Source: Lachnospiraceae bacterium (GTDB lineage Bacteria; Bacillota; Clostridia; Lachnospirales; Lachnospiraceae). Taken from it: DNA of 64,000 nucleotides. Numbering within the stretch: the stretch's first letter is position 1; each line of letters opens with the position of its first letter. The stretch spans positions 1 through 64,000 of the forward strand of contig JAFYWF010000004.1 of assembly GCA_017558145.1 (NCBI GenBank), given 5' to 3'. Position numbers and translations under genes: made by a program. Shown here in pieces: positions 1 to 64,000 of the stretch. The notes below the pieces were generated by a model. It did no database searches. It saw only the letters and a list, made by a program, of their open reading frames with translations, and had not been told where the DNA came from.

Positions 1-140
1 ATACCTGCATCTAAGCCAATGGTATTTGTTAAATAAATCATTACAAACGAGGTTAAAAATGCATATACTACATTCCCCGCAATGTCTCCCGAGCCATAGC
101 CCACCATGTTGTACCACTTCAAATACTTTCTTTCTGTCAT
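1..140 (-). CDS. GPH-family sugar:cation symporter, N-terminal fragment
   Basis: Only the first 46 codons are inside the window; the gene runs off the left edge. The start ATG is the complement of 138-140, preceded on the minus strand by a strong AAAGGAG. The protein begins MTERKYLKWYNMVGYG and continues with a first hydrophobic segment (VVYAFLTSFVMIYLTNT). The YGxGDxxxN start is typical of the glycoside-pentoside-hexuronide (MelB-like) symporter family. It is divergent from an AraC regulator, with a TATAAT promoter and a tandem operator between them, which is the usual layout of a regulated sugar-uptake locus. The substrate cannot be told. Confidence 0.72.
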   Translation of the reverse strand, partial: MTERKYLKWYNMVGYGSGDIAGNVVYAFLTSFVMIYLTNTIGLDAG

Positions 141-198
141 ACGCTACTCCTTTTCTCCACTCATAATTTTCATTAGTGTCGTTCTTTTTGATAATCTT

Positions 199-227
199 AT
201 TATAGTTTTTTTCTTATCTAAAACACA
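199..227 (-). promoter_or_regulatory. Activator-type promoter of the GPH symporter
   Basis: On the minus strand a perfect TATAAT lies at 204-199 and is followed by AAGA. The position where a -35 box belongs (about 227-221) reads TGTGTT or GTGTTT, a poor match to TTGACA. A weak -35 with a good -10 is typical of a promoter needing an activator. The tandem motif starting at 248 lies 43 bp upstream of the -10, exactly the distance seen at 9909-9958. Confidence 0.55.
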
Positions 228-247
228 TATCATACATTGGACAAAAC

Positions 248-284
248 ATGCACAAAATGATACAATTAATGCAAAAAATGACTA
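248..284 (+). promoter_or_regulatory. Tandem AraC-type operator half-sites (site A)
   Basis: ATGCACAAAATGATAC (248-263) is followed exactly 21 bp later by ATGCAAAAAATGACTA (269-284). Direct half-sites two helical turns apart are the classic binding geometry of AraC/XylS dimers. The same motif occurs upstream of the two small-protein genes at 4244-4280 and 9958-9973. The surrounding 40 bp (231-270) match 9941-9980 at about 31 of 40 positions. The regulator encoded at 334-1197 is the nearest candidate; this is inference. Confidence 0.6.
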
Positions 285-333
285 CTTTTCACATTTTTTT
301 GGCTACTACACTCATTTTTATAGGAGAAAACTT

Positions 334-1197
334 ATGTATATCAACAGTGCATATTTAAATAATTCAACTATAGACATAAAAGACAAGTCAAAGCCGCTTA
401 TTGTTACAAGTTGTGGTACCTATCGTTTATATACCAGACCAAAGCTCCCAACCTGGCGCCCACGAGGACGCGTGGATTTTCAATTATTATATATAGCTGC
501 TGGAAAAGCACATTTTCATATTGATGGCGAAGAAAAAATCGTAACAGCAGGACACATGGTACTCTATCGTCCAAAAGAACCTCAAAAATATGAATACTAT
601 GGTGAAGATCAAACAGAAGTATTTTGGGTTCATTTCACAGGTAGCGATGTAACCAACATTTTACGTTCTTATGGATTAACCAAAGACAAAAAAATCTTTT
701 ACTGCGGTTCAGGATTGGAATACAAAAATCATTTCCGTTCTATGATTCAAGAATTGCAGCTGTGCAAAGATGACTATCCAGAAATGCTTGAAATCCATTT
801 GAGACAAATTTTCATCAAATTACACCGTTACTTTAATACTATTTCTAAAGTAGATAATAGTCAGATTGCAGAAGATATCGATAAAGCTATGCTTTACTTC
901 TCAGAACATTATAATGAAGATATCTGTATTGAAGATTATGCCGAGAAACATCTTATGAGCACCAGTTGGTTCATCAGAAATTTCAAACAATATACAGGTT
1001 CTACGCCTATGCAATATATTTTATCTAAGCGAATTTACAACGCCGAAACCCTTTTGCAAAACGAACACTATAATATAACGGAAATATCAAATATTATCGG
1101 ATATGAAAATCCTTTATACTTTAGTAGAATTTTTAAAAAAGTAAAAGGGATTTCCCCGTCAGAGTATCGAAAAAATATTATTGAAAAATCCAAGTAA
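334..1197 (+). CDS. AraC-family transcriptional regulator with cupin domain
   Basis: The ATG at 334 is chosen because TAGGAG lies 8 bases upstream. An in-frame extension to 106 overlaps the divergent transporter and has no ribosome binding site. The protein is 287 residues. Residues about 20-100 form an AraC-type cupin ligand-binding domain (FHIDGEEKIVTAGHMVLYRP). Residues about 185-285 carry two helix-turn-helices, ending in the family signature ITEISNIIGYENPLYFSRIFKKVKG (read in parts). Its position opposite a sugar symporter with an operator between them suggests a sugar-responsive activator of that gene and perhaps of the related sites at 4.2 and 9.96 kb. A second AraC gene follows 35 bp downstream, probably on the same transcript. 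Confidence 0.93.
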   Translation: MYINSAYLNNSTIDIKDKSKPLIVTSCGTYRLYTRPKLPTWRPRGRVDFQLLYIAAGKAHFHIDGEEKIVTAGHMVLYRPKEPQKYEYYGEDQTEVFWVHFTGSDVTNILRSYGLTKDKKIFYCGSGLEYKNHFRSMIQELQLCKDDYPEMLEIHLRQIFIKLHRYFNTISKVDNSQIAEDIDKAMLYFSEHYNEDICIEDYAEKHLMSTSWFIRNFKQYTGSTPMQYILSKRIYNAETLLQNEHYNITEISNIIGYENPLYFSRIFKKVKGISPSEYRKNIIEKSK

Positions 1198-1232
1198 TAG
1201 AAATCAAGCTACCCGTAGAAAGGAAGGAATCT

Positions 1233-2120
1233 ATGCAAATCATTACGAAAGATAACCAACAGGAAGCAAAAGAACATGGTAGTTTTTCTTTCCCTGTTTA
1301 CGTAAGTTTGGAAAAAATTCAGTCCTATGATAACGGAACCTTTTTGTGGCATTGGCATCCGGAAATTGAACTTACACTGATTCTTTCCGGCAAAATAGAG
1401 TATCAGGTCAACGATATCACTTATACCTTGTCCGAGGGAGATGGCATCTTTGGAAACAGTAATTCATTACACACTGGCCGAAGAATCAATGATAGTCATT
1501 GCACTTATCTATCCATTACCTTTCATCCCAGATTCTTATATGGATATGAAAATAGTATTCTACAAACAAAATATGTTAGTTTCATTACCGCTAATGATTC
1601 CTGGTCTTCCCTGCCTTTAAAACAAGAAGTTGAATGGCAAAAATATATTTTAGATATCTTAAAAGAGATTTATACAATGTTTCAAAATCCTGCAGATGAT
1701 TATGAAATTACCATTCATCAGAAACTAATGGATATTTGGCATAAACTATATTTATACTACTCCACTCAACCAGAGCGAGGTAATAAAACCTTAATTCACG
1801 TTCAACGCCTTAGAGAAATATTAGCTTTTATTCACGAAAATTATGCTTCAGATATTTCTTTAGAAGACATTGCAGCGTCCACCTCCTTAAGCAAAAGTGA
1901 ATGCTGTCGCTTTTTCAAAAAACATATGAACATGACAATTTTTGATTATATTCTGTACTATAAAATACAAAAAAGTCTTCCTTTGCTAGTTACAGATCAA
2001 TCTATCACCGACATTGCATTTACAGTAGGTTTTTCCAGTGCATCCTACTATACTCAAATTTTCAAGCGCTATATGGAATGCACCCCTTTACAATACAAAA
2101 AATCATTATTTTCCAGTTGA
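1233..2120 (+). CDS. AraC-family transcriptional regulator
   Basis: 295 residues; ATG preceded by AGGAAGG. The N-terminal cupin (about 30-110) contains WHWHPEIELTLILSGKIEYQ, the usual start of sugar-sensing AraC cupins with metal-type histidines. The C-terminal 100 residues are the double helix-turn-helix domain (DISLEDIAASTSLSKSECCR, then ITDIAFTVGFSSASYYTQ). The gene lies 35 bp after another AraC gene on the same strand. The two proteins are only distantly similar, so this is not a recent tandem duplication. A long hairpin follows the stop codon. Confidence 0.93.
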   Translation: MQIITKDNQQEAKEHGSFSFPVYVSLEKIQSYDNGTFLWHWHPEIELTLILSGKIEYQVNDITYTLSEGDGIFGNSNSLHTGRRINDSHCTYLSITFHPRFLYGYENSILQTKYVSFITANDSWSSLPLKQEVEWQKYILDILKEIYTMFQNPADDYEITIHQKLMDIWHKLYLYYSTQPERGNKTLIHVQRLREILAFIHENYASDISLEDIAASTSLSKSECCRFFKKHMNMTIFDYILYYKIQKSLPLLVTDQSITDIAFTVGFSSASYYTQIFKRYMECTPLQYKKSLFSS

Positions 2121-2150
2121 TTTTTATATGTAGTTCATCCTAACGAAGCA

Positions 2151-2226
2151 TTTTTATCGTATAGAAAGAACTTTCTGTACGATAAAAAGAACGTGCCGGA
2201 GATTCACACCCCCGGCACATTCTTCC
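2151..2226 (+). terminator. Two consecutive hairpins closing the AraC pair
   Basis: The first hairpin has arms TTTTTATCGTA (2151-2161) and TACGATAAAAA (2178-2188), extended inward by AGAAAG/CTTTCT. The second has arms GTGCCGG (2193-2199) and CCGGCAC (2212-2218), flanked by AAGAA and TTCTT, so it can work in both directions. They lie between the end of the plus-strand AraC gene and the end of the minus-strand gene at 2355. Together they probably terminate both convergent transcripts. Confidence 0.7.
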
Positions 2227-2354
2227 TAATATTGTTTGACAACCTAATCATAATCATGAGTTTCTTCCACTTTTCAGTGTCCGAATGATTAGAAGTAATA
2301 CGCTTAATATTTATTTTCTGTAATTAATACTGTTTTCTTATCACATTTGAAGCA

Positions 2355-3716
2355 TTACAAAATATTTGCTAATTCAACTCCATCCCATCGAAAAGTAATC
2401 CGATTGATATCGTCATTACCTACACTTTTTCCCACATGCATTTCTATATATTCAAAATCGCTAAAAGCTTTGATTGCATGTTTTTGGTTTTTTCGAATGC
2501 AGATAGCCTTTCCTGCCTCTAATGCAATCTTATTTCCTTCTAATATTAATTCACCTTTTCCACTTAATATAGTCCATATTTCATCTCTTTCTGTATGGTA
2601 ATGATAACTGGAATTCATTCCCTCATATATTTTTATTTTCCTGGTCAATGTAAAAACTCCATTATTACCCGATTCATGTAATGTCTCCAATGTTCCCCAT
2701 CTTCGTTCTTCATATTTTGATTTATAATCAATCTTCTTTGTAATCTCTTTCACTTTTGCTGCTTCATTTTTGTCTGCAACTAATATACCATCTCGTGATG
2801 CTACTACCACCATATTTTTAGCACCCATAACCGTAACTGGAATTTCCAATTCATTGACAACCTGCGTATCCATGCAGGTATGGTCCATTACCACATTACC
2901 TTTGGTATCCGTATTCATCTGTTCTGCCATAGCATCCCAGGTTCCCAAATCTTTCCAAAAACCATCAAACTTGACTGCCACAAGTTTGTTAGATTTTTGC
3001 AACACTTCATAATCAAAACTAATTTTAGGCAATTTATGATAGTGCGTGTACACATCTCCATAACAAGGCTTTAATTGATATTCTTTTAGCTTCCTCAACA
3101 TATCGCCTATCTTTACACAAAATACTCCACAATTCCATAACGCTCTTTTATTCAGCAACATTTCTGCTGCTTCTTCTTGGTTTTTTTCCAAAAAACCTTT
3201 TACTTCCAGATAAGTCTCCTTCTCCTCACCGGGTAAAATATACCCATACTTAGAAGCAGGATATTTAGGTACTACACCCAAAAGCCCAACTTCCGCTTCA
3301 GTATGTTTTGTTACCTCTTCTAAACGTTGTATACTTTTAAAATATTTTTGTTCCGTATAAGGATCTACTGGAAGAAATGCAACATACTCTTCTCTGCCAG
3401 CATCCATTTCACTATATAAAAAGGCACATGACAGAAGCACTGCCGGAAAGGTATCTCTCGCCTCCGGCTCTTCTACAATTCCTGTAGGTCTGATTTGACT
3501 ATATATCATCTCTTTTTGTTCCCGACATGCAGTTATAATTGTATTCTTTGCCATTCCTGCTTCTTCTAATTGTTCCCATACTCTTTGTAACATGGAGCAG
3601 GCATCCCTAGAATTATTTTCTTTATTAACAAGTTTTAAATATTGCTTTGGTCTTGTTTCTCCTGAAAGTGGCCATAATCTATTTCCGCTTCCACCTGACA
3701 GTAATACATAGTACAT
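2355..3716 (-). CDS. Mannose-1-phosphate guanylyltransferase (ManC/AlgA-like)
   Basis: 453 residues. The nucleotidyltransferase domain (about 1-280) opens with GGSGNRLWPLSGETRPKQ, the GTP-binding loop of GDP-mannose pyrophosphorylases, and has WNCGVFCVK later. Residues about 335-453 form the C-terminal cupin of the type II mannose-6-phosphate isomerase family (YHYHTERDEIWTILSGKGEL, RKNQKHAI). The canonical SRxxxPKQ is SGETRPKQ here, and FxEKP is FLEKN, so sugar specificity may differ. The likely reaction is mannose-1-phosphate + GTP to GDP-mannose for envelope polysaccharide. It lies 155 bp downstream of a small-protein gene and may share that gene's regulated promoter. Confidence 0.85.
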   Translation of the reverse strand: MYYVLLSGGSGNRLWPLSGETRPKQYLKLVNKENNSRDACSMLQRVWEQLEEAGMAKNTIITACREQKEMIYSQIRPTGIVEEPEARDTFPAVLLSCAFLYSEMDAGREEYVAFLPVDPYTEQKYFKSIQRLEEVTKHTEAEVGLLGVVPKYPASKYGYILPGEEKETYLEVKGFLEKNQEEAAEMLLNKRALWNCGVFCVKIGDMLRKLKEYQLKPCYGDVYTHYHKLPKISFDYEVLQKSNKLVAVKFDGFWKDLGTWDAMAEQMNTDTKGNVVMDHTCMDTQVVNELEIPVTVMGAKNMVVVASRDGILVADKNEAAKVKEITKKIDYKSKYEERRWGTLETLHESGNNGVFTLTRKIKIYEGMNSSYHYHTERDEIWTILSGKGELILEGNKIALEAGKAICIRKNQKHAIKAFSDFEYIEMHVGKSVGNDDINRITFRWDGVELANIL

Positions 3717-3871
3717 AATTTTGTTTCCTCTCTTTTCTCTTGTACATGATTAATTTTTCTTATATCATCATCATTCTTTTATGTACAAAGAACCGAATAT
3801 TTGAAGCTTGATGAAAAATTCAATAATCTTCTGACCGTAAACAAAGAATCAAACGTATAGATAAATTAGCA

Positions 3872-4117
3872 TTATCCGTTTATCATAAATTTAATGAATC
3901 TCTGTGCATCAACGCGATTATAAGTAACAATTTCTATGTTAGGAACTGTAGAATTCGCTAATACTTTAACAAAAGAAACATACTGTGATAACTTAGATTT
4001 AAGATTATATCTATCGCCTTGTTCTGTTACCAGTTCTACTTTTCCTTCGCATTCTTTAATGGTTTCGAACAATTTTTCTACATTGGTTACATTTGTAAGT
4101 GTCATTGCAAGTGTCAT
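3872..4117 (-). CDS. Small conserved protein, paralogue of the 77-residue protein at 9622-9855
   Basis: 81 residues from the ATG at 4117-4115; AGGAG lies about 8 bases upstream. A longer in-frame start at 4249 would run through the promoter. I do not know its function. The core CEGKVELVTEQGDRYNLKS is almost identical to that of the protein at 9622-9855, and the C-terminal YNRVDAQRFIKFMING matches YNYADAQRLLNFMANN. There are no cysteine pairs, signal peptide or membrane segment. It is likely a compact alpha/beta fold. I recall similar Lachnospiraceae proteins carrying the unsupported label 'polyA polymerase', which the size rules out. Its promoter carries the best example of the shared tandem operator. 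Confidence 0.85.
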   Translation of the reverse strand: MTLAMTLTNVTNVEKLFETIKECEGKVELVTEQGDRYNLKSKLSQYVSFVKVLANSTVPNIEIVTYNRVDAQRFIKFMING

Positions 4118-4165
4118 AATATAATCTCCTTTTATTGAGTTTTCTTGTCTTTTCTTTATATCTAT

Positions 4166-4194
4166 ACTATAAAACCTTTTAGCATTTCCAACAA
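4166..4194 (-). promoter_or_regulatory. Promoter of the small-protein gene 3872-4117
   Basis: On the minus strand TTGTTG (4194-4189), a 17-bp spacer and TATAGT (4171-4166) form a plausible sigma-A promoter about 50 bp before the start codon. The tandem operator at 4244-4280 lies upstream, 72 bp from the -10, farther than the 43 bp seen at the two sister sites. Confidence 0.5.
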
Positions 4195-4243
4195 TAAAGA
4201 TATAATACACTTTTATAAGGATATTGCGCAAGTCAAATTGTAT

Positions 4244-4280
4244 ATGCACTTTTTTGTACTAAACATGCACTTTATTGAAC
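4244..4280 (+). promoter_or_regulatory. Tandem AraC-type operator half-sites (site C)
   Basis: ATGCACTTTTTTGTAC (4244-4259) is repeated exactly 21 bp on as ATGCACTTTATTGAAC (4265-4280), both in the same orientation relative to the downstream minus-strand gene. This is the clearest tandem copy of the motif also present at 248-284 and 9958-9973. Confidence 0.6.
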
Positions 4281-4308
4281 AAAAAAACAGAGGATATTGA
4301 TTCCTCTG
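4281..4308 (-). terminator. Rho-independent terminator of the HAD gene
   Basis: On the minus strand CAGAGGA (4308-4302), a 7-base loop, TCCTCTG (4294-4288) and seven T residues (4287-4281) form a textbook terminator about 55 bp after the HAD stop codon. It separates the HAD transcript from the operator and promoter of the small-protein gene. Confidence 0.85.
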
Positions 4309-4364
4309 CTTTTTCTATTTCTAAAATTTCAGTCCCATTTTACTTGCAACTATCCCCTATTTTC

Positions 4365-5027
4365 CTAAAACCAGGTTAATCGAAAATTAGTAATTACTTT
4401 TATAACTCCAGGCAACGTTTTATATTCTTCTGCTCTATTAGAAGAGTCAATTACAACAATATTTCTGCATCCTGCCAGATATCCGCTGTAAATACCACTA
4501 ACAGAATCCTCTATAATCATACAGTCTTTGATATCCACACCTAACTTCTTTGCTGCATCCAGAAACATAGTAATCTTATTTTCATAACTACCATCATCAT
4601 AAACAATATCTTCTGGATTCATCCAATTTCCTAATTCAAACTCTCGTACAAAAAAATCTATGTTTGCTTTAATAGAAGCACTCGCAATGGTAAATGGAAT
4701 GTTTTTTTCTTTTAAATCATCAAAAAATTCCTCAGCACCATCTACCAAATGAAAATTTTCTTTATCTTCCAAACAAAATCTACGATAAAGTTCTTCTTTT
4801 AATTGTGAATACTTTTCAATTTCTTCCCCAATTCCTTCTCTTCCCAATAAATAGGAAATAATTTTTTGATTTGGAACTCCATTAAAGTGCTCTAAAAGTT
4901 CCGCTTCCGTAATTCCTCTCCCTCGAAGTATTTTAGATATTTCACCCCAAGCCAATATATGTTTGTCGTTATCAAAAAATAATGTTCCATTAAAGTCAAA
5001 AATAACACCTTTACAAGCTCCGAGCAT
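4365..5027 (-). CDS. HAD-superfamily hydrolase (beta-phosphoglucomutase/phosphatase type)
   Basis: 220 residues. HAD motif I is FDFNGTLFFDND, so the usual second Asp of DxDGT is Asn (DFN). Motif II is FTIASAS and motif IV is MIIEDSVSGIYSG (near 165-177), which is the DSxxGIxAG pattern of the PGM-like subgroup. A helical cap (about 18-85) sits between motifs I and II. Such proteins usually dephosphorylate sugar phosphates or, with the intact general acid/base Asp, isomerise them. The DxN form makes a mutase less certain. The substrate is unknown. It lies downstream of a PTS-EIIC-like membrane protein (172-bp gap) in an island of sugar-related genes. Confidence 0.85.
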   Translation of the reverse strand: MLGACKGVIFDFNGTLFFDNDKHILAWGEISKILRGRGITEAELLEHFNGVPNQKIISYLLGREGIGEEIEKYSQLKEELYRRFCLEDKENFHLVDGAEEFFDDLKEKNIPFTIASASIKANIDFFVREFELGNWMNPEDIVYDDGSYENKITMFLDAAKKLGVDIKDCMIIEDSVSGIYSGYLAGCRNIVVIDSSNRAEEYKTLPGVIKVITNFRLTWF

Positions 5028-5199
5028 AACTCTTCCTCCATTATTCGTTCATTAGAAATTTATAAGACTTTCATTCTACCATATTTACGCATCTTCCCGA
5101 ACTTCCAAGATCTCTTCTTATTTTACATTATATATTTTTCCTTTTACATTTACAGAATATTTTGTTGTCTACACATGTTTTTTTGTTATATTTTATTTC

Positions 5200-6261
5200 C
5201 TATAAATCCAATTTCAGATCATTTTCCATAATCCAACCAATTCTTCTAAAGAAAAGACCAAATACCCAAGTCAATATACCAGGTAAAATAAAACAGATAA
5301 GGATCAGACCTAACCAATCCATGCTTGTGATTTCCAATCTTGTCCCCGCTGCTATCTCTGAAATCCAACCGGTATAAATCCCAATCTGTCCTACCAAACC
5401 ACAAGTACCCATTCCTGATGAAACTGCTGCCCCGTTCATTTCCAATTTAAACATACAGGTTGCCAAAGGGCCGGTAATTGCAGACGTTAAAATAGCCGGA
5501 ATCCATATTCTTGGATTCTTAACGATATTCCCCATCTGAAGCATGGAGGTTCCTATTCCTTGGGCAAAAAATCCCCCCCATTTATTTTCTCGGAAACTAA
5601 GTACTGCAAATCCTATCATTTGTGCACAACATCCGGCAACGGCAGCTCCGCCCGCTAATCCTGTCAGCCCCAAAGCCGCACAAATTGCGGCACTACTAAT
5701 GGGTAAAGTAAGCGCAATCCCCACAATGACAGAAACAAGAATTCCCATAATCAAAGGTTGCTGTTCTGTTGCCCACATAATTGCATTTCCCAAAGAACTG
5801 GCCACATTTCCAATGGCAGGTGCCCACCAAAGAGATAATAATACACCGGTAAAAATAGTCACAAAAGGCGTAACAATAATATCTATCTTAGTTTCTTTTG
5901 AAACAACTTTTCCGCATTCTGCCGCTAAAACTGCCACAATAAGTACTGCCAAAGGACCTCCTGCTCCCCCTAATTCATTGGCTGATATTCCAACTGCAAC
6001 CAAAGAAAACAATACCAACGGTGGTGCCTGTAATGCATAACCAATGGCAATCGCCATAGCAGCTCCTACCGCTGATTTTGCATAATTCCCAACGGTTACC
6101 AATACTTCAATTCCCAATTGTGACCCTAATGTTCCAATGATCGTTCCTATTAACAAGGACGCAAACAACCCTTGTGCCATGGCTCCAAGCGCATCAATAA
6201 AATAGCGCTTTACTGAAATTTCTACATTTTTCTTCTTTAAAAAATTTTTCAACTTTTCCAT
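5200..6261 (-). CDS. PTS_EIIC_2-type integral membrane protein
   Basis: 353 residues from the ATG at 6261, chosen because GGAGG lies 5 bases upstream; an upstream in-frame extension has no such site. After a basic amphipathic N-terminus (MEKLKNFLKKKNVEISVKRY) the protein has about 8-10 hydrophobic segments rich in Gly/Ala (GAAMAIAIGYALQ, GLTGLAGGAAVAGCCAQMIG). It resembles the stand-alone EIIC-like family often named 'PTS transporter subunit IIC' or 'regulator'. No EIIA or EIIB gene is nearby, so PTS-dependent uptake is unproven. Substrate unknown. Confidence 0.75.
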   Translation of the reverse strand: MEKLKNFLKKKNVEISVKRYFIDALGAMAQGLFASLLIGTIIGTLGSQLGIEVLVTVGNYAKSAVGAAMAIAIGYALQAPPLVLFSLVAVGISANELGGAGGPLAVLIVAVLAAECGKVVSKETKIDIIVTPFVTIFTGVLLSLWWAPAIGNVASSLGNAIMWATEQQPLIMGILVSVIVGIALTLPISSAAICAALGLTGLAGGAAVAGCCAQMIGFAVLSFRENKWGGFFAQGIGTSMLQMGNIVKNPRIWIPAILTSAITGPLATCMFKLEMNGAAVSSGMGTCGLVGQIGIYTGWISEIAAGTRLEITSMDWLGLILICFILPGILTWVFGLFFRRIGWIMENDLKLDL

Positions 6262-6622
6262 AAATGCCTCCATTTTATTATGTATTATGAAATATCCGTA
6301 CAAAGCTCGTAGCTTAACCAATATTTTTTCATAATATAGCATTACAAAAGCAGGCATTCAAGTATGAAAAATATTTTTTATTCTTTTGTAATCCATTTAT
6401 GAAATCTTATAGCTTTTTTACAAGTAACATTTTGACATATCTACCCAACAAAATACAGTTGAACTCATTGCGGATTATCTTATAAAATCTAAGCAACAAA
6501 AACATAAAAACATTAAATAATACATTCGAATTATGGATATGTGCTAAGATTCCTGAAGATGGAAAGGCAATAATCTAAACGGATATGATAATTAATATGT
6601 CCTTTTTACAAAGGAGATCATC

Positions 6623-6703
6623 ATGTATAAGTGTTTCTATACGAAAACACTTATGCTCTCTTTTTTCAATAAGTATAGACTAAGTGGGTTATGCCAAAAA
6701 TGA
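6623..6703 (+). CDS. Possible 26-codon mini-ORF overlapping a terminator
   Basis: It starts MYKCFYTKTLMLSFFNKYR with AAAGGAG 6 bases before the ATG. Codons 2-10 form the hairpin described at 6627-6666. No similarity is recognised. It could be a leader peptide, the start of a deleted gene, or chance. Confidence 0.25.
   Translation: MYKCFYTKTLMLSFFNKYRLSGLCQK
6627..6666 (+). terminator. Hairpin with T-tract immediately after a ribosome binding site
   Basis: Arms ATAAGTGTTT (6627-6636) and AAACACTTAT (6645-6654) are followed by GCTCTC and six T residues. On the plus strand this is a good intrinsic terminator, although no plus-strand gene precedes it within the preceding 4 kb. Confidence 0.6.
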
Positions 6704-6716
6704 CATAACCCACTTA
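6681..6716. terminator. 13-bp inverted repeat at the end of the AraC gene
   Basis: TAAGTGGGTTATG (6681-6693) and CATAACCCACTTA (6704-6716) form a perfect 13-bp stem 4 bp beyond the AraC stop codon. There is no T-tract on the minus side, so it is either a weak terminator or a protein-binding site. Confidence 0.5.
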
Positions 6717-6720
6717 ATCA

Positions 6721-7602
6721 TTACCCTCTATTCATAAACAATTCAATCTGTTCCCAAAATTCTTTATTCCTTTTACTTTCTGTTTCTTTTTTCTCTTTAC
6801 GATACATCGTTGGAGACATTCCTGTTACTTGCTTGAATGCTTTGGCAAACACAAAGGGATCTTTATATCCTACCGAATAAGAAATACTTTCCACAGACAA
6901 AGAACTTGTTAATAATAATTCCGCCGATTTCGTAATTCGATATCTACTCAAAAACTGATGCGGTGACATTTTCGTTGTTTCCTGGAATAAACTATATAAA
7001 TAGCTACGATTAATACAAACATAATCAGCAATATCCGTTACTTTAATCGGAATATGATAATTACTCTGGATAAAATCTATGGCTCTTTTTACATGACGAT
7101 TATCTTTTTCTATCTCTTTCTCAACCGTATTTTCCCTGGTAATCATAGAAAGAAACAAATACAACTGCCCTACACGTCTCAATTCATTCACTACACCATA
7201 TGTATTGTGCTTCATCATATCTTTTACACACGCAGATAATCCTTCTTGCTCTTCGGAGTGGAATATCGGAATACGACTTGACAATCCAATTTGGTCAATG
7301 TATTTTTGTGCCTTGCTGCCACTAAATCCAACCCATATATAGGTCCATGGATCTTGTTCATCAGCTTGATAAAAGGCCAATTCTCCCGGCGGAATTAAAA
7401 ATCCACTACCACTTTCTAATTCATAATTTTTTCCACCAATGGAAAAACTCCCTTTTCCACTTAACACAAAATGAATCACAAAGTTAGGTTTTAATGCCGG
7501 TCCGAAGCTGTGCATAGGTTCTGTTTTAGAAAATCCACAATTCGTTACTACAAGTCCTTCATTTGGTTCTGTTTCAAATGATATTTTATATGCTTTTTCC
7601 AT
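6721..7602 (-). CDS. AraC-family transcriptional regulator with cupin domain
   Basis: 293 residues; ATG preceded by GGAGATAGG. The N-terminal cupin (about 30-110: NFVIHFVLSGKGSFSIGGKN, FLIPPGELAFYQAD) is of the ligand-sensing AraC type. The C-terminal double helix-turn-helix spans about 165-265 (IKVTDIADYVCINRSYLYSL, VESISYSVGYKDPFVFAKAF), then a basic tail. It is the third gene of a likely operon: small protein (9855-9622), BMP/ParB-like protein (9590-7665), then this regulator, with gaps of 31 and 62 bp. It may be autoregulated through the operator at 9958-9995. Confidence 0.92.
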   Translation of the reverse strand: MEKAYKISFETEPNEGLVVTNCGFSKTEPMHSFGPALKPNFVIHFVLSGKGSFSIGGKNYELESGSGFLIPPGELAFYQADEQDPWTYIWVGFSGSKAQKYIDQIGLSSRIPIFHSEEQEGLSACVKDMMKHNTYGVVNELRRVGQLYLFLSMITRENTVEKEIEKDNRHVKRAIDFIQSNYHIPIKVTDIADYVCINRSYLYSLFQETTKMSPHQFLSRYRITKSAELLLTSSLSVESISYSVGYKDPFVFAKAFKQVTGMSPTMYRKEKKETESKRNKEFWEQIELFMNRG

Positions 7603-7664
7603 ATCCTATCTCCAAACATCTTATTAAATATTTTTATTTCTTGTAATTCTTTGTTCCTCTCTCT

Positions 7665-9590
7665 TTATGCTGATTTGGGTGTTCCGGCACTATTTACAGT
7701 TTCTCTCCCCTCTTCACTGAGAGAGTCACATTCCGGAATTTCTCCTTCAATATTTTCCAACAACCAATCTATATCAATAATTTCCTGCAAGCTTAAAACT
7801 CCATCCGGATTTTTTAGTTGTTTTCCATGTTGCATTTTGATGATTCCCTGAAACGGATTATAGTTGCCATTGCAAATAGAATTTTGCAATACTTCCACCA
7901 ACTTTCTTACACTTTCCGGTAAATGATTAGAACAAATCAATTCAACAACACCTGCTGACATGCCCCAATAATAATTGAATGCTTTTTTACTGGAACCAAA
8001 TTCTGTTTGGAAAGATTTGTTAATGATGCTTCGAATCAATTTTTCATAATAAACTCCCCAATTCCATATCGGCATTGCCAAATTAATTTTCTTATTACCC
8101 CTATATTCATAAAGTCCATAGGCGTTTTTATCTTCTCCCATTGGACTTTTTAAATCCTGAGAAGAAATAATTCGCACACCTTTTTCTTTCAGTCGATTAA
8201 CAGCTGCTTCAACACCATCAACACAAGACCATTCCAAATAAATTTTGGCTCTTGGATTTACCATTTGTACTCCTAAAGCAAACGCATTAATTCCGGCAAT
8301 CTGACCATAAATAGGGTAATCACATAAATATCCCACTTTATTATCATCTGCCATAGTACCGGCTATGACTCCAATCAAAAACTTAGCTTCATACATTCTG
8401 GCGTAATAGGTACAAACTGATCTATGTGGTTTATTTAAAGAGCAATTAAATACAATAACTTCCGGATGCTCCACTGCCACAGCAAGACTTGCCGGTAATA
8501 ATTTGGCGGATGTTGTAAAAATAATACGGTTTCCTTCTGCAATTGCCTGCTCCAATACTACTTTGGCCTCTTTTTCCATAGCATCATCATAAACTTTGGT
8601 AATCACATTTCCATCAAAAACCTTCTGCGCATGTAATCTACCTAATTCATGACCATATACCCAGCCGGAAGTAACAGGATTCTTATCATAAATAAATGCA
8701 ACCTGCTGTTTCTTTTCTCCTCGGTCACTAAATATTTTTTCCCAAAACTTTTGCTTATATTTATCCCAATTTTCTTCCGGTACTTCCTTCAAAGCAATAT
8801 GTTCTGTTTCTTCCAGCAGACATACCTCTTTCCATATCTTCAATAAAGACTTTTTAATCTGTTCATTGCTCTTAGAAATCAAATCAGAAAATCCATATAT
8901 TTTTAAATACGTAAGCATAGCATCTGAAGGCGTCACGTGAACCCTCTCTCCATTTAATTCATGAAAAGCCTTTTTTAAATTGTAAAATGCTGTTTTAAAA
9001 TGAGAACGGTCATCCTCGCTCCATACTTCATTTGGTGCTTTTCCCATCAATTTTTGAATTTGCTTAAAACATCCCAATTCAGAAAATTCCAAATAGTTTA
9101 TTTTACTGTATTCATAAAAATCCAACATTTCATAATAAACGTCTACTTCTTTGCTTCCATCTTTTACAGGCAAAACACGATATACTTCTGCCGGAATCGT
9201 TACTGCATCAAAAAACTTTAATACGCTAACCCTTTTATTCCCCTCTTGTACATAATAACGATTCATATACTCATAAACTTTTACACTGTCATGAATACCT
9301 TCTTCCACATGAGATTCACAAAGATCTCCCCACTTTAGTCCAAACTCTGTCTCAGGCAATAACAAGGGCATAAAATTTCTGGCAAAAGCATTAGCTCTGG
9401 AAGCTGTCCTGGTACCCACAATCCATTCTGTCGGCACTTGCATAAGTCCTACATATATTTCCGTCAGTACTTTATCTGAAGAAATCACACTATCCAATGC
9501 AGGTAAATACGGATTTTTTCCCTCACTTATACAAATTCTTCTTTCCTTTTGTCCTTTTTTTAATGCTTCTCTATAAAATTCACTTGCCAT
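7665..9590 (-). CDS. Cytosolic ParB-like/BMP (PnrA-like) fusion protein
   Basis: 641 residues, beginning MASEFYREALKKGQKERRIC with no signal peptide or lipobox. Residues about 40-140 resemble a ParB/sulfiredoxin fold (IVGTRTASRANAFARNF, then HVEEGIHDSVKVYEYMNRYY and VQEGNKRVSVLKFF, like the ParB G-N-H/K-R core). Residues about 295-600 form a complete BMP/Med domain of the nucleoside-binding PnrA type (QVAFIYDKNPVTSGWVYGHE, VGYLCDYPIYGQIAGINAFA, AMPIWNWGVYY). BMP domains normally act outside the cell as lipoproteins of ABC importers. Here the domain is probably an intracellular ligand sensor. The gene lies between a small-protein gene and an AraC gene in one likely operon. A regulatory or signalling role is inferred. 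Confidence 0.8.
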   Translation of the reverse strand: MASEFYREALKKGQKERRICISEGKNPYLPALDSVISSDKVLTEIYVGLMQVPTEWIVGTRTASRANAFARNFMPLLLPETEFGLKWGDLCESHVEEGIHDSVKVYEYMNRYYVQEGNKRVSVLKFFDAVTIPAEVYRVLPVKDGSKEVDVYYEMLDFYEYSKINYLEFSELGCFKQIQKLMGKAPNEVWSEDDRSHFKTAFYNLKKAFHELNGERVHVTPSDAMLTYLKIYGFSDLISKSNEQIKKSLLKIWKEVCLLEETEHIALKEVPEENWDKYKQKFWEKIFSDRGEKKQQVAFIYDKNPVTSGWVYGHELGRLHAQKVFDGNVITKVYDDAMEKEAKVVLEQAIAEGNRIIFTTSAKLLPASLAVAVEHPEVIVFNCSLNKPHRSVCTYYARMYEAKFLIGVIAGTMADDNKVGYLCDYPIYGQIAGINAFALGVQMVNPRAKIYLEWSCVDGVEAAVNRLKEKGVRIISSQDLKSPMGEDKNAYGLYEYRGNKKINLAMPIWNWGVYYEKLIRSIINKSFQTEFGSSKKAFNYYWGMSAGVVELICSNHLPESVRKLVEVLQNSICNGNYNPFQGIIKMQHGKQLKNPDGVLSLQEIIDIDWLLENIEGEIPECDSLSEEGRETVNSAGTPKSA

Positions 9591-9621
9591 AATATCACCA
9601 TTCTAAATGTTAAAAATCTCT

Positions 9622-9855
9622 TTAGTTATTTGCCATAAAATTCAATAATCTTTGTGCATCTGCATAATTGTATGTCTTAATCCGAACAGACGGAACTATG
9701 CAATTCGATATAATCTTTACAAAAATTACGTATTTTGTAAGTGTAGATTTTAAATTAAATCTATCTCCCTGTTCCGTTACCAGTTCCACTTTTCCTTCAC
9801 ATTTGTCAACAGTTTCAAAAAATTTATCAATATTGTTCATATTTGTAAATGTCAT
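9622..9855 (-). CDS. Small conserved protein, paralogue of the 81-residue protein at 3872-4117
   Basis: 77 residues from the ATG at 9855-9853, with AAAGGAG 6 bases upstream (an in-frame ATG at 9873 would place that site inside the gene). The central CEGKVELVTEQGDRFNLKS differs from the paralogue at one position (Phe/Tyr). The rest is about half identical. Function unknown; no motif suggests catalysis. It is the first gene of a likely operon with the ParB-like/BMP protein and an AraC regulator. Its promoter shares the operator and spacing of the GPH symporter promoter. Confidence 0.85.
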   Translation of the reverse strand: MTFTNMNNIDKFFETVDKCEGKVELVTEQGDRFNLKSTLTKYVIFVKIISNCIVPSVRIKTYNYADAQRLLNFMANN

Positions 9856-9908
9856 TATGCAAGCTCCTTTCATCTGTTTTTTTGTTGTTTTTTCTTTTTT
9901 ATGCCTTT

Positions 9909-9937
9909 ATTATAGGAATTCTTTTTGTCATTTTCCA
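9909..9937 (-). promoter_or_regulatory. Activator-type promoter of the small-protein/BMP/AraC operon
   Basis: On the minus strand TATAAT (9914-9909) has a weak TGGAAA at the -35 position (9937-9932) with a 17-bp spacer. The operator ATGCAC at 9958 lies 43 bp upstream of the -10, identical to the layout at 199-248. Confidence 0.55.
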
Positions 9938-9957
9938 TTTCATATATTGGATGAATT

Positions 9958-9995
9958 ATGCACAAAATGAAACGAATAAATACATTTTGTTCTAA
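9958..9995 (+). promoter_or_regulatory. AraC-type operator (site B)
   Basis: ATGCACAAAATGAAAC (9958-9973) matches site A at 14 or more of 16 positions. A degraded second copy (ATACATTTTGTTC) begins about 22 bp on, at 9980. The region 9941-9980 aligns with 231-270 without gaps. Confidence 0.55.
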
Positions 9996-10052
9996 CTTAA
10001 AAACAGATGAGGTCATTCTATAAAATGTTATATTGATTCATAGAAAACATAT

Positions 10053-10090
10053 AAAAAAGAGTATGACAAAAATTTCCATACTCTCTTTTT
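10053..10090. terminator. Isolated bidirectional terminator-like hairpin
   Basis: GAGTATG (10059-10065) and CATACTC (10077-10083) form the stem, with A6 before and CTTTTTG after, so both strands read stem plus T-run. It lies between two divergent promoters, where no known gene ends. It may end an unannotated short transcript or insulate the two promoters. Confidence 0.6.
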
Positions 10091-10147
10091 GTATTATTCA
10101 TTTATAATTTATTTTTCAATTAATTTGGCTTTCTTTTTTTCTTTCAC

Positions 10148-10175
10148 TTGACACTTCTTCCTTGTTTTGTATAAT
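10148..10175 (+). promoter_or_regulatory. Consensus sigma-A promoter of tauE-like gene
   Basis: Perfect TTGACA (10148-10153), 16-bp spacer, perfect TATAAT (10170-10175). The predicted transcript starts near 10182, giving a leader of about 70 nt before the ATG at 10254. Confidence 0.8.
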
Positions 10176-10204
10176 CAAAAAGATACAAAAGAAAGGATCT
10201 AAAA

Positions 10205-10241
10205 AAGCATCAAATAAAAATTCTTTTATTTATAAATGCTT
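10205..10241 (+). promoter_or_regulatory. Hairpin between the ribosome binding site and start codon of the tauE-like gene
   Basis: Arms AAGCAT (10205-10210) and ATGCTT (10236-10241), plus inner AAATAAAA/TTTTATTT, form a 14-bp stem with one internal loop. The only good ribosome binding site (AAAGGA, 10192-10197) lies before it and the likely ATG (10254) after it. Folding would bring the two close together. Confidence 0.45.
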
Positions 10242-10253
10242 CTTTATTATATT

Positions 10254-11015
10254 ATGGAATTAACACTTACTACTTATCTGATCGTCTGCCCATTATTATT
10301 TTTAGCAGGCTTCATTGATGCTATCGGTGGCGGTGGCGGCTTAATTTCCCTACCGGCTTACTTACTGGCAGGTCTACCGGTGCATCAGGCAATTGCTACC
10401 AACAAATTATCTTCTGCTTGTGGAACTACCTTGGCAACCTTTCGTTTTATTAAAAATGGACTTGTTAATCTAAAATTTGCTATTCCGTCTGTAATTACAG
10501 CTATCCTTGGTTCCTCCATTGGAGCGAAACTGTCTCTTCTTGCACCCGAGGGAATCATGGAAAAGCTCCTATTCATTATTTTACCAATTGCAGCCTTTAT
10601 CGTATTAAACAGAAAAATATTTAAGGATAATCCTAATGCCACTTTACAGTTGGATATCAAAACCTATCTGGTATCTATCTTTGCTGCTTTTATCATAGGA
10701 ATGTACGATGGCTTTTATGGTCCCGGCACAGGTACTTTTTTAATTATTGCCTTTACTGTATTTGGTAAAATGAATGTTTCCACTGCCAATGCACAAGCAA
10801 AAGTCATTAATTTAACTACCAACATCACTTCCCTGACTATATTTTTGTTAAACGGACAAGTTTTATTTTCTTTAGGCATCACTGCTGCTATCTGCAATAT
10901 GATTGGCGGATATCTTGGTGCCGGTTTAGTCATGCAAAAAGGAAGCAGAATCGTAAAACCTACAATTCTGCTTGTATTATTCCTGTTATTTTTAAAAATA
11001 CTTGGTATCTTCTAA
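10254..11015 (+). CDS. TSUP-family permease (TauE/SafE-like)
   Basis: 253 residues from the ATG at 10254 (MELTLTTYLIVCPLLFLAGF); an in-frame ATG at 10236 lies inside the hairpin. About eight membrane segments. The family signature is FIDAIGGGGGLISLPAYLLAGLP (read in parts) with ATNKLSSACGT after it, and the second-half repeat GMYDGFYGPGTGTFL. TSUP proteins move sulfite, sulfoacetate, taurine-derived or other small organic anions. The substrate here is unknown. It converges with the symporter gene 15 bp away, without space for a terminator. Confidence 0.88.
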   Translation: MELTLTTYLIVCPLLFLAGFIDAIGGGGGLISLPAYLLAGLPVHQAIATNKLSSACGTTLATFRFIKNGLVNLKFAIPSVITAILGSSIGAKLSLLAPEGIMEKLLFIILPIAAFIVLNRKIFKDNPNATLQLDIKTYLVSIFAAFIIGMYDGFYGPGTGTFLIIAFTVFGKMNVSTANAQAKVINLTTNITSLTIFLLNGQVLFSLGITAAICNMIGGYLGAGLVMQKGSRIVKPTILLVLFLLFLKILGIF

Positions 11016-11029
11016 TGGATACTTTTTGA

Positions 11030-12301
11030 TTAATCTTTATTAAATACTTCTTTATCCAAAGAACCCTCCTGATGACAAACAATAGTTGTACATACCGCAT
11101 CACCGGTGATATTTACTGCAGTTCTGATCATATCTAAAATACGGTCAATACCCATAATCAAAGCAATTCCTTCCGTAGGAAGACCTACAGAAGTTAATAC
11201 CATGGCCAAAGTAACGAGACCAACACTTGGTACCCCTGCTGTACCAATAGAAGCAATGGTTGCTGTTAATACTACTGTTGCCAGATTTCCTAATGTCAAT
11301 TCAATCCCAAATGCCTGAGCAATGAACACTACCGCAACTCCCTGCATGATAGAGGTTCCATCCATATTAATGGTAGCCCCTAAAGGAATGGTAAAAGATG
11401 AAATCTGCTTGGAAACACCCATTTTCTTGGTTAAGGTATCAATAGACATCGGAATTGTTGCATTACTGGTTGCTGTAGAAAATGCAAATCCCATAACCGG
11501 TAAAAATTTCTTGATAAACTTAAACGGATTTAATCTGGTAAATACAAACAATAGAATCTGATATACACCAAAACACTGGATTACCAATGCTAATACCACA
11601 CATCCCATATATTTTAACATTGGTAAAAATGCGGAAAATCCAACCGTAGCAAAGGTTCTCGAAATCAAACAAAATACGCCAAGAGGTGCTAGCTTCATTA
11701 CCGTATTGGTCATTTCCATCATGACATCATTAAACTGACTAAAGAAGTTTGCTACCACATCTGTCTTATGTCCTAATTTTGCCAGCATTACACCTACAAA
11801 CAATGCAAACACAATAATGGGAAGCATGTCCCCATTTGCCATTGCATTAACAGGATTTTTAGGAATAATATTTAACAAAGTATCTGCAATGGTAGGGCTG
11901 GCCGCTGCCTGAGAAACCTCAGCTACCTGGATTTTATCCATATCTAACCCTAAGCCCGGATCAATAGCATAAGCTGTCAACAACGCAATACTTACTGCCA
12001 TGGCAGTAGTAGCAATATAAAATAATATGGTCTTAACACCAACTTTTCCTAATGTTTTCGTATCCCCAATAGCCATACTTCCACATACTAAAGAGCAAAA
12101 TACCAAGGGAACTACTAACATTTGCATTAAGCGAATAAATCCCTGACCACAAACATAAAGTACACCTTCAATAATTACATTAGTTTTAAAATCACTTTCC
12201 GGAATCAGATAATGAAGAATAATTCCAAATACTGCACCTACCAAAAGAGAAATGAAAATGGTAGTAGAAAGTCCTAATGCTTTTTTCTTATTTTTACTCA
12301 C
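11030..12301 (-). CDS. Sodium:dicarboxylate/amino acid symporter (DAACS family)
   Basis: 423 residues with about eight membrane segments and the two re-entrant loops of the GltP/DctA family. The family motif is ATINMDGTSIMQGVAVVFIA and the C-terminal substrate-site helix contains GIDRILDMIRTAVNITGDAV, the common pattern for dicarboxylate or acidic/neutral amino acid carriers. It uses a GTG start (complement of 12299-12301), which shares one base with the TAG stop of the upstream SDR gene, with GGAGG before it. The two proteins are therefore translationally coupled. Likely substrate: C4-dicarboxylate, aspartate/glutamate or serine. Confidence 0.92.
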   Translation of the reverse strand: MSKNKKKALGLSTTIFISLLVGAVFGIILHYLIPESDFKTNVIIEGVLYVCGQGFIRLMQMLVVPLVFCSLVCGSMAIGDTKTLGKVGVKTILFYIATTAMAVSIALLTAYAIDPGLGLDMDKIQVAEVSQAAASPTIADTLLNIIPKNPVNAMANGDMLPIIVFALFVGVMLAKLGHKTDVVANFFSQFNDVMMEMTNTVMKLAPLGVFCLISRTFATVGFSAFLPMLKYMGCVVLALVIQCFGVYQILLFVFTRLNPFKFIKKFLPVMGFAFSTATSNATIPMSIDTLTKKMGVSKQISSFTIPLGATINMDGTSIMQGVAVVFIAQAFGIELTLGNLATVVLTATIASIGTAGVPSVGLVTLAMVLTSVGLPTEGIALIMGIDRILDMIRTAVNITGDAVCTTIVCHQEGSLDKEVFNKD

Positions 12302-13134
12302 TATTCAATTCCTCCGCTTTCTGTCAAATATTCTTTTAACGCCGTTTTCCATTCTGCCGGTTGTTCGATTCCATTTAAACGAAGCATCATATTATCCAAA
12401 ACGGAATAAGTTGCTCTGGCTTGTACCGGTTTCAACACTAATTTATCTGTATTATTAGTATATTCCAATACTGCCTGTGCTAATTCATATCTGCTGCAAC
12501 TTCCCTGACATACTGCATGATAAATTCCGTATTCCTCTTCATCTATAAAATGACAAATTAATTTTGCCAATTCCTTACTACTGGTTGGCACTGCAAACTG
12601 ATTATTAGCAACTTCTAATTCTTCCTGATTACCTACTGCTCTAAGTACCTTATCTACAAAATCTCTTCCAATGCCATAAATCCAAGAACTTCTGATAATT
12701 GTGAATTTATCATTCAATTGCATGAGGAATTTTTCTCCCGCTTCCTTACTTTTTCCATAAATTGTCTTTGGATGAGTTTCATCAAATTCGTTATATGGTT
12801 TATCTGATTGGAGATCAAAAACGTCATCTGTAGAAATGTGAATTACTTTTGCACATACCTCCTGGGCTGCTAAAGCAATATTTCTAACACCAATCGCATT
12901 TACTTTGTATGCTTCATCGATATGTGTTTCGCAGTATTCTGCATCGGACAATCCTGCACAGTTAATAATGACATCAGGACGATTTACGCGTACGTAAGTT
13001 TTTACCTGATGTAAATCTGTAATATCTACTTCTTTAATATCTGTTGTCATAAGACGATATTCCATACAATCTAATACTTCTGTTAAAGCACTTCCTACGT
13101 GTCCTTCCGAACCTGTGATCCAAACTCTTATCAT
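12301..13134 (-). CDS. SDR-family dTDP-4-dehydrorhamnose reductase-like protein
   Basis: 277 residues. The N-terminal nucleotide-binding loop is GSEGHVGSAL (8-17). DVIINCAGLSDAEYCE and HISTDDVFD follow, and the catalytic YGKSK is near residue 145. This is the RmlD/RfbD branch of extended SDR enzymes, which reduce a dTDP-4-keto sugar. No rmlA/B/C gene is nearby, and the position between tmk and an ion-coupled symporter does not support a rhamnose operon. The exact substrate is therefore open. ATG preceded by AAGGAAGG. It is followed immediately by the symporter with a 1-base overlap. Confidence 0.8.
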   Translation of the reverse strand: MIRVWITGSEGHVGSALTEVLDCMEYRLMTTDIKEVDITDLHQVKTYVRVNRPDVIINCAGLSDAEYCETHIDEAYKVNAIGVRNIALAAQEVCAKVIHISTDDVFDLQSDKPYNEFDETHPKTIYGKSKEAGEKFLMQLNDKFTIIRSSWIYGIGRDFVDKVLRAVGNQEELEVANNQFAVPTSSKELAKLICHFIDEEEYGIYHAVCQGSCSRYELAQAVLEYTNNTDKLVLKPVQARATYSVLDNMMLRLNGIEQPAEWKTALKEYLTESGGIE

Positions 13135-13183
13135 TTTAATTTCCTTCCTTTTGCATCTTAATCGCTATATGCTACTATTTATT

Positions 13184-13810
13184 TTAACGCTCTAAAATAG
13201 GCTCTACCTGTTTCCAAATTTCTTCTGCGATTTCTTCCGGTGTTTTTGTACCGTCTACTATCAAAATGTTTTCTTCCCCACCAAGCATATCAAAGGCTTT
13301 CAAATAATTTTCACGTACCTTTTCCAAGCGTGATTTTTTCTCAAACAATTCTGTATGAAAACGGTTTTTCGTAATACGTTCCATAGCAGTATCCGCATCA
13401 ATATCAATAAAAATATTGATATCAGGTCGTAATATTTTTGCACTTTCTTCGTTAGTTTTAATCACCCAATCCATAGGTACATCTACACTATGATAGGCAT
13501 AAGAAGAAAAATAATATCTATCAGTAATAACTGCAATTCCATCCTCTATCTTTTTGGCAATTCCATCCACATCATTTAATAAATGATCTAATCTGTCTGC
13601 AGCAAACATTGCTGCAATTACTCTGTTATCAGTTTTGATTCTTCCTGTCAAAATCTGACGAGTCAAAGAACCAATGGGTCCACTGGAAGGCTCACATGTC
13701 TGATAACAACGAATTCCCTTTTCTTTTATCTTTTCATTTAATAATTGAATCTGAGTACTTTTCCCACTTCCATCAATACCCTCAAATGCAATAAAAATAC
13801 CTTTTCCCAT
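13184..13810 (-). CDS. tmk: Thymidylate kinase
   Basis: 208 residues. P-loop FEGIDGSGKSTQ (8-19), the DRYYFSSYAYHS substrate loop near 95-106, and a LID segment RITKNRFHTELFEKK. It phosphorylates dTMP to dTDP for DNA synthesis in the cytosol. Length and motif order are normal for the family. AGGAG lies upstream of the ATG. First gene of a likely tmk-SDR-symporter operon (49-bp gap). Confidence 0.95.
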   Translation of the reverse strand: MGKGIFIAFEGIDGSGKSTQIQLLNEKIKEKGIRCYQTCEPSSGPIGSLTRQILTGRIKTDNRVIAAMFAADRLDHLLNDVDGIAKKIEDGIAVITDRYYFSSYAYHSVDVPMDWVIKTNEESAKILRPDINIFIDIDADTAMERITKNRFHTELFEKKSRLEKVRENYLKAFDMLGGEENILIVDGTKTPEEIAEEIWKQVEPILER

Positions 13811-13986
13811 GATCTCTTCTCCTACCTGTAAAATATCATTAGTCCTTCATTCGCATAGTAAAAATAATTTTATCATATTTTCGTATGATAGGCAAACCAG
13901 TTGCCTGGTTTTATGGTTATAGCTATAATAATGTTACTTCTAAAAAGTAAATTTAAATAAAATATACAACTCAAAGGAGACTTAAC

Positions 13987-14769
13987 GTGAAAATTGTTTC
14001 TCTGGTAGAAAATACAACTATGAATAAAAATATAGATACGGAACATGGGCTCTCTCTCTATATCGAAACCCATGAACATAAAATACTATTTGATATGGGA
14101 CAAACAAATATGTTTTTAAATAATGCCCCCAAATTAGGAATTGATTTATCCACGATTGACATTGCCATTCTTTCTCATGGTCACTATGATCATGGTGGTG
14201 GATTATCTGATTTTTTAAAAATTAACGAAAAAGCAATGGTTTACATTAGTCAGTATGCATTTGAACCCTATTATCACGGCACTGAAAAATATATTGGAAT
14301 TGATCCTTCCTTAAAGAAAAATCACCGCATAGTATTAACAAATGATAAAACTGTAATTTCAAACGGTATTACTTTGTATCATTGTAACGAGAAAATACGA
14401 AAATTCGATTTAGGAAGTTTTGATTTGACCATAAAACAAGGCGAGCAATATTTTCCTGACATGTTTCTTCATGAACAATATTTGTTGTTGGAGGAAAATG
14501 GTAAAAGAATTCTTTTCAGCGGTTGTTCCCATAAGGGTATTTTAAACATTACAGAATGGTTTCATGCGGACATTTTAATAGGGGGATTCCATTTTTCCAA
14601 ACTCCCTCTAGACAATACCTTAAAAACATATGCAGATTATTTAAATCAGTATAAAACTGTCTTTTATACCTGCCATTGTACAGGACAAGAACAGTTTCAT
14701 TTTATGAAACAATATATGAATCGATTGTTTTATCTGTCTTCCGGTCAATCTATCGATATTGATACCTAA
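13987..14769 (+). CDS. MBL-fold metallo-hydrolase
   Basis: 260 residues with a GTG start and CAAAGGAG 7 bases upstream. The zinc motif is SHGHYDHGGGL (about 58-68), with further ligands in GCSHKGI (near 179) and GGFHF (near 199). The family includes the archaeal dihydropterin-ribofuranosyl-aminobenzene phosphate synthase-like proteins, common in Clostridia as single-domain cytosolic hydrolases of unknown substrate. It stands alone on the plus strand, divergent from tmk and followed by a strong terminator. Confidence 0.88.
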   Translation: MKIVSLVENTTMNKNIDTEHGLSLYIETHEHKILFDMGQTNMFLNNAPKLGIDLSTIDIAILSHGHYDHGGGLSDFLKINEKAMVYISQYAFEPYYHGTEKYIGIDPSLKKNHRIVLTNDKTVISNGITLYHCNEKIRKFDLGSFDLTIKQGEQYFPDMFLHEQYLLLEENGKRILFSGCSHKGILNITEWFHADILIGGFHFSKLPLDNTLKTYADYLNQYKTVFYTCHCTGQEQFHFMKQYMNRLFYLSSGQSIDIDT

Positions 14770-14802
14770 ACAACAAAAATTTTTTAGAATCCAGCAAAAA
14801 TT

Positions 14803-14838
14803 TAGAGCCTGTTGCAATTCAACTTGCAATAGGCTCTT
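14803..14838. terminator. Bidirectional terminator between the MBL gene and the flavin reductase gene
   Basis: AGAGCCTGTTGCAA and TTGCAATAGGCTCT form a 14-bp stem with one mismatch and a 6-base loop. TTTT follows on the plus strand and an AAATTTTTG region on the other. It lies between two convergent genes and can end both transcripts. Confidence 0.85.
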
Positions 14839-14847
14839 TTGGACATC

Positions 14848-15477
14848 TTATTTTACTACTTTTTCAAAATCACTGGCTGGATGTTTACACAAAGGACAAA
14901 TAAAATCTTCCGGAATTGGATCACCTTCATACTCATATCCACATACGGTACAACGCCAAACTGTTTTTCCTTTTTCTTCAGGTGATACAGGTTTCGCCTG
15001 TGGCTTCGGTTTAATATTTTCCTGGTAATAACTATAGGTCGCACTTGGAACATCACTTAATACTTCCATATCAGTGACTTCTGCAATAAATAAAGTATGG
15101 GTATCAAGATCTACTGTACTTTCTACTTTTGCAGAAATATAAGCATTCGTTCCTTTTGTAACATAGTAAATACCATTATCCGCTTTGGCAAACCCTACCA
15201 TACCTTCAAACTTATCTACATCTCTTCCTGTTTGAAAACCAAATCTTTCGAATAATTTGAAGCTAGCTTCCTCACTTATGATAGAAATATTAAATTTACC
15301 TGTTTCTTTTACAATATCATGAGTCAGATTCGCTTTATTTACAGCAATACTGATTCTATTCGGACTACTGGTTACCTGAGCTGCTGTATTGATAATACAA
15401 CCATTATGTTTACCATTTACAAAACCGGTTAACACAAACAATCCATAACTTAATTTAAACATCGCTTTATTGTTCAT
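14848..15477 (-). CDS. Flavin reductase-rubredoxin fusion (high-molecular-weight rubredoxin type)
   Basis: 209 residues. Residues 1-150 are a FMN-binding flavin reductase-like domain (GLFVLTGFVNGKHNGCIINT, NISIISEEASFKLFERFGFQ). A linker (KPKPQAKPVSPEEKGK) leads to a rubredoxin at about 170-209 with both CxxC knuckles (CTVCGYEYEGDPIPED, then CPLC). Such fusions shuttle electrons from NAD(P)H to rubrerythrin or flavodiiron proteins during oxygen detoxification in acetogens and other Clostridia. Rubrerythrin lies immediately upstream (30-bp gap) on the same strand, which supports an operon. Confidence 0.92.
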   Translation of the reverse strand: MNNKAMFKLSYGLFVLTGFVNGKHNGCIINTAAQVTSSPNRISIAVNKANLTHDIVKETGKFNISIISEEASFKLFERFGFQTGRDVDKFEGMVGFAKADNGIYYVTKGTNAYISAKVESTVDLDTHTLFIAEVTDMEVLSDVPSATYSYYQENIKPKPQAKPVSPEEKGKTVWRCTVCGYEYEGDPIPEDFICPLCKHPASDFEKVVK

Positions 15478-15507
15478 GTTGTTACACTACCCTTCTTTTT
15501 ATCTTGA

Positions 15508-16047
15508 CTAATAATTTTCTTCTCTTACTTCGAAGTATGCTTGTGGATGAGCACATACCGGACAAAGCTGTGGAGCAGCTACTGCCATTACAAGATGACC
15601 ACAGTTACGGCATTCCCACATAGTAACTCCACTTTTTTCAAATACTGCTTTTGTTTCTACATTATTGAGCAAAGCACGGTATCTTTCTTCATGACTCTTT
15701 TCGATTGCTGCTACACCACGGAATTTTGCTGCTAATTCAGGGAATCCTTCTTCATCTGCTTCTTTTGCCATTCTGTCATACATATCTGTCCATTCAAAAC
15801 TTTCACCTTCCGCTGCATGAAGAAGATTAGTTGCAGTATCTCCCAATTCACCCAATTCTTTAAACCACAATTTTGCATGTTCTTTTTCATTATCTGCAGT
15901 TTTTAAAAATAAAGCTGCAATCTGTTCATAACCTGCTTTCTTCGCTACTGACGCAAAATATGTGTATTTGTTTCTTGCCTGTGATTCACCTGCGAAAGCT
16001 TCCCATAAGTTTTTTTCTGTTTTTGTTCCTGCATATTTGTTTGCCAT
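15508..16047 (-). CDS. Rubrerythrin
   Basis: 179 residues. The N-terminal four-helix di-iron domain has [13 protein letters not shown] and [12 protein letters not shown], with a second pair in [11 protein letters not shown]. The C-terminal rubredoxin-like domain has CRNCG (near 145) and CPVC (near 162). It reduces hydrogen peroxide to water using electrons from rubredoxin, here very likely the fusion protein downstream. ATG with AAAGGAG upstream. Normal length. Confidence 0.95.
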
Positions 16048-16221
16048 AATTTTTTTCTCCTTTTGTTTTTTATTCCTATTTATTTTTCACACTCACTACT
16101 TTATATTTTCGTCTCAGAAATAGGAATTATTACTGTTATTATTATGCAACAATTTTTGCTTAATTGCAACCTTTTTTTTTATTTTTTTTTATTTTATTTC
16201 TTCAATACCATCATTAATTGA

Positions 16222-17817
16222 TTATGCTTTATTAGATACAACCATATACATATTTCCACCGGTTTTAATTACAAATTCTGTCATAGCATCTTCTACATCA
16301 AACCGACCAAAACCTTTTCCTCCAAATCCGCCACCTGGCCTCTGACTTGGATCAAAACCTTCCGGCACTTCTCCGTTTCCAAAGCCACCTGGCCTCTGAC
16401 CCGTTTCAAATCCTTCCGGCATTTCTCCGTTTCCAAAGCCACCTGGCCTCTGACCCGTTTCAAATCCTTCCGGCATTTCTCCGTTTCCAAAGCCACCTGG
16501 TATCATCATTTCTCCACCACTACTTTCTACCACACGTAGCTGTTCTTCTCCTTTCCAAAGAGTGTATGTTTCCCCTTCCGCAAGAGAATCTTTTGAAATA
16601 ATCAAATACGTATAATCATTTGGCATGGATGCATATAAACTTTCTTCACCTTTTACCAATGTAATTTCTTCGCCACCTTTAATTTTATCCTGGAATGTAA
16701 AGACTACATAATTTTGCTGACTTTCTGAAATATGATCCAACATATTGCCTGCTGCCATCACAGTTCCACCATTAATATGAATTCCCTTATCGGAATCAAT
16801 TCCGGCATCCATACTGGTAGCACAAGCAGATGTACAAACCACACCTCCATTAATAACCAGCCATCCATTAGAATCAATTCCATCACCTTCTCCTGTCTGG
16901 CCATTTACACGAATATTTAGATATCCACCATTGATGGTAGTTACAGATACATTATCTTCATTGGTATTGATACCATCATTTCCGGAAATTATATTTACAG
17001 TTCCACCATTAAGTGTTAAATGAAGTTCTGTATCCAATCCTTCATTTTGGGCATAAATATTTAATTTTCCTGTATTTTCTTCACCACCATTAATATTCAT
17101 AGTCATTTTAGAATAAAAAGCACCATCATATTTATGAAGTTTTTTACTGTCTACAATTTCTGTTCCTTCTTCATTTAACTCTACGGATTTATAAATTCTA
17201 GCTACATAAGAACCTGTAATTGTATTATTTGTTCCGTCCGGAATCAAAACATTAGCTCCCGCTGCAGAAGTATCCACATCCTTGGTTGCTTCCTCTTCAT
17301 CTGAAGAACCACACTCATACACATTATAAAAGATTACTGCCGGTGCTACAGAACAAGTGATATTTACATCATCTAATACCAATGTTACCACTGCTTCCGA
17401 ATCATCTTTCGCATCTTCTCCTAAATCTACAGCAATCTGTCCTGCAGATAATTCACCTCTTAATACATATGTTCCCGGCTTTGTAATATGCACAACTGTA
17501 TGCTTTTGAGCTTCCTCTTTAGAATGCTCATCTTCCTTCGTTCCTTCTCCGTAAGTAAAATCTTGCCCTTCTTCATAATAAACAATATCATTGGCTACAT
17601 AGACTGCCTCTTCCGAACTTGTTGTAACCTCATCTCCATCTACCATGATAAGATTATCAGATAACTCTATATAAGAAGCACCTTCCATCTCAAACTTAGA
17701 TTTACCTTCTTCTACCAAAACTTCATCCGTTACATTCGAAGTTTTATCACTGCTACATGCTACGATTGACACACAAAGAAGCAACCCTAATAACAAACTC
17801 ACAATTTTTTTCTTCAT
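16222..17817 (-). CDS. Carbohydrate-binding-domain lipoprotein with GFGNGEMPEG repeats
   Basis: 531 residues. The signal peptide MKKKIVSLLLGLLLCVSIVA ends at a lipobox Cys (VACSS), so it is a surface lipoprotein. Residues about 110-390 repeat beta-strand units with NGG motifs (TMNINGGEENTGKLNIYAQN, LTLNGGTVNIISGNDGINTN), typical of the right-handed beta-helix 'carbohydrate-binding domain-containing' family (DUF4353). Residues about 440-500 are an 18-residue Gly/Pro/Glu repeat, encoded by the 54-bp units listed separately. It ends with a short globular tail. In other Clostridia such proteins lie next to CotH or polyphosphate genes, but not here. Function unknown. Confidence 0.85.
   Translation of the reverse strand: MKKKIVSLLLGLLLCVSIVACSSDKTSNVTDEVLVEEGKSKFEMEGASYIELSDNLIMVDGDEVTTSSEEAVYVANDIVYYEEGQDFTYGEGTKEDEHSKEEAQKHTVVHITKPGTYVLRGELSAGQIAVDLGEDAKDDSEAVVTLVLDDVNITCSVAPAVIFYNVYECGSSDEEEATKDVDTSAAGANVLIPDGTNNTITGSYVARIYKSVELNEEGTEIVDSKKLHKYDGAFYSKMTMNINGGEENTGKLNIYAQNEGLDTELHLTLNGGTVNIISGNDGINTNEDNVSVTTINGGYLNIRVNGQTGEGDGIDSNGWLVINGGVVCTSACATSMDAGIDSDKGIHINGGTVMAAGNMLDHISESQQNYVVFTFQDKIKGGEEITLVKGEESLYASMPNDYTYLIISKDSLAEGETYTLWKGEEQLRVVESSGGEMMIPGGFGNGEMPEGFETGQRPGGFGNGEMPEGFETGQRPGGFGNGEVPEGFDPSQRPGGGFGGKGFGRFDVEDAMTEFVIKTGGNMYMVVSNKA
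16331..16492. repeat. 54-bp tandem repeat, three units, in the lipoprotein gene
   Basis: Units at 16331-16384, 16385-16438 and 16439-16492. Units two and three are identical over all 54 bases; unit one differs at a few positions. Each encodes 18 residues of the pattern GFGNGEMPEGFETGQRPG, so changes in copy number keep the frame. It is likely a length-variable surface linker. Confidence 0.95.
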
Positions 17818-18031
17818 AATAATTTATCCTCTCAAATATGAAATCTATAAAACTCATTACATTGGTATGAATTTTAATAATCTAAGTATACACATTACTT
17901 TTTCACTCTCAAGTTTTAGCTCAAAAATTTCACATTCTTTTCACATTTTTAATATTCTAACAAGTTAATTCTTACTAAAAAACTTTTGGTTAGATGAATT
18001 TGATTCATCATTACAAATTTATTGTTAACGC

Positions 18032-18070
18032 AATAAGGGGCTACATTCTTACAGAATGTAACCCCAATTA
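18032..18070 (-). terminator. Terminator of the TrpB2 gene
   Basis: GGGG-C-TACATTCT (18037-18049) pairs with AGAATGTA-A-CCCC (18053-18065), flanked by AATAA/TTATT. It lies 25 bp beyond the TrpB2 stop. The T-tract is short on the minus side, so termination may be partial. Confidence 0.7.
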
Positions 18071-18088
18071 TTAACATATAAGTTCATT

Positions 18089-19498
18089 TTATACATTTGG
18101 TAATTTAGCAAGAGCCTTCTGAATTTCTTCATCTGTTGGAATATAATCTCCCATTGCCCCATCATTAAATTTCTGATATGCATACATATCAAAATATCCA
18201 GTTCCTGTAAGGCAAAATACAATGTTCTTACTTTCTCCTGTTTCTTTGCATTTCATAGCTTCGTCAATGGCTACTTTAATCGCATGACTACTTTCCGGAG
18301 CCGGCAAAATACCTTCCACTCTGGCAAAAGTTTGAGCCGCTTCAAAAACAGCGGTCTGCTCAACACTTCTGGCTTCCATGAGACCCTGATCGTATAATTC
18401 TGAAACAATAGTACTCATACCATGGTAACGAAGTCCACCGGAATGGCTGGAGGATGGAATAAATCCACTTCCTAATGTATACATTTTCTGCAATGGGCAA
18501 ATCATACCGGTATCACAGTAGTCGTAGGCATACTTTCCTCTGGTTAAGGATGGGCAAGACTTCGGTTCTACTGCAATCAATTGATAATCTGCTTCTCCTC
18601 GAAGCATTTCACCTGCAAATGGAGAAACAAATCCTCCTACATTAGAACCACCACCAGCACAACCAATAATCATATCTGCTTTAATACCATATTTATCTAA
18701 AGCTGCTTTTGTTTCCAATCCTATAATTGACTGATGTAATAATACCTGTGACAATACGGAACCTAACACATAACGATAGCCTTCCTGACTTGTGGCTGCT
18801 TCTACAGCTTCTGAAATCGCACAACCCAAACTTCCTGTAGTTCCAGGAAATTCTGCATTAATCTTACGTCCTACTTCTGTTGTCATCGAAGGAGATGGTG
18901 TCACCTGTGCTCCATAGGTTCTCATTACTTCTCTACGGAATGGCTTTTGTTCATAAGAACATTTTACCATATACACCTGACAATCTAAATCCAAATAAGA
19001 ACATGCCATAGAAAGAGCTGTTCCCCACTGTCCTGCTCCTGTTTCCGTAGTAACACCTTTTAAGCCTTCCTTCTTAGCATAATATGCCTGAGCAATTGCA
19101 GAGTTCAGTTTATGACTTCCGGAAGTATTATTACCTTCAAATTTATAATAAATATGAGCCGGTGTCTGCAATTTTTCTTCTAAACAATATGCACGAACCA
19201 AAGGCGCCGGACGGTACATACGATAAAAATTCCAAATTTCATCTGGAATATCGAAATAAGCAGTAGTATCATCTAATTCCTGCTTTGCCAATTCTCGACA
19301 GAATACCTTAGATAACTCATCCAAAGTAATTGGCTGTTTTGTTTCCGGATTTAACAACGGTGCAGGCTTTTTTTTCATATCTGCTCGTACATTGTACCAC
19401 TGACGTGGCATCTCATGTTCTTCTAAATATATTTTGTAAGGAATTTCTTTATTACTCATGCCTCTCAACGTATGATGTATTCTTTTAAAATACAACAC
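18089..19498 (-). CDS. TrpB2-type tryptophan synthase beta chain
   Basis: About 450 residues from the conserved MSNKEIPYKIYLEEHEMP. The PLP lysine lies in NNTSGSHKLNSA, the phosphate loop is CAGGGSNVGG, and the extended N- and C-termini mark the TrpB2 branch (indole + serine to tryptophan). TrpB2 often stands apart from the trp operon, as here. Start uncertain: AAAGGAG at 19502-19508 suits GTG at 19498 or TTG at 19495, which would add 12-13 residues absent from most relatives. The ATG at 19459 fits the family but has GAGG only 1 base away. The longer extent is given. Confidence 0.9.
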   Translation of the reverse strand: MLYFKRIHHTLRGMSNKEIPYKIYLEEHEMPRQWYNVRADMKKKPAPLLNPETKQPITLDELSKVFCRELAKQELDDTTAYFDIPDEIWNFYRMYRPAPLVRAYCLEEKLQTPAHIYYKFEGNNTSGSHKLNSAIAQAYYAKKEGLKGVTTETGAGQWGTALSMACSYLDLDCQVYMVKCSYEQKPFRREVMRTYGAQVTPSPSMTTEVGRKINAEFPGTTGSLGCAISEAVEAATSQEGYRYVLGSVLSQVLLHQSIIGLETKAALDKYGIKADMIIGCAGGGSNVGGFVSPFAGEMLRGEADYQLIAVEPKSCPSLTRGKYAYDYCDTGMICPLQKMYTLGSGFIPSSSHSGGLRYHGMSTIVSELYDQGLMEARSVEQTAVFEAAQTFARVEGILPAPESSHAIKVAIDEAMKCKETGESKNIVFCLTGTGYFDMYAYQKFNDGAMGDYIPTDEEIQKALAKLPNV

Positions 19499-19793
19499 AC
19501 ACTCCTTTCCTTTTCCTCATTCAAAATTTCTTCCACGCTTATTATATTTTCAAGAAACGCTATATATTGATCAATTACAATAATTCCGTCACTTCTTCAT
19601 GCTAAATCGTTATAGCTTTAAAGCGTTATCTTTTTTTATTATAATCGTTATTTTTTCAGACGCAACCCTTTTTCCTAATTTCTTTATAAACTCTTCATTA
19701 AAACTTTTCTATATTCCGGCAATTTCGTCCGCTTTTTCAAAAGCCATAAACTTCTAAAATCACCACTCTACATAAATAGCCGTTACATAAACA

Positions 19794-22403
19794 TTATATT
19801 TGATCTGTTACATCCAAAATAAACACCTGAAAATACTGTTCTTCGCCTTCTTCCAAATGGCCAAAATCATTAATATATCTCACACTTCCATCTTTTCGAA
19901 TAATACGATATTTTATGTAATCCATTTTCCATTCCGTACTATTAACCTGGCCCCATATTTCTTCTTCAATACGTCGGCGATCTTCAGGATGTACCATTCC
20001 AATAAAAGAATTTCCTACATATTCTCTAAATTCTTCTACAGAATCACATCCAAAAATATGAGCAATGGACATATCTGCTGCAATAATTTCCTGACTTTCA
20101 TTTGCTTTGTATGCAATAAAGCCCCCCGGTGTTTTTGAAAAATCAATCTTTTTATTAAATTGATCTATTTTTGTCTGCATAATCATATCTTCCATCACCT
20201 GATTTAAATGGAAAGTATCATGCTTTTTATTATAGATTCCACGATAATCTACATTTGTTTCATCTTTAATTAACTCTTCAAAATCATCAATATGCATTGG
20301 TCGATAGAATAAGTACCCTTGAGCATAGCGAACCTTCATCTTCGTTAAAAAGTCTGCCTGCTCTTTGGTTTCAACGCCTTCTACAATGATTGGTAGATTC
20401 ATTTCATTAGACATATCAATAATAGATTTTAAAATTGTTAATCCTTTTTGCATATCTTCTTCACGAATATCCAAAAATTTCATATCAATTTTCAAAATAT
20501 CCACTATTGTTTCTTTCAACATATTTAAAGAGGAATATCCACTTCCAAAATCATCCATTAATAAAGTAAATCCTGCCTCTTCCAATTCCTTTAAAATGTC
20601 TAAAATTCTGTTGGCATTGTCTACATAAGCACTTTCCGTAATCTCTACTTTCAAATATGCTTTATCAATTCCATATTTTTTTACCAAATCATTTAATTCT
20701 TTTACTACGTTCATAGACAGCATATCAATACGAGATACGTTGATGGAAATCGGTACCGGTTTAATACCTGCATCCATCCATTTGCGAATATGTCTGCAAG
20801 CTTCTTCCCACACATACAAATCCAAATCACTAATAAAACCATTTTTCTCCAACACAGGAATAAACTGTCCCGGGAAAATCATGCCTCTCTCCGGATGTTT
20901 CCAACGAACTAAGGCCTCTGCTCCTACAATTTTCCCCGTAGTAATACGACATTTTGGTTGTACTGCCAAATAAAACTGTCTACGTTCCAAGGCAATTCTA
21001 GACTCATTTAAAATATCGATTTCCTTTTCCACTTCTTCTGTCATTTTTTCATTATAAACACAGATACGTTTGTCAAAGTTACCGATAACATGCTTTTGTG
21101 CTTCTACAGCATTATCATACATTCCGATGGCATCTGTAGCATCATCCGGAACTTTATATACACCAATGGTAGGTAAAAAACCTACATTTCTGGTTTTTCT
21201 GGAAGAGATTTTCTTCAAATCTTTTTCCAACATTTCTAAAACTTTTTTGTCTCTTGGCAACATGAGCGCAAAATCATCACCACTGATATACGCCGCAATT
21301 CCTCCGTGTATTTTTTCATAATACTTTAATCGGATGGCAATTTCAGACAAAAATAAATCCCCTGCTTTTTTTCCCCACCAACGATTAAATAATTTGAAAT
21401 GTTCAATTCCAATAGCAACGATACAATACTTACCTTTTTCAAAATTCAAACGATAAGTCGCATTTTTCACAAACTGTTCTTTATTATACAAACCAAAACA
21501 AGTAGACTTATCCTCTTGAAGATAATAATCCATAGGAAGTCCTTTTTTAATTTGACGTTTGTTACGACACATGTGCTCTTTTGCTCTGCAGATTAATTCA
21601 TCCAGCATTACAGGTGCACAATCCCAGGCATTTCCTAAAGACACCGTATAAGAAATCTGCCTTTTATCACCAAACTCTACCCAAATTTCCATCCAGCTAT
21701 GAATAACATCCTTAAACTGTTCCTTGGTACAATTCTTTGCTACAACCAAAAACTCATCTCTGTCATATCGAAATGCCAGCACATTCTCATTTTCTAATCT
21801 GGAAATACTCTCTGCTAAAGTACTAAGTACTTTTTCCTTCGTCTCTATTCCATAAGCATCTACTAACTTACGAAAATCATTAATATCAAAATATAACACT
21901 CCACAAGTATCCATATTCTGATATTCTTTTTCTTTTAATTCTTCAAATTTAAAACGATTGTATACATTCGTTAGAGCATCTTTATCCTTAATTTCTACAA
22001 TCTTAAATTTTCCTTTAATATCGATACTATTATCTCTTATAAAAATAAGTGCTTGTTTTTTCCCTCTATTTTCAATGATTAAAACATTCATCCTCCACAT
22101 AGGGTTGCGTCTGCTTTCAAGGTTTGCAATAGCATGATATTCTACTGCAAAAGCACTGTCTGCTTCAGCCTCTACGGTCATATGTTTGGAAAGTTTTTCT
22201 AAAACGGCTTCTCTTTCTTCCGGAACAATACTCTCTACCAGCAGGTACTTTGCCTCATCCCAATTTTGTGGTATATGTATTTCTTCCATAATATGATTTT
22301 CAGTATAGATATAACTGCATGCTCCCGTCTCAATATCTACCGCCAAAATATCAGAATATATATCTACAACAGAATTAATAAATAATTTTTGTAAATAATT
22401 CAT
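19794..22403 (-). CDS. GGDEF-GGDEF-EAL-PAS signalling protein, likely c-di-GMP phosphodiesterase
   Basis: 869 residues, no membrane segment. Order: N-terminal sensory region (1-135), first GGDEF (about 140-300, signature replaced by RYDRDEF), second GGDEF (about 305-470, SGDDFALM), EAL (about 480-725), C-terminal PAS (about 750-869, GFIAYKANESQEIIAADMSI). The EAL catalytic residues all appear present (AEALVRWKHP, NVS, EITES, DDFGSGYSSL, KIDMKFL, EGVET). c-di-GMP hydrolysis is therefore likely. The two GGDEF domains depart from consensus and may sense GTP instead. ATG preceded by GGAGG. Stand-alone gene. Confidence 0.93.
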   Translation of the reverse strand: MNYLQKLFINSVVDIYSDILAVDIETGACSYIYTENHIMEEIHIPQNWDEAKYLLVESIVPEEREAVLEKLSKHMTVEAEADSAFAVEYHAIANLESRRNPMWRMNVLIIENRGKKQALIFIRDNSIDIKGKFKIVEIKDKDALTNVYNRFKFEELKEKEYQNMDTCGVLYFDINDFRKLVDAYGIETKEKVLSTLAESISRLENENVLAFRYDRDEFLVVAKNCTKEQFKDVIHSWMEIWVEFGDKRQISYTVSLGNAWDCAPVMLDELICRAKEHMCRNKRQIKKGLPMDYYLQEDKSTCFGLYNKEQFVKNATYRLNFEKGKYCIVAIGIEHFKLFNRWWGKKAGDLFLSEIAIRLKYYEKIHGGIAAYISGDDFALMLPRDKKVLEMLEKDLKKISSRKTRNVGFLPTIGVYKVPDDATDAIGMYDNAVEAQKHVIGNFDKRICVYNEKMTEEVEKEIDILNESRIALERRQFYLAVQPKCRITTGKIVGAEALVRWKHPERGMIFPGQFIPVLEKNGFISDLDLYVWEEACRHIRKWMDAGIKPVPISINVSRIDMLSMNVVKELNDLVKKYGIDKAYLKVEITESAYVDNANRILDILKELEEAGFTLLMDDFGSGYSSLNMLKETIVDILKIDMKFLDIREEDMQKGLTILKSIIDMSNEMNLPIIVEGVETKEQADFLTKMKVRYAQGYLFYRPMHIDDFEELIKDETNVDYRGIYNKKHDTFHLNQVMEDMIMQTKIDQFNKKIDFSKTPGGFIAYKANESQEIIAADMSIAHIFGCDSVEEFREYVGNSFIGMVHPEDRRRIEEEIWGQVNSTEWKMDYIKYRIIRKDGSVRYINDFGHLEEGEEQYFQVFILDVTDQI

Positions 22404-22528
22404 AGTTCCTCCACTATTCTTTCGTAAATTGAAGCCAAACCACTTTCATTTTTTAGTCATGCTTCCCCATTTTCACTTTGTCTATCATATCGCCCTATTT
22501 ATTTCTTTGCAAGCAAAAGTATACTTTT

Positions 22529-24370
22529 TTATGCATTTTTCTTCCAAATTCTGGATTCATAAGCAGCCAGTTCCTTCTCTTTGCTCTGGGTCGTATATAC
22601 AAGCTCATATTCTTCACCACATGTATAAGCTTTGCATGATTCTTTACTTAAATTACAATCTATGATGAACTCTGTATTTTCTAAAATCCTACGATATACG
22701 AATCTATTTTTCTTTTTATTCAAAACTTCAAATTCACCATAAATAAATGTTTGATCTGATTTTCTTAATGCAATAATATCGCGGTATGCTTGTTGAACCT
22801 CTTTCTTAATTTCCTGCACTAATCCTTCATGATAAGATGGTAATTTTTCATTCCATGGAAGCAACACTCTGCAATGCTCTCTGGTTCCTGCCAAAAGTTC
22901 TTTAAATACTTTATCAGGATTCTGAGTACGACATTTTTCTTCGTAGTAACCTTTCGCTTCTACATCTGTCATCTGATCAATAGATGTAAAATCATAATTT
23001 GCCAGCCCCATTTCATCCCCTTGGAAAACAAATGGCGTTCCCTTTAAGGTAAACTGTAACACTGCAAGCAATTTAGATAATGCAGTATGATAAGTTTTAT
23101 CATTGGTAACTTTGCTTATCATTCTAGGATTATCATGATTGTTATAAAAAATGGACATCCAACAATTATTTCCATAGTTTTCCATCCAATCTATCATATA
23201 ATCACGATAGTAATTTAAATCATACTCATAATCATCCATTCGTACATGTCCTGGTGTTTCTAAATGGTCAAAAGAAAATACCATATCCAATTCTTTTCTT
23301 TCTTCTCCCGTTAACAACTGGCACATTTTCATGCCTACTCCAGGCGTTTCTCCTACAGAAAAAGCATTATGAGGTGCAAAAGCTCTCTCCTGGACTTCTC
23401 TTAAATACTTATGCAAGTTGGGACCATAATAATATTTTTCAATTCCGGGAAATCCCATCATATTTCCGATAGTTTCATCTCCCTGTGGAAGCCCTTCTTC
23501 TTTCGAAATATAGTTAATAACATCCATTCGAAATCCATCCACACCTTTGTCCAACCACCAATTAATCATGTCTACCAATTCATCACGAACTTTTGGATTA
23601 TCCCAATTTAAATCCATCTGTTTTTTTGAGAATAAATGCAAACACCAGGAATCACTCTCTTTATAATAGTTCCAAGCAGGTCCGGAAAAAAAAGAAGTCC
23701 AGTTATTAGGAATATCTTTTCCTTTTCGGAAGAAATAATAATCTCTGTACGGACTATTTTCATCTTCTAATGCTTTTTGGAACCATTCATGTTCATCTGA
23801 AGTATGATTAATTACCAAATCCATAATCAATCGCATATCTCGTTTATGAATTTCATTTAATAATTCATCAAAATCTTCCATGGTTCCAAATTCAGACATT
23901 ATTTTTTTATAGTCACGAATATCGTATCCATTATCATCATTGGGAGAATCGTAGATTGGAGAAAGCCATAAAGCATCCACGCCTAATTCTTTTAAATAAT
24001 CTAATTTATCAATAATACCTCTTAAATCTCCTATTCCATCCCCATCGGTATCATAAAAGCTTCTTGGATAAATCTGATAAAATACAGCTTCCTTCCACCA
24101 CTTTGGTGTAATCTTTCCTTTGGAAGCTACCGGTACATCTCCTTCACTATTAATTAAGTGAAGTAAGGTATCAAAAAATCCTTTTCCCAACTGTTTTTTT
24201 GTTAAATTTTGAATAGTTTTTAATTTCAAATTACCTACCAATGGGTTGGTAATCATTTTTTCAGAAATTCCTAACTGCATCAATACCTTAGCAATCGTAT
24301 CATGACCTATGGGTGATGCATAAATATCTCCTATCTTACTTTCATATGTTAATTTTTTCTGCTTCTTCAT
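22529..24370 (-). CDS. GH13 alpha-glucosidase (oligo-1,6-glucosidase type) with N-terminal extension
   Basis: 613 residues. The TIM barrel begins near residue 91 (WWKEAVFYQIYPRSFYDTDG). Conserved regions: DLVINHTSDEH, GFRMDVINYIS (nucleophile Asp283), VGETPG (acid/base Glu341), YNNHDNPR (near 410). Together these fit the DexB/MalL branch. It acts in the cytosol, as there is no signal peptide. Residues 1-85 (IGDIYASPIGHDTIAKVLMQ and following) are an unusual, mostly helical leader. The start overlaps the GIY-YIG gene by 29 bp; AAAGGAG lies 9 bases upstream. Confidence 0.92.
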   Translation of the reverse strand: MKKQKKLTYESKIGDIYASPIGHDTIAKVLMQLGISEKMITNPLVGNLKLKTIQNLTKKQLGKGFFDTLLHLINSEGDVPVASKGKITPKWWKEAVFYQIYPRSFYDTDGDGIGDLRGIIDKLDYLKELGVDALWLSPIYDSPNDDNGYDIRDYKKIMSEFGTMEDFDELLNEIHKRDMRLIMDLVINHTSDEHEWFQKALEDENSPYRDYYFFRKGKDIPNNWTSFFSGPAWNYYKESDSWCLHLFSKKQMDLNWDNPKVRDELVDMINWWLDKGVDGFRMDVINYISKEEGLPQGDETIGNMMGFPGIEKYYYGPNLHKYLREVQERAFAPHNAFSVGETPGVGMKMCQLLTGEERKELDMVFSFDHLETPGHVRMDDYEYDLNYYRDYMIDWMENYGNNCWMSIFYNNHDNPRMISKVTNDKTYHTALSKLLAVLQFTLKGTPFVFQGDEMGLANYDFTSIDQMTDVEAKGYYEEKCRTQNPDKVFKELLAGTREHCRVLLPWNEKLPSYHEGLVQEIKKEVQQAYRDIIALRKSDQTFIYGEFEVLNKKKNRFVYRRILENTEFIIDCNLSKESCKAYTCGEEYELVYTTQSKEKELAAYESRIWKKNA

Positions 24371-24620
24371 TCGTACTCTTCTCCTTTAAAATAAGTATAT
24401 CTTTCTCACTTCTGGTCAATTGCTTAATTTCCCACTCCCGACGCATGGCTATTTGCTTTTCTTCATAGGTCTCGTAATATACCAATTCAACCGGTCTTCT
24501 TCCTTTCGTATACTTGGCTCCTTTTCCTTCGTTGTGAGCCTGCACTCTTCTTTCTAAATGATTCGTATAACCGGTATAATAAGTTCCATCCTTACATTTT
24601 AATATGTAGGTATAGTGCAT
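24342..24620 (-). CDS. GIY-YIG nuclease-family protein (UPF0213)
   Basis: 92 residues. MHYTYILKCKDGTYYTGYTN is the GIY-YIG beta-hairpin, followed by RRVQAHNEGKGAKYTKGRRP, with the catalytic-type Arg and the downstream Glu in VYYETYEEKQIAMRREWEIK. Single-domain members such as YhbQ/YazA are widespread, with poorly known roles in DNA metabolism. Overlaps the downstream glucosidase by 29 bp, so the two are co-transcribed. Confidence 0.93.
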   Translation of the reverse strand: MHYTYILKCKDGTYYTGYTNHLERRVQAHNEGKGAKYTKGRRPVELVYYETYEEKQIAMRREWEIKQLTRSEKDILILKEKSTNEEAEKINI

Positions 24621-24751
24621 CTGTTGTTTCCTCGTTTTTATATTATTTCATTTTATTTTAACACGAATTACCTATTTTATCAGCAAAAACTAACAGTAGC
24701 CGGATATTCTGTAAATATTTCTGCATTCTTAGTTTCCTTATATACACAAAA

Positions 24752-24773
24752 GGAATGGCATCACACCATTCCC
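24752..24773 (-). terminator. Terminator overlapping the 3' end of spoVAC
   Basis: GGAATGG (24752-24758) pairs with CCATTCC (24767-24773). On the minus strand the stem is followed by TTTTGTG. The hairpin includes the last codons of spoVAC, including its stop. Confidence 0.75.
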
Positions 24774-25246
24774 AAAGTTTTTCCTATCCAATATAACACA
24801 CCTAAAACCCAACTGCTAAAAATTCCATATAAAATAACCGGTCCTGCAATTGTAAAAATCTTACATCCTACTCCAAACACCTGACCTTCTTTTTTAAATT
24901 CAATGGCAGTGGCAGCCACAGAATTTGCAAAGCCGGTAATAGGCACCAATGCTCCCGCACCACCCCATTTTACTATTTTTCCGTACTGGTGAAATGCAGT
25001 TAAAATTACCGAAAATAAAATCAATACTAATGAAGTCCAACTTCCGGCTATTTCTTTTTCCATATTCATATTGTTAGTACAGTAATTAAGAATAAACTGT
25101 CCCAAGATACAAATAATGCCACCACATAAAAAAGCATGGAACATCTGCTTTGCCAAGTTATGTGTAGGTGTTACTTCCTTTACATACTCTTGGTAATCTT
25201 TTTTACGCTCCTCTTCTACAAATTCTTCTACCAGATTTTTAGACAT
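24761..25246 (-). CDS. spoVAC: Stage V sporulation protein AC
   Basis: 161 residues with about four membrane segments. Conserved SpoVAC stretches: PTHNLAKQMFHAFLCGGIIC, FHQYGKIVKWGGAGALVPIT, GFANSVAATAIEFKKEGQVF. SpoVAC is the mechanosensitive channel subunit of the SpoVA complex that moves dipicolinic acid in the forespore inner membrane. It is separated from spoVAA/spoVAB by a GH3 glycosidase gene, and neither spoVAD nor spoVAE is nearby. GGAGG precedes the ATG. It has its own terminator and a candidate forespore promoter, so it is a single-gene unit. Confidence 0.92.
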   Translation of the reverse strand: MSKNLVEEFVEEERKKDYQEYVKEVTPTHNLAKQMFHAFLCGGIICILGQFILNYCTNNMNMEKEIAGSWTSLVLILFSVILTAFHQYGKIVKWGGAGALVPITGFANSVAATAIEFKKEGQVFGVGCKIFTIAGPVILYGIFSSWVLGVLYWIGKTLGMV

Positions 25247-25299
25247 ATTTCCTCCATTCCCTCATGTCCTCACGACACAACTTGCGTATTCCTTTCCGG

Positions 25300-25328
25300 T
25301 AGTATATGTAGAATTCATAATCTTATAC
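25300..25328 (-). promoter_or_regulatory. Candidate forespore (sigma-G/F type) promoter of spoVAC
   Basis: On the minus strand GTATA (25328-25324), a 17-bp spacer and TATACTA (25306-25300) resemble the sigma-G pattern GMATR-N17/18-CATNHTA with one mismatch in each box. Position and gene function agree, but the short motif makes this tentative. Confidence 0.35.
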
Positions 25329-25349
25329 CAGTTACTATTTTTCACACTA

Positions 25350-27722
25350 TCAGCTTTTTCGAAGCATTTCTCTAATCCCTTTAAAATAGTGTCCATTCGC
25401 CATCATTAACAAACCTTCCAATAAATGATTGTCCATTTGTACATTATTTTTCATTCCATTTAAGGAACAATCCACCGCTGAAGAAAACATCATTTTAAAA
25501 GTAGAATCTTCTTCCATGTTTTTGCCTTTAAATCCACTGGACACTACCATTTTTACAATTTTATACATAAGCTTCATAATCAAGGAATCATCCTTCATTT
25601 CCAACACAGAATTCTCCATGGAAAATTCCCCTTTTTTCAAAGGTTTTTCTATTATTTTTCTTCCGAGAAGTGCTTCAAACTCTTCTTTCGTTGGAATTCC
25701 CTGTGGTTGTCTATACCACTGTGGAATTTCTTTTTCTTCTATAGACTCTGCAACAAACAAAGAATCTCCCCTATCCTTTGTAAGCTGAATTTCTTTTCTA
25801 AGCACCATGCTATGGGCGTCTTTTCCAATACAAATTTCATAAGCGCCCTCAGGAATTTTCCATTTTCCATCCCAAATAGCAAAACTTCTTTCATCCAGAG
25901 AAAACTGTACTTGTTTTTCTTCTCCCGGATTTAAGCTAATTTTCGTAAAAGCCTTTAATTCTCTTTTGGCTCGGTACTGCTGTTTTTCCAAAGGCTCAAT
26001 GTACAGCTGTACCACTTCTTTCCCGGTAATATTACCAGTATTTTTTACTTTACAGGTTACATATTTTCCATCCAGTTTCAAATCTCTATAAGTAAAGTTG
26101 GTATATGATAATCCATATCCAAACGGAAATCTGACAGGTACCCCGGCACTTTCATAATAACGATATCCCACATAAAGACCTTCCCTATATTGAGCATCCT
26201 TGTAAGGATTTCCATAGTAAGATGCGCTGATACAATCTTCATATTTTAACGGCCAAGTTTCCGCCAATCGACCACAAGGATTCGTACGCCCAAAAAGTAA
26301 ATGACTAATGGCTTCTCCACCTGCCACTCCGCAGAGTCCCACATATAAAAGTCCCTTCACTTTATCAAACCAAGGTATTTCTACTGCACTTCCACTCATC
26401 AAAATTACAACTACATTAGAATTTACTTTAGATAATTCTTCAATCATATGCACATGACCTTGTGGCATCTTCATGTTTTCACGATCGAAGCCTTCCGATT
26501 CATAACTATCTGTCAAACCTGCAAAAATAACTACTGTCTCTTTGGTCTTGGCCAATTCTACCGCTTCCTGTAAAAGTTTCTCATCATAGCTCCCATCCTC
26601 ATGGCACCCCTTTACAAAAGCAATCTCCGGGCAGGCATCTACAGTACTTACCAATTTCCATGGATTGATATGACTGCTTCCTGCTCCCTGATAACGACTC
26701 TGTTTAGCCATAGGGCCTACAAAAAGTGTTCCCTCTTTGTTTAAAATAGGTAAAATGTGATTCTCATTTTTTAAAAGCACCGCACTTTCTTCTGCAATTT
26801 TTCTTGCAAATTCAAAATTTTCCTGCAAGGAAACTTGCACATCCTCTTCTATGACTTCTAAACCATTCTCTACCATTTTCAACACACGCTTGGCAGATTC
26901 ATCAACTAAACTAACATCCAAATGACCTTTTTGCACTGCTTCTATGGTTTCTTTTTCCATAAAATTACTACCGCCGGGCATAGACAAATCACAACCCGCT
27001 TGGTAGGCATCCATACGATTAACCATTGCTCCCCAGTCAGTCATGACTAAACCATCAAATCCCCAATCATTTCTCAACACTTCAGTAAGAAGCCATTTAT
27101 TTCTGGATCCATGAATTCCATTAACCTTATTATAACAACACATAACGGTAGCCGGTTTTCCTTCCTTCACAGCCATTTCAAACCCTGTTAAATAAATTTC
27201 CCGCATCGTTCTTTCGTCCACAATGCTATCGGAAGAAAATCTCTTGTATTCCTGATTGTTCATGGCAAAATGCTTTAAACTTGTACCAATACCGACACTC
27301 TCTGCCCCTTGAATGAAAGCAGCTGCTAATTTCCCTGTAAGGAAAGGATCTTCTGAAAAATATTCGAAATTTCTTCCACATAGTGGATTTCTTTTTATGT
27401 TAGCCCCAGGCCCCAATACCACACTTACTTTATTTGCTTTTGCTTCCATGGCAATCGCTTTTCCCATCTGCTTCACTAAGTTTTCATCAAAACTACAAGC
27501 AGAAAGCGCTGCTGTTGGAAAGCAAGTAGCCGGAATGGAATCGTTGATTCCCAACATATCAGCTTCTTCCGGTTGTTTTCGAAGTCCGTGTGGTCCATCT
27601 GCCATCATCATTGCTTGCAATCCATACTGTGGCATTTCCTTGGTATGCCAAAAATCTTTACCACTTCCTAAAGCTACTTTATCTTCTAATGTCATTTGAT
27701 TTATCATTTGTTCTTTGTTCAT
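25350..27722 (-). CDS. GH3 beta-glucosidase
   Basis: 790 residues, no signal peptide, so intracellular. The GH3 N-domain has GRNFEYFSEDPFLTG, TSLKHFAMNNQE (KHF at 150-152), and nucleophile Asp229 in GLVMTDWGA. The C-domain (about 310-540) has AVLLKNENHILPIL and LFGRTNPCGRLAETWP. A fibronectin III-like domain follows (about 580-660, FGYGLSYTNFTY just before it). The last 90 residues (MENSVLEMKDDSLIMKLMYK onward) are an extra helical tail seen in clostridial relatives. It releases terminal beta-glucosyl or related residues from imported oligosaccharides. It lies between spoVAB and spoVAC on the same strand. Confidence 0.93.
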   Translation of the reverse strand: MNKEQMINQMTLEDKVALGSGKDFWHTKEMPQYGLQAMMMADGPHGLRKQPEEADMLGINDSIPATCFPTAALSACSFDENLVKQMGKAIAMEAKANKVSVVLGPGANIKRNPLCGRNFEYFSEDPFLTGKLAAAFIQGAESVGIGTSLKHFAMNNQEYKRFSSDSIVDERTMREIYLTGFEMAVKEGKPATVMCCYNKVNGIHGSRNKWLLTEVLRNDWGFDGLVMTDWGAMVNRMDAYQAGCDLSMPGGSNFMEKETIEAVQKGHLDVSLVDESAKRVLKMVENGLEVIEEDVQVSLQENFEFARKIAEESAVLLKNENHILPILNKEGTLFVGPMAKQSRYQGAGSSHINPWKLVSTVDACPEIAFVKGCHEDGSYDEKLLQEAVELAKTKETVVIFAGLTDSYESEGFDRENMKMPQGHVHMIEELSKVNSNVVVILMSGSAVEIPWFDKVKGLLYVGLCGVAGGEAISHLLFGRTNPCGRLAETWPLKYEDCISASYYGNPYKDAQYREGLYVGYRYYESAGVPVRFPFGYGLSYTNFTYRDLKLDGKYVTCKVKNTGNITGKEVVQLYIEPLEKQQYRAKRELKAFTKISLNPGEEKQVQFSLDERSFAIWDGKWKIPEGAYEICIGKDAHSMVLRKEIQLTKDRGDSLFVAESIEEKEIPQWYRQPQGIPTKEEFEALLGRKIIEKPLKKGEFSMENSVLEMKDDSLIMKLMYKIVKMVVSSGFKGKNMEEDSTFKMMFSSAVDCSLNGMKNNVQMDNHLLEGLLMMANGHYFKGIREMLRKS

Positions 27723-27911
27723 ATTTTCCCCTATTTCACCTGATATTTTTCTATTAAATCCGGTACTAAAGGTATCAACCTTTTATGATCTTGCCTAACT
27801 ATTCCATTCCCATCTGAATAGTTTCACTGTAGCATAATTCCTATATTTTCTCAACAATACAACCTTTGCCTCAACACGATAACTTATAATTTTTTCTTCT
27901 TCAAAATTAAT

Positions 27912-28382
27912 TTAATACCCTATTCTGTAGTAAAAATAAAGTAACGCCCCTACGGTTTTTCCAAGGGCTAAACAAAGCAGTACAATACCGGTTCCTTTTC
28001 CCAGACGAACTCTCCTGGTAAAAATAGGAATTGTATTTAACATTTCGGCAATAGCAATGGCAAAACACCCTACAAACATTCCCGCAAAAATTCCAAAAAG
28101 ACTGAGAATATAATTACTAATATATTCCCACCCCTTAACATTTATCAGGCTGTATTTTCCTATCATCATTTCGAAAAAATCAGGAAAAACACTTAAAATA
28201 CAACCAACAATAGCTCCTGCTACAATGCTGTTTTCGTAAGCTATAATATATTTAGCAGTATGTGTTTTGTCTGCAAACCTGGGAACCAAGCCTACCGTAA
28301 CAAAAACAGTAAACACGCCTCCCGAAGACAGTAAACCAAATCCCAAGAAAGAAATAGCCAACAACAATATTTTAATCCACAT
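27912..28382 (-). CDS. spoVAB: Stage V sporulation protein AB
   Basis: 156 residues with about five membrane segments (LLLAISFLGFGLLSSGGVFT, VAGAIVGCILSVFPDFF, GIFAGMFVGCFAIAIAEMLN, IVLLCLALGKTVGALLYFYY). The GMFVGCFAIAIAEMLNTIPI stretch is characteristic of SpoVAB. Its start overlaps the end of spoVAA by 11 bp. Forespore membrane protein of the DPA-transport complex. Confidence 0.9.
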   Translation of the reverse strand: MWIKILLLAISFLGFGLLSSGGVFTVFVTVGLVPRFADKTHTAKYIIAYENSIVAGAIVGCILSVFPDFFEMMIGKYSLINVKGWEYISNYILSLFGIFAGMFVGCFAIAIAEMLNTIPIFTRRVRLGKGTGIVLLCLALGKTVGALLYFYYRIGY

Positions 28383-29001
28383 CTATCATTTTCTCCTCTC
28401 TGTTTGCCATTTCCACTAGCGATCTGTTTACATCATCTTCATAAGTTCGCATTTCTACAGTCACAGGAGACGGATCTTTTGTAATACTTCGTTTTCCGAT
28501 ATGATTATAAAATATAATGATTCCAAGAGATAATCCGATAGAATAAAACACCTCTAATACGGTAAAACCATCACTCTTTTTTCCTGTCACCATGACATAA
28601 ATTTCTTCAAATAAGTTCACCAAATTTATATCATTATGATAAGACATAACCGTGAATATCGTTCCAAAAAAACATAAGGCGGAGACTACAATTACCTTGA
28701 GCACATCTCCCCAAAATGAAGAAGATTTTTGTTTTACTTTTTCAATGATACATTCTGTTTCTCCTACCACATCCACCGGATAATCAGGATATTCCTCTTG
28801 TATCAATTCAATAATTTTCAACACTCCCACTACACATCGATTTTGATCACTTTCCTGAAATCGATGAACTTTTAAGGTTTTAATTTTATTTATGGCATGT
28901 CTATCTGCTCCATAGATTTTTCCCAGGTCACCAATCCGAATAACCTCTTGTGACATCTTTACTTTTTTGTCCATTTTCAAATAAATTGTTTTATCTGCCA
29001 T
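28372..29001 (-). CDS. spoVAA: Stage V sporulation protein AA
   Basis: 209 residues. A soluble N-terminal domain (1-115; IYLKMDKKVKMSQEVIRIGD, GDLGKIYGADRHAINKIKTL) is followed by two membrane segments (VLKVIVVSALCFFGTIFTVM and VFYSIGLSLGIIIFYNH) and a short cytoplasmic tail. This matches SpoVAA in length and layout. It lies 78 bp after sigF and overlaps spoVAB by 11 bp, the same order as in Bacillus. Confidence 0.9.
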   Translation of the reverse strand: MADKTIYLKMDKKVKMSQEVIRIGDLGKIYGADRHAINKIKTLKVHRFQESDQNRCVVGVLKIIELIQEEYPDYPVDVVGETECIIEKVKQKSSSFWGDVLKVIVVSALCFFGTIFTVMSYHNDINLVNLFEEIYVMVTGKKSDGFTVLEVFYSIGLSLGIIIFYNHIGKRSITKDPSPVTVEMRTYEDDVNRSLVEMANREEKMIDVD

Positions 29002-29079
29002 AGATTCTTCTCTTTGCTTTCTTCTTATTTTCAGGAACTCTCAAAATTCTTCCAAACTCACCTTACTCATCAAATTTTT

Positions 29080-29871
29080 TCATAATTCTAAAAAACTTCT
29101 CAATCTAAGTAAAATCTTTTTTTCTGTTCTGGAAACTTGTACCTGACTCATCCCTAATATTCTTGCCACTTGTACCTGTGTCATATTCTCAAAGTAACGC
29201 ATTTTTATTAATTTTCTTTCATTCTCTTCTAACTCTTCTAACAATTGTTCCATTAGCATATGATTCATCAATTCTTCTTTTTCCCTATCTTGCACGGTTC
29301 CTGCAAGAGTTATTTTTTTATCTCTCCCATTTCCGGCTTCTACTCCCAAGCTGCTGACGTTTCCGGCTACCACTTGGTCTACAAGATAGATTTCGCTACC
29401 GTCAGATTGATAAATCGACTTGTAAATGGACTCTACATGAATGTTGGCTTCCATGGCCATAATAATTTCTTCCTTAGTCAAGCCGGTTTCTTCCATCAAT
29501 TCCTCAATCGTAATATCTCTCCCACTTTTTTGTTTTTTTTGTTCCATAGCGCGATGAATTTTCCATCCATTTTCTTTTACGCTCCTGCTTACCTTCACCA
29601 TACCGTCATCTCTTAAAAAACGCTTAATTTCTCCGCTTATAAGAGGCACTGCATAGGTAGAAAATTTCACCTGATAGGATAGGTCAAACTTATCTACGGC
29701 TTTCATCAATCCAATTGTCCCAATTTGAAATAAATCCTCAGATTCTACTCCCCTCCCAACAAAACGTTTTACAATATGGTGGACCAAACCTAAATTTTTC
29801 TCTATCAGTACTTTTCTTGCTTCTTTATCTCCACTCTGTAACTGCTCCATTAGTACCGTAGTTTCGTCCAT
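29080..29871 (-). CDS. sigF: RNA polymerase sporulation sigma factor F
   Basis: 263 residues. Region 2 is LGLVHHIVKRFVGRGVESED and LFQIGTIGLMKAVDKFDLSY; region 3 is ITIEELMEETGLTKEEIIMA; region 4 is LIKMRYFENMTQVQVARILG, then MSQVQVSRTEKKILLRLR. It directs forespore-specific transcription after asymmetric septation and is held inactive by SpoIIAB, encoded 15 bp upstream. The operon order spoIIAA-spoIIAB-sigF-spoVAA-spoVAB separates it from the closely related SigG. Confidence 0.97.
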   Translation of the reverse strand: MDETTVLMEQLQSGDKEARKVLIEKNLGLVHHIVKRFVGRGVESEDLFQIGTIGLMKAVDKFDLSYQVKFSTYAVPLISGEIKRFLRDDGMVKVSRSVKENGWKIHRAMEQKKQKSGRDITIEELMEETGLTKEEIIMAMEANIHVESIYKSIYQSDGSEIYLVDQVVAGNVSSLGVEAGNGRDKKITLAGTVQDREKEELMNHMLMEQLLEELEENERKLIKMRYFENMTQVQVARILGMSQVQVSRTEKKILLRLRSFLEL

Positions 29872-29886
29872 ATGTTGTTCTCCGGT

Positions 29887-30348
29887 CTATAATTCTAACC
29901 AAGACTGGGTTCCTAATTTTTTTTTCATAGAAATAGTAGTTCCGACTCCTAGAATAGAACTCACTTCTAATTCATCCATAAATGCTTCCATAAAAGAAAA
30001 TCCCATACCAGACCGGTCTTGCTCTGGTTTTGTTGTATACATTGGTTCCATTGCCTGATCAATATCCGCAATTCCCTTTCCTTTATCTTCAACTTCTACC
30101 TCCAGTAAATCTCCTTTTATTCTACAGCGTATGTATACCAAACCATTGTCCTCTTCATATCCATGTATAATAGCATTGGTAACCGCCTCTGAAATTGCTG
30201 TTTTCACATCAGCCATCTCCTCTAATGTAGGGTCTAAAGGCGTAATAAATGCTGCCACTGCAAGCCTTGCCAACTGCTCATTTTCAGAAATAGCATCGAA
30301 TACTAATTGCATCTGGTTTGTAGTTCTTTTTTTCATTTTTATTTCCAT
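29887..30348 (-). CDS. spoIIAB: Anti-sigma F factor (serine kinase)
   Basis: 153 residues, GHKL ATPase/kinase fold. N-box MADVKTAISEAVTNAIIHGY, G1 box EVEDKGKGIADIDQA, lid EPMYTTKPEQDRSGMGFSFM. It binds SigF and phosphorylates SpoIIAA on serine. ATG with AAAGGAG upstream; the 38-bp gap to spoIIAA and the 15-bp gap to sigF fit one operon. Confidence 0.97.
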   Translation of the reverse strand: MEIKMKKRTTNQMQLVFDAISENEQLARLAVAAFITPLDPTLEEMADVKTAISEAVTNAIIHGYEEDNGLVYIRCRIKGDLLEVEVEDKGKGIADIDQAMEPMYTTKPEQDRSGMGFSFMEAFMDELEVSSILGVGTTISMKKKLGTQSWLEL

Positions 30349-30386
30349 GTTTGGAATCTCCTTTTCAAATTACTTTTTGTAAACTA

Positions 30387-30704
30387 CTAATGTTCATCTT
30401 TCAAAAATACAACATATTTTTGAATTCCGGATAAAAGTAAAATACGGTTCACCTGTTTTCCGGCATTTAAAATATAAACTTTTCCACCCAAATATTGCAT
30501 TTTCTTATATCTACCGGCAATAATTCCAATTCCTGAACTGTCCATAAACTCGGTATCAATAAAATCAAACACAATGTTATTTACCTTCTCTCCACAGATA
30601 TATTGATCCACCCTTTTACTCAAAATTTCAGCATTGTGATGATCTATTTCTTTCGGCATGCGAATACATAAATAATCATCAATCATTTTAAATTGTCCTT
30701 CCAC
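30387..30704 (-). CDS. spoIIAA: Anti-sigma F factor antagonist
   Basis: 105 residues, STAS domain. The phosphorylated serine lies in the conserved FMDSSGIGIIAGRYKKM. It frees SigF from SpoIIAB when dephosphorylated. It starts with GTG (complement of 30702-30704) with AAAGGAGG 8 bases upstream. First full gene of the spoIIA operon, preceded by a 12-codon leader frame. Confidence 0.97.
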   Translation of the reverse strand: MEGQFKMIDDYLCIRMPKEIDHHNAEILSKRVDQYICGEKVNNIVFDFIDTEFMDSSGIGIIAGRYKKMQYLGGKVYILNAGKQVNRILLLSGIQKYVVFLKDEH

Positions 30705-30723
30705 CTTCTATTCCTCCTTTTGA

Positions 30724-30762
30724 TTATGCTTTTCTTTTTTTACGGTTTTGTTTGGGTATCAT
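30724..30762 (-). CDS. 12-codon basic leader peptide upstream of spoIIAA
   Basis: ATG at 30762-30760 with AAGGAGG 4 bases upstream; the frame reads MIPKQNRKKRKA and stops at 30724. Six of twelve residues are Lys or Arg. The stop lies 19 bases before the spoIIAA start codon, and the spoIIAA ribosome binding site lies in that gap. The strength of its own binding site argues that it is translated. A role in coupling or in setting spoIIAA expression is inferred. Confidence 0.5.
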   Translation of the reverse strand: MIPKQNRKKRKA

Positions 30763-30819
30763 AAAACCTCCTTAAACCTTCCTATGTAGTATGAGAAAGT
30801 CATCAAACTTTCCTAATGA

Positions 30820-30857
30820 TATAAAAAAAGAGAGTCAGATTATTTCTAACTCTCTTT
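30820..30857 (-). terminator. Terminator of the zinc-ribbon/TPR gene
   Basis: On the minus strand AAAGAGAGT (30857-30849) and ACTCTCTTT (30835-30827) form the stem, followed by a run of T (30830-30823). It lies 83 bp after the TPR gene stop and just upstream of the spoIIA leader, so it insulates the sporulation operon. Confidence 0.85.
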
Positions 30858-30939
30858 AGTAAACCAAATATTATTATATTATAAATAGTAATAATGATTG
30901 CAATCCGTAACTGACTTATCAAATATTGGATTCCATCAT

Positions 30940-32379
30940 TTATTCCGCCGTCAATTCATTGATGTAGGACTGTGCTCTGTTGGCCATGGATGTAGACGGG
31001 AACAATTCAATAATCTTCTGATAAACTTCTACCGCTTCGCCTGTCATTTCTAACTTACGATAAGAGTTCCCAAGATTAAAATACGCATCCTGATTATTTC
31101 CATCATATGCAACAGCTCTTGTTAAATCTTCTATCGCCTCTTCAAAATCACCATTTTGATATTTTTTCATACCATCTTTATAGTATTTATCTCCAATTCC
31201 TGTTCCCACCTGTTGCAACAATAAACTGTACAAAGATGTAAAAGATTCTGAAGACTCTTCAGTGATAGATTCTTGATTAATTTTTTCCAAGTAATCCCCA
31301 ATCTTCACAACCTCATTTGGAGTTTCAATATAGATTCTAGCCGCATATAAAAGATTATTAACATCGTCTAAGGTTCCACCACTTCCTACAAAACCTTCTA
31401 ACTGTCCTTGTAACTCTGATGTTTCCTCTTCCAAAGTTTTGACTTTGCTTTCCAACTCATTGATGGTTGCTGTTTTCACATCCAACTGTTCACTTACTAA
31501 ACGCAATTCATCATTAATTGTAGCTTTTTGCGTCTGAATTTTTGCCGGTAACACCAAAAACCAAGCAACTGCAAACCCTACAACCATACCAATTGCTAAA
31601 TTCCAAACGGACTGTACATTTTTCTTTTCCGAATAATTCAAAGGCTGAATAATCGTCTCATTACCACTTTGATACTGATAGGATTCCTCACTGATAATCT
31701 GACTCATACTGGAATTTGTTTTTGACTTCAGCTTGGCATTTGTCTTATTTCCACTACCATTTTCCTGATGTACTTCCCTAATTTCCTGCAAATAACGTAA
31801 TGCTCTCGTATTATTGGTATCAATTTTTAAAACATGATCCAATTCCTTTTCTGCCTTCGCCCACTCTCCATTTTGCATATACAATAATGCCAACAGATGA
31901 TGTGCCTGCACATACTTCGGATTCATAGCAAGAACTTTTTTTAACTGAATCACTGCTATATCCAAACTGTTCTGATAACAATATGTCAACGCCTGATTAT
32001 ATTTTTTTATGGTAGAATTCAAAGCATCCAATTTCCCAGGATTATTTTGAATTAATTTAAGATATTCTCCTGCAAGATTTTTTTTAGAACGCAGATTCTT
32101 ACTGATTACCCATTCATTTAACGCTAAAATGGATTCCCCTAATTCAAAATACACTAACCCTAATAAATTACGAGCATCCACATGATTTTTATTCAATTTT
32201 AAACATTGACGCAAACTGGCTACTGCACCGGACAAATCCCGTACTTTTGCCTTTTCTAAACCATCATTATAATAAATATTAGAGGCTGAAACGACTATTT
32301 TGTAGCTGCTTACATCCACTCCGCAATTAGTACAGAAATCATGTTCTGTCAAATTGCAGCCGCAATGATAACAAATCAT
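30940..32379 (-). CDS. Zinc-ribbon, membrane-anchored TPR protein
   Basis: 479 residues. A four-cysteine zinc ribbon opens the protein (CYHCGCNLTEHDFCTNCG, 3-20). TPR units follow at about 35-200 (LRQCLKLNKNHVDARNLLGL; PKYVQAHHLLALLYMQNGEW). A single membrane segment lies near 258-280 (LAIGMVVGFAVAWFLVLP), then a coiled coil (about 285-335) and further TPRs at 395-475 (AVAYDGNNQDAYFNLGNSYR). The N-terminal half is cytoplasmic and the coiled coil and last TPRs extracytoplasmic, or the reverse. Such proteins scaffold complexes; partners are unknown. Last gene of the folC cluster. Confidence 0.82.
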   Translation of the reverse strand: MICYHCGCNLTEHDFCTNCGVDVSSYKIVVSASNIYYNDGLEKAKVRDLSGAVASLRQCLKLNKNHVDARNLLGLVYFELGESILALNEWVISKNLRSKKNLAGEYLKLIQNNPGKLDALNSTIKKYNQALTYCYQNSLDIAVIQLKKVLAMNPKYVQAHHLLALLYMQNGEWAKAEKELDHVLKIDTNNTRALRYLQEIREVHQENGSGNKTNAKLKSKTNSSMSQIISEESYQYQSGNETIIQPLNYSEKKNVQSVWNLAIGMVVGFAVAWFLVLPAKIQTQKATINDELRLVSEQLDVKTATINELESKVKTLEEETSELQGQLEGFVGSGGTLDDVNNLLYAARIYIETPNEVVKIGDYLEKINQESITEESSESFTSLYSLLLQQVGTGIGDKYYKDGMKKYQNGDFEEAIEDLTRAVAYDGNNQDAYFNLGNSYRKLEMTGEAVEVYQKIIELFPSTSMANRAQSYINELTAE

Positions 32380-32391
32380 AGTCTTTCTCCT

Positions 32392-32592
32392 TTAATTATC
32401 TTCTTCTTTTATTTCTTTTACAATATCTACAACTAAATCTGCAATATCAGTCAGATTTTTTCTATATAAAGCATCCTCAGCATCTTCAATTTCTAAACTT
32501 GGATGAAATTTTTTCAATTCTTCTTCAAAATTAATCATGGCTTCCTCCATTCTCTGCTGTATGGCAGCATGGCTCCCAACCTTCGTTATCAA
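32392..32592 (-). CDS. Small acidic protein of unknown function
   Basis: 66 residues if started at the TTG (32592-32590) that overlaps the folC stop (TTGA), which would give translational coupling; an ATG at 32550 would give 52 residues. The sequence is acidic and helical (FEEELKKFHPSLEIEDAEDA). No family recognised. It lies between folC and the TPR gene with 12 bp to the latter. Confidence 0.65.
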   Translation of the reverse strand: MITKVGSHAAIQQRMEEAMINFEEELKKFHPSLEIEDAEDALYRKNLTDIADLVVDIVKEIKEEDN

Positions 32593-34103
32593 CTCATGTC
32601 TTTTTCATTGGGATTTCTTCGTTCCTTAATTTCACCTATCAAATAAAGCGAACCGGTTACATACACAAAATCTTCTTCTTTTTTCAAAGATATAATATCT
32701 TCCAGTCCCTCCCAGGCTTTATCAACAATTCTGACTTTATAGTCATGAAATACATAATCTATTTTATGTTCTGTAGAATTTTCTTTTCTTATCCCGTTTT
32801 CAACTGAATCTACAGAAAAGATTTCTTCCAATCTTTCCTTGTCTATTCTTCTCACATGATTCAAAGGCGCCGCATATATTTCCCCAAACAATCCCGATGC
32901 AATCAATGTCTCCTTCATGTGTACATATTCTTTATCAGCTACTGCTGAAAAAAGTAACCAACGCTTTCCCTGACATTGATCTTGTTTAACCGTAGCAATA
33001 AAAGCTGCTATTCCATCCTCATTGTGAGCTCCGTCTAAAAAAACACCCGGTAAGATTTCTTCCATTCTACCTTCCCATTTACATTTTATCATTCCATTTT
33101 GCATGTCCGTGACTGAAATTTCAATCTCTAATTCTTCCAAAGCACTTAATGCAAGTCTCGCATTTTCAATTTGGTACAAAGCACATGTACTCAGAATAAT
33201 GGGAATATAACCATAATAACGAGAAAAAAAGGAAAAATCAATCATTTTATCCACAAATCTATAGTGTGCTTCTTCCAATTTCTCCACACATTTGCACAAT
33301 GCGCCTTGTTGTGCTATTTTTCTCTCTATTACAGCTGTCACATCCTGTCGTTTTCGGCTATAAACAACCTTAGTTCCCGCCTTAATAATACCTGCTTTTT
33401 CTTCTGCAATTTGCTCTAAATTATCTCCCAGGTACTCCATGTGATCTTTACCAATCTCCGTGATAACTACTACCTTTGGTGTATCAATCACATTTGTTGC
33501 ATCTAATCTACCACCTAAACCGGTTTCCAAGATAATAACTTGTGTTTTTTGCTCTTCAAAATATAACATTGCCATAAAGAATAGAACTTCATAGAAGGTA
33601 GGTACATAATTTTCATAAGAATTTTCTTCACTTGTTTTTGCAGTCTTATCTTCTTTTTCTTCTAGACACTTCTTCTCCAATGCGATTTTTTCATCCATCT
33701 CACCGTCTTTTTGTTCTAGATGTTTCTTCTCCAACGCAATCGTTTCACCAATCACATTTTCTTTCAATGTTTGATTGTATCTTTCTATCTTTTCCAATAA
33801 TTTCAAATATACAGATACAAATTCATCCTCTGAAATCAACAAATTATTAATTCGCATTCTTTCTCTTACAGATACCAAGTGGGGCGAAGTAAACATACCT
33901 GTTTTGACTCCCGCTTCTGTCAGTACAGAATTCATATATGCACAGGTCGACCCCTTTCCATTTGTACCTGCCACATGAATTATAGACGCACTTGTCCCTG
34001 GTTTCCCAAGAAATTCATAGAATTTTTTAGTTTCTTCAAAGCAGCTATTTACACTAAATTTAGGAATATTTAAAATGTACTCTTCAATCTGACTATAATT
34101 CAT
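32589..34103 (-). CDS. folC: Folylpolyglutamate synthase/dihydrofolate synthase
   Basis: 504 residues from the ATG at 34103 (MNYSQIEEYILNIPKFSVN); an in-frame TTG upstream falls in a palindrome. Mur-ligase ATPase motif HVAGTNGKGSTCAYMNS, TSPHLVSVRERMRIN, ILETGLGGRLDATN, and GAHNEDG in the C-domain. It adds glutamate to folates. It is longer than usual (about 430) because of a 45-residue Lys/Glu-rich insert (about 132-175) between the lid region and PTFYEVLFFMAM. The insert contains an internal repeat (IALEKKHLEQK and IALEKKCLEEK), best seen at 33640-33760. Confidence 0.93.
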   Translation of the reverse strand: MNYSQIEEYILNIPKFSVNSCFEETKKFYEFLGKPGTSASIIHVAGTNGKGSTCAYMNSVLTEAGVKTGMFTSPHLVSVRERMRINNLLISEDEFVSVYLKLLEKIERYNQTLKENVIGETIALEKKHLEQKDGEMDEKIALEKKCLEEKEDKTAKTSEENSYENYVPTFYEVLFFMAMLYFEEQKTQVIILETGLGGRLDATNVIDTPKVVVITEIGKDHMEYLGDNLEQIAEEKAGIIKAGTKVVYSRKRQDVTAVIERKIAQQGALCKCVEKLEEAHYRFVDKMIDFSFFSRYYGYIPIILSTCALYQIENARLALSALEELEIEISVTDMQNGMIKCKWEGRMEEILPGVFLDGAHNEDGIAAFIATVKQDQCQGKRWLLFSAVADKEYVHMKETLIASGLFGEIYAAPLNHVRRIDKERLEEIFSVDSVENGIRKENSTEHKIDYVFHDYKVRIVDKAWEGLEDIISLKKEEDFVYVTGSLYLIGEIKERRNPNEKDMS

Positions 34104-34132
34104 AATTACTATCTTTTCTCCACAATACACAA

Positions 34133-34152
34133 GGGGCAACTTAAGTTGCCCC
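34133..34152. terminator. Perfect 20-bp palindrome between valS and folC
   Basis: GGGGCAAC-TTAA-GTTGCCCC lies 9 bp beyond the valS stop and 30 bp before the folC start. On the minus strand TTGTGTATTGTGG follows, a weak T-tract. Probably a partial terminator allowing some folC readthrough. Confidence 0.65.
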
Positions 34153-34160
34153 TCATCATC

Positions 34161-36803
34161 TTATTTTAACTGTGCAAGTCTTTCCTGAACCTGAGCCATC
34201 ATCTGCTGATATTTTTCAAGTTTCGCTTTTTCTTCTTCAATTTTTGCTGCTGGAGCTTTGGAGATAAATCTTTCGTTATTTAACATTCCATTTACTCTGG
34301 CAAGCTCGCCCTGTAAACGTTTTTCTTCTTTTTCAAGACGTTCAATTTCTTTGCTGATATCTACTAATTCAGCAAATGGCATGTAGCAAACTGCACCTGG
34401 AATAACTACAGAAACTGCATCGTCTGCGATTCCTTCTTTTGTAGCCTGTGTTTTAACTTCAGAAGCGTAAGCTAAAGAAGCAAAGAATAATCCACTTTCT
34501 TCAAATACTTTTAAGATTTCTTCTTTTTCACTTACTACATAAACAAGTGCTTTTTTGCTTGGTGGAACGTTCATTTCACTACGAACGTTACGGATACCAC
34601 GAACTGCTTCTTTGATTGTTTCGATATCGCTTTCTTCTTTTGCGAAGTTCCATTCTTCTTTGAATTCAGGCCACTGGCTGATCATGATAGATTCTTCTTC
34701 GCTCTGTAATGTACAGAAGATTTCTTCTGTTACGAATGGCATGTATGGATGTAATAATTTTAATGCATTTAATAATACATTTTTAAGTGTCCATAATGCT
34801 GCATTCTGGCTATCTGCATTGTCTGTATTGTAAAGACGTGGTTTAACCATTTCGATATACCAGTCACAGAATTCATCCCAGATAAAATCCTGAACCTTCT
34901 GAACTGCAATACCAAGTTCGAAGTGTTCCATATTTTCAGTAGCTTCTTTGATTACCTTGTTTAATTTAGATAAAATCCATTTATCTGCTGGTTCTAAGCT
35001 AGCTACATCTGGAGTTGTAATATCTTTGCCTTCCATGTTCATCATGATGAAACGTGAAGCATTCCATACTTTGTTAGCAAAGTTTCTGCTTGCTTCTACT
35101 CTTTCGTTGTAGAAACGCATATCGTTACCAGGAGCATTACCTGTAATCAATGTCATTCTTAATGCGTCAGCACCGTACTGATCAATGATTTCCAATGGAT
35201 CGATACCGTTTCCTAAAGATTTGGACATTTTCCTTCCTAAAGAGTCACGTACTAAACCATGGAATAATACTGTTTTAAATGGTTTTTCTTTCATCTGTTC
35301 AAATCCGGAGAAGATCATACGGATTACCCAGAAGAAGATAATATCGTATCCAGTTACTAATACATCTGTTGGATAGAAGTATTTTAAGTCTTCTGTCATT
35401 TCTGGCCAGCCAAGTGTAGAGAATGGCCATAATGCAGAGGAGAACCATGTATCCAATGTATCTGGATCCTGTGTAAAGTGTGTGTCACCACATGTTGGAC
35501 AACTCAAAGGAGCAGTAGATGCTACTACAGTTTCACCACATTTATCACAGTAGTATGCTGGAATTCTATGTCCCCACCATAACTGACGGCTGATACACCA
35601 GTCACGAATGTTATCTGTCCAGTTATAGTATGTTTTGTTCATTCTTTCTGGAATTAACTGAATATCACCAGTTCTTACTGCTTCTGCAGCTGGTTTGATA
35701 AGTTCATCCATTTTTACGAACCACTGTTTTTTGATCATTGGTTCGATTGTTGTTTTACATCTATCATGAGTACCAACGTTATGAGTATGATCTTCAATTT
35801 TAACAAGTAAGCCCATTTCATCTAATTCTTTGATGATAGCTTTTCTTGCTTCATAACGATCCATACCTGCGAATTTGCCACCATTTTCATTGATAGTAGC
35901 ATCGTCGTTCATGATGTTAATTTCCGGAAGGTTATGTCTCTTTCCTACTTCAAAGTCGTTAGGGTCGTGTGCAGGTGTAATTTTAACAACACCAGTACCG
36001 AATTCCATATCAACATAAGTATCTTCAACGATAGGAAGTTCTCTGTTCATAAGAGGTAACATTACCTTTTTACCAGATAAATGTTTGTATCTGTCATCGT
36101 TAGGGTTAATTGCTACTGCAGTATCTCCTAACATTGTTTCTGGACGTGTTGTTGCAAATGTTAAGAATTCATCTGTACCAACGATTGGGTATTTAATATG
36201 CCAGAAATGTCCAGCCTGTTCTTCGTATTCAACTTCCGCATCAGAGATAGATGTGTTACATACAGGACACCAGTTGATGATACGGCTTCCTTTGTAAATC
36301 CATCCTTTTTCATGCATTTTGCAGAATACTTCTGTTACGGCTTTGTTACATCCTTCATCCATTGTGAAACGTTCTCTATCCCAGTCACAAGAAGAACCAA
36401 GTTTCTTTAACTGGCTGGTGATACGTCCGCCGTATTCTCTCTTCCAATCCCATGCTCGCTCAAGGAAGCCTTCTCTTCCTAAGTCTTCTTTATCGATGCC
36501 TTCTTCTTTCATCTTTTCGATGATTTTTACTTCTGTAGCAATACTTGCATGGTCTGTTCCTGGCTGCCAAAGAGCATTATATCCCTGCATTCTTTTGAAA
36601 CGAATCAAAATATCCTGCATTGTATTGTCAAGGGCATGTCCCATATGAAGCTGACCTGTAATGTTTGGAGGTGGCATTACAATAGTAAATGGTTTCTTGC
36701 TGTGATCTACTTCAGCATGGAAATATTTCTTTTCAAGCCACTTCTGATACAATTTTTCCTCAATACCATGAGGATCATAAGTTTTTGCTAATTCTTTGCT
36801 CAT
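34161..36803 (-). CDS. valS: Valyl-tRNA synthetase
   Basis: 880 residues, standard for bacterial ValRS. HIGH motif [16 protein letters not shown], editing domain ([17 protein letters not shown]), KMSKS motif [11 protein letters not shown], anticodon-binding domain ([15 protein letters not shown]) and C-terminal coiled coil ([19 protein letters not shown]). It charges tRNA-Val in the cytosol. ATG preceded by AAAGGAG. Controlled by the T-box leader upstream. Confidence 0.98.
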
Positions 36804-36837
36804 GTTGTTCTCCTTTTATATTTATTCGTGCATACAT

Positions 36838-36922
36838 TTCGAATAGAATACACGTTCTCGCGTATTCTGCGCCGGCGAAGCGTCGCAAAGCGACATTTTC
36901 AATTGCTTCGGCGTGTGCATTC
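36838..36922. other. GC-rich nested hairpins between the T-box terminator and valS
   Basis: Inverted repeats GAATACACG/CGCGTATTC (36841-36866, imperfect) and GTCGC-TTT-GCGAC (36882-36894, minus) are nested within CGCCGAAGC and GCTTCG..GGCG arms. The segment GCGCCGGCGAAGCGTCGC is strikingly GC-rich in an AT-rich window. Function unknown. Confidence 0.5.
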
Positions 36923-36924
36923 TC

Positions 36925-36959
36925 AAGGGCTTTTTATTGTGTAACAATAAAAAGCCCTT
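36925..36959 (-). promoter_or_regulatory. Extra hairpin overlapping the T-box terminator
   Basis: AAGGGCTTTTTATTG (36925-36939) and CAATAAAAAGCCCTT (36945-36959) form a perfect 15-bp stem. It re-uses the 3' arm and T-tract of the T-box terminator, so the two structures exclude each other. Confidence 0.6.
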
Positions 36960-37290
36960 TGCCAACTTTATGTTAGCAAAGGGCGTCATATCAACCTAAC
37001 GCGGTACCACCTTTGTTCACTTCTATTCTAGAAGCCTCTGGGGTTTCTCATTTCTAAAACTTATTCCTCGTTTTATCATGATAACCGAATCCTATAACGG
37101 GGATGAGCCGTGAACACCTACTGTTATCTACATAGCGGCATGCCACTATCTTCAACTACAAATAACACATTCAGCATTCCGATTCCAAAGCTACCTTCCA
37201 AATTCCTTCCTTTAAGAAACCTTACAGCCATAGAGTCTCTCTCTCTGAAAAGGGGTAATCTGTACTCCTCTTTTTCACCATCTTTATCTA
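36947..37290 (-). ncRNA. T-box riboswitch leader of valS
   Basis: On the minus strand the T-box proper GGTGGTACCGCG lies at 37011-37000. Upstream are GAGGAGTA (near 37268), AGAGAGAGAGACTC and GGCTG, the usual Stem I elements. The terminator stem has arms GCCCTTTGCTAAC (36984-36972, read on minus) and GTTGGCAAAGGGC (36966-36954), followed by TTTTTATTG. Uncharged tRNA-Val would pair with the T-box and prevent termination. I could not place the valine specifier codon with certainty. Confidence 0.92.
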
Positions 37291-37296
37291 CCCATA

Positions 37297-37325
37297 AATA
37301 TATTGAATTTAAGCTAGTTTGTCAA
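37297..37325 (-). promoter_or_regulatory. Promoter of the valS T-box transcript
   Basis: On the minus strand TTGACA (37325-37320), a 17-bp spacer and TATATT (37302-37297), followed directly by the T-box leader. Confidence 0.8.
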
Positions 37326-37372
37326 CTTTTTTATCTTACTTTTTCGCCAAAATATAGTATCTCTACACACAA

Positions 37373-37990
37373 TCAACTGCTTGCTCTACTATATTTTAGA
37401 AGCACCATTCCCTTAATAACCAATAAAATAAATGTAACGGTAATAGCATACGCCTCTCTTGTCATCGCTAAAAATAATACAGCAAAAATACTTAGCAACA
37501 TAGAAATTCCAGTGAGTATTTTATGCCCCTTTTCCCATTCTATTTTTGTTAAGATTATTTTCATCACACCTATCGCAATAAGTGCAACAAACAAAATCCA
37601 ATACATATAATAATTAAATTTTGTTGCCTGTGTATACGCAATTAAATTAACAGAATACACAAATCCCTCCACTGAATTAGGGTATAATGGTAATATAATC
37701 AGTAAAAATGAGCAAACATCCACTATACCAAATAGTAAATCGCATATATTTCTAATATTCGATTTATTTTCTTTTTCCGCAATAGAAATCAATTTTTCCC
37801 CAGATAACAAATCATCAATACTCACAGAAAAATAGCTCGATATTTCTTTTAAGGAATCAATGCTTGGATATCCTCTCCCTGACTCCCATTTAGAAATAGC
37901 TGTTCTGGAAACATATAAAATTCCTGCTAATTCTTCCTGGGTAAGCCCTCTACTTTTTCTCAACTCCTGTAATTTTTCATGAAATTCCAT
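37373..37990 (-). CDS. XRE-family regulator with membrane-bound C-terminal half
   Basis: 205 residues. The N-terminal helix-turn-helix (about 5-60) contains LRKSRGLTQEELAGILYVSR and TAISKWESGRGYPSIDSL. Residues about 85-200 hold four or five hydrophobic segments (VDVCSFLLIILPLY, MYWILFVALIAIGVMKIIL, LTGISMLLSIFAVLFLAMT, ITVTFILLVIKGMVLL). The DNA-binding head is therefore tethered to the membrane, a common clostridial design for sensing envelope signals. It lies 14 bp downstream of the PAP2 gene and is probably co-transcribed with it. Confidence 0.88.
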   Translation of the reverse strand: MEFHEKLQELRKSRGLTQEELAGILYVSRTAISKWESGRGYPSIDSLKEISSYFSVSIDDLLSGEKLISIAEKENKSNIRNICDLLFGIVDVCSFLLIILPLYPNSVEGFVYSVNLIAYTQATKFNYYMYWILFVALIAIGVMKIILTKIEWEKGHKILTGISMLLSIFAVLFLAMTREAYAITVTFILLVIKGMVLLKYSRASS

Positions 37991-38004
37991 ACCTGAACCT
38001 CCAT

Positions 38005-38664
38005 TTAATCTTCTCTACAGAACAACACAACTACAGCTCGATAAATATAAAATAATCCTGCACTAAGTAAAATGGAACCTATAATATCCGTGAACCAATG
38101 TACGCCACATATCCATCTTCCTAATACCATAAATAATGAGAATAACATAGCTAATATAGATATTACTTTCTTCACCATAACATTTTTAACTCTTTTCTTC
38201 ACTTGGAAAATAAGGGTTGGCATCACACTTAATACCAACAAAGTAGTCGACGACGGATAAGAAGCTTCCATAAATCCTTCGATTAATATAGGTCTATAGT
38301 TAATGGGGATCATCTCAAAAATCAGATACCCCAATATTACGATAACATAATATATCCCAAGAACTATAATATCAAAATCAACTTTCAATAAAATTCTTCT
38401 CTTAATCCATTGTCCCAAACCAATTCCACCAAATATCATACAGACAAAAATAGGAACTAAGCCCAACCAATCTGTAATGGTGTAAATTACCATATGCACA
38501 CCTGTCAAATGATGAAACCACATATTAAATGTTGCAAATCCAATCTCTGTTCCCTTTTGTCCTATGGACTGTACATCTACTATTTGAATTAATAAAGTCC
38601 AAATAACAAATGCAATAAGAAACAAACTTCCTATTATAAATAATCCCTTAGTCTTTTTTTTCAT
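38005..38664 (-). CDS. PAP2-family membrane phosphatase-like protein
   Basis: 219 residues with about six membrane segments. The PAP2 motifs are divergent: INYRP for motif 1, YPSSTT in place of PSGH for motif 2, and GRWICGVHWFTDIIG for motif 3 (His and Asp kept). Relatives with PSST are common in Firmicutes. Lipid-phosphate or undecaprenyl-pyrophosphate hydrolysis is possible, but loss of the motif 2 His weakens that call. Paired with the membrane XRE regulator. Confidence 0.8.
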   Translation of the reverse strand: MKKKTKGLFIIGSLFLIAFVIWTLLIQIVDVQSIGQKGTEIGFATFNMWFHHLTGVHMVIYTITDWLGLVPIFVCMIFGGIGLGQWIKRRILLKVDFDIIVLGIYYVIVILGYLIFEMIPINYRPILIEGFMEASYPSSTTLLVLSVMPTLIFQVKKRVKNVMVKKVISILAMLFSLFMVLGRWICGVHWFTDIIGSILLSAGLFYIYRAVVVLFCRED

Positions 38665-38872
38665 TTTTCATTCTACTCCTGATTTAAAATATTTTCGTCT
38701 ACTTTAGACTTGTTTTACCGTAACAGGAGTTAAGAAAAAAACAAAGAATTCTTCTGGCACATCTATGACACGATTCGTAACATCCCTATAATTTCTCTTT
38801 TCTGACTTCCTACATCTATAAATTTTCCCTAGCAAGAAAAACTTACTTCCAAAAATATCCTTTTCTTAACAC

Positions 38873-38901
38873 AAAAAAGATGGCCATCTATGACCACCTT
38901 T
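38873..38901 (-). terminator. Terminator of the solute-binding lipoprotein operon
   Basis: On the minus strand AAAGGTGGTCA pairs with TGGCCATCTTT (11 bp, two G-T pairs) and is followed by TTTTG. It lies immediately after the stop of the solute-binding protein gene and closes the unusual ABC/HlyD/MacB operon. Confidence 0.75.
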
Positions 38902-38908
38902 TCTGTCT

Positions 38909-41281
38909 TTATGAATTTTCACTTACATATATTTTTGCTCTACTCTGAATAATCTTCACTACTTCATCTACAGACTTCTGTCCTGAAAAATAACTTTCTG
39001 TTTCCTCTATAATTATATTATTCAAAGCTTCATTATAGGTACATAAGCTATCTAAGCTTGTAATGTAATCCAATAATTTTGCTGATTCTTCTTTTGTAAG
39101 AGGCTGTACCGGTACTTCAACTCCACCAACAAAGAAAGAATCCTCGTATTCATATTTATTACCTTCTTCATCAATAGTATAAGGCTTTTCCCAGGATTTT
39201 TCTTCCAACTTTTTCATACTGCTTATTCTCACCGGAAAATCATATCCTAAATTATCCTGATATTCTTCTGCCAAAAAGCTTTTCACAAATTCCCAAGCAG
39301 CATCTTGATTTTTACTCAAAGCACTGATTGCCATAGTCTTATTAATATTTAAACATCCACCCATACCCTCTTCTACCGGGAATCCGATATAAGTTATATC
39401 TTCTCCAAAGGTACCTTGTTTTGCATAAGCATAATCTCTAAATCCTGAAAGATACTGTAGATTTAAAATCGTTTTGCCATTTCTATACTGTGCTTCCATT
39501 TCTGCCCAATAGGTTTCATCATCAATAACTGCAGAATAGTCAATTTCTCTTGGTAAAGAATTCGCATATTCCAATATCTTTTTAAATCCATCGGTGTCAA
39601 AATAGCATTCTCCTTTATCCCAATCTACATACTTCTGACCACAAATCCACATTGTATAATACATAAAATTAGAAGATGTCATTTCACTTAATAACTGAGT
39701 TCCTTCCGGTTTTGTTGCTAACAGAGCCAATGCTTCATCCATGGTCCAACCTGGTTCTTCTCCCACATCTGCTGTTTTTGCTGCAAAAGAAGTTACACTA
39801 AAAGAAGGTGCAATACGATACAATTCATCTCCTGTAGACAATGCATCTAATACATTTTCCAAAAGGTCATCTTTTTTCAACTGACTGTCATTTTCTAAAA
39901 ATTCATTTAAATTAGCAAATACACCTTTGGCAATATAACTTTCTACCGGCATCTGACTATTTAATAACATAATATCCGGTACCTCTCCGGAAATAATATC
40001 TGTATTTAAACGTGTCATCCCTTGAGTATAATCATCCATAGTATCATACGTTGCATAATCACGAACATAAATTTTATATTGATCACTACTCTTATTAAAC
40101 TCTACTAACTTTTGTTTTACCTCTTGATCCAGGTAATAACATCCTAACGTCAATTCTGTTTTATCCACAACTTCTTCTGCCGGTACTTTTTCAAATTTAG
40201 ATAATTGTACCCCTTCATTATCATAATACAATGCAACAAAGGTATTTTTATCCAAAAAGCTAAATTGATATATATAATTGCTGGCAAAATCAGAAGAAAT
40301 ATAATCCATTACCTTTGTCAGTTCTGTATCTCCGATATTATATCCATAAATTCCGTATTCATCACCTAAGTAGAGATCATAATGCAAGCCACTTATAATC
40401 TGGTAGCTATAATAATTATAATTTGCTGGTAAAAGAGTTTTTGTACCATAATTTCCTCGTTGAATATCTAGCGTTTGAATACTTACTCCACTACCTTCAA
40501 AAGATAACACTGCAATTTTATCATCACGAATACGAAGTAATTTAGATTCATCTACATTTAATTTTTCAATCATTTTAACAGGATTCCCCTGTTGGTCATA
40601 AACTTCGATTCCTCTGCTGGTATCTACAATAAGCTGCTTCTTATCATCGCATTGCAGAGAACTAACATAAAAATATTCATCTTCCGTTATATTTTCATTT
40701 AGCTGAATTTTCCAAAGTTCATTCCCGTCCGGTCCATAACATTCCAAATAAACTTTTTCTTTATCATCCTCCTCTTCATACGAAGGATATTTGTACATGA
40801 TGGAATATATATTTCCCTCTTCATCTGCTGTAAAGTATCCCCCTGAATTATCAAGACTTAACTGTTTTTCCACTTGGCTCACTACAGTACCATCCGATGC
40901 ATATCCTGTAATAGTACGGATGGTTAAAAGTTCCGAATTTATTTCTTCCTCTATAAGAACATCTTCCGTAGTTTCTTCCTTCTCTACCTCCGCTGTTTTC
41001 TCTTCCTGTTTTACTTCTGAAGAAACATTCACTGCAGTTTGCGTCTCCAATTTGGCCTGTGGTAATTCATTTTCATAACGATATTGCTCCACATATAGCA
41101 CATCACCTACCGTTACAATTTGTGAAACATCATCTTTTATTTCATAAGCATCTTTCATTTCTCTAAAAACTGCATTTTTATTTCTTTTGGAACCTGTTGT
41201 TTCATTTGACTTATTACCACCACAAGCAGATAATAACAATGCCATTACTAATAACATGCTTATAACTCCATTTTTTTTCAT
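38909..41281 (-). CDS. Lipoprotein: propeller-like domain fused to an ABC extracellular solute-binding domain
   Basis: 790 residues from the ATG at 41281 (AAGGAGGAG just upstream). The signal peptide ends at lipobox LLSAC (Cys20). A Glu/Lys-rich linker (about 70-110) leads to repeated beta-strand units (about 115-365; GYASDGTVVSQVEKQLSLDN, LECYGPDGNELWKIQLNENI) that resemble a beta-propeller. Residues about 375-790 form a family 1 solute-binding protein (QKLVEFNKSSDQYKIYVRDY, LNTDIISGEVPDIMLLN, NINKTMAISALSKNQDAAWE). Double the usual length. Last gene of the permease-HlyD-MacB operon, so it is the likely receptor for that transporter. Substrate unknown. Confidence 0.85.
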   Translation of the reverse strand: MKKNGVISMLLVMALLLSACGGNKSNETTGSKRNKNAVFREMKDAYEIKDDVSQIVTVGDVLYVEQYRYENELPQAKLETQTAVNVSSEVKQEEKTAEVEKEETTEDVLIEEEINSELLTIRTITGYASDGTVVSQVEKQLSLDNSGGYFTADEEGNIYSIMYKYPSYEEEDDKEKVYLECYGPDGNELWKIQLNENITEDEYFYVSSLQCDDKKQLIVDTSRGIEVYDQQGNPVKMIEKLNVDESKLLRIRDDKIAVLSFEGSGVSIQTLDIQRGNYGTKTLLPANYNYYSYQIISGLHYDLYLGDEYGIYGYNIGDTELTKVMDYISSDFASNYIYQFSFLDKNTFVALYYDNEGVQLSKFEKVPAEEVVDKTELTLGCYYLDQEVKQKLVEFNKSSDQYKIYVRDYATYDTMDDYTQGMTRLNTDIISGEVPDIMLLNSQMPVESYIAKGVFANLNEFLENDSQLKKDDLLENVLDALSTGDELYRIAPSFSVTSFAAKTADVGEEPGWTMDEALALLATKPEGTQLLSEMTSSNFMYYTMWICGQKYVDWDKGECYFDTDGFKKILEYANSLPREIDYSAVIDDETYWAEMEAQYRNGKTILNLQYLSGFRDYAYAKQGTFGEDITYIGFPVEEGMGGCLNINKTMAISALSKNQDAAWEFVKSFLAEEYQDNLGYDFPVRISSMKKLEEKSWEKPYTIDEEGNKYEYEDSFFVGGVEVPVQPLTKEESAKLLDYITSLDSLCTYNEALNNIIIEETESYFSGQKSVDEVVKIIQSRAKIYVSENS

Positions 41282-41331
41282 TTTCTCCTCCTTCATGCTC
41301 TTGAACTCTTCTTTGAACAATTTGATGCTTC

Positions 41332-42411
41332 CTATTTCTTCGCCACATCATTTTTCTTCTGTACCCGTTTGACACTTTTTTCATACAGACTATCCTGCAC
41401 CCAAACAATCCCCTGTTTTAATGTCCATGTCTTTTTCTTCCACCAGCTTATGATTACTGCCAAGACAAAAATCACAGGATTGATTAAAAGTATTATTTTG
41501 ATACCTAAAAATACAGCAAATATATCTTCATATCCTCTAGCTACATTTTCCCAATATGGATAACTTATTTCTTGGAAAGACATACTGCGAATTCCAAACT
41601 GTTTTATTACCTTATACAACGACAAAACTTGAAATCTACTACTATTTTCTATCAACACAACATTTTCGTTTTTTGTTCCCACTGCTGCCTGTATAGTCGA
41701 TAAAGCAAAATTTCGAATCGGATTAGGCATTACGATTTCATAGCTAAATCCACCTGTGGCTATCCCATAATTCTCCAAACTTTCTAACGAAAGAAAACAA
41801 ATAGGCTTTTCCAATCCGGCTGCCTCATACATATGTCCCTTGGGTCTTTCAATTACTCCCGTAATAAAATGTGGTACCTGACCAATCATAATCTGCATCC
41901 CTGTCACGTCAGAAGACCCAAACAATTGCCAAGCCGTTTCCTTATCAATGACAACCCCATCCTGCATCATGCTATCTTCCCGAAACAAACTGCCTGATAG
42001 AATTTTTTGTGGATGAAATTGAAAAAATTCTCCACCTACGCCAATAGCTTTTACTTCCATAGTAGCCCTTTCAGAACGTAGTGTAACTTTTCCACTTCTA
42101 CTCATAGCATCAATCCATAGTCTGGCATTTTCCTTTTCTACGGTAATTGACGCCTGTTGCAATGCGTTATGGACGCTTTGTCGGATTGTCCTAAAATAGT
42201 CTATATTCTCTACTTCCTCTTTTGAAAAAAACACACTAACCTGAGCTACATCTCCTTGTTTTGACCAACGCTCTGCCATTTGCTGATCATAGAGTTTTTT
42301 TTGCATTGTATGCTCTACTAGAAAAAGTCCACCAATAAACACAAGACAAAGCACGGTGATCATGCTCCCAATGAGCCATGTTACCGAGATATTCACTGGT
42401 AATTTTTTCAA
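41332..42411 (-). CDS. MacB periplasmic-core-domain membrane protein lacking FtsX helices
   Basis: 359 residues with a TTG start (complement of 42409-42411) after AGGTGAAG. One membrane segment (about 10-30, VTWLIGSMITVLCLVFIGGLF), then a MacB-type extracytoplasmic core (about 40-285; KILSGSLFREDSMMQDGVVI, DKETAWQLFGSSDVTGMQIM), then one membrane segment (about 295-325) and a basic tail. Normal MacB permeases have three further helices forming the FtsX domain. Only one is present. It may form a coupling piece with the HlyD protein encoded just upstream. Confidence 0.8.
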   Translation of the reverse strand: MKKLPVNISVTWLIGSMITVLCLVFIGGLFLVEHTMQKKLYDQQMAERWSKQGDVAQVSVFFSKEEVENIDYFRTIRQSVHNALQQASITVEKENARLWIDAMSRSGKVTLRSERATMEVKAIGVGGEFFQFHPQKILSGSLFREDSMMQDGVVIDKETAWQLFGSSDVTGMQIMIGQVPHFITGVIERPKGHMYEAAGLEKPICFLSLESLENYGIATGGFSYEIVMPNPIRNFALSTIQAAVGTKNENVVLIENSSRFQVLSLYKVIKQFGIRSMSFQEISYPYWENVARGYEDIFAVFLGIKIILLINPVIFVLAVIISWWKKKTWTLKQGIVWVQDSLYEKSVKRVQKKNDVAKK

Positions 42412-42513
42412 CGTGCTTCACCTGCCTTTCCGCCTATTTTTCACAAAAAACGTGTTCTCAATTCTCTATTTTATCGTCTAACATTATAAGGTTGCATTAT
42501 TACTTATCATAAA

Positions 42514-44439
42514 TTAGTTTTCAGACAAACGAACCTGTTTTCCTGCTTCTACCGGTTGTGTTGTAGTTGTAATTACATATTCATAGCCATAGAGGGGAGC
42601 ATTAATAGCTGTTTTATTATCATCTGCTCCTAATACTTCTACATCTACACGTGTCGCTATATAACGATTCCCCAGGGGTGAGTTTTTAGCTTCCACAAGA
42701 AGAATAAACTTACCATTATTGTCTTCCCTAATAGCACTATTGGGTACCAATAAATCATAATTGGCACTTCTTTGTCCTATAGAAAGACTTAACGATTGTC
42801 CTGCCTGCACATCCCCTATTACATCAAATACTAATAGTTTTTTTTCTCCATTGCTTTCCGGATCCGGACGAATCCCCACTAAAGTAGCTGTAATATCACT
42901 ATAGTACCAGGAATTTTGAATCTCCGCCGCATCTCCTACCTTCACTTTTTTCGCTTGTTCCGGTGTTACAGAAAAACTCATGCTAAATCCTTTTCCTTCC
43001 GGTTGCATTACTGCCAATTCTTCATTTGGAGTAATGTTTTCTCCGGCAATCTTATAAAGATTGGTAATGGTTCCTGCAATGGGGGCTGTAATAGTTGCCC
43101 CAACAGCATTTTCTTTTAATTTCGCAATTTTTTCTCTCTGTTCACGAATAATACTGTTTTGGTTACCAAGATTTAACTCACTACTAATATCGGTAAGAAG
43201 CTGTGTAAGTTCTTCTTGTGCCGTTTTTAATGAACTTTCTGCCTCTATTTTTTGTAACTGAAGACTTTCTACTTGTTTTTTTGTGTCTCCTTCATTATGA
43301 TTCATATCACTTTGTATTGCATTTACCTTTGCCTGACATTCATTCACATAATTAGAAGCACTAATAACTGCTGCCTGTAAACCGGCAAGCTGCGCATTTG
43401 CACTCACAATCGTATTATATTTATTCACTGCAGTTTCATATTCTATTTCTGATGCCAATATCTGTTCATATTTTTTCTGATATTCATGCATGGCTGTTGC
43501 CAAGTCACTTTTCACTGTAGAATTATTATTTCCCGCACCATTCTGCTCCGGTATCTGCACATACAACTTATCAATTGTTGCAATATACTCGTTAATATTA
43601 TTGATATCATCATAACCCTTCACTGCTTCTGCCAATGCTTCTGTGACTCCTGAGTTATTAGCTGCAGTAACTGCTGTCTGCAATGTTGTTTTTACCACAT
43701 CAAATTCGGATTTTTCTCTATTAAAAATAGCTTCTTTATCATATTTTGCAGTTGTAGCCGCAGTAATATCTCCCTTACTATCTGCTTTGGCAGCATCTAA
43801 TTGTCCTTCCACCTCAGATAACTTCTTTTTTGCATTCTCCAATTCCAATGTTGCTCTATCATAAGAATTTTTCTTATCTATGGCAGTACTGGTAGAACCT
43901 TGTGTAATTGCAATCTGCTTTTCAAGGCTTTCCACTGTAGCCTCTAGACTCTCCACCTTCTGTTTTGCCATATGAATCTTATTCTGGTATTCCTGATTGC
44001 TGGAAACATTTCCACCCTGAATATTTTGATAAGATTGTTCTGAAACCTCTCCTTTTAAAAGTGTTGTACTATAGGCGAGAATCAAATCATTTAGATCTTT
44101 TTCAGCCTGTTCCAACTCTGCACTATCTTCATCCTCCAAGTAAAACAATATCTGGTCTTTTTCTACCACATCCCCCTGTTTTACAGCAACAGATGCAATC
44201 TTACGACTTTCCTGTATGGTAATCTTGTAAGGATCATCAGATACCAGGTTCCCGGTTCCTCGAATCTTTGCCGTAATACTTCCCGGTTCAATCATCGCTG
44301 TTGCCACTTCCGGCAAGGAGTAATTCATAATGGTATTAGAAAAAAAGGTTAATACCAACATGATAGACAAAAAGATAATTGCCACATTTTTAACCCATTC
44401 TTTTCGATTTGTTTTCTTTTCTGTATTCATCTCACGCAA
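42514..44439 (-). CDS. HlyD/efflux adaptor protein with long coiled coil
   Basis: 641 residues (TTG at 44439 close to GAGAGGAG; an ATG at 44430 is possible). One N-terminal membrane segment (VAIIFLSIMLVLTFFSNTIM). A split lipoyl/barrel-sandwich domain is seen in KIRGTGNLVSDDPYKITIQE and TITAPIAGTITNLYKIAGEN. Between the two halves lies about 370 residues of coiled coil, longer than most Gram-positive adaptors. A beta-barrel domain follows (about 490-580). Such adaptors normally serve MacB- or RND-type exporters. Here the gene lies between MalG-type importer and MacB-core genes. Confidence 0.85.
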   Translation of the reverse strand: MREMNTEKKTNRKEWVKNVAIIFLSIMLVLTFFSNTIMNYSLPEVATAMIEPGSITAKIRGTGNLVSDDPYKITIQESRKIASVAVKQGDVVEKDQILFYLEDEDSAELEQAEKDLNDLILAYSTTLLKGEVSEQSYQNIQGGNVSSNQEYQNKIHMAKQKVESLEATVESLEKQIAITQGSTSTAIDKKNSYDRATLELENAKKKLSEVEGQLDAAKADSKGDITAATTAKYDKEAIFNREKSEFDVVKTTLQTAVTAANNSGVTEALAEAVKGYDDINNINEYIATIDKLYVQIPEQNGAGNNNSTVKSDLATAMHEYQKKYEQILASEIEYETAVNKYNTIVSANAQLAGLQAAVISASNYVNECQAKVNAIQSDMNHNEGDTKKQVESLQLQKIEAESSLKTAQEELTQLLTDISSELNLGNQNSIIREQREKIAKLKENAVGATITAPIAGTITNLYKIAGENITPNEELAVMQPEGKGFSMSFSVTPEQAKKVKVGDAAEIQNSWYYSDITATLVGIRPDPESNGEKKLLVFDVIGDVQAGQSLSLSIGQRSANYDLLVPNSAIREDNNGKFILLVEAKNSPLGNRYIATRVDVEVLGADDNKTAINAPLYGYEYVITTTTQPVEAGKQVRLSEN

Positions 44440-44486
44440 GCGCTCCTCTCGTGCTCATTTCCAAATCCCAAATACTTGGCAAACTC

Positions 44487-45371
44487 TTATCCTTTCAATC
44501 CGCCTTGATAAGTGATTCCCTCAACCAAATATTCCTCTCCATATAAGAAGACTAACAACGTTGGCACCATATAGATTGTAGCAACCGCAAATGCAAGACC
44601 AATTTCACCTGCATTAATTTTTGATAAAAATACAGACAACGGATGCATTTGCTCCTCGGCCAACATAATCAAAGGCTGTTCTACCATATTCCAAAAATCA
44701 ATAAAAATTAAAATCGCTACACTACATAAGGCTCCTTTACACAAAGGCATACACATATGCATAAAAATCTGCCATTCTCCTGCTCCATCAATTTTCGCAG
44801 CTTCCAAAATGGAAACTGGAATTCTTCTCATATACTTTGTGAGCAAAAAAACTGCATAGGGCGAAAAAATGCCCGGAAGCCAAATAGCCCAATTGCTATC
44901 TAAAATATTTAACCACTTACTAACCAAAAAATTTGGTACTAAAGTTACCTGATATGGCATTAACATTAAAATAATGTATGTAAAAAATATAATTTCTCTT
45001 ACTTTTCCCTGATACCTGGTAAATCCATAAGCTGCCAAACACGCCACTACCAACTGAAATACCACAATCGGAACTACCAAAATAACTGAATTCCAAAACT
45101 TTAATAAATAATCCGGACTTTTTAACAAAACCGTTATATATTGACTAAAAGAAACTTTATCCGGAATAAATTTCAAATTAACCACATCTGATATAAACTT
45201 TTTCGCACCACTATCTGTGGTTTCAAATATCATCCCATAATTGGCCGTAATTTCCGAACTTGCCATAAAAGAATTACACATTGTAAATACAATGGGGGTT
45301 ACAAATAACGCTGCAATCGCAATCAATACAGCCGTCAGGACAATTCGTCCTGTTACATTCTTTTTTTTCAT
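44487..45371 (-). CDS. Carbohydrate ABC transporter permease (MalG type)
   Basis: 294 residues from the ATG at 45371, which has GGGAGAA 5 bases upstream. Six membrane segments. The cytoplasmic EAA loop is ILEAAKIDGAGEWQIFMHMC (near 195), the ATPase docking motif of type I sugar importers. It pairs with the MalF-type permease encoded 89 bp upstream. No ATPase gene is present; in Firmicutes such systems often share an MsmX-type ATPase. Confidence 0.92.
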   Translation of the reverse strand: MKKKNVTGRIVLTAVLIAIAALFVTPIVFTMCNSFMASSEITANYGMIFETTDSGAKKFISDVVNLKFIPDKVSFSQYITVLLKSPDYLLKFWNSVILVVPIVVFQLVVACLAAYGFTRYQGKVREIIFFTYIILMLMPYQVTLVPNFLVSKWLNILDSNWAIWLPGIFSPYAVFLLTKYMRRIPVSILEAAKIDGAGEWQIFMHMCMPLCKGALCSVAILIFIDFWNMVEQPLIMLAEEQMHPLSVFLSKINAGEIGLAFAVATIYMVPTLLVFLYGEEYLVEGITYQGGLKG

Positions 45372-45460
45372 ACTTTCTCCCGGCAAATATTTTTCCTATG
45401 AATTACCTGCTTACTCTTGCCTTCTTTATCAACAAAATATCTCTTTTCTTTGCATTTCTT

Positions 45461-46357
45461 TTACTCACTTAAATCTTTTCCATAATAATTCTCAATGACA
45501 AATAATAATCCAATAATGACAATCATAAACAATGACATAATAATAGCTGCTGCCGACAACTTCTGATAGTCCAGAGAATGAAAAGTATTATTCATAAAAT
45601 GCTGCAACAAATATAAACTATCGTATGGATAATCTCCCGTTAACATATATACTTCTCGAAATACTTTAAAAGAATTAATCAAAGAAAGGATGGTTACAAA
45701 CAAAATGGTAGACGATAGGTATCTTGTTTTTATGTATAAAAAAATCTGCCATCTTTTTGCCTGCTCTATCTCTGCCACTTCAATGATTTCCTTTGGAATA
45801 TTAGCAATAGCAGACATAAATAAAATCATGTTGTATCCCAAGTTTTTCCATAAAAACAAAAATACCAAAACAACCAATGCATAATCCGATTTAAACCAAT
45901 CTATTTGTTTTCCACCCATAAACTTAATAAATTCATTCGCTACACCATTATAATGAAACAATACTTGCCAAATCAACACGACAGATGCAATAGGAACCAT
46001 CATTGGACTAAGCAGCAAAGTTCGAATCTGACTCTTATAAGGAATTTTTGAGTCCAAAGCAAATGCTAATGCCATAGATAATATAACTACCAACGGCACC
46101 GCAATGAAAGAAAACTTAAATGTATTTCCTGCTGCCAAACGAAACGCTGAATTGTTCCAAACATTCATATAATTTTTCAAAAACACAAATCTATGTTGAA
46201 TAGGATTATTTACCATAGAATAAAAAATAACCACAAGAAACGGTAGCACAAAGAAAAGAGATACTCCAAGAACACTGGGAGCTAAAAACAAAGCACTTTT
46301 TCTCTTTATCTTTGCTTCTTCACTATTCTTTTTTTGTCTCTCTCTTCTTTCTTTCAT
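45461..46357 (-). CDS. Sugar ABC transporter permease (MalF type)
   Basis: 298 residues. A basic start (MKERRERQKKNSEEAKIKRK) is followed by six membrane segments. The EAA-like loop is IIEVAEIEQAKRWQIFLYIK, where the usual DGA is EQA, a departure from consensus. First permease of the operon; 118 bp after the GH13 gene. Confidence 0.92.
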   Translation of the reverse strand: MKERRERQKKNSEEAKIKRKSALFLAPSVLGVSLFFVLPFLVVIFYSMVNNPIQHRFVFLKNYMNVWNNSAFRLAAGNTFKFSFIAVPLVVILSMALAFALDSKIPYKSQIRTLLLSPMMVPIASVVLIWQVLFHYNGVANEFIKFMGGKQIDWFKSDYALVVLVFLFLWKNLGYNMILFMSAIANIPKEIIEVAEIEQAKRWQIFLYIKTRYLSSTILFVTILSLINSFKVFREVYMLTGDYPYDSLYLLQHFMNNTFHSLDYQKLSAAAIIMSLFMIVIIGLLFVIENYYGKDLSE

Positions 46358-46475
46358 GACTCATTCCATTAATACTTTATTTTTTATTGCTAAATTACTT
46401 CGCTTTCGCATCACTTTTGGTGTCTATAATCATTAGATAACTTTCTTCCATAAAAAGTTTCACTTGTGGCAAATT

Positions 46476-47786
46476 TTATCTTTCGCATTTCCAAAAACGT
46501 GCTGTATATGGCGGAATCTTACTTCCCCCACCAAAATCATGATCATTACCGGTAATCAAATCCACAGCGCGTCCACATTCTGCATTAAAATGTGCATAAA
46601 AATCTTCCCCATCCATATTAATGGCAACCAATACTCGTTCTTCCTCTGTTTTTCTTTCAAAAATACATTGTTTATTGGTTAAAAGAACAGAACGAAAAGC
46701 TCCATAATTTAATGCTTTAGAATGTTTCTTGGCTTCACTTAATTTCCCAATAAATTCTGTTAATTCGTTCCACTCCGGTTTTTCATAACTTAGTCTTAAG
46801 GAAGGATCACCATTATGTTTTTCTCCCTTAGCTCCCCATTCACTGCCATAATATACACAAGGAATTCCTGGCATACCAAAAGCTAATGCATAAATTAATG
46901 GTAAATGCGCCGGATTTTGTAATATGGACGCAATTCTTGACACATCATGATTATCCACGAAAGATAATAAATGTTTCCCTTTATAAAGAGTCCAATCCTC
47001 CGGTCCAAACTGACGCATTAAGGAATGAACAATTTCAAACATGTTGGCACTATTAAAGCTGGAATGTAATCCCTTGTAACATTCATAGTTCGTTGCTGAA
47101 TGAAGCATCCAATCGTTTACTAACACCTTATAATCCCCATGAAGCATTTCTCCCAGCAAAAAGAAATCCTGCTTTTTGGAATCCACAAACTGACGAAGTC
47201 TTCTGACAAAATCATGGTCCAGGCAATATGCCACATCCAATCTGAGACCATCAATATCAAACTCGCTAATCCACATATCAATACTTTCGAATATATATTG
47301 GATTACAGGTTCATGACGAAGGTTCAATTTTACCAAATCATAATTACCTTCCCAACCTTCATAATATAAACCGTCGTTGTATGGTGAATTTCCCCAAAAA
47401 TCAATTTTAAACCAATCCTTATACGAAGAAGCTTCTCTATTTTTCAACACATCTTGAAATCCAAAGAATCCTCTACCGACATGGTTGAATACACCATCTA
47501 AAACTACTTTGATTCCTTCTGCATGTAATTTATTTACCACTTGTTTAAAATCTTCGTTGGTCCCTAATCTGCAATCCACTTTCTGAAAATCTCTGGTGTT
47601 ATATCCATGAGTATCAGATTCAAATAAAGGGGAAAAATAAATAGCATTGCATCCCAATTTTTTAATATGAGGAATCCATTCCTCCACCTTTAAGATTCGA
47701 TGCTCCTGTTGCCCATCATTTTCAAACGGTGCCCCGCAGAATCCCAAGGGATAAATTTGATAAAAAACACTTTCATATGCCCACAT
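46476..47786 (-). CDS. GH13 alpha-amylase-family glycosidase (cyclomaltodextrinase-like)
   Basis: 436 residues, intracellular. GH13 regions: DGVFNHVG (97-104), GLRLDVAYCLD (nucleophile Asp184), LLGEML (acid/base Glu213), FVDNHD (near 287-292). It ends with a short beta domain (PPYTARFWKCER). It lacks the N-domain of neopullulanases and so is shorter than typical members (about 580). It probably hydrolyses imported malto- or cyclo-oligosaccharides. First gene upstream of the ABC/HlyD/MacB operon; ATG preceded by AAAGGAG. Confidence 0.9.
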   Translation of the reverse strand: MWAYESVFYQIYPLGFCGAPFENDGQQEHRILKVEEWIPHIKKLGCNAIYFSPLFESDTHGYNTRDFQKVDCRLGTNEDFKQVVNKLHAEGIKVVLDGVFNHVGRGFFGFQDVLKNREASSYKDWFKIDFWGNSPYNDGLYYEGWEGNYDLVKLNLRHEPVIQYIFESIDMWISEFDIDGLRLDVAYCLDHDFVRRLRQFVDSKKQDFFLLGEMLHGDYKVLVNDWMLHSATNYECYKGLHSSFNSANMFEIVHSLMRQFGPEDWTLYKGKHLLSFVDNHDVSRIASILQNPAHLPLIYALAFGMPGIPCVYYGSEWGAKGEKHNGDPSLRLSYEKPEWNELTEFIGKLSEAKKHSKALNYGAFRSVLLTNKQCIFERKTEEERVLVAINMDGEDFYAHFNAECGRAVDLITGNDHDFGGGSKIPPYTARFWKCER

Positions 47787-48132
47787 AATACTAACTCCTT
47801 TGTTTACATAATCCTATTGACTATTTTAGTTTTTTGATAGTATTTGAATTTTCACTTATCCACACAGATTTCTATTGTGGATAACCTATTCACATCATTT
47901 ATGCTTATAAATCCACACTTTCCACATAGTTATCCACATTTTTTCACCTGTCCAATGTGTATAGACTATGTGTCATTTTTTTTATAATACATGTCGTTTT
48001 ACTCTAATGATACCATTTTTACTCTCAAACTGGTTACCCATAAATTATTCTTGTAAAATCAAATATAGTATATCCCACTTTATCACATTAAACAACAAAA
48101 AAACACATTCTAAAATTGAGTGTATTACTTAT
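47787..48132. other. AT-rich intergenic region with DnaA-box cluster
   Basis: 346 bp without a gene, between the start of the GH13 gene and the end of the helicase gene. Its left half holds the DnaA boxes at 47856-47938. Its right half is AT-rich, with runs such as TTTTTTTTATAATAC near 47980. A weak hairpin with seven T residues at 48095-48125 may terminate the helicase transcript. Confidence 0.7.
47856..47938. promoter_or_regulatory. Cluster of three perfect DnaA boxes
   Basis: TTATCCACA at 47856-47864 (+), TGTGGATAA at 47876-47884 (the same box on minus) and TTATCCACA at 47930-47938 (+). Weaker TCCACA versions lie at 47909-47926. Three perfect 9-mers in 83 bp are not expected by chance. 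No dnaA, dnaN, rpmH, parA or repA gene is nearby. Confidence 0.75.
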
Positions 48133-50631
48133 CTATAGCCAATCCTTCCAAAAACATTCTACTTCTCTACCAATGGTATTTTCTTGTACAATTTTATATT
48201 CACTCCATTCTCTTGGAAACAATCTAGTATAGTTGTTTTGCAAAAACCGTTCATCCAGTAATGCAACAATTCCCAAATCTTCTTCCGTTCGAATCACTCT
48301 CCCTGCAGCCTGTAATACCTTATTCATTCCCGGATAGCGATAAGCATAATCAAATCCGTTTTCCCCATTATCATCAAAATATTGCTTTAAAATTTCTCGT
48401 TCCAAACAAACCAGTGGCAAACCGGTACCTACCACAATGACACCGATAAGGCAATCCTGTTTCAAATCAATTCCTTCACTAAAAATCCCTCCCATGACAC
48501 AGAATCCCAGTAAACTTTTATCTTCCATTTCTATAGGGAAACCAATCTTCTCTTGTACTTCTACTAAACAGGATAATTGTTGCTGTTGATTTTTTTCCTG
48601 TGCCTGTGTAAATTGTTTTAAAAAATCTTCCCTTTCACTTTCCGACATAAAATCTTTTTGAAGCAAACATTCCACCTCATTCTCAACATTATAATATTTC
48701 TGATAAACATCATATATGTTTTCCATCATGGAATAGGAAGGACAAAAAATCATATAATTCCCTTGCCGTTTGCTTACTACATTCTGTATATATGTTGCAA
48801 TTTTCCGATATTCCTCTTGATTTCTTCTAGTGTATTTACTAGTCACATCACACCCTACAAGAAGTGCTCTCTTGTGGGAATCAAAGGTAGAATCTGCATA
48901 AACTTCGTAATCCTCATTGGTTCCCCCTAACAGCTTCTTATAATATTGTATGGGAATCAAAGTAGCCGAAAACAAAATACTACTGATTCCTTTTTCCATA
49001 CATGCTTGCAATTTTTTAGCAGGATTAACACAGAATAATTTGATTCGGAAATCTCCATTATCTTCCATCTGAGTATATATGACATAGTCGTCACTCATAC
49101 CATCATACATCAATAAAAAGTGTGATAAATCGAAATAAAATTCCAGCACCTCTTCTCTGACAGGACTGTCATTATGATTTTCCAGATATTCACTTACTGC
49201 TTCTTGGAGACGATTGAGTGTAAGGACGAAAGGCTCTATAGATTCCCATTTTTTATTTCCTTCTGTCTCTTTTTTTAGCAATAATAACTCTCGGTTACAT
49301 TTTTCCAATCTTTTTTCTAACTTAGTGGAATAGGGTTTTACCACCTTTTTTAAAGACAAAAAATCTTCCTTAATCAGATGAGCGCTATACATATCTCTTC
49401 CACGATCAACCAGATTGTGAGTTTCATCAATTAAAAATATTCCTTTACTTTGCACTCCTTCCCCAAAGAATCGTTTCAGATATACATGAGGATCAAACAG
49501 ATAGTTATAATCTCCAATAATACCATCTGCGAATAAACTGCAATCCAATGCAAATTCAAAAGGACAAACCTGATGTTTTTTAGCATATTTTTCCAAGTTA
49601 TCTCTGTCAAAGCAATCTTCCTGACAAATCATATCGAAAACCGCTTCATTAATACGATCAAAATGCCCCTTGGCATAAGGACAATCTATGGGATTGCATT
49701 TACATTCTTCCTGAAAACATATCTTCTCCTTTGCTGTTAAAACTACAGTCTTAAATAAGAGTCCCTTTTCCCGTAAAAGGGCAAATGCTTGTTCTGCTGC
49801 AGTTCTGGCTATGGTTTTTGCTGTTAAATAAAAGATTCGCTCTCCCAATTCTTCTCCCACAGCCTTGACAGCCGGGAATACCGTAGATAACGTTTTTCCC
49901 ACACCGGTAGGTGCTTCTAAAAAAAGCTTTCTTTTATGATATATGGTTCGATATACATTAGATGCCAGTTCTTTTTGCCCTTTCCTATACTCATAAGGAA
50001 ATCCTACATTTTTAATACTATCCTGACGTTTATTTTTCCAATCTATTTGAAACTGTGCCCATTTTTTATATCCTTCTACCAAATTTAAAAACCAGACTTT
50101 CAATTCCTCCAACGAATACTCTTCTATAAAATATTTCAATTCTTCTGTATCCATGTTGCAATAGGTCATACGAACACAAATGTTTTTTAAAGCCTTCTGT
50201 GTCCCATAAATGTATGCATATACCTTTGCCTGGGCCAAATGTACCGGCGATGGTGCTTTGATTCTTTCCATTTCCCGATAGGTTCCTTTAATTTCATCAA
50301 TGGTTACATGTTGTTCCAAATACCCTTCTTCCATCGCTAACGGCAATTCCAATGAATTTTCTTTTTTTCTATCCCCCGGCTTCTGTATCGTAATAATCCC
50401 GTCCGCTCTTCCATCAATAATTAATTTATAATCTTTCGTTTCTTCTTCATACTTTAAAAAAACTTCAGCTTCGTATTCACTTCCCATACGTCGCTGAATC
50501 ATGCGATGAATCCGTCCCCCCTCTACCATGGCGTTTTCACTACTGACATGTTTTCGATTATCAATATCACCACTACGCAACATAAATTCAACAAAGTTAC
50601 GTACCGAAATCCTAATTTGTCTCTCTGCCAT
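48133..50631 (-). CDS. PD-(D/E)xK nuclease-DinG/XPD-type helicase fusion
   Basis: 832 residues. Residues 1-150 form a RecB/Cas4-like nuclease: IIDGRADGII (Asp73), VTIDEIKGT (Glu113, Lys115) and HLAQAKVYAY (Gln134, Tyr138), all key positions kept. The helicase follows with Walker A LEAPTGVGKTLS, an Fe-S cluster cysteine set (CFQEECKCNPIDCPYAKG and later Cys), DEAH box IDETHNLVDRG, and motif VI QAAGRVIRTEEDLG. It probably unwinds and trims DNA or D-loops during repair. ATG after AAGGAG. Confidence 0.88.
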   Translation of the reverse strand: MAERQIRISVRNFVEFMLRSGDIDNRKHVSSENAMVEGGRIHRMIQRRMGSEYEAEVFLKYEEETKDYKLIIDGRADGIITIQKPGDRKKENSLELPLAMEEGYLEQHVTIDEIKGTYREMERIKAPSPVHLAQAKVYAYIYGTQKALKNICVRMTYCNMDTEELKYFIEEYSLEELKVWFLNLVEGYKKWAQFQIDWKNKRQDSIKNVGFPYEYRKGQKELASNVYRTIYHKRKLFLEAPTGVGKTLSTVFPAVKAVGEELGERIFYLTAKTIARTAAEQAFALLREKGLLFKTVVLTAKEKICFQEECKCNPIDCPYAKGHFDRINEAVFDMICQEDCFDRDNLEKYAKKHQVCPFEFALDCSLFADGIIGDYNYLFDPHVYLKRFFGEGVQSKGIFLIDETHNLVDRGRDMYSAHLIKEDFLSLKKVVKPYSTKLEKRLEKCNRELLLLKKETEGNKKWESIEPFVLTLNRLQEAVSEYLENHNDSPVREEVLEFYFDLSHFLLMYDGMSDDYVIYTQMEDNGDFRIKLFCVNPAKKLQACMEKGISSILFSATLIPIQYYKKLLGGTNEDYEVYADSTFDSHKRALLVGCDVTSKYTRRNQEEYRKIATYIQNVVSKRQGNYMIFCPSYSMMENIYDVYQKYYNVENEVECLLQKDFMSESEREDFLKQFTQAQEKNQQQQLSCLVEVQEKIGFPIEMEDKSLLGFCVMGGIFSEGIDLKQDCLIGVIVVGTGLPLVCLEREILKQYFDDNGENGFDYAYRYPGMNKVLQAAGRVIRTEEDLGIVALLDERFLQNNYTRLFPREWSEYKIVQENTIGREVECFWKDWL

Positions 50632-50691
50632 GTGGATGACTCCTTCCTCTTTTCTTATCTTAAAAAACCTAAAACTAACGTATTATTTTGA

Positions 50692-50725
50692 TAAAAAAGA
50701 CCGGAACAAAATCCTGCCCCGATCT
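50692..50725 (-). terminator. Terminator of the membrane glycosyltransferase operon
   Basis: On the minus strand AGATCGG (50725-50719) and CCGGTCT (50704-50698) form the stem, followed by six T residues. It lies 17 bp past the stop of the gene at 50743. Confidence 0.8.
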
Positions 50726-50742
50726 ATTTTTCATTCTCTTAT

Positions 50743-52278
50743 TTATCGTGTATACAAAACATAATTTTCTGTTTCTGTAACTACACTGCATTCCTTTAAT
50801 GATTCCCAATTTACTTCCTCATAGGTATACAAAATTGGCCAAACCTTTGCTTTATACTCCGGATTCATAATCTCTTTTGGCATTAAGATATATTTTGCCT
50901 CCTCCTGCCATGCTTCCGCAGGTCGATAATCCCAATAAAATTGCAATACATATTTTTGATAATCATCCATAAAACAAATATTCTGTGGACACTCCTCTAT
51001 TCCGGACTGTTCCCAGATTTCTTTAATCTGTACCTCTCGGGATGCATAAGGTGCATTATAATACTCTGAACTTAATTGCCAGCCACATAAAATAATGCAG
51101 GCAATACCTACAATCCAAGTTCCTCTTCCCTTGACCCATTGAGAAATCACAGCAAAGAAAAACAATGCCAAGATGACACCTAAAAACGTAAATACTCTAT
51201 GATATGGCTGTACACTTTGCACTAACAAAATGATAGGAATAAAAAATAAAGTCGCACCAATACACAAAAATAAGAAAAATCTCTGTTCCTTATTTTGGTC
51301 ATACATTTTTTTCCCTAAAATGATACTTACCACAATTGCCACAAAGATAAAAGCAATCAATACATTTCCCATATTATTGATAAAAAGATTCAACAAAGAT
51401 TCTGCCCAAAAATGAAATGAAGACAACATTGCTTTTCGATCCATACTCTGCACATAGGGAGATGCCAACATATAATCCATCCCCGTTTTCAAGGCTTTGA
51501 AGGGTGCTTGCAAAATAATATTCACCTGATAAATACCATAGTAACCACTGTCTACTGTTTTACTTAGTAAATTGGAACCGATGGCCAGCCAGATAATACT
51601 ATATAATCCGAACGTATGTATCGCAGCAATGACACTACTGATAATCAAGTGCACTAAAACCTTAATTTCTTTTTGAAACAACAGATATAATCCACCACAA
51701 AAACAAATAGGTAACACCCAATACACATTACTGGTAATGGTATACAATCCCCAGGTCAGACAAAGAGAAAATATAACATAATAAAGTAATTTATCCTCTT
51801 TTTCCACACAAATTTGATACAATACCAAGAAAGCAATCAGATAAAATGTAATTGCCATGGTATAACCTCTTCCCTGGATGGAAATATAATTCACCAAATA
51901 AAAACTACTATAAACAGCTACACAGCCCAGGCTCAAAATCTTGTTCATAAATTTATTTGCCAAACAATATAGCAATATCAAATTCGCTACTGAAGCCAGC
52001 CAGGAAATTCCTCGCAAGGAAAGATAGGAGTTCCCCAAAATATTTAAAAATGCTGAAACCACCGAATACATCACATGGTTATTTGGTACCGGCCAATGAA
52101 TTGCCGCATAAACAGGTCCTTTGCTAATAAAAGAATAATAGGTATACAATTCATCATACCAAGGCTCTAACGTAAACATTCTCCAACCATAATAAACTGC
52201 CATAACGAAAGCAAATATTACAATTCCAAAATGTTTCTTTATTAGCTTTGCAACCTCTAATTTTTTAATTTTATTCAT
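50743..52278 (-). CDS. GT39-like polytopic glycosyltransferase
   Basis: 511 residues with about 11-12 membrane segments. The first extracytoplasmic loop carries the acidic pair typical of GT-C enzymes (LEPWYDELYTYYSF), then HWPVPNNHVMYSVVSA. The C-terminal 60 residues are a short extracytoplasmic domain. It probably transfers a sugar from a polyprenyl-phosphate donor to a wall glycan, lipid or protein. It is paired with a related gene 53 bp upstream. Confidence 0.82.
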   Translation of the reverse strand: MNKIKKLEVAKLIKKHFGIVIFAFVMAVYYGWRMFTLEPWYDELYTYYSFISKGPVYAAIHWPVPNNHVMYSVVSAFLNILGNSYLSLRGISWLASVANLILLYCLANKFMNKILSLGCVAVYSSFYLVNYISIQGRGYTMAITFYLIAFLVLYQICVEKEDKLLYYVIFSLCLTWGLYTITSNVYWVLPICFCGGLYLLFQKEIKVLVHLIISSVIAAIHTFGLYSIIWLAIGSNLLSKTVDSGYYGIYQVNIILQAPFKALKTGMDYMLASPYVQSMDRKAMLSSFHFWAESLLNLFINNMGNVLIAFIFVAIVVSIILGKKMYDQNKEQRFFLFLCIGATLFFIPIILLVQSVQPYHRVFTFLGVILALFFFAVISQWVKGRGTWIVGIACIILCGWQLSSEYYNAPYASREVQIKEIWEQSGIEECPQNICFMDDYQKYVLQFYWDYRPAEAWQEEAKYILMPKEIMNPEYKAKVWPILYTYEEVNWESLKECSVVTETENYVLYTR

Positions 52279-52331
52279 ATAATTTTCCTCAAATATTATC
52301 TTAGTTTTTATTACTGCAAAAGAATTTCTTT

Positions 52332-53840
52332 TTATTCTTTGACAGAATACAAATTAAACCAATAACGTTCTAACAGATAACTTCCTTCTTCCTCCACCTT
52401 CAGTCCCTGATCCTGCCATTCTGCCACAATGTCTTCTCGGGAAACAAAGCTTCCTAAAAAATATACATTTTTACCTTGTCGGAGCAATTCCTGAATCTGT
52501 TTCACATCATCTATCATACCATAATCTCGATATATTTTCTGAATTAATTCTTCCGGTTCATAGTACAACAAATAACTTTCATTATTCTTATAATATCCCA
52601 AGGTCGCCTGCACATGATTAAAATTATAAATCAACACATCATCCTCTTGAATGATATCCAAACATTTCTTTGTTTCTTTCATCTGCGTTGCCTTATGAGT
52701 TTCTTCCCAAAAAACACCCTTTACATTAATAAATCCAACATAAAGTGTTAAAAGCAATACCGGTATCCACAAGCCTTTCTTTTTACAATCTGCCAAAAGA
52801 AGGGCATAGACAAACCAAAATGCTCCAAGGCATGGTGTCATATAACGATATACAAACACTGGTGAAACCAAAATGGAAACTCCCACACCAATAAGAATCA
52901 ATCCTCCCAACATGCCAAGTCCCAGACAAATATAAAATCCTTCTTCCGAACATACTGCTTTCAGACTTCCTCTTTTCCACCAAAAGAAGATTCCTAAAAA
53001 TAAGGTTGCCAAAATCATAAGAGCGGCAAAAACATAATTCAAAGTAGGATTTCCTCCGGAAGGTAAATAGATATATTTCACACAACCAGCCAAAGAACGC
53101 CAGGTCAATGGCTGAATCCAATAGCTGCTGTTTACGGTAGTAAATTGCTTAATCACTGTTGGCATCCAGGGCAAATAACAGATCACCGATGCTGCCACAT
53201 TCGCTAACCACTGCTTTCTTGCCTGTGTATCCTTCCAGATACCTGCTCCTACAATCAGATAAAGAAGAGCAATGGCGATACATGAAAAATATTGAGTATA
53301 GGCCACCAAAATGCCACATATAAACAAACCAACAAAAGCCTTTTTTTGTCTTGTTTTATAGATTTCATAACCATAAAAATAGGCCATGGTCACTAAAAAT
53401 AACGCAAAGGAATACATACGTATTTCCACACTGTATAATGTCAGCTGAGGCATAGTATATACACAAAAAATAAATATCCCCGCAGTAAGCATTCCACATT
53501 GCTTGTGCAATTTTGTCACTGCTAAAATCCATAACCCTATCATGGGAATCACAGAAGCCAGCTTGGCAAAGATAACAGAATCAATCTTTCCCCAAAAAGC
53601 TTTTCCAATATCCACAAAAGTCTTTAAATACCAATAGTACAACGGTGGATGCACATCCTGGGCTGTAAAGTTCATGATTTCTTTGTAGGAATAACGCATC
53701 ATTCCCGCAGAAAATACTTCATCATACCAAATATCTTCCGAAAAGCAAAATCCTACCATTCTTCCTATAATATATAAACTACAGCAAAGAAGTAGAAAGC
53801 CTACCACGTCTTTCATCTTCCATTTTTCTATTTTCATCAT
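52332..53840 (-). CDS. GT39-like polytopic glycosyltransferase
   Basis: 502 residues from the ATG at 53840; a GTG at 53870 is possible. About 11 membrane segments. The GT-C acidic loop reads DIWYDEVFSAGMMRYSYKEI and continues with DVHPPLYYWYLKTF, a PMT/ArnT-type pattern. The C-terminal 90 residues are extracytoplasmic. It is similar in plan to its neighbour but clearly diverged, so the pair may act on successive acceptors. Substrate unknown. Confidence 0.84.
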   Translation of the reverse strand: MMKIEKWKMKDVVGFLLLCCSLYIIGRMVGFCFSEDIWYDEVFSAGMMRYSYKEIMNFTAQDVHPPLYYWYLKTFVDIGKAFWGKIDSVIFAKLASVIPMIGLWILAVTKLHKQCGMLTAGIFIFCVYTMPQLTLYSVEIRMYSFALFLVTMAYFYGYEIYKTRQKKAFVGLFICGILVAYTQYFSCIAIALLYLIVGAGIWKDTQARKQWLANVAASVICYLPWMPTVIKQFTTVNSSYWIQPLTWRSLAGCVKYIYLPSGGNPTLNYVFAALMILATLFLGIFFWWKRGSLKAVCSEEGFYICLGLGMLGGLILIGVGVSILVSPVFVYRYMTPCLGAFWFVYALLLADCKKKGLWIPVLLLTLYVGFINVKGVFWEETHKATQMKETKKCLDIIQEDDVLIYNFNHVQATLGYYKNNESYLLYYEPEELIQKIYRDYGMIDDVKQIQELLRQGKNVYFLGSFVSREDIVAEWQDQGLKVEEEGSYLLERYWFNLYSVKE

Positions 53841-53928
53841 GTTTTGTTTTCTTCCCTTTCTACCAAACACTGATTAAATTATACCTTATTTTTGTCCATA
53901 GGCAAACTCCTATCATAAGAATATTTTA

Positions 53929-53957
53929 TTGACGCTACTCTTTTTCTGCTATATGAT
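53929..53957 (+). promoter_or_regulatory. Promoter of asnA
   Basis: TTGACG (53929-53934), 17-bp spacer, TATGAT (53952-53957). A 9-bp stem with a T5 loop (GAAAGAGTA/TACTTTTTC) lies just after the start site, in a leader of about 125 nt. Confidence 0.7.
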
Positions 53958-54090
53958 AGAAAGAGTATTTTTTACTTTTTCTTATTTATATAATGAAAGA
54001 AGAAGTATGAAAAACTGACTTTACATACAAAGGATTCTCTCTCGAGATATGGAAAGAGAAATAATTAATTTTGATATATTGGAGGCTATT

Positions 54091-55098
54091 ATGGAACAAT
54101 TTATTCCCCAAGGTTATGAATCTGCTTTAAGTCTTCACGACACTCAAGTAGGTATTAAAACCGTAAAAGATTTTTTTCAGAATTTATTAGCAGAACGCTT
54201 GAATTTGCTTCGTGTTTCTGCTCCTCTTTTTGTTGATCCTGCATCCGGATTAAATGACAACTTAAATGGTGTAGAACGTCCGGTTCGTTTTGGTGTCAAG
54301 GAAATGGATGATTACGAAGCTGAAATTGTACATTCCCTGGCCAAATGGAAACGTTACGCTTTAAAAAAATATGGTTTTTCTCATGGAGAAGGCTTATACA
54401 CTGATATGAGTGCCATTCGTCGTGATGAAGAAACTGATAACATTCATTCTATTTATGTGGATCAGTGGGACTGGGAAAAAATCATTAGCAAAGAAGAACG
54501 TACTTTAGAAACTCTTCAAGACATTGTTCGTATTGTATACAAGGTTATGCGTAAAACAGAAAAGTACATGGCTATCCGCTATGACTATATTGAAGAAATT
54601 TTACCTCATGATATTTTCTTTGTAACAACTTCCGAATTAGAAGAAATGTTTCCTGAATACACTCCTAAAGAAAGAGAATACTACATCGCTAAAGCCAAAG
54701 GTGCGGTATGTATTATGCAGATTGGTGATAAATTAGCTAGTGGCGAACCTCACGATGGCCGCGCTCCTGACTATGATGACTGGTCTATGAATGCAGACAT
54801 CTTAGTTTACTATCCGGTGCTGGATATTGCATTGGAACTTTCCTCTATGGGAATCCGAGTAGACGAAAACAGTTTAAAAGAACAGCTAGAAAAAGCAAAT
54901 TGTATGGACAGAGCAGAACTTCCATTCCAAAAAGCAATTTTAAACAAAGAACTTCCTTACACCATCGGTGGCGGTATTGGTCAGTCCCGTCTATGTATGT
55001 TCTTTTTAAGAAAAGCACATATTGGTGAGGTACAGTCTTCTCTTTGGCCTAAAGCTACTGTAGATCTATGTGAAAACTGCGGAGTACATTTATTATAA
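54091..55098 (+). CDS. asnA: Aspartate-ammonia ligase
   Basis: 335 residues from the ATG at 54091, chosen because TTGGAGG lies 6 bases upstream; the in-frame ATG at 54049 has no binding site. AsnA landmarks: RLNLLRVSAPLFVDPASGLN, VERPVRFGVKEM, LAKWKRYALKKYGFSHGEGL, and IGGGIGQSRLCMFFLRKAHI near the C-terminus. Class II aminoacyl-tRNA-synthetase fold. It makes asparagine from aspartate, ammonia and ATP. Followed at 6 bp by a GNAT gene. Confidence 0.97.
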   Translation: MEQFIPQGYESALSLHDTQVGIKTVKDFFQNLLAERLNLLRVSAPLFVDPASGLNDNLNGVERPVRFGVKEMDDYEAEIVHSLAKWKRYALKKYGFSHGEGLYTDMSAIRRDEETDNIHSIYVDQWDWEKIISKEERTLETLQDIVRIVYKVMRKTEKYMAIRYDYIEEILPHDIFFVTTSELEEMFPEYTPKEREYYIAKAKGAVCIMQIGDKLASGEPHDGRAPDYDDWSMNADILVYYPVLDIALELSSMGIRVDENSLKEQLEKANCMDRAELPFQKAILNKELPYTIGGGIGQSRLCMFFLRKAHIGEVQSSLWPKATVDLCENCGVHLL

Positions 55099-55104
55099 AG
55101 AAAG

Positions 55105-55587
55105 ATGCTTACAACTATGGAAATCAGACGTGCTAGAAAAGAAGACATCCCGGGATTGGACCAGTTATTGATGCAAGTTTGCCTTGTACATCATATGGGA
55201 CGTCCTGATTTATTTAAATACGGAGAGCGCAAATATACTACTGCAGAATTAGAAGAACTGATTCTCGATGACAGTCGCCCTATTTTTGTAGCTGTAGATG
55301 ACAATGGTCAAGTATTGGCTCATGCCTTCTGTATTTATCAACAACACATAAACAATCATGTTCTTACCGATGTAAAAACTCTTTATATCGATGATATCTG
55401 TGTTTTAGAAAGCTGCAGAGGACAACATATTGGCAAACAAATGTATGATTATGTTTATCAATTTGCCAAAGAACAAGGTTTTTATAATATCACCTTAAAT
55501 GTTTGGTCTTTAAACGAACCTGCCATGAAATTTTATGAATCCTGTGGATTAAAACCACAGAAGATTGGAATGGAAACCATACTATAA
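55105..55587 (+). CDS. GNAT-family N-acetyltransferase
   Basis: 160 residues. The GNAT core includes IRRARKEDIPGLDQLLMQVC, LYIDDICVLESCRGQHIGKQ (acetyl-CoA loop RGQHIG) and LNVWSLNEPAMKFYESCGLK. Acceptor unknown. Only 6 bp after asnA, so co-transcribed; a strong terminator follows. Confidence 0.92.
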   Translation: MLTTMEIRRARKEDIPGLDQLLMQVCLVHHMGRPDLFKYGERKYTTAELEELILDDSRPIFVAVDDNGQVLAHAFCIYQQHINNHVLTDVKTLYIDDICVLESCRGQHIGKQMYDYVYQFAKEQGFYNITLNVWSLNEPAMKFYESCGLKPQKIGMETIL

Positions 55588-55592
55588 AAAAT

Positions 55593-55652
55593 GCTGTTAT
55601 TAAATGTCAGTTTTGGATTTATCCTAAACCTCTATTTAATAACAGCTTTTTT
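55593..55652. terminator. Bidirectional terminator between the GNAT gene and cysK
   Basis: A perfect 13-bp stem GCTGTTATTAAAT (55593-55605) and ATTTAATAACAGC (55634-55646), with A residues before and TTTTTT after, lies between convergent genes. Confidence 0.9.
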
Positions 55653-55661
55653 ACTACTTCA

Positions 55662-56594
55662 TTAGTCTTCAAACATAGTTGTAGACAAATATCTGTCTCC
55701 CGTATCCGGTAAGATTACCACAATATTTTTTCCTGCATTCTCTTCTCTTTTTGCCACTTCCACTGCCGCATAAAGAGCTGCACCTGCTGAAATTCCTACC
55801 AAAATTCCTTCCGTTCTTCCTATCATCTTTCCTGTTGCATAAGCATCTTCATTGCTAACCGGTATGATTTCATCATAAATAGAGGTATCCAAAACCTCAG
55901 GGATAAATCCCGCTCCAATACCTTGCAATCCATGAGGTCCTGCTGCATTACCGGATAACACTGCGCTGGATAACGGTTCTACTGCCACAACCTTCACTTC
56001 CGATTTCTGTTCTTTTAAGTATCTTCCGGTTCCTGTAATCGTTCCACCGGTTCCTACTCCTGCCACAAGAATATCTATTTCTCCATCTGTATCTTCCATA
56101 ATTTCCGGTCCAGTAGTATCATAATGTGCTTTGGCATTTGCAGGATTTTCAAATTGTCCCGGAATAAAGCTATGTGGAATTTCTTTTGCCAACTCTTCCG
56201 CTTTGGCAATGGCTCCTGCCATTCCCTTTGCTCCTTCTGACAATACCAATTCTGCGCCATATGCCTTCATTAGCATTCTTCGCTCCATAGACATGGTATC
56301 TGGCATTACAATGATACAACGATATCCTCTCGCCACAGCCATTAAAGCTAACCCGATTCCCGTATTTCCAGAAGTGGGCTCAATAATGACCGAATCCTTT
56401 GTAAGTAATCCTCTTGTCTTAGCATCATCTAACATAGCTTTTGCCACTCGATCCTTGATAGAACCTCCCGGATTGAAAAATTCCACTTTCGCTAAAATCT
56501 TTGCTTTCAAATTATATTTCTTTTCGATATTAGTAAGCTCTACCAACGGTGTTTTTCCAATTAACTGTTCTACAGAGTTATAAATATTTGCCAT
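55662..56594 (-). CDS. cysK: Cysteine synthase A (O-acetylserine sulfhydrylase)
   Basis: 310 residues. The PLP lysine lies in FFNPGGSIKDRVA, the substrate loop is EPTSGNTGIGLAL, and the phosphate loop is GVGTGGTITGTG. HGLQGIGAGFIPEVLD marks the CysK clade. It makes cysteine from O-acetylserine and sulfide in the cytosol. AAGGAG upstream of the ATG; single-gene unit. Confidence 0.96.
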   Translation of the reverse strand: MANIYNSVEQLIGKTPLVELTNIEKKYNLKAKILAKVEFFNPGGSIKDRVAKAMLDDAKTRGLLTKDSVIIEPTSGNTGIGLALMAVARGYRCIIVMPDTMSMERRMLMKAYGAELVLSEGAKGMAGAIAKAEELAKEIPHSFIPGQFENPANAKAHYDTTGPEIMEDTDGEIDILVAGVGTGGTITGTGRYLKEQKSEVKVVAVEPLSSAVLSGNAAGPHGLQGIGAGFIPEVLDTSIYDEIIPVSNEDAYATGKMIGRTEGILVGISAGAALYAAVEVAKREENAGKNIVVILPDTGDRYLSTTMFED

Positions 56595-56657
56595 AAAAGA
56601 TACTCCTTTTTATTATTTTATATTTATCCGATGGAATTTCATTCCTATACCTCACAT

Positions 56658-56686
56658 ATTTTACCTTATTCTCTCAACCATGTAAA
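56658..56686 (-). promoter_or_regulatory. Promoter of cysK
   Basis: On the minus strand TTTACA (56686-56681), 17-bp spacer, TAAAAT (56663-56658), about 65 bp before the cysK start. Confidence 0.65.
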
Positions 56687-56771
56687 TTATCAAGAATTTG
56701 GTATTTTACAACAAGACAAAATATGCGTATTAAGGAACCAGCCCCAAATTATCCTTCCATAGCAATACAAG

Positions 56772-56810
56772 GAACGACCACTACATGTTTTCAACATCTA
56801 GTGGTCGTTC
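56772..56810. terminator. Isolated long hairpin
   Basis: GAACGACCACTA (56772-56783) and TAGTGGTCGTTC (56799-56810) form a perfect 12-bp stem. One mismatch follows, then ATGTT/AACAT closes a 3-base loop. The only gene nearby is cysK, transcribed away from it. There is no T-tract on either side. Confidence 0.6.
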
Positions 56811-57606
56811 TATTCAACTTCTGTGTTCAATTTCTTTTCCTCTTTCTGTAAAAGACAAATTTACTTGTTACTCGCTGATAAAATATTTTTTGTTTTTAGC
56901 AACCTTTTAGTTAATGGCCTACAATCCTTTTAACTTTCCTTAATCTTTTACTCTGTTTGAAATCTCTCTTTTTAATCTATAATCAAGGTTTATTTTTATT
57001 CCCAACTCGCAAACCCCTGTCTGCTTAGAAAGAATTTTATATAGAATTTTTTGTTTTTAATAATTCAAAGTATATATCTATATTCTGAAGTATACATTTC
57101 ATAGTATTTTATATATTTTTTTATAACACAAATTTCTTTACACTTGGTTACTCTTCGAATTATTGTGGTAAATAACGTTCAATATGAGTACTAGCTTCTA
57201 TATCCCTTTTAGCTTCTCATTCTCTCTTAATGAATCCGGTTATCTCAACACTTAAAAGGTCTTTCTTGTTAGGAACTGCTATGCATTACCACTCTCATAT
57301 TGAGTTAAACTGTCGATTGGTCCCATTGGCCTTTACCTCCAATCCTCCTATTTTGACTCCTCTTACGTTTTACTTCATCTATCAACTTTCTCGTCATTGA
57401 TTAGATTTTTGTAAGTGGTGTGTTGTTTATGAACTTATATTAACACTACATTTCTATTTTGTCAATATTATTTTTACATAATTTATTATTTATTTTATTA
57501 TTTTTAGCTTTCTTCTTTGTTTTTGTATTAATTGTGTATACATTTTAAACATTAGATATTTTTGATACTATTCTAATTATTTCTACATTATCCACAACTT
57601 AACTTT

Positions 57607-57646
57607 GTAAAAAGGCAGTAATTTAATTCGCTAACTGCCTTTTTAC
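57607..57646. terminator. Terminator of the DUF89 gene
   Basis: Perfect 13-bp stem GTAAAAAGGCAGT (57607-57619) and ACTGCCTTTTTAC (57634-57646), symmetric in both directions, 22 bp after the DUF89 stop. Confidence 0.9.
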
Positions 57647-57667
57647 AGATATATGTTTTTCTATTCT

Positions 57668-58546
57668 CTAACAATACTTCTCATTAATTAACATACCGGT
57701 CAGTTTAGGCACCTGAAATATATTAGCAAATAAATCGCACTTACATAGAAAGATATAGTAAATATTTTTACCACACTTTCTCAAAGTTTCGAAATTCCCC
57801 TGCCCCTTGGAAATAATAATATCAGCTTCGTACAATTCTTTTTTCGCTTCTTCACTAATTTCTTCTATCCATGTACCTGCAATATCAGATCCATTGGGAA
57901 TTACTTTTACAATCTCATTTAATCCTACCTGTTTCGCATCTTCTATAGTTGCATCGTTGATAACCTCAGCTCCTCTGACCATAACAGTTATGTCTAAATC
58001 GGGATATTTGTTTTTTATTTGCTTGATCAATAACTTATCCATAACGATTTCTCCACAATTGTCCGTAAGATAAACTAATTTCTTAGCTTTCTCGAGTTCC
58101 ATCGTTAACTCTTCATATTGTTTTTGATCTACTTCAAATCTTTCCGGTGTATTCAATAATTCTGTAAGATGTTCTTCTGTAACAGTAATCCTTGCTCCAA
58201 AATCAATATAATTCCCAATCATGGCATATTGAATTCCTGTCTTAATTGGGTCCTCCGATTGTACAATGTGTTCCAAAACCTGCTCTTCATACTGCATCAT
58301 GAGTGCATTGTAATGCTTTTTAATCTGTGCATACTCTTGCTTTATCCCTAGCATTTCTTCCTGAAGCTGCTGAATCGTTCGTACAATTATGGGAGCTCCA
58401 TATTTTGCCGGAGCTTCAGCCAAAATCTTCAGTACCTTTTGCATATATTCTACTTTAATTTCTTCCGCCATATCTTGCGGACATTTTTCTAAATGTACCT
58501 TTGTCATACAACGAATACATTCCGGATGCAATCTTCTTATTTCCAT
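57668..58546 (-). CDS. DUF89-family metal-dependent phosphatase
   Basis: 292 residues. The N-terminal PECIRCM cysteines and the motifs LTDNCGEIVMDKLLI, NDATIEDAKQVG and SKGQGNFETL (Asp/Asn metal site) define DUF89/ARMT1-like damage-control phosphatases, which clear abnormal sugar or cofactor phosphates. In bacteria they often lie near sugar kinases, as here near glpK. The ATG at 58546 (AAAGGAATT upstream) lies just inside the end of the glpA remnant. Confidence 0.88.
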   Translation of the reverse strand: MEIRRLHPECIRCMTKVHLEKCPQDMAEEIKVEYMQKVLKILAEAPAKYGAPIIVRTIQQLQEEMLGIKQEYAQIKKHYNALMMQYEEQVLEHIVQSEDPIKTGIQYAMIGNYIDFGARITVTEEHLTELLNTPERFEVDQKQYEELTMELEKAKKLVYLTDNCGEIVMDKLLIKQIKNKYPDLDITVMVRGAEVINDATIEDAKQVGLNEIVKVIPNGSDIAGTWIEEISEEAKKELYEADIIISKGQGNFETLRKCGKNIYYIFLCKCDLFANIFQVPKLTGMLINEKYC

Positions 58547-58840
58547 AATTTAATTCCTTTATTAATTCATTTCTTTCTTCTATGGAAAGTTTTGCCAGAT
58601 TTAATATGCCTTTTCTGGTTTTCACAAAATTTTCTTTTTCTTTTAAATCCATTTTTTCTTTCATAAAATTCGCAATATATTTTCCAATGGCAGGACAACT
58701 GGATAGTCCCGGTGATTCAATTCCGGCACAATCTATAAATCCCGGTACATTTTCCGCCAAAGCAATATTTAAATGAAATGGACAAATAATTCCTGCCGTT
58801 GGTGCATACAGTGCCGCATAGACATCACTTCGCAAGCTTA
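58547..58840 (-). pseudogene. Internally deleted remnant of a GlpA-type FAD-dependent glycerol-3-phosphate dehydrogenase
   Basis: Two pieces of the family are fused in frame. The first is DVYAALYAPTAGIICPF with HLNIALAENV (near residue 150 of the parent). The second is PGFIDCAGIESPGLSSCPAI and the following helices (near residue 340 on). The junction is at about 58746. The N-terminal FAD-binding fold, the roughly 190 residues between the pieces and the C-terminal Fe-S domain are missing. The frame continues 5' into the end of glpK and 3' into the DUF89 gene without a usable start. It sits exactly where glpA follows glpK in relatives. Confidence 0.75.
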
Positions 58841-60364
<1,524 letters not shown>

Positions 60365-60512
60365 TTATATTCTTATTCTCCAAAATCATGTTTAGAAAAT
60401 TGTTCTAATTAAAATACAATCTTACACTTATTTTATTTGAAAACTTTGCAACATACAAGTAAAAACAATAATTGATGTGTCATCCTTTCGCATATATCTT
60501 TCCTCAAAAACA

Positions 60513-60568
60513 AAAAAAGAATCAACCAACACAGGAAAGATTTTTCTTGTATCTATTGATTCTTTTTT
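60513..60568. terminator. Terminator after the MacB permease gene
   Basis: AAAAAAGAATCAA (60513-60525) and TTGATTCTTTTTT (60556-60568) form a perfect 13-bp stem with an inner small hairpin. It lies 19 bp after the MacB stop and ends in T residues on the minus strand. Confidence 0.85.
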
Positions 60569-60586
60569 CTATTATACTTTCATTCT

Positions 60587-61873
60587 TTATTCGTATCTTA
60601 AAGCTTCGATAGGATCCATTTTTGCAGCTTTGTTTGCCGGATGATATCCAAAAAACACACCAATAAACATAGAAAATGTAAGTGAAATAAGGATACTTGA
60701 AATAGATGGAGTTGCCGGTGCATCCATGAGATTGGCTGCCACACTTCCCATAATGATTCCCAAAATAATACCAATAATTCCTCCAATAATGCAAATCACA
60801 ATTGACTCTACAATAAACTGAAGACGTATGGAACTATTAGGAGCTCCTAATGCTTTTCTGGTACCAATTTCTCTCGTTCTTTCCGTAATGGATACAAGCA
60901 TAATATTCATAACCCCAATACCACCTACCAATAATGCAATTCCTGCAATAATGGAAATTGCCAAGGTAATCGTTGATAACATTTCTGTCATACTTTCTAC
61001 CATACTACTCATGCTATATGCAGATGGTGCAAAATTATTATTCTTTCGATAATAAGCATTAAAATAACTCTCTGTACTTTCTGCAAAGCTATCCGGATCC
61101 ACTCCCGTTTTGGTTACCACAGTAAATTGAGAATAACCACTACTATGATTTGCACTTTGTGCCGCTTTTAAAGGAACATAAACCTCCGTAGTGATATCCT
61201 GTTCAGAAGAAGAGGAAAATCCCATAGCAGACTCTTCATACTCATAGATTCCAACAATTGTACAAGAATAATATTTTTCATTAATATTTGCCTGAAAAAT
61301 ACTTCCCAATGCTTTTTCCTCGTTCCCATCATACATATTGTTTACAACTTTATCTGAAACAATGGCTACCATTTTTCCATCATTGGTTTCTTTTTCTGTA
61401 AAAAATCTTCCCTCTATAAGATTTAAATCATTGGCCAGAAAATACCCCAAACTAACACCACTTAAAGAAATATTAGCATACAACTGATTTTCCGTAATCT
61501 GTCCACTTCCCACATTTTCTTGTACCGATATGGCTGTAATAGAATCGGCATAAGTCTCACAATAATTTTCTACCATTTCTTTTGTAAAATAATCATCTTC
61601 TGTGGCAGTCTTCATTCTTCCCGGTCCACCAAAACTCATTCCTTCCCTAGTAGTCTCCTCTTCTTCTCTTTTTTGCTGAAGTCCTACCGTAATATTGGAG
61701 GCTCCCATAGAGGACATGGTATCAGATACATAAGCAGTAATAGAGTTGCCCACGGTCATAATGGCAATCACAGAAGCAATCCCAATAATAATCCCAAGCA
61801 TGGTAAGGAGTGCTCGCATTTTATTTGCCTTTAAGCTAAACAGCGCCAATCGAATATTTTCATAGATTAACAT
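60587..61873 (-). CDS. MacB-type ABC transporter permease
   Basis: 428 residues. An N-terminal membrane segment (ALLTMLGIIIGIASVIAIMT) is followed by an extracytoplasmic core (about 45-300) and an FtsX domain with three membrane segments containing RTREIGTRKALGAPNSSIRL. This is a complete MacB-like permease, unlike the truncated form at 41332-42411. It overlaps the upstream ATPase gene by 7 bp. Likely exports peptides, antimicrobials or lipoproteins with the HlyD adaptor. Confidence 0.93.
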   Translation of the reverse strand: MLIYENIRLALFSLKANKMRALLTMLGIIIGIASVIAIMTVGNSITAYVSDTMSSMGASNITVGLQQKREEEETTREGMSFGGPGRMKTATEDDYFTKEMVENYCETYADSITAISVQENVGSGQITENQLYANISLSGVSLGYFLANDLNLIEGRFFTEKETNDGKMVAIVSDKVVNNMYDGNEEKALGSIFQANINEKYYSCTIVGIYEYEESAMGFSSSSEQDITTEVYVPLKAAQSANHSSGYSQFTVVTKTGVDPDSFAESTESYFNAYYRKNNNFAPSAYSMSSMVESMTEMLSTITLAISIIAGIALLVGGIGVMNIMLVSITERTREIGTRKALGAPNSSIRLQFIVESIVICIIGGIIGIILGIIMGSVAANLMDAPATPSISSILISLTFSMFIGVFFGYHPANKAAKMDPIEALRYE

Positions 61874-62577
61874 TGTTTTCCACTCCCCTTTCTCTCTCCG
61901 GTAATCAGTCCATCCTTAATTGTAATAATTCGTTCTGTTTCTTCTGCCAACTCCGGCGAATGAGTAATTAAAATAATAGTTTTTCCCTGCTCCTTATGTA
62001 ACTTATGAAATAAATCCATTACCATACGTCCTGTTTCTGAATCCAAGGCTCCGGTAGGTTCATCTGCAAGAATAATGGCCGGATTATTGGCCATGGCTCT
62101 GGCAATGGCTACACGCTGTTTTTGTCCACCGGATAATTCTTCCGGTAGATGCTTTAATCGGTCTTCCATACCTACAATGGTTAATAACTCCTTCGCTCTT
62201 TCTACTCTTTGTTTCCCGTTTACCTTCCCATACAACATAGGCATTTCTACATTTTTCAAAGCATTCGTTTTGGCGATCAAATTATAAGTCTGAAATACAA
62301 AACCAATTTTTTGGTTTCGTATGGCAGAAAGCTGATGGTCCTTTGCTTCAGTAATATTCACATCATCCAAAAAATAAGTTCCTTCTGTAGGTCGATCCAA
62401 AGAACCAATGATATTCATGAGAGTGGATTTTCCGGAACCGGAAGCTCCGACAATGGCTACAAATTCTCCTTCATAAACTTCAATATCAATTCCTTTTAAA
62501 ACTTCTAATTCATTCGGTGTCCCTATATAAAAGCGTTTCTTAATTCCTTTCATATCTATGACTTTTTTCTTTTCCAT
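61867..62577 (-). CDS. LolD/MacB-type ABC ATPase
   Basis: 236 residues. Walker A GASGSGKSTLMNI, Q-loop FVFQTYNLIAKTNAL, signature LSGGQKQRVAIARAMANN, Walker B IILADEPTGALD, H-loop LITHSPELAEE. The start shares one base with the HlyD stop (TAATG) and the end overlaps the permease, so all three proteins are coupled. Confidence 0.96.
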   Translation of the reverse strand: MEKKKVIDMKGIKKRFYIGTPNELEVLKGIDIEVYEGEFVAIVGASGSGKSTLMNIIGSLDRPTEGTYFLDDVNITEAKDHQLSAIRNQKIGFVFQTYNLIAKTNALKNVEMPMLYGKVNGKQRVERAKELLTIVGMEDRLKHLPEELSGGQKQRVAIARAMANNPAIILADEPTGALDSETGRMVMDLFHKLHKEQGKTIILITHSPELAEETERIITIKDGLITGERKGSGKQC

Positions 62578-64000
62578 TAGAAACCTCCCATAGGTCCCTG
62601 ACGCATCATCATCATCTGAATATTTCCACCATTATCATCACTTGTTTTAGGAACCACAACTTCCATTCCTTCTGTTATTTCCTTACTTATGATTTCAATA
62701 TAATAATCGCTTTCTATTCCCTTTTCTACGTACACTTTTCTTGTATTAATATCTACATTTCCCTTAGCGTCATCCGGTTGCTTTTTATCTGTTTTTTTAT
62801 TTCCAATTCCTTGTGGTCTGCTTCCTTCCTCCTGCGAAAATGGCATCTGTGGTCTGTTTCCACTACCTTTTTCGACTCGCATCTGTGGCATGTTTCCAAA
62901 ATCCATTCCTTCAGGCATGTTTTCAAAATCCATCCCTTCCGGCATTTCAGGCATATTCTCAAAATCTATTTCTCCCGGCTTTTCAGGCATATTATCAGGA
63001 TTCATACCTTCCGATAACATTTCTTCTCCTATAGTTTCTGTCTGGTTTTCACCAGATGCATCTACCACTTCTACATAGTATCTGCCACTACCATCTTCCT
63101 GAACTGCCTCATAAGGAACCGTCAATACATTTTCCTTGCTTTCCAAAATAATACTGAGTTTTGCTGTCATATCCATTCTCAACATTTCATTGGGAGTATC
63201 CACAGAAATAATGACAGTATATGTAACTTCATTTCCACTTCCATTTGCTTTGGGAGATACAATTTTTACAGTACCAACTAATTCTTCATCCCCTGTGGCA
63301 TTGGTTTTAATTACAACCTTCTGTCCTTTTGAAATTTTTCCAATATCATATTCATCAATTTGAGCTGTTACTTCAAAAGAACTAATATCATCAATAGTTA
63401 TAATTGCTGTTCCGTTATAAGTATCTCCTTCTGCAATATTTACTGCTGAAATCACACCTGCAAAAGGGGCTTCTACTACACAATCCTCCAATTGCTGCTG
63501 ATATTCTTCTACTTTATCTTCCTCGCTATTTCCACTGCTTAATGCATTTAATTGCGAAGTAGTTAAACTCTCTGTTTTGTTAATTACATTATTTTCAGCA
63601 CTTTTTTCTGTATCCTCTACGGTTCTTTTTTGCTTGTCATAGGACTGTAATTTTGACTGAGAAGTAGATACCGCCTGCTCATATGTTTTTTCCAAACTGC
63701 TTTCATTGGATTTTGCTGTGTTATATTTTGTCTGCCAGGTTTCTACCTCCTTCTTGAGATTTGCAACTTGTTCTTCAGCATTTTTACTATTTTTATATTT
63801 TTCCTGTGTTTTTTTTAATTCATCAAGGATATTATTGGCATCAATATTTCCCTCTCCAAAATTAATGGAAGTCAAATCCTTATCTATAGCAATTTGATCC
63901 ATAGATATACCACTGTCACCGGTAATATAAGTTGCAAGTTCGTTCCTCATTGTTTCAAAATCTGATTCATGTGTTTTTGCTGCATTTGCTATTGCCTGTG
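62577..64000 (-). CDS. HlyD/MacA-type efflux adaptor, 5' end outside the window
   Basis: The open frame continues to the right edge (AIANAAKTHESDFETMRNEL before an internal Met at 63950), so the N-terminus is missing. Seen: coiled coil, lipoyl-type half (VEAPFAGVISAVNIAEGDTY), beta-barrel (IGKISKGQKVVIKTNA), and membrane-proximal domain. A Met/Pro/Glu-rich repeat stretch (encoded at 62880-63005) with EMPEGMDFENMPEGMDFGNM is inserted near the C-terminus. The protein ends in a Met-rich tail (QMMMMRQGPMGGF). Partner of the ATPase and permease downstream. Confidence 0.92.
   Translation of the reverse strand, partial: QAIANAAKTHESDFETMRNELATYITGDSGISMDQIAIDKDLTSINFGEGNIDANNILDELKKTQEKYKNSKNAEEQVANLKKEVETWQTKYNTAKSNESSLEKTYEQAVSTSQSKLQSYDKQKRTVEDTEKSAENNVINKTESLTTSQLNALSSGNSEEDKVEEYQQQLEDCVVEAPFAGVISAVNIAEGDTYNGTAIITIDDISSFEVTAQIDEYDIGKISKGQKVVIKTNATGDEELVGTVKIVSPKANGSGNEVTYTVIISVDTPNEMLRMDMTAKLSIILESKENVLTVPYEAVQEDGSGRYYVEVVDASGENQTETIGEEMLSEGMNPDNMPEKPGEIDFENMPEMPEGMDFENMPEGMDFGNMPQMRVEKGSGNRPQMPFSQEEGSRPQGIGNKKTDKKQPDDAKGNVDINTRKVYVEKGIESDYYIEIISKEITEGMEVVVPKTSDDNGGNIQMMMMRQGPMGGF

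Follow-up and report, generated by a model that had tools for sequence, protein, structure and literature searches.

A conserved importer-type gene set with MacAB-derived parts in Lachnospiraceae and related clostridia

Introduction

Why would the permeases of a sugar importer share an operon with an adaptor and a core protein of the kind found in MacAB pumps? The question is raised by a locus in the window, by which we mean the whole 64,000-nucleotide stretch of Lachnospiraceae bacterium DNA that was analysed (contig JAFYWF010000004.1). Here, open reading frames and Pfam profiles identify five co-directional genes on the minus strand, between positions 38909 and 46357. They encode MalF, MalG, an adaptor, a MacB-like protein and a lipoprotein receptor. 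No importer forming such a hybrid with an adaptor and a MacB part was described in the literature that we searched, which lay mostly outside subscription papers.

One operon carries importer and MacAB-type parts

The operon is listed below in the direction of transcription, together with its upstream neighbour.

46476..47786, minus strand: GH13 alpha-amylase-like enzyme, upstream neighbour outside the conserved unit (Alpha-amylase, 2e-49)
45461..46357, minus strand: MalF-type permease, 298 aa (BPD_transp_1, 4e-15, over the cut-off)
44487..45386, minus strand: MalG-type permease, 299 aa (BPD_transp_1, 4e-12, over the cut-off)
42514..44439, minus strand: MacA/HlyD-type adaptor, 641 aa (HlyD_3, 9e-10, over the cut-off; RND_mfp, 3e-19, below its cut-off)
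41332..42411, minus strand: MacB-like protein (MacB_PCD, 6e-9, over the cut-off)
38909..41320, minus strand: lipoprotein receptor (SBP_bac_1, 3e-15, in the C-terminal half, over the cut-off)
about 38871..38906, minus strand: intrinsic terminator closing the operon (16-bp stem, 4-base loop)

The terminator has a folding energy of −22 kcal/mol, compared with −7.3 for shuffled sequences (z −7.3). By Pfam and fold, the operon has the marks of a type I importer of the MalFGK2 group, namely two BPD_transp_1 permeases and a solute-binding protein. It also has marks of a MacAB pump: a MacA/HlyD adaptor with lipoyl and barrel regions, and a MacB periplasmic core domain. In contrast to this hybrid, the window also contains, at 60587-63950, an ordinary MacA-ATPase-MacB set composed of an adaptor, an ABC ATPase and a permease.

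The gene set is kept together across clostridial families

Related loci were selected by similarity to MalF or MacB and come mostly from metagenome assemblies. Hence, the counts that follow describe these MalF and MacB subfamilies and not all importers. With the MacB-like protein as query, matches were found in 23 of 200 genomes of a family sample. In the 20 neighbourhoods retrieved, the permease and adaptor genes are adjacent wherever the contig extends that far. MalF as query gave 80 named loci, mostly from Lachnospiraceae, with the order MalF-MalG-HlyD-MacB nearly throughout. A class-wide MalF search, with matches in 57 of 391 genomes, extended this order to about a dozen families besides Lachnospiraceae.

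Of 106 distinct loci, 95 have the complete order; the remainder mostly end at a contig edge, and two are MacB-receptor fusions. When loci were filtered for a MalF score of at least 260 bits and three genes of flank, the adaptor and MacB were both present in 112 of 113. The genes are also tightly packed; across the 106 distinct loci the median gap is −4 between MalF and MalG, and again −4 between MacB and the solute-binding protein gene. The set is thus inherited together far beyond chance. The original prediction was of a five-gene run on one strand with a single terminator, whose families should recur together and in order. The reading frames, Pfam matches and hairpin fold bear out the run, and the locus counts agree with the recurrence.

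The single exception among the 113 loci is on a contig labelled Clostridium (L086:1-1061). Here, MalF sits at the contig start, with no MalG, adaptor or MacB downstream; this is possibly an assembly join. Two related MalF loci differ in another way. L229 has neither adaptor nor MacB, and L230 has the adaptor and no MacB. These may be losses or early forms.

Permeases

Compared with homologues from 18 loci, the window MalF is 51-69% identical and the window MalG 57-75% identical. MalG retains a canonical EAA loop (EAAKIDGAGEWQIF). The MalF coupling loop is degenerate, with EVA..EQA...TR replacing EAA..DGA...LP. This loop is canonical in distant members and degenerate in the Lachnospiraceae branch. 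In a tree of MalF proteins, those linked to an adaptor and MacB form one clade (support 99/98). We used the tree for this clade alone, since an unrelated MalF, L034_5485, had taken its label from a neighbouring block.

The adaptor carries a long hairpin of variable length

The adaptor has an N-terminal membrane helix, a split lipoyl domain and a barrel region, and MacA is among its PDB matches. In the window protein, about 345 residues separate the two lipoyl halves in the alignment. At 1.5 Å per residue and with two arms, this gives a hairpin of at most about 26 nm, or less if the coil is broken, as the sequence suggests. In principle, a hairpin of this length might extend deep into a thick wall. 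Across loci, where lengths were likewise taken from the alignment, the span between the lipoyl halves varies about ninefold among species, from 54 to 490 residues. Lachnospiraceae adaptors have a median of 264 and reach the upper limit; distant members go down to the lower. Together with the MalF loop, the helix number of the MacB-like protein and the receptor length, this difference between the Lachnospiraceae branch and distant members reads as stepwise specialisation in a presumed direction.

The MacB-like protein is reduced and lacks an ATPase

An AlphaFold2 model of the window MacB-like protein (pLDDT 85.7) consists of a periplasmic core domain and two membrane helices. Its best PDB matches by Foldseek are MacB, the pneumococcal MacB-like protein 5xu1 and YknZ. 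The four-helix MacB/FtsX permease is absent from the window protein, which also has no ATPase domain. For all other family members, helices were counted by hydropathy scan. Two helices were found in 95 of 102 close relatives, and up to six in distant members. In a phylum sample, full-length members of this family score at least 290 bits and ordinary MacB at most 66 bits. The MacB part thus has two helices here, up to six distantly, and no MacB ATPase; hence, the hybrid system is not a MacAB pump. At one locus (L037:9590-11263) the MacB-like protein continues in frame into HAD-like hydrolase sequence, giving 557 aa in all.

The receptor belongs with the MacB-like protein

The receptor has a lipobox cysteine, Cys33, that is invariant in 26 sequences. 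The frame as listed, from a TTG, probably starts too early, and an ATG at codon 14 (about position 41281) would open the signal peptide. The lipobox is followed by a beta-propeller-like half (residues ~46-385) and a C-terminal solute-binding domain (386-803). Profile searches with the N-terminal half place beta-propellers first (best 4e-7), and the model of the full protein (pLDDT 83.4) has about 24 strands there. The best structural match, CbpC (PDB 7x0o; Z 26.3), comes from a VIA-align comparison spanning the solute-binding half and not the propeller. Used as a single phmmer query, the window receptor gave no match at 1e-5, and CbpC was reached by profile only. Receptor genes number mostly one or two per block, and up to five in some. 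Some distant receptors lack room for a propeller; most Lachnospiraceae receptors are long enough.

Two species encode the MacB-like protein and the receptor in a single open frame. These frames, L076:13854-17135 (1093 residues) and L084:13886-17122 (1078 residues), are 57% identical over 1082 residues. Hence, the two proteins belong together. Each frame retains a lipobox where the two parts meet, and its product may therefore be cleaved into two. Even then, the two parts would be made in equal amounts.

A MalK/MsmX-type ATPase is the likely motor

No ATPase gene lies within any of 110 blocks, the window operon included. The window's genome has one MalK-type ATPase gene, on another contig (L181:6272-7381), and a single such gene is also found in most carrier genomes. 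In L107, L170, L171 and L172, an MsmX-type ATPase gene follows MacB directly on the same strand, and the product is 52-58% identical to the copy in the window's genome. L218 likewise has an MsmX-type gene directly after MacB. In four of these five genomes (G399, G688, G859 and G989), the adjoining MsmX-type gene is the sole MalK-type match. All same-strand ATPases directly after MacB are of the MsmX type, and no MacB-type ATPase was found within the 110 blocks. Two of the adjoining ATPases (L170:10325-11620 and L171:10367-11668) have about 70 additional N-terminal residues in the reading frame as called, probably owing to an over-long start.

MsmX and MsmK ATPases serve several importers in trans (PMC7658222). 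In Clostridium thermocellum, the ATPase Clo1313_2554 drives transporter B from a separate locus (PMC9601137). The type of ATPase found in the relatives therefore speaks for an importer energised in trans. Most likely, the hybrid system takes its drive from a subunit of the MalK/MsmX type, which in the window host would be shared in trans and pair with MalF and MalG. It had been noted beforehand that no ATPase is present. This is correct for the window operon but probably not for the system, which most likely draws on the MalK-type gene elsewhere and, in relatives, on the next gene.

A proposed composite importer

The five-gene set looks like a real, previously undescribed surface machine of more than 100 related clostridia. 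We favour a composite type I ABC importer that has an adaptor and an ATPase-free MacB-like base, with MalK/MsmX-type drive. We give this reading a rough probability of 0.58. Lipoprotein receptors, with propeller and solute-binding domain, would catch ligand outside the membrane. MalF and MalG would form the channel, driven by the MalK/MsmX-type ATPase from its single gene elsewhere in the window host. The MacB-like protein would be a fixed base without an ATPase of its own, and its core domain would hold both the receptor and the adaptor of the HlyD/MacA type. Around the channel mouth would sit this adaptor, which probably forms a ring bearing a long coiled-coil collar. The collar may then create an antechamber, or a conduit toward or through the wall. 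We infer both the physical complex and the inward direction of transport.

The evidence speaks strongly for a conserved machine of the importer type in which parts derived from MacAB are constant. A more ambitious version is doubtful. It would have the same importer working class-wide, with the collar, on its MacB-derived ATPase-free base, as a conduit through the Gram-positive wall that leads from the receptors to MalF and MalG, powered by a shared MalK-type ATPase.

Cargo, neighbouring genes and other explanations

Could the system be something other than a nutrient importer? In one such alternative, an envelope device, MalF, MalG, MsmX and the receptors might act as sensor and motor, and the MacB-like base would transmit their force to the adaptor; its tasks could include wall upkeep or the sensing and removal of wall-active compounds. 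The MacB family has been classed as mechanotransducers (PMC5985334). The CbpC pocket is blocked and the transporter C mutant has no growth defect (PMC9601137). Among our loci, no conserved sugar-enzyme neighbour or further partner gene was found, and neighbours are mostly housekeeping genes. At 8 of 124 loci (L052, L081, L109, L116, L119, L173, L176 and L178), MalF is closely preceded by the gene of a DUF6449 membrane protein, which either overlaps it or is separated from it by no more than 25 bases; in most of them an ABC ATPase and a GntR regulator accompany this gene. The set recalls the ytr wall-stress operon of Bacillus. Its presence would be compatible with an envelope role. However, the GntR module is confined to a few related loci, MalG keeps its canonical EAA loop, the ATPase is of the MalK type, and the presence of several divergent receptors in a block would suit a range of ligands. 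On balance we regard an envelope device as unlikely.

A narrower proposal is that the cargo is alpha-glucan, which the original prediction named as possible, with the upstream GH13 enzyme trimming or using imported malto-oligosaccharides. In the window, the GH13 gene lies 118 bases upstream of the operon on the same strand, and a GH13 gene is also found upstream of five other loci. However, these are the only cases among 125 loci (6 of 125, window counted), so that alpha-glucan cargo is unsupported. Furthermore, the other five enzymes carry Alpha-amylase_N, which is missing from the window enzyme; hence, these seem to be two distinct associations. Also, the receptor is matched best by CbpC and not by a maltodextrin-binding protein. 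We consider this proposal improbable.

A third alternative is that the locus joins two unrelated units, an ordinary sugar importer and a decayed MacAB pump, adjacent by chance or hitch-hiking. In its favour, importers to our knowledge normally lack HlyD and MacB parts, and the window's MacB-like protein is poor in helices and without an ATPase domain. It is nevertheless extremely improbable given 112 of 113 loci, about a dozen further families, gene overlaps and MacB-receptor fusions.

The composite importer is the reading that we carry forward. The multi-part machine first proposed for this locus keeps its conserved unit, its link between MacB and receptor, seen as two fusions, and a hairpin whose length would allow a far reach. 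Its lack of an ATPase most likely does not hold, and its alpha-glucan cargo finds no support. If the composite importer is correct, a large group of gut bacteria has made parts of a well-known export machine into constant parts of an importer. Adaptor proteins would also gain a use in bacteria without an outer membrane. Finally, it would offer a new reading of C. thermocellum transporter C, for which a receptor structure, a strain with an insertion mutation and workable genetic tools already exist.

Comparison with known systems

The receptor encoded at locus L221 is CbpC, since it matches PDB 7x0o without a difference over 437 residues. CbpC is followed by MalF, MalG, the adaptor and the MacB-like protein, and this MalF is in the same clade as that of the window. 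Hence, transporter C is a member of the group, sharing with the window operon the MalF-MalG-adaptor-MacB order and the MalF clade. It differs in that its receptor lacks a propeller, six helices are predicted for the MacB-like protein and an AAA gene lies between receptor and MalF. In addition, its adaptor is read as two overlapping frames (L221:6634-7987), which may be a broken gene, a programmed frameshift or two genes. This adaptor copy may thus be impaired, in which case the missing mutant phenotype shows less. According to PMC9601137, neither ITC nor NMR showed binding of CbpC to any sugar tested, a loop blocks its pocket, and growth of the mutant on glucose, cellobiose and Avicel was normal. 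An earlier study, as cited in PMC9601137 and PMC11212667, reported CbpC binding. The Fig. 1 legend of PMC9601137 names an 'acra' gene among the sugar transporter clusters; the available text contains no discussion of the adaptor and MacB part of transporter C.

MalFGK2-type importers with a shared MsmX or MsmK (PMC7658222) are alike in having two BPD_transp_1 permeases, a solute-binding protein and, in place of a local ATPase, a single MsmX-type gene elsewhere. Unlike them, the hybrid has an adaptor and a MacB core as constant companions, a degenerate MalF coupling loop and a receptor fused to a propeller-like domain. YknWXYZ and the MacAB system of Streptococcus pneumoniae (PMC5985334; PDB 5f9q and 5xu1) share the MacA-family adaptor and the MacB core fold. 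Their permease, by contrast, has four helices, they encode a MacB-type ATPase of their own, and they are considered outward-acting, whereas the hybrid has two helices (up to six distantly), importer-type permeases and no MacB ATPase. Mycobacterial Mce importers are alike in outline, since their importer permeases work with a long tube outside the cytoplasm and with an ATPase that is shared and coded elsewhere; they differ in their protein families, MCE and YrbE, and in their lipid cargo.
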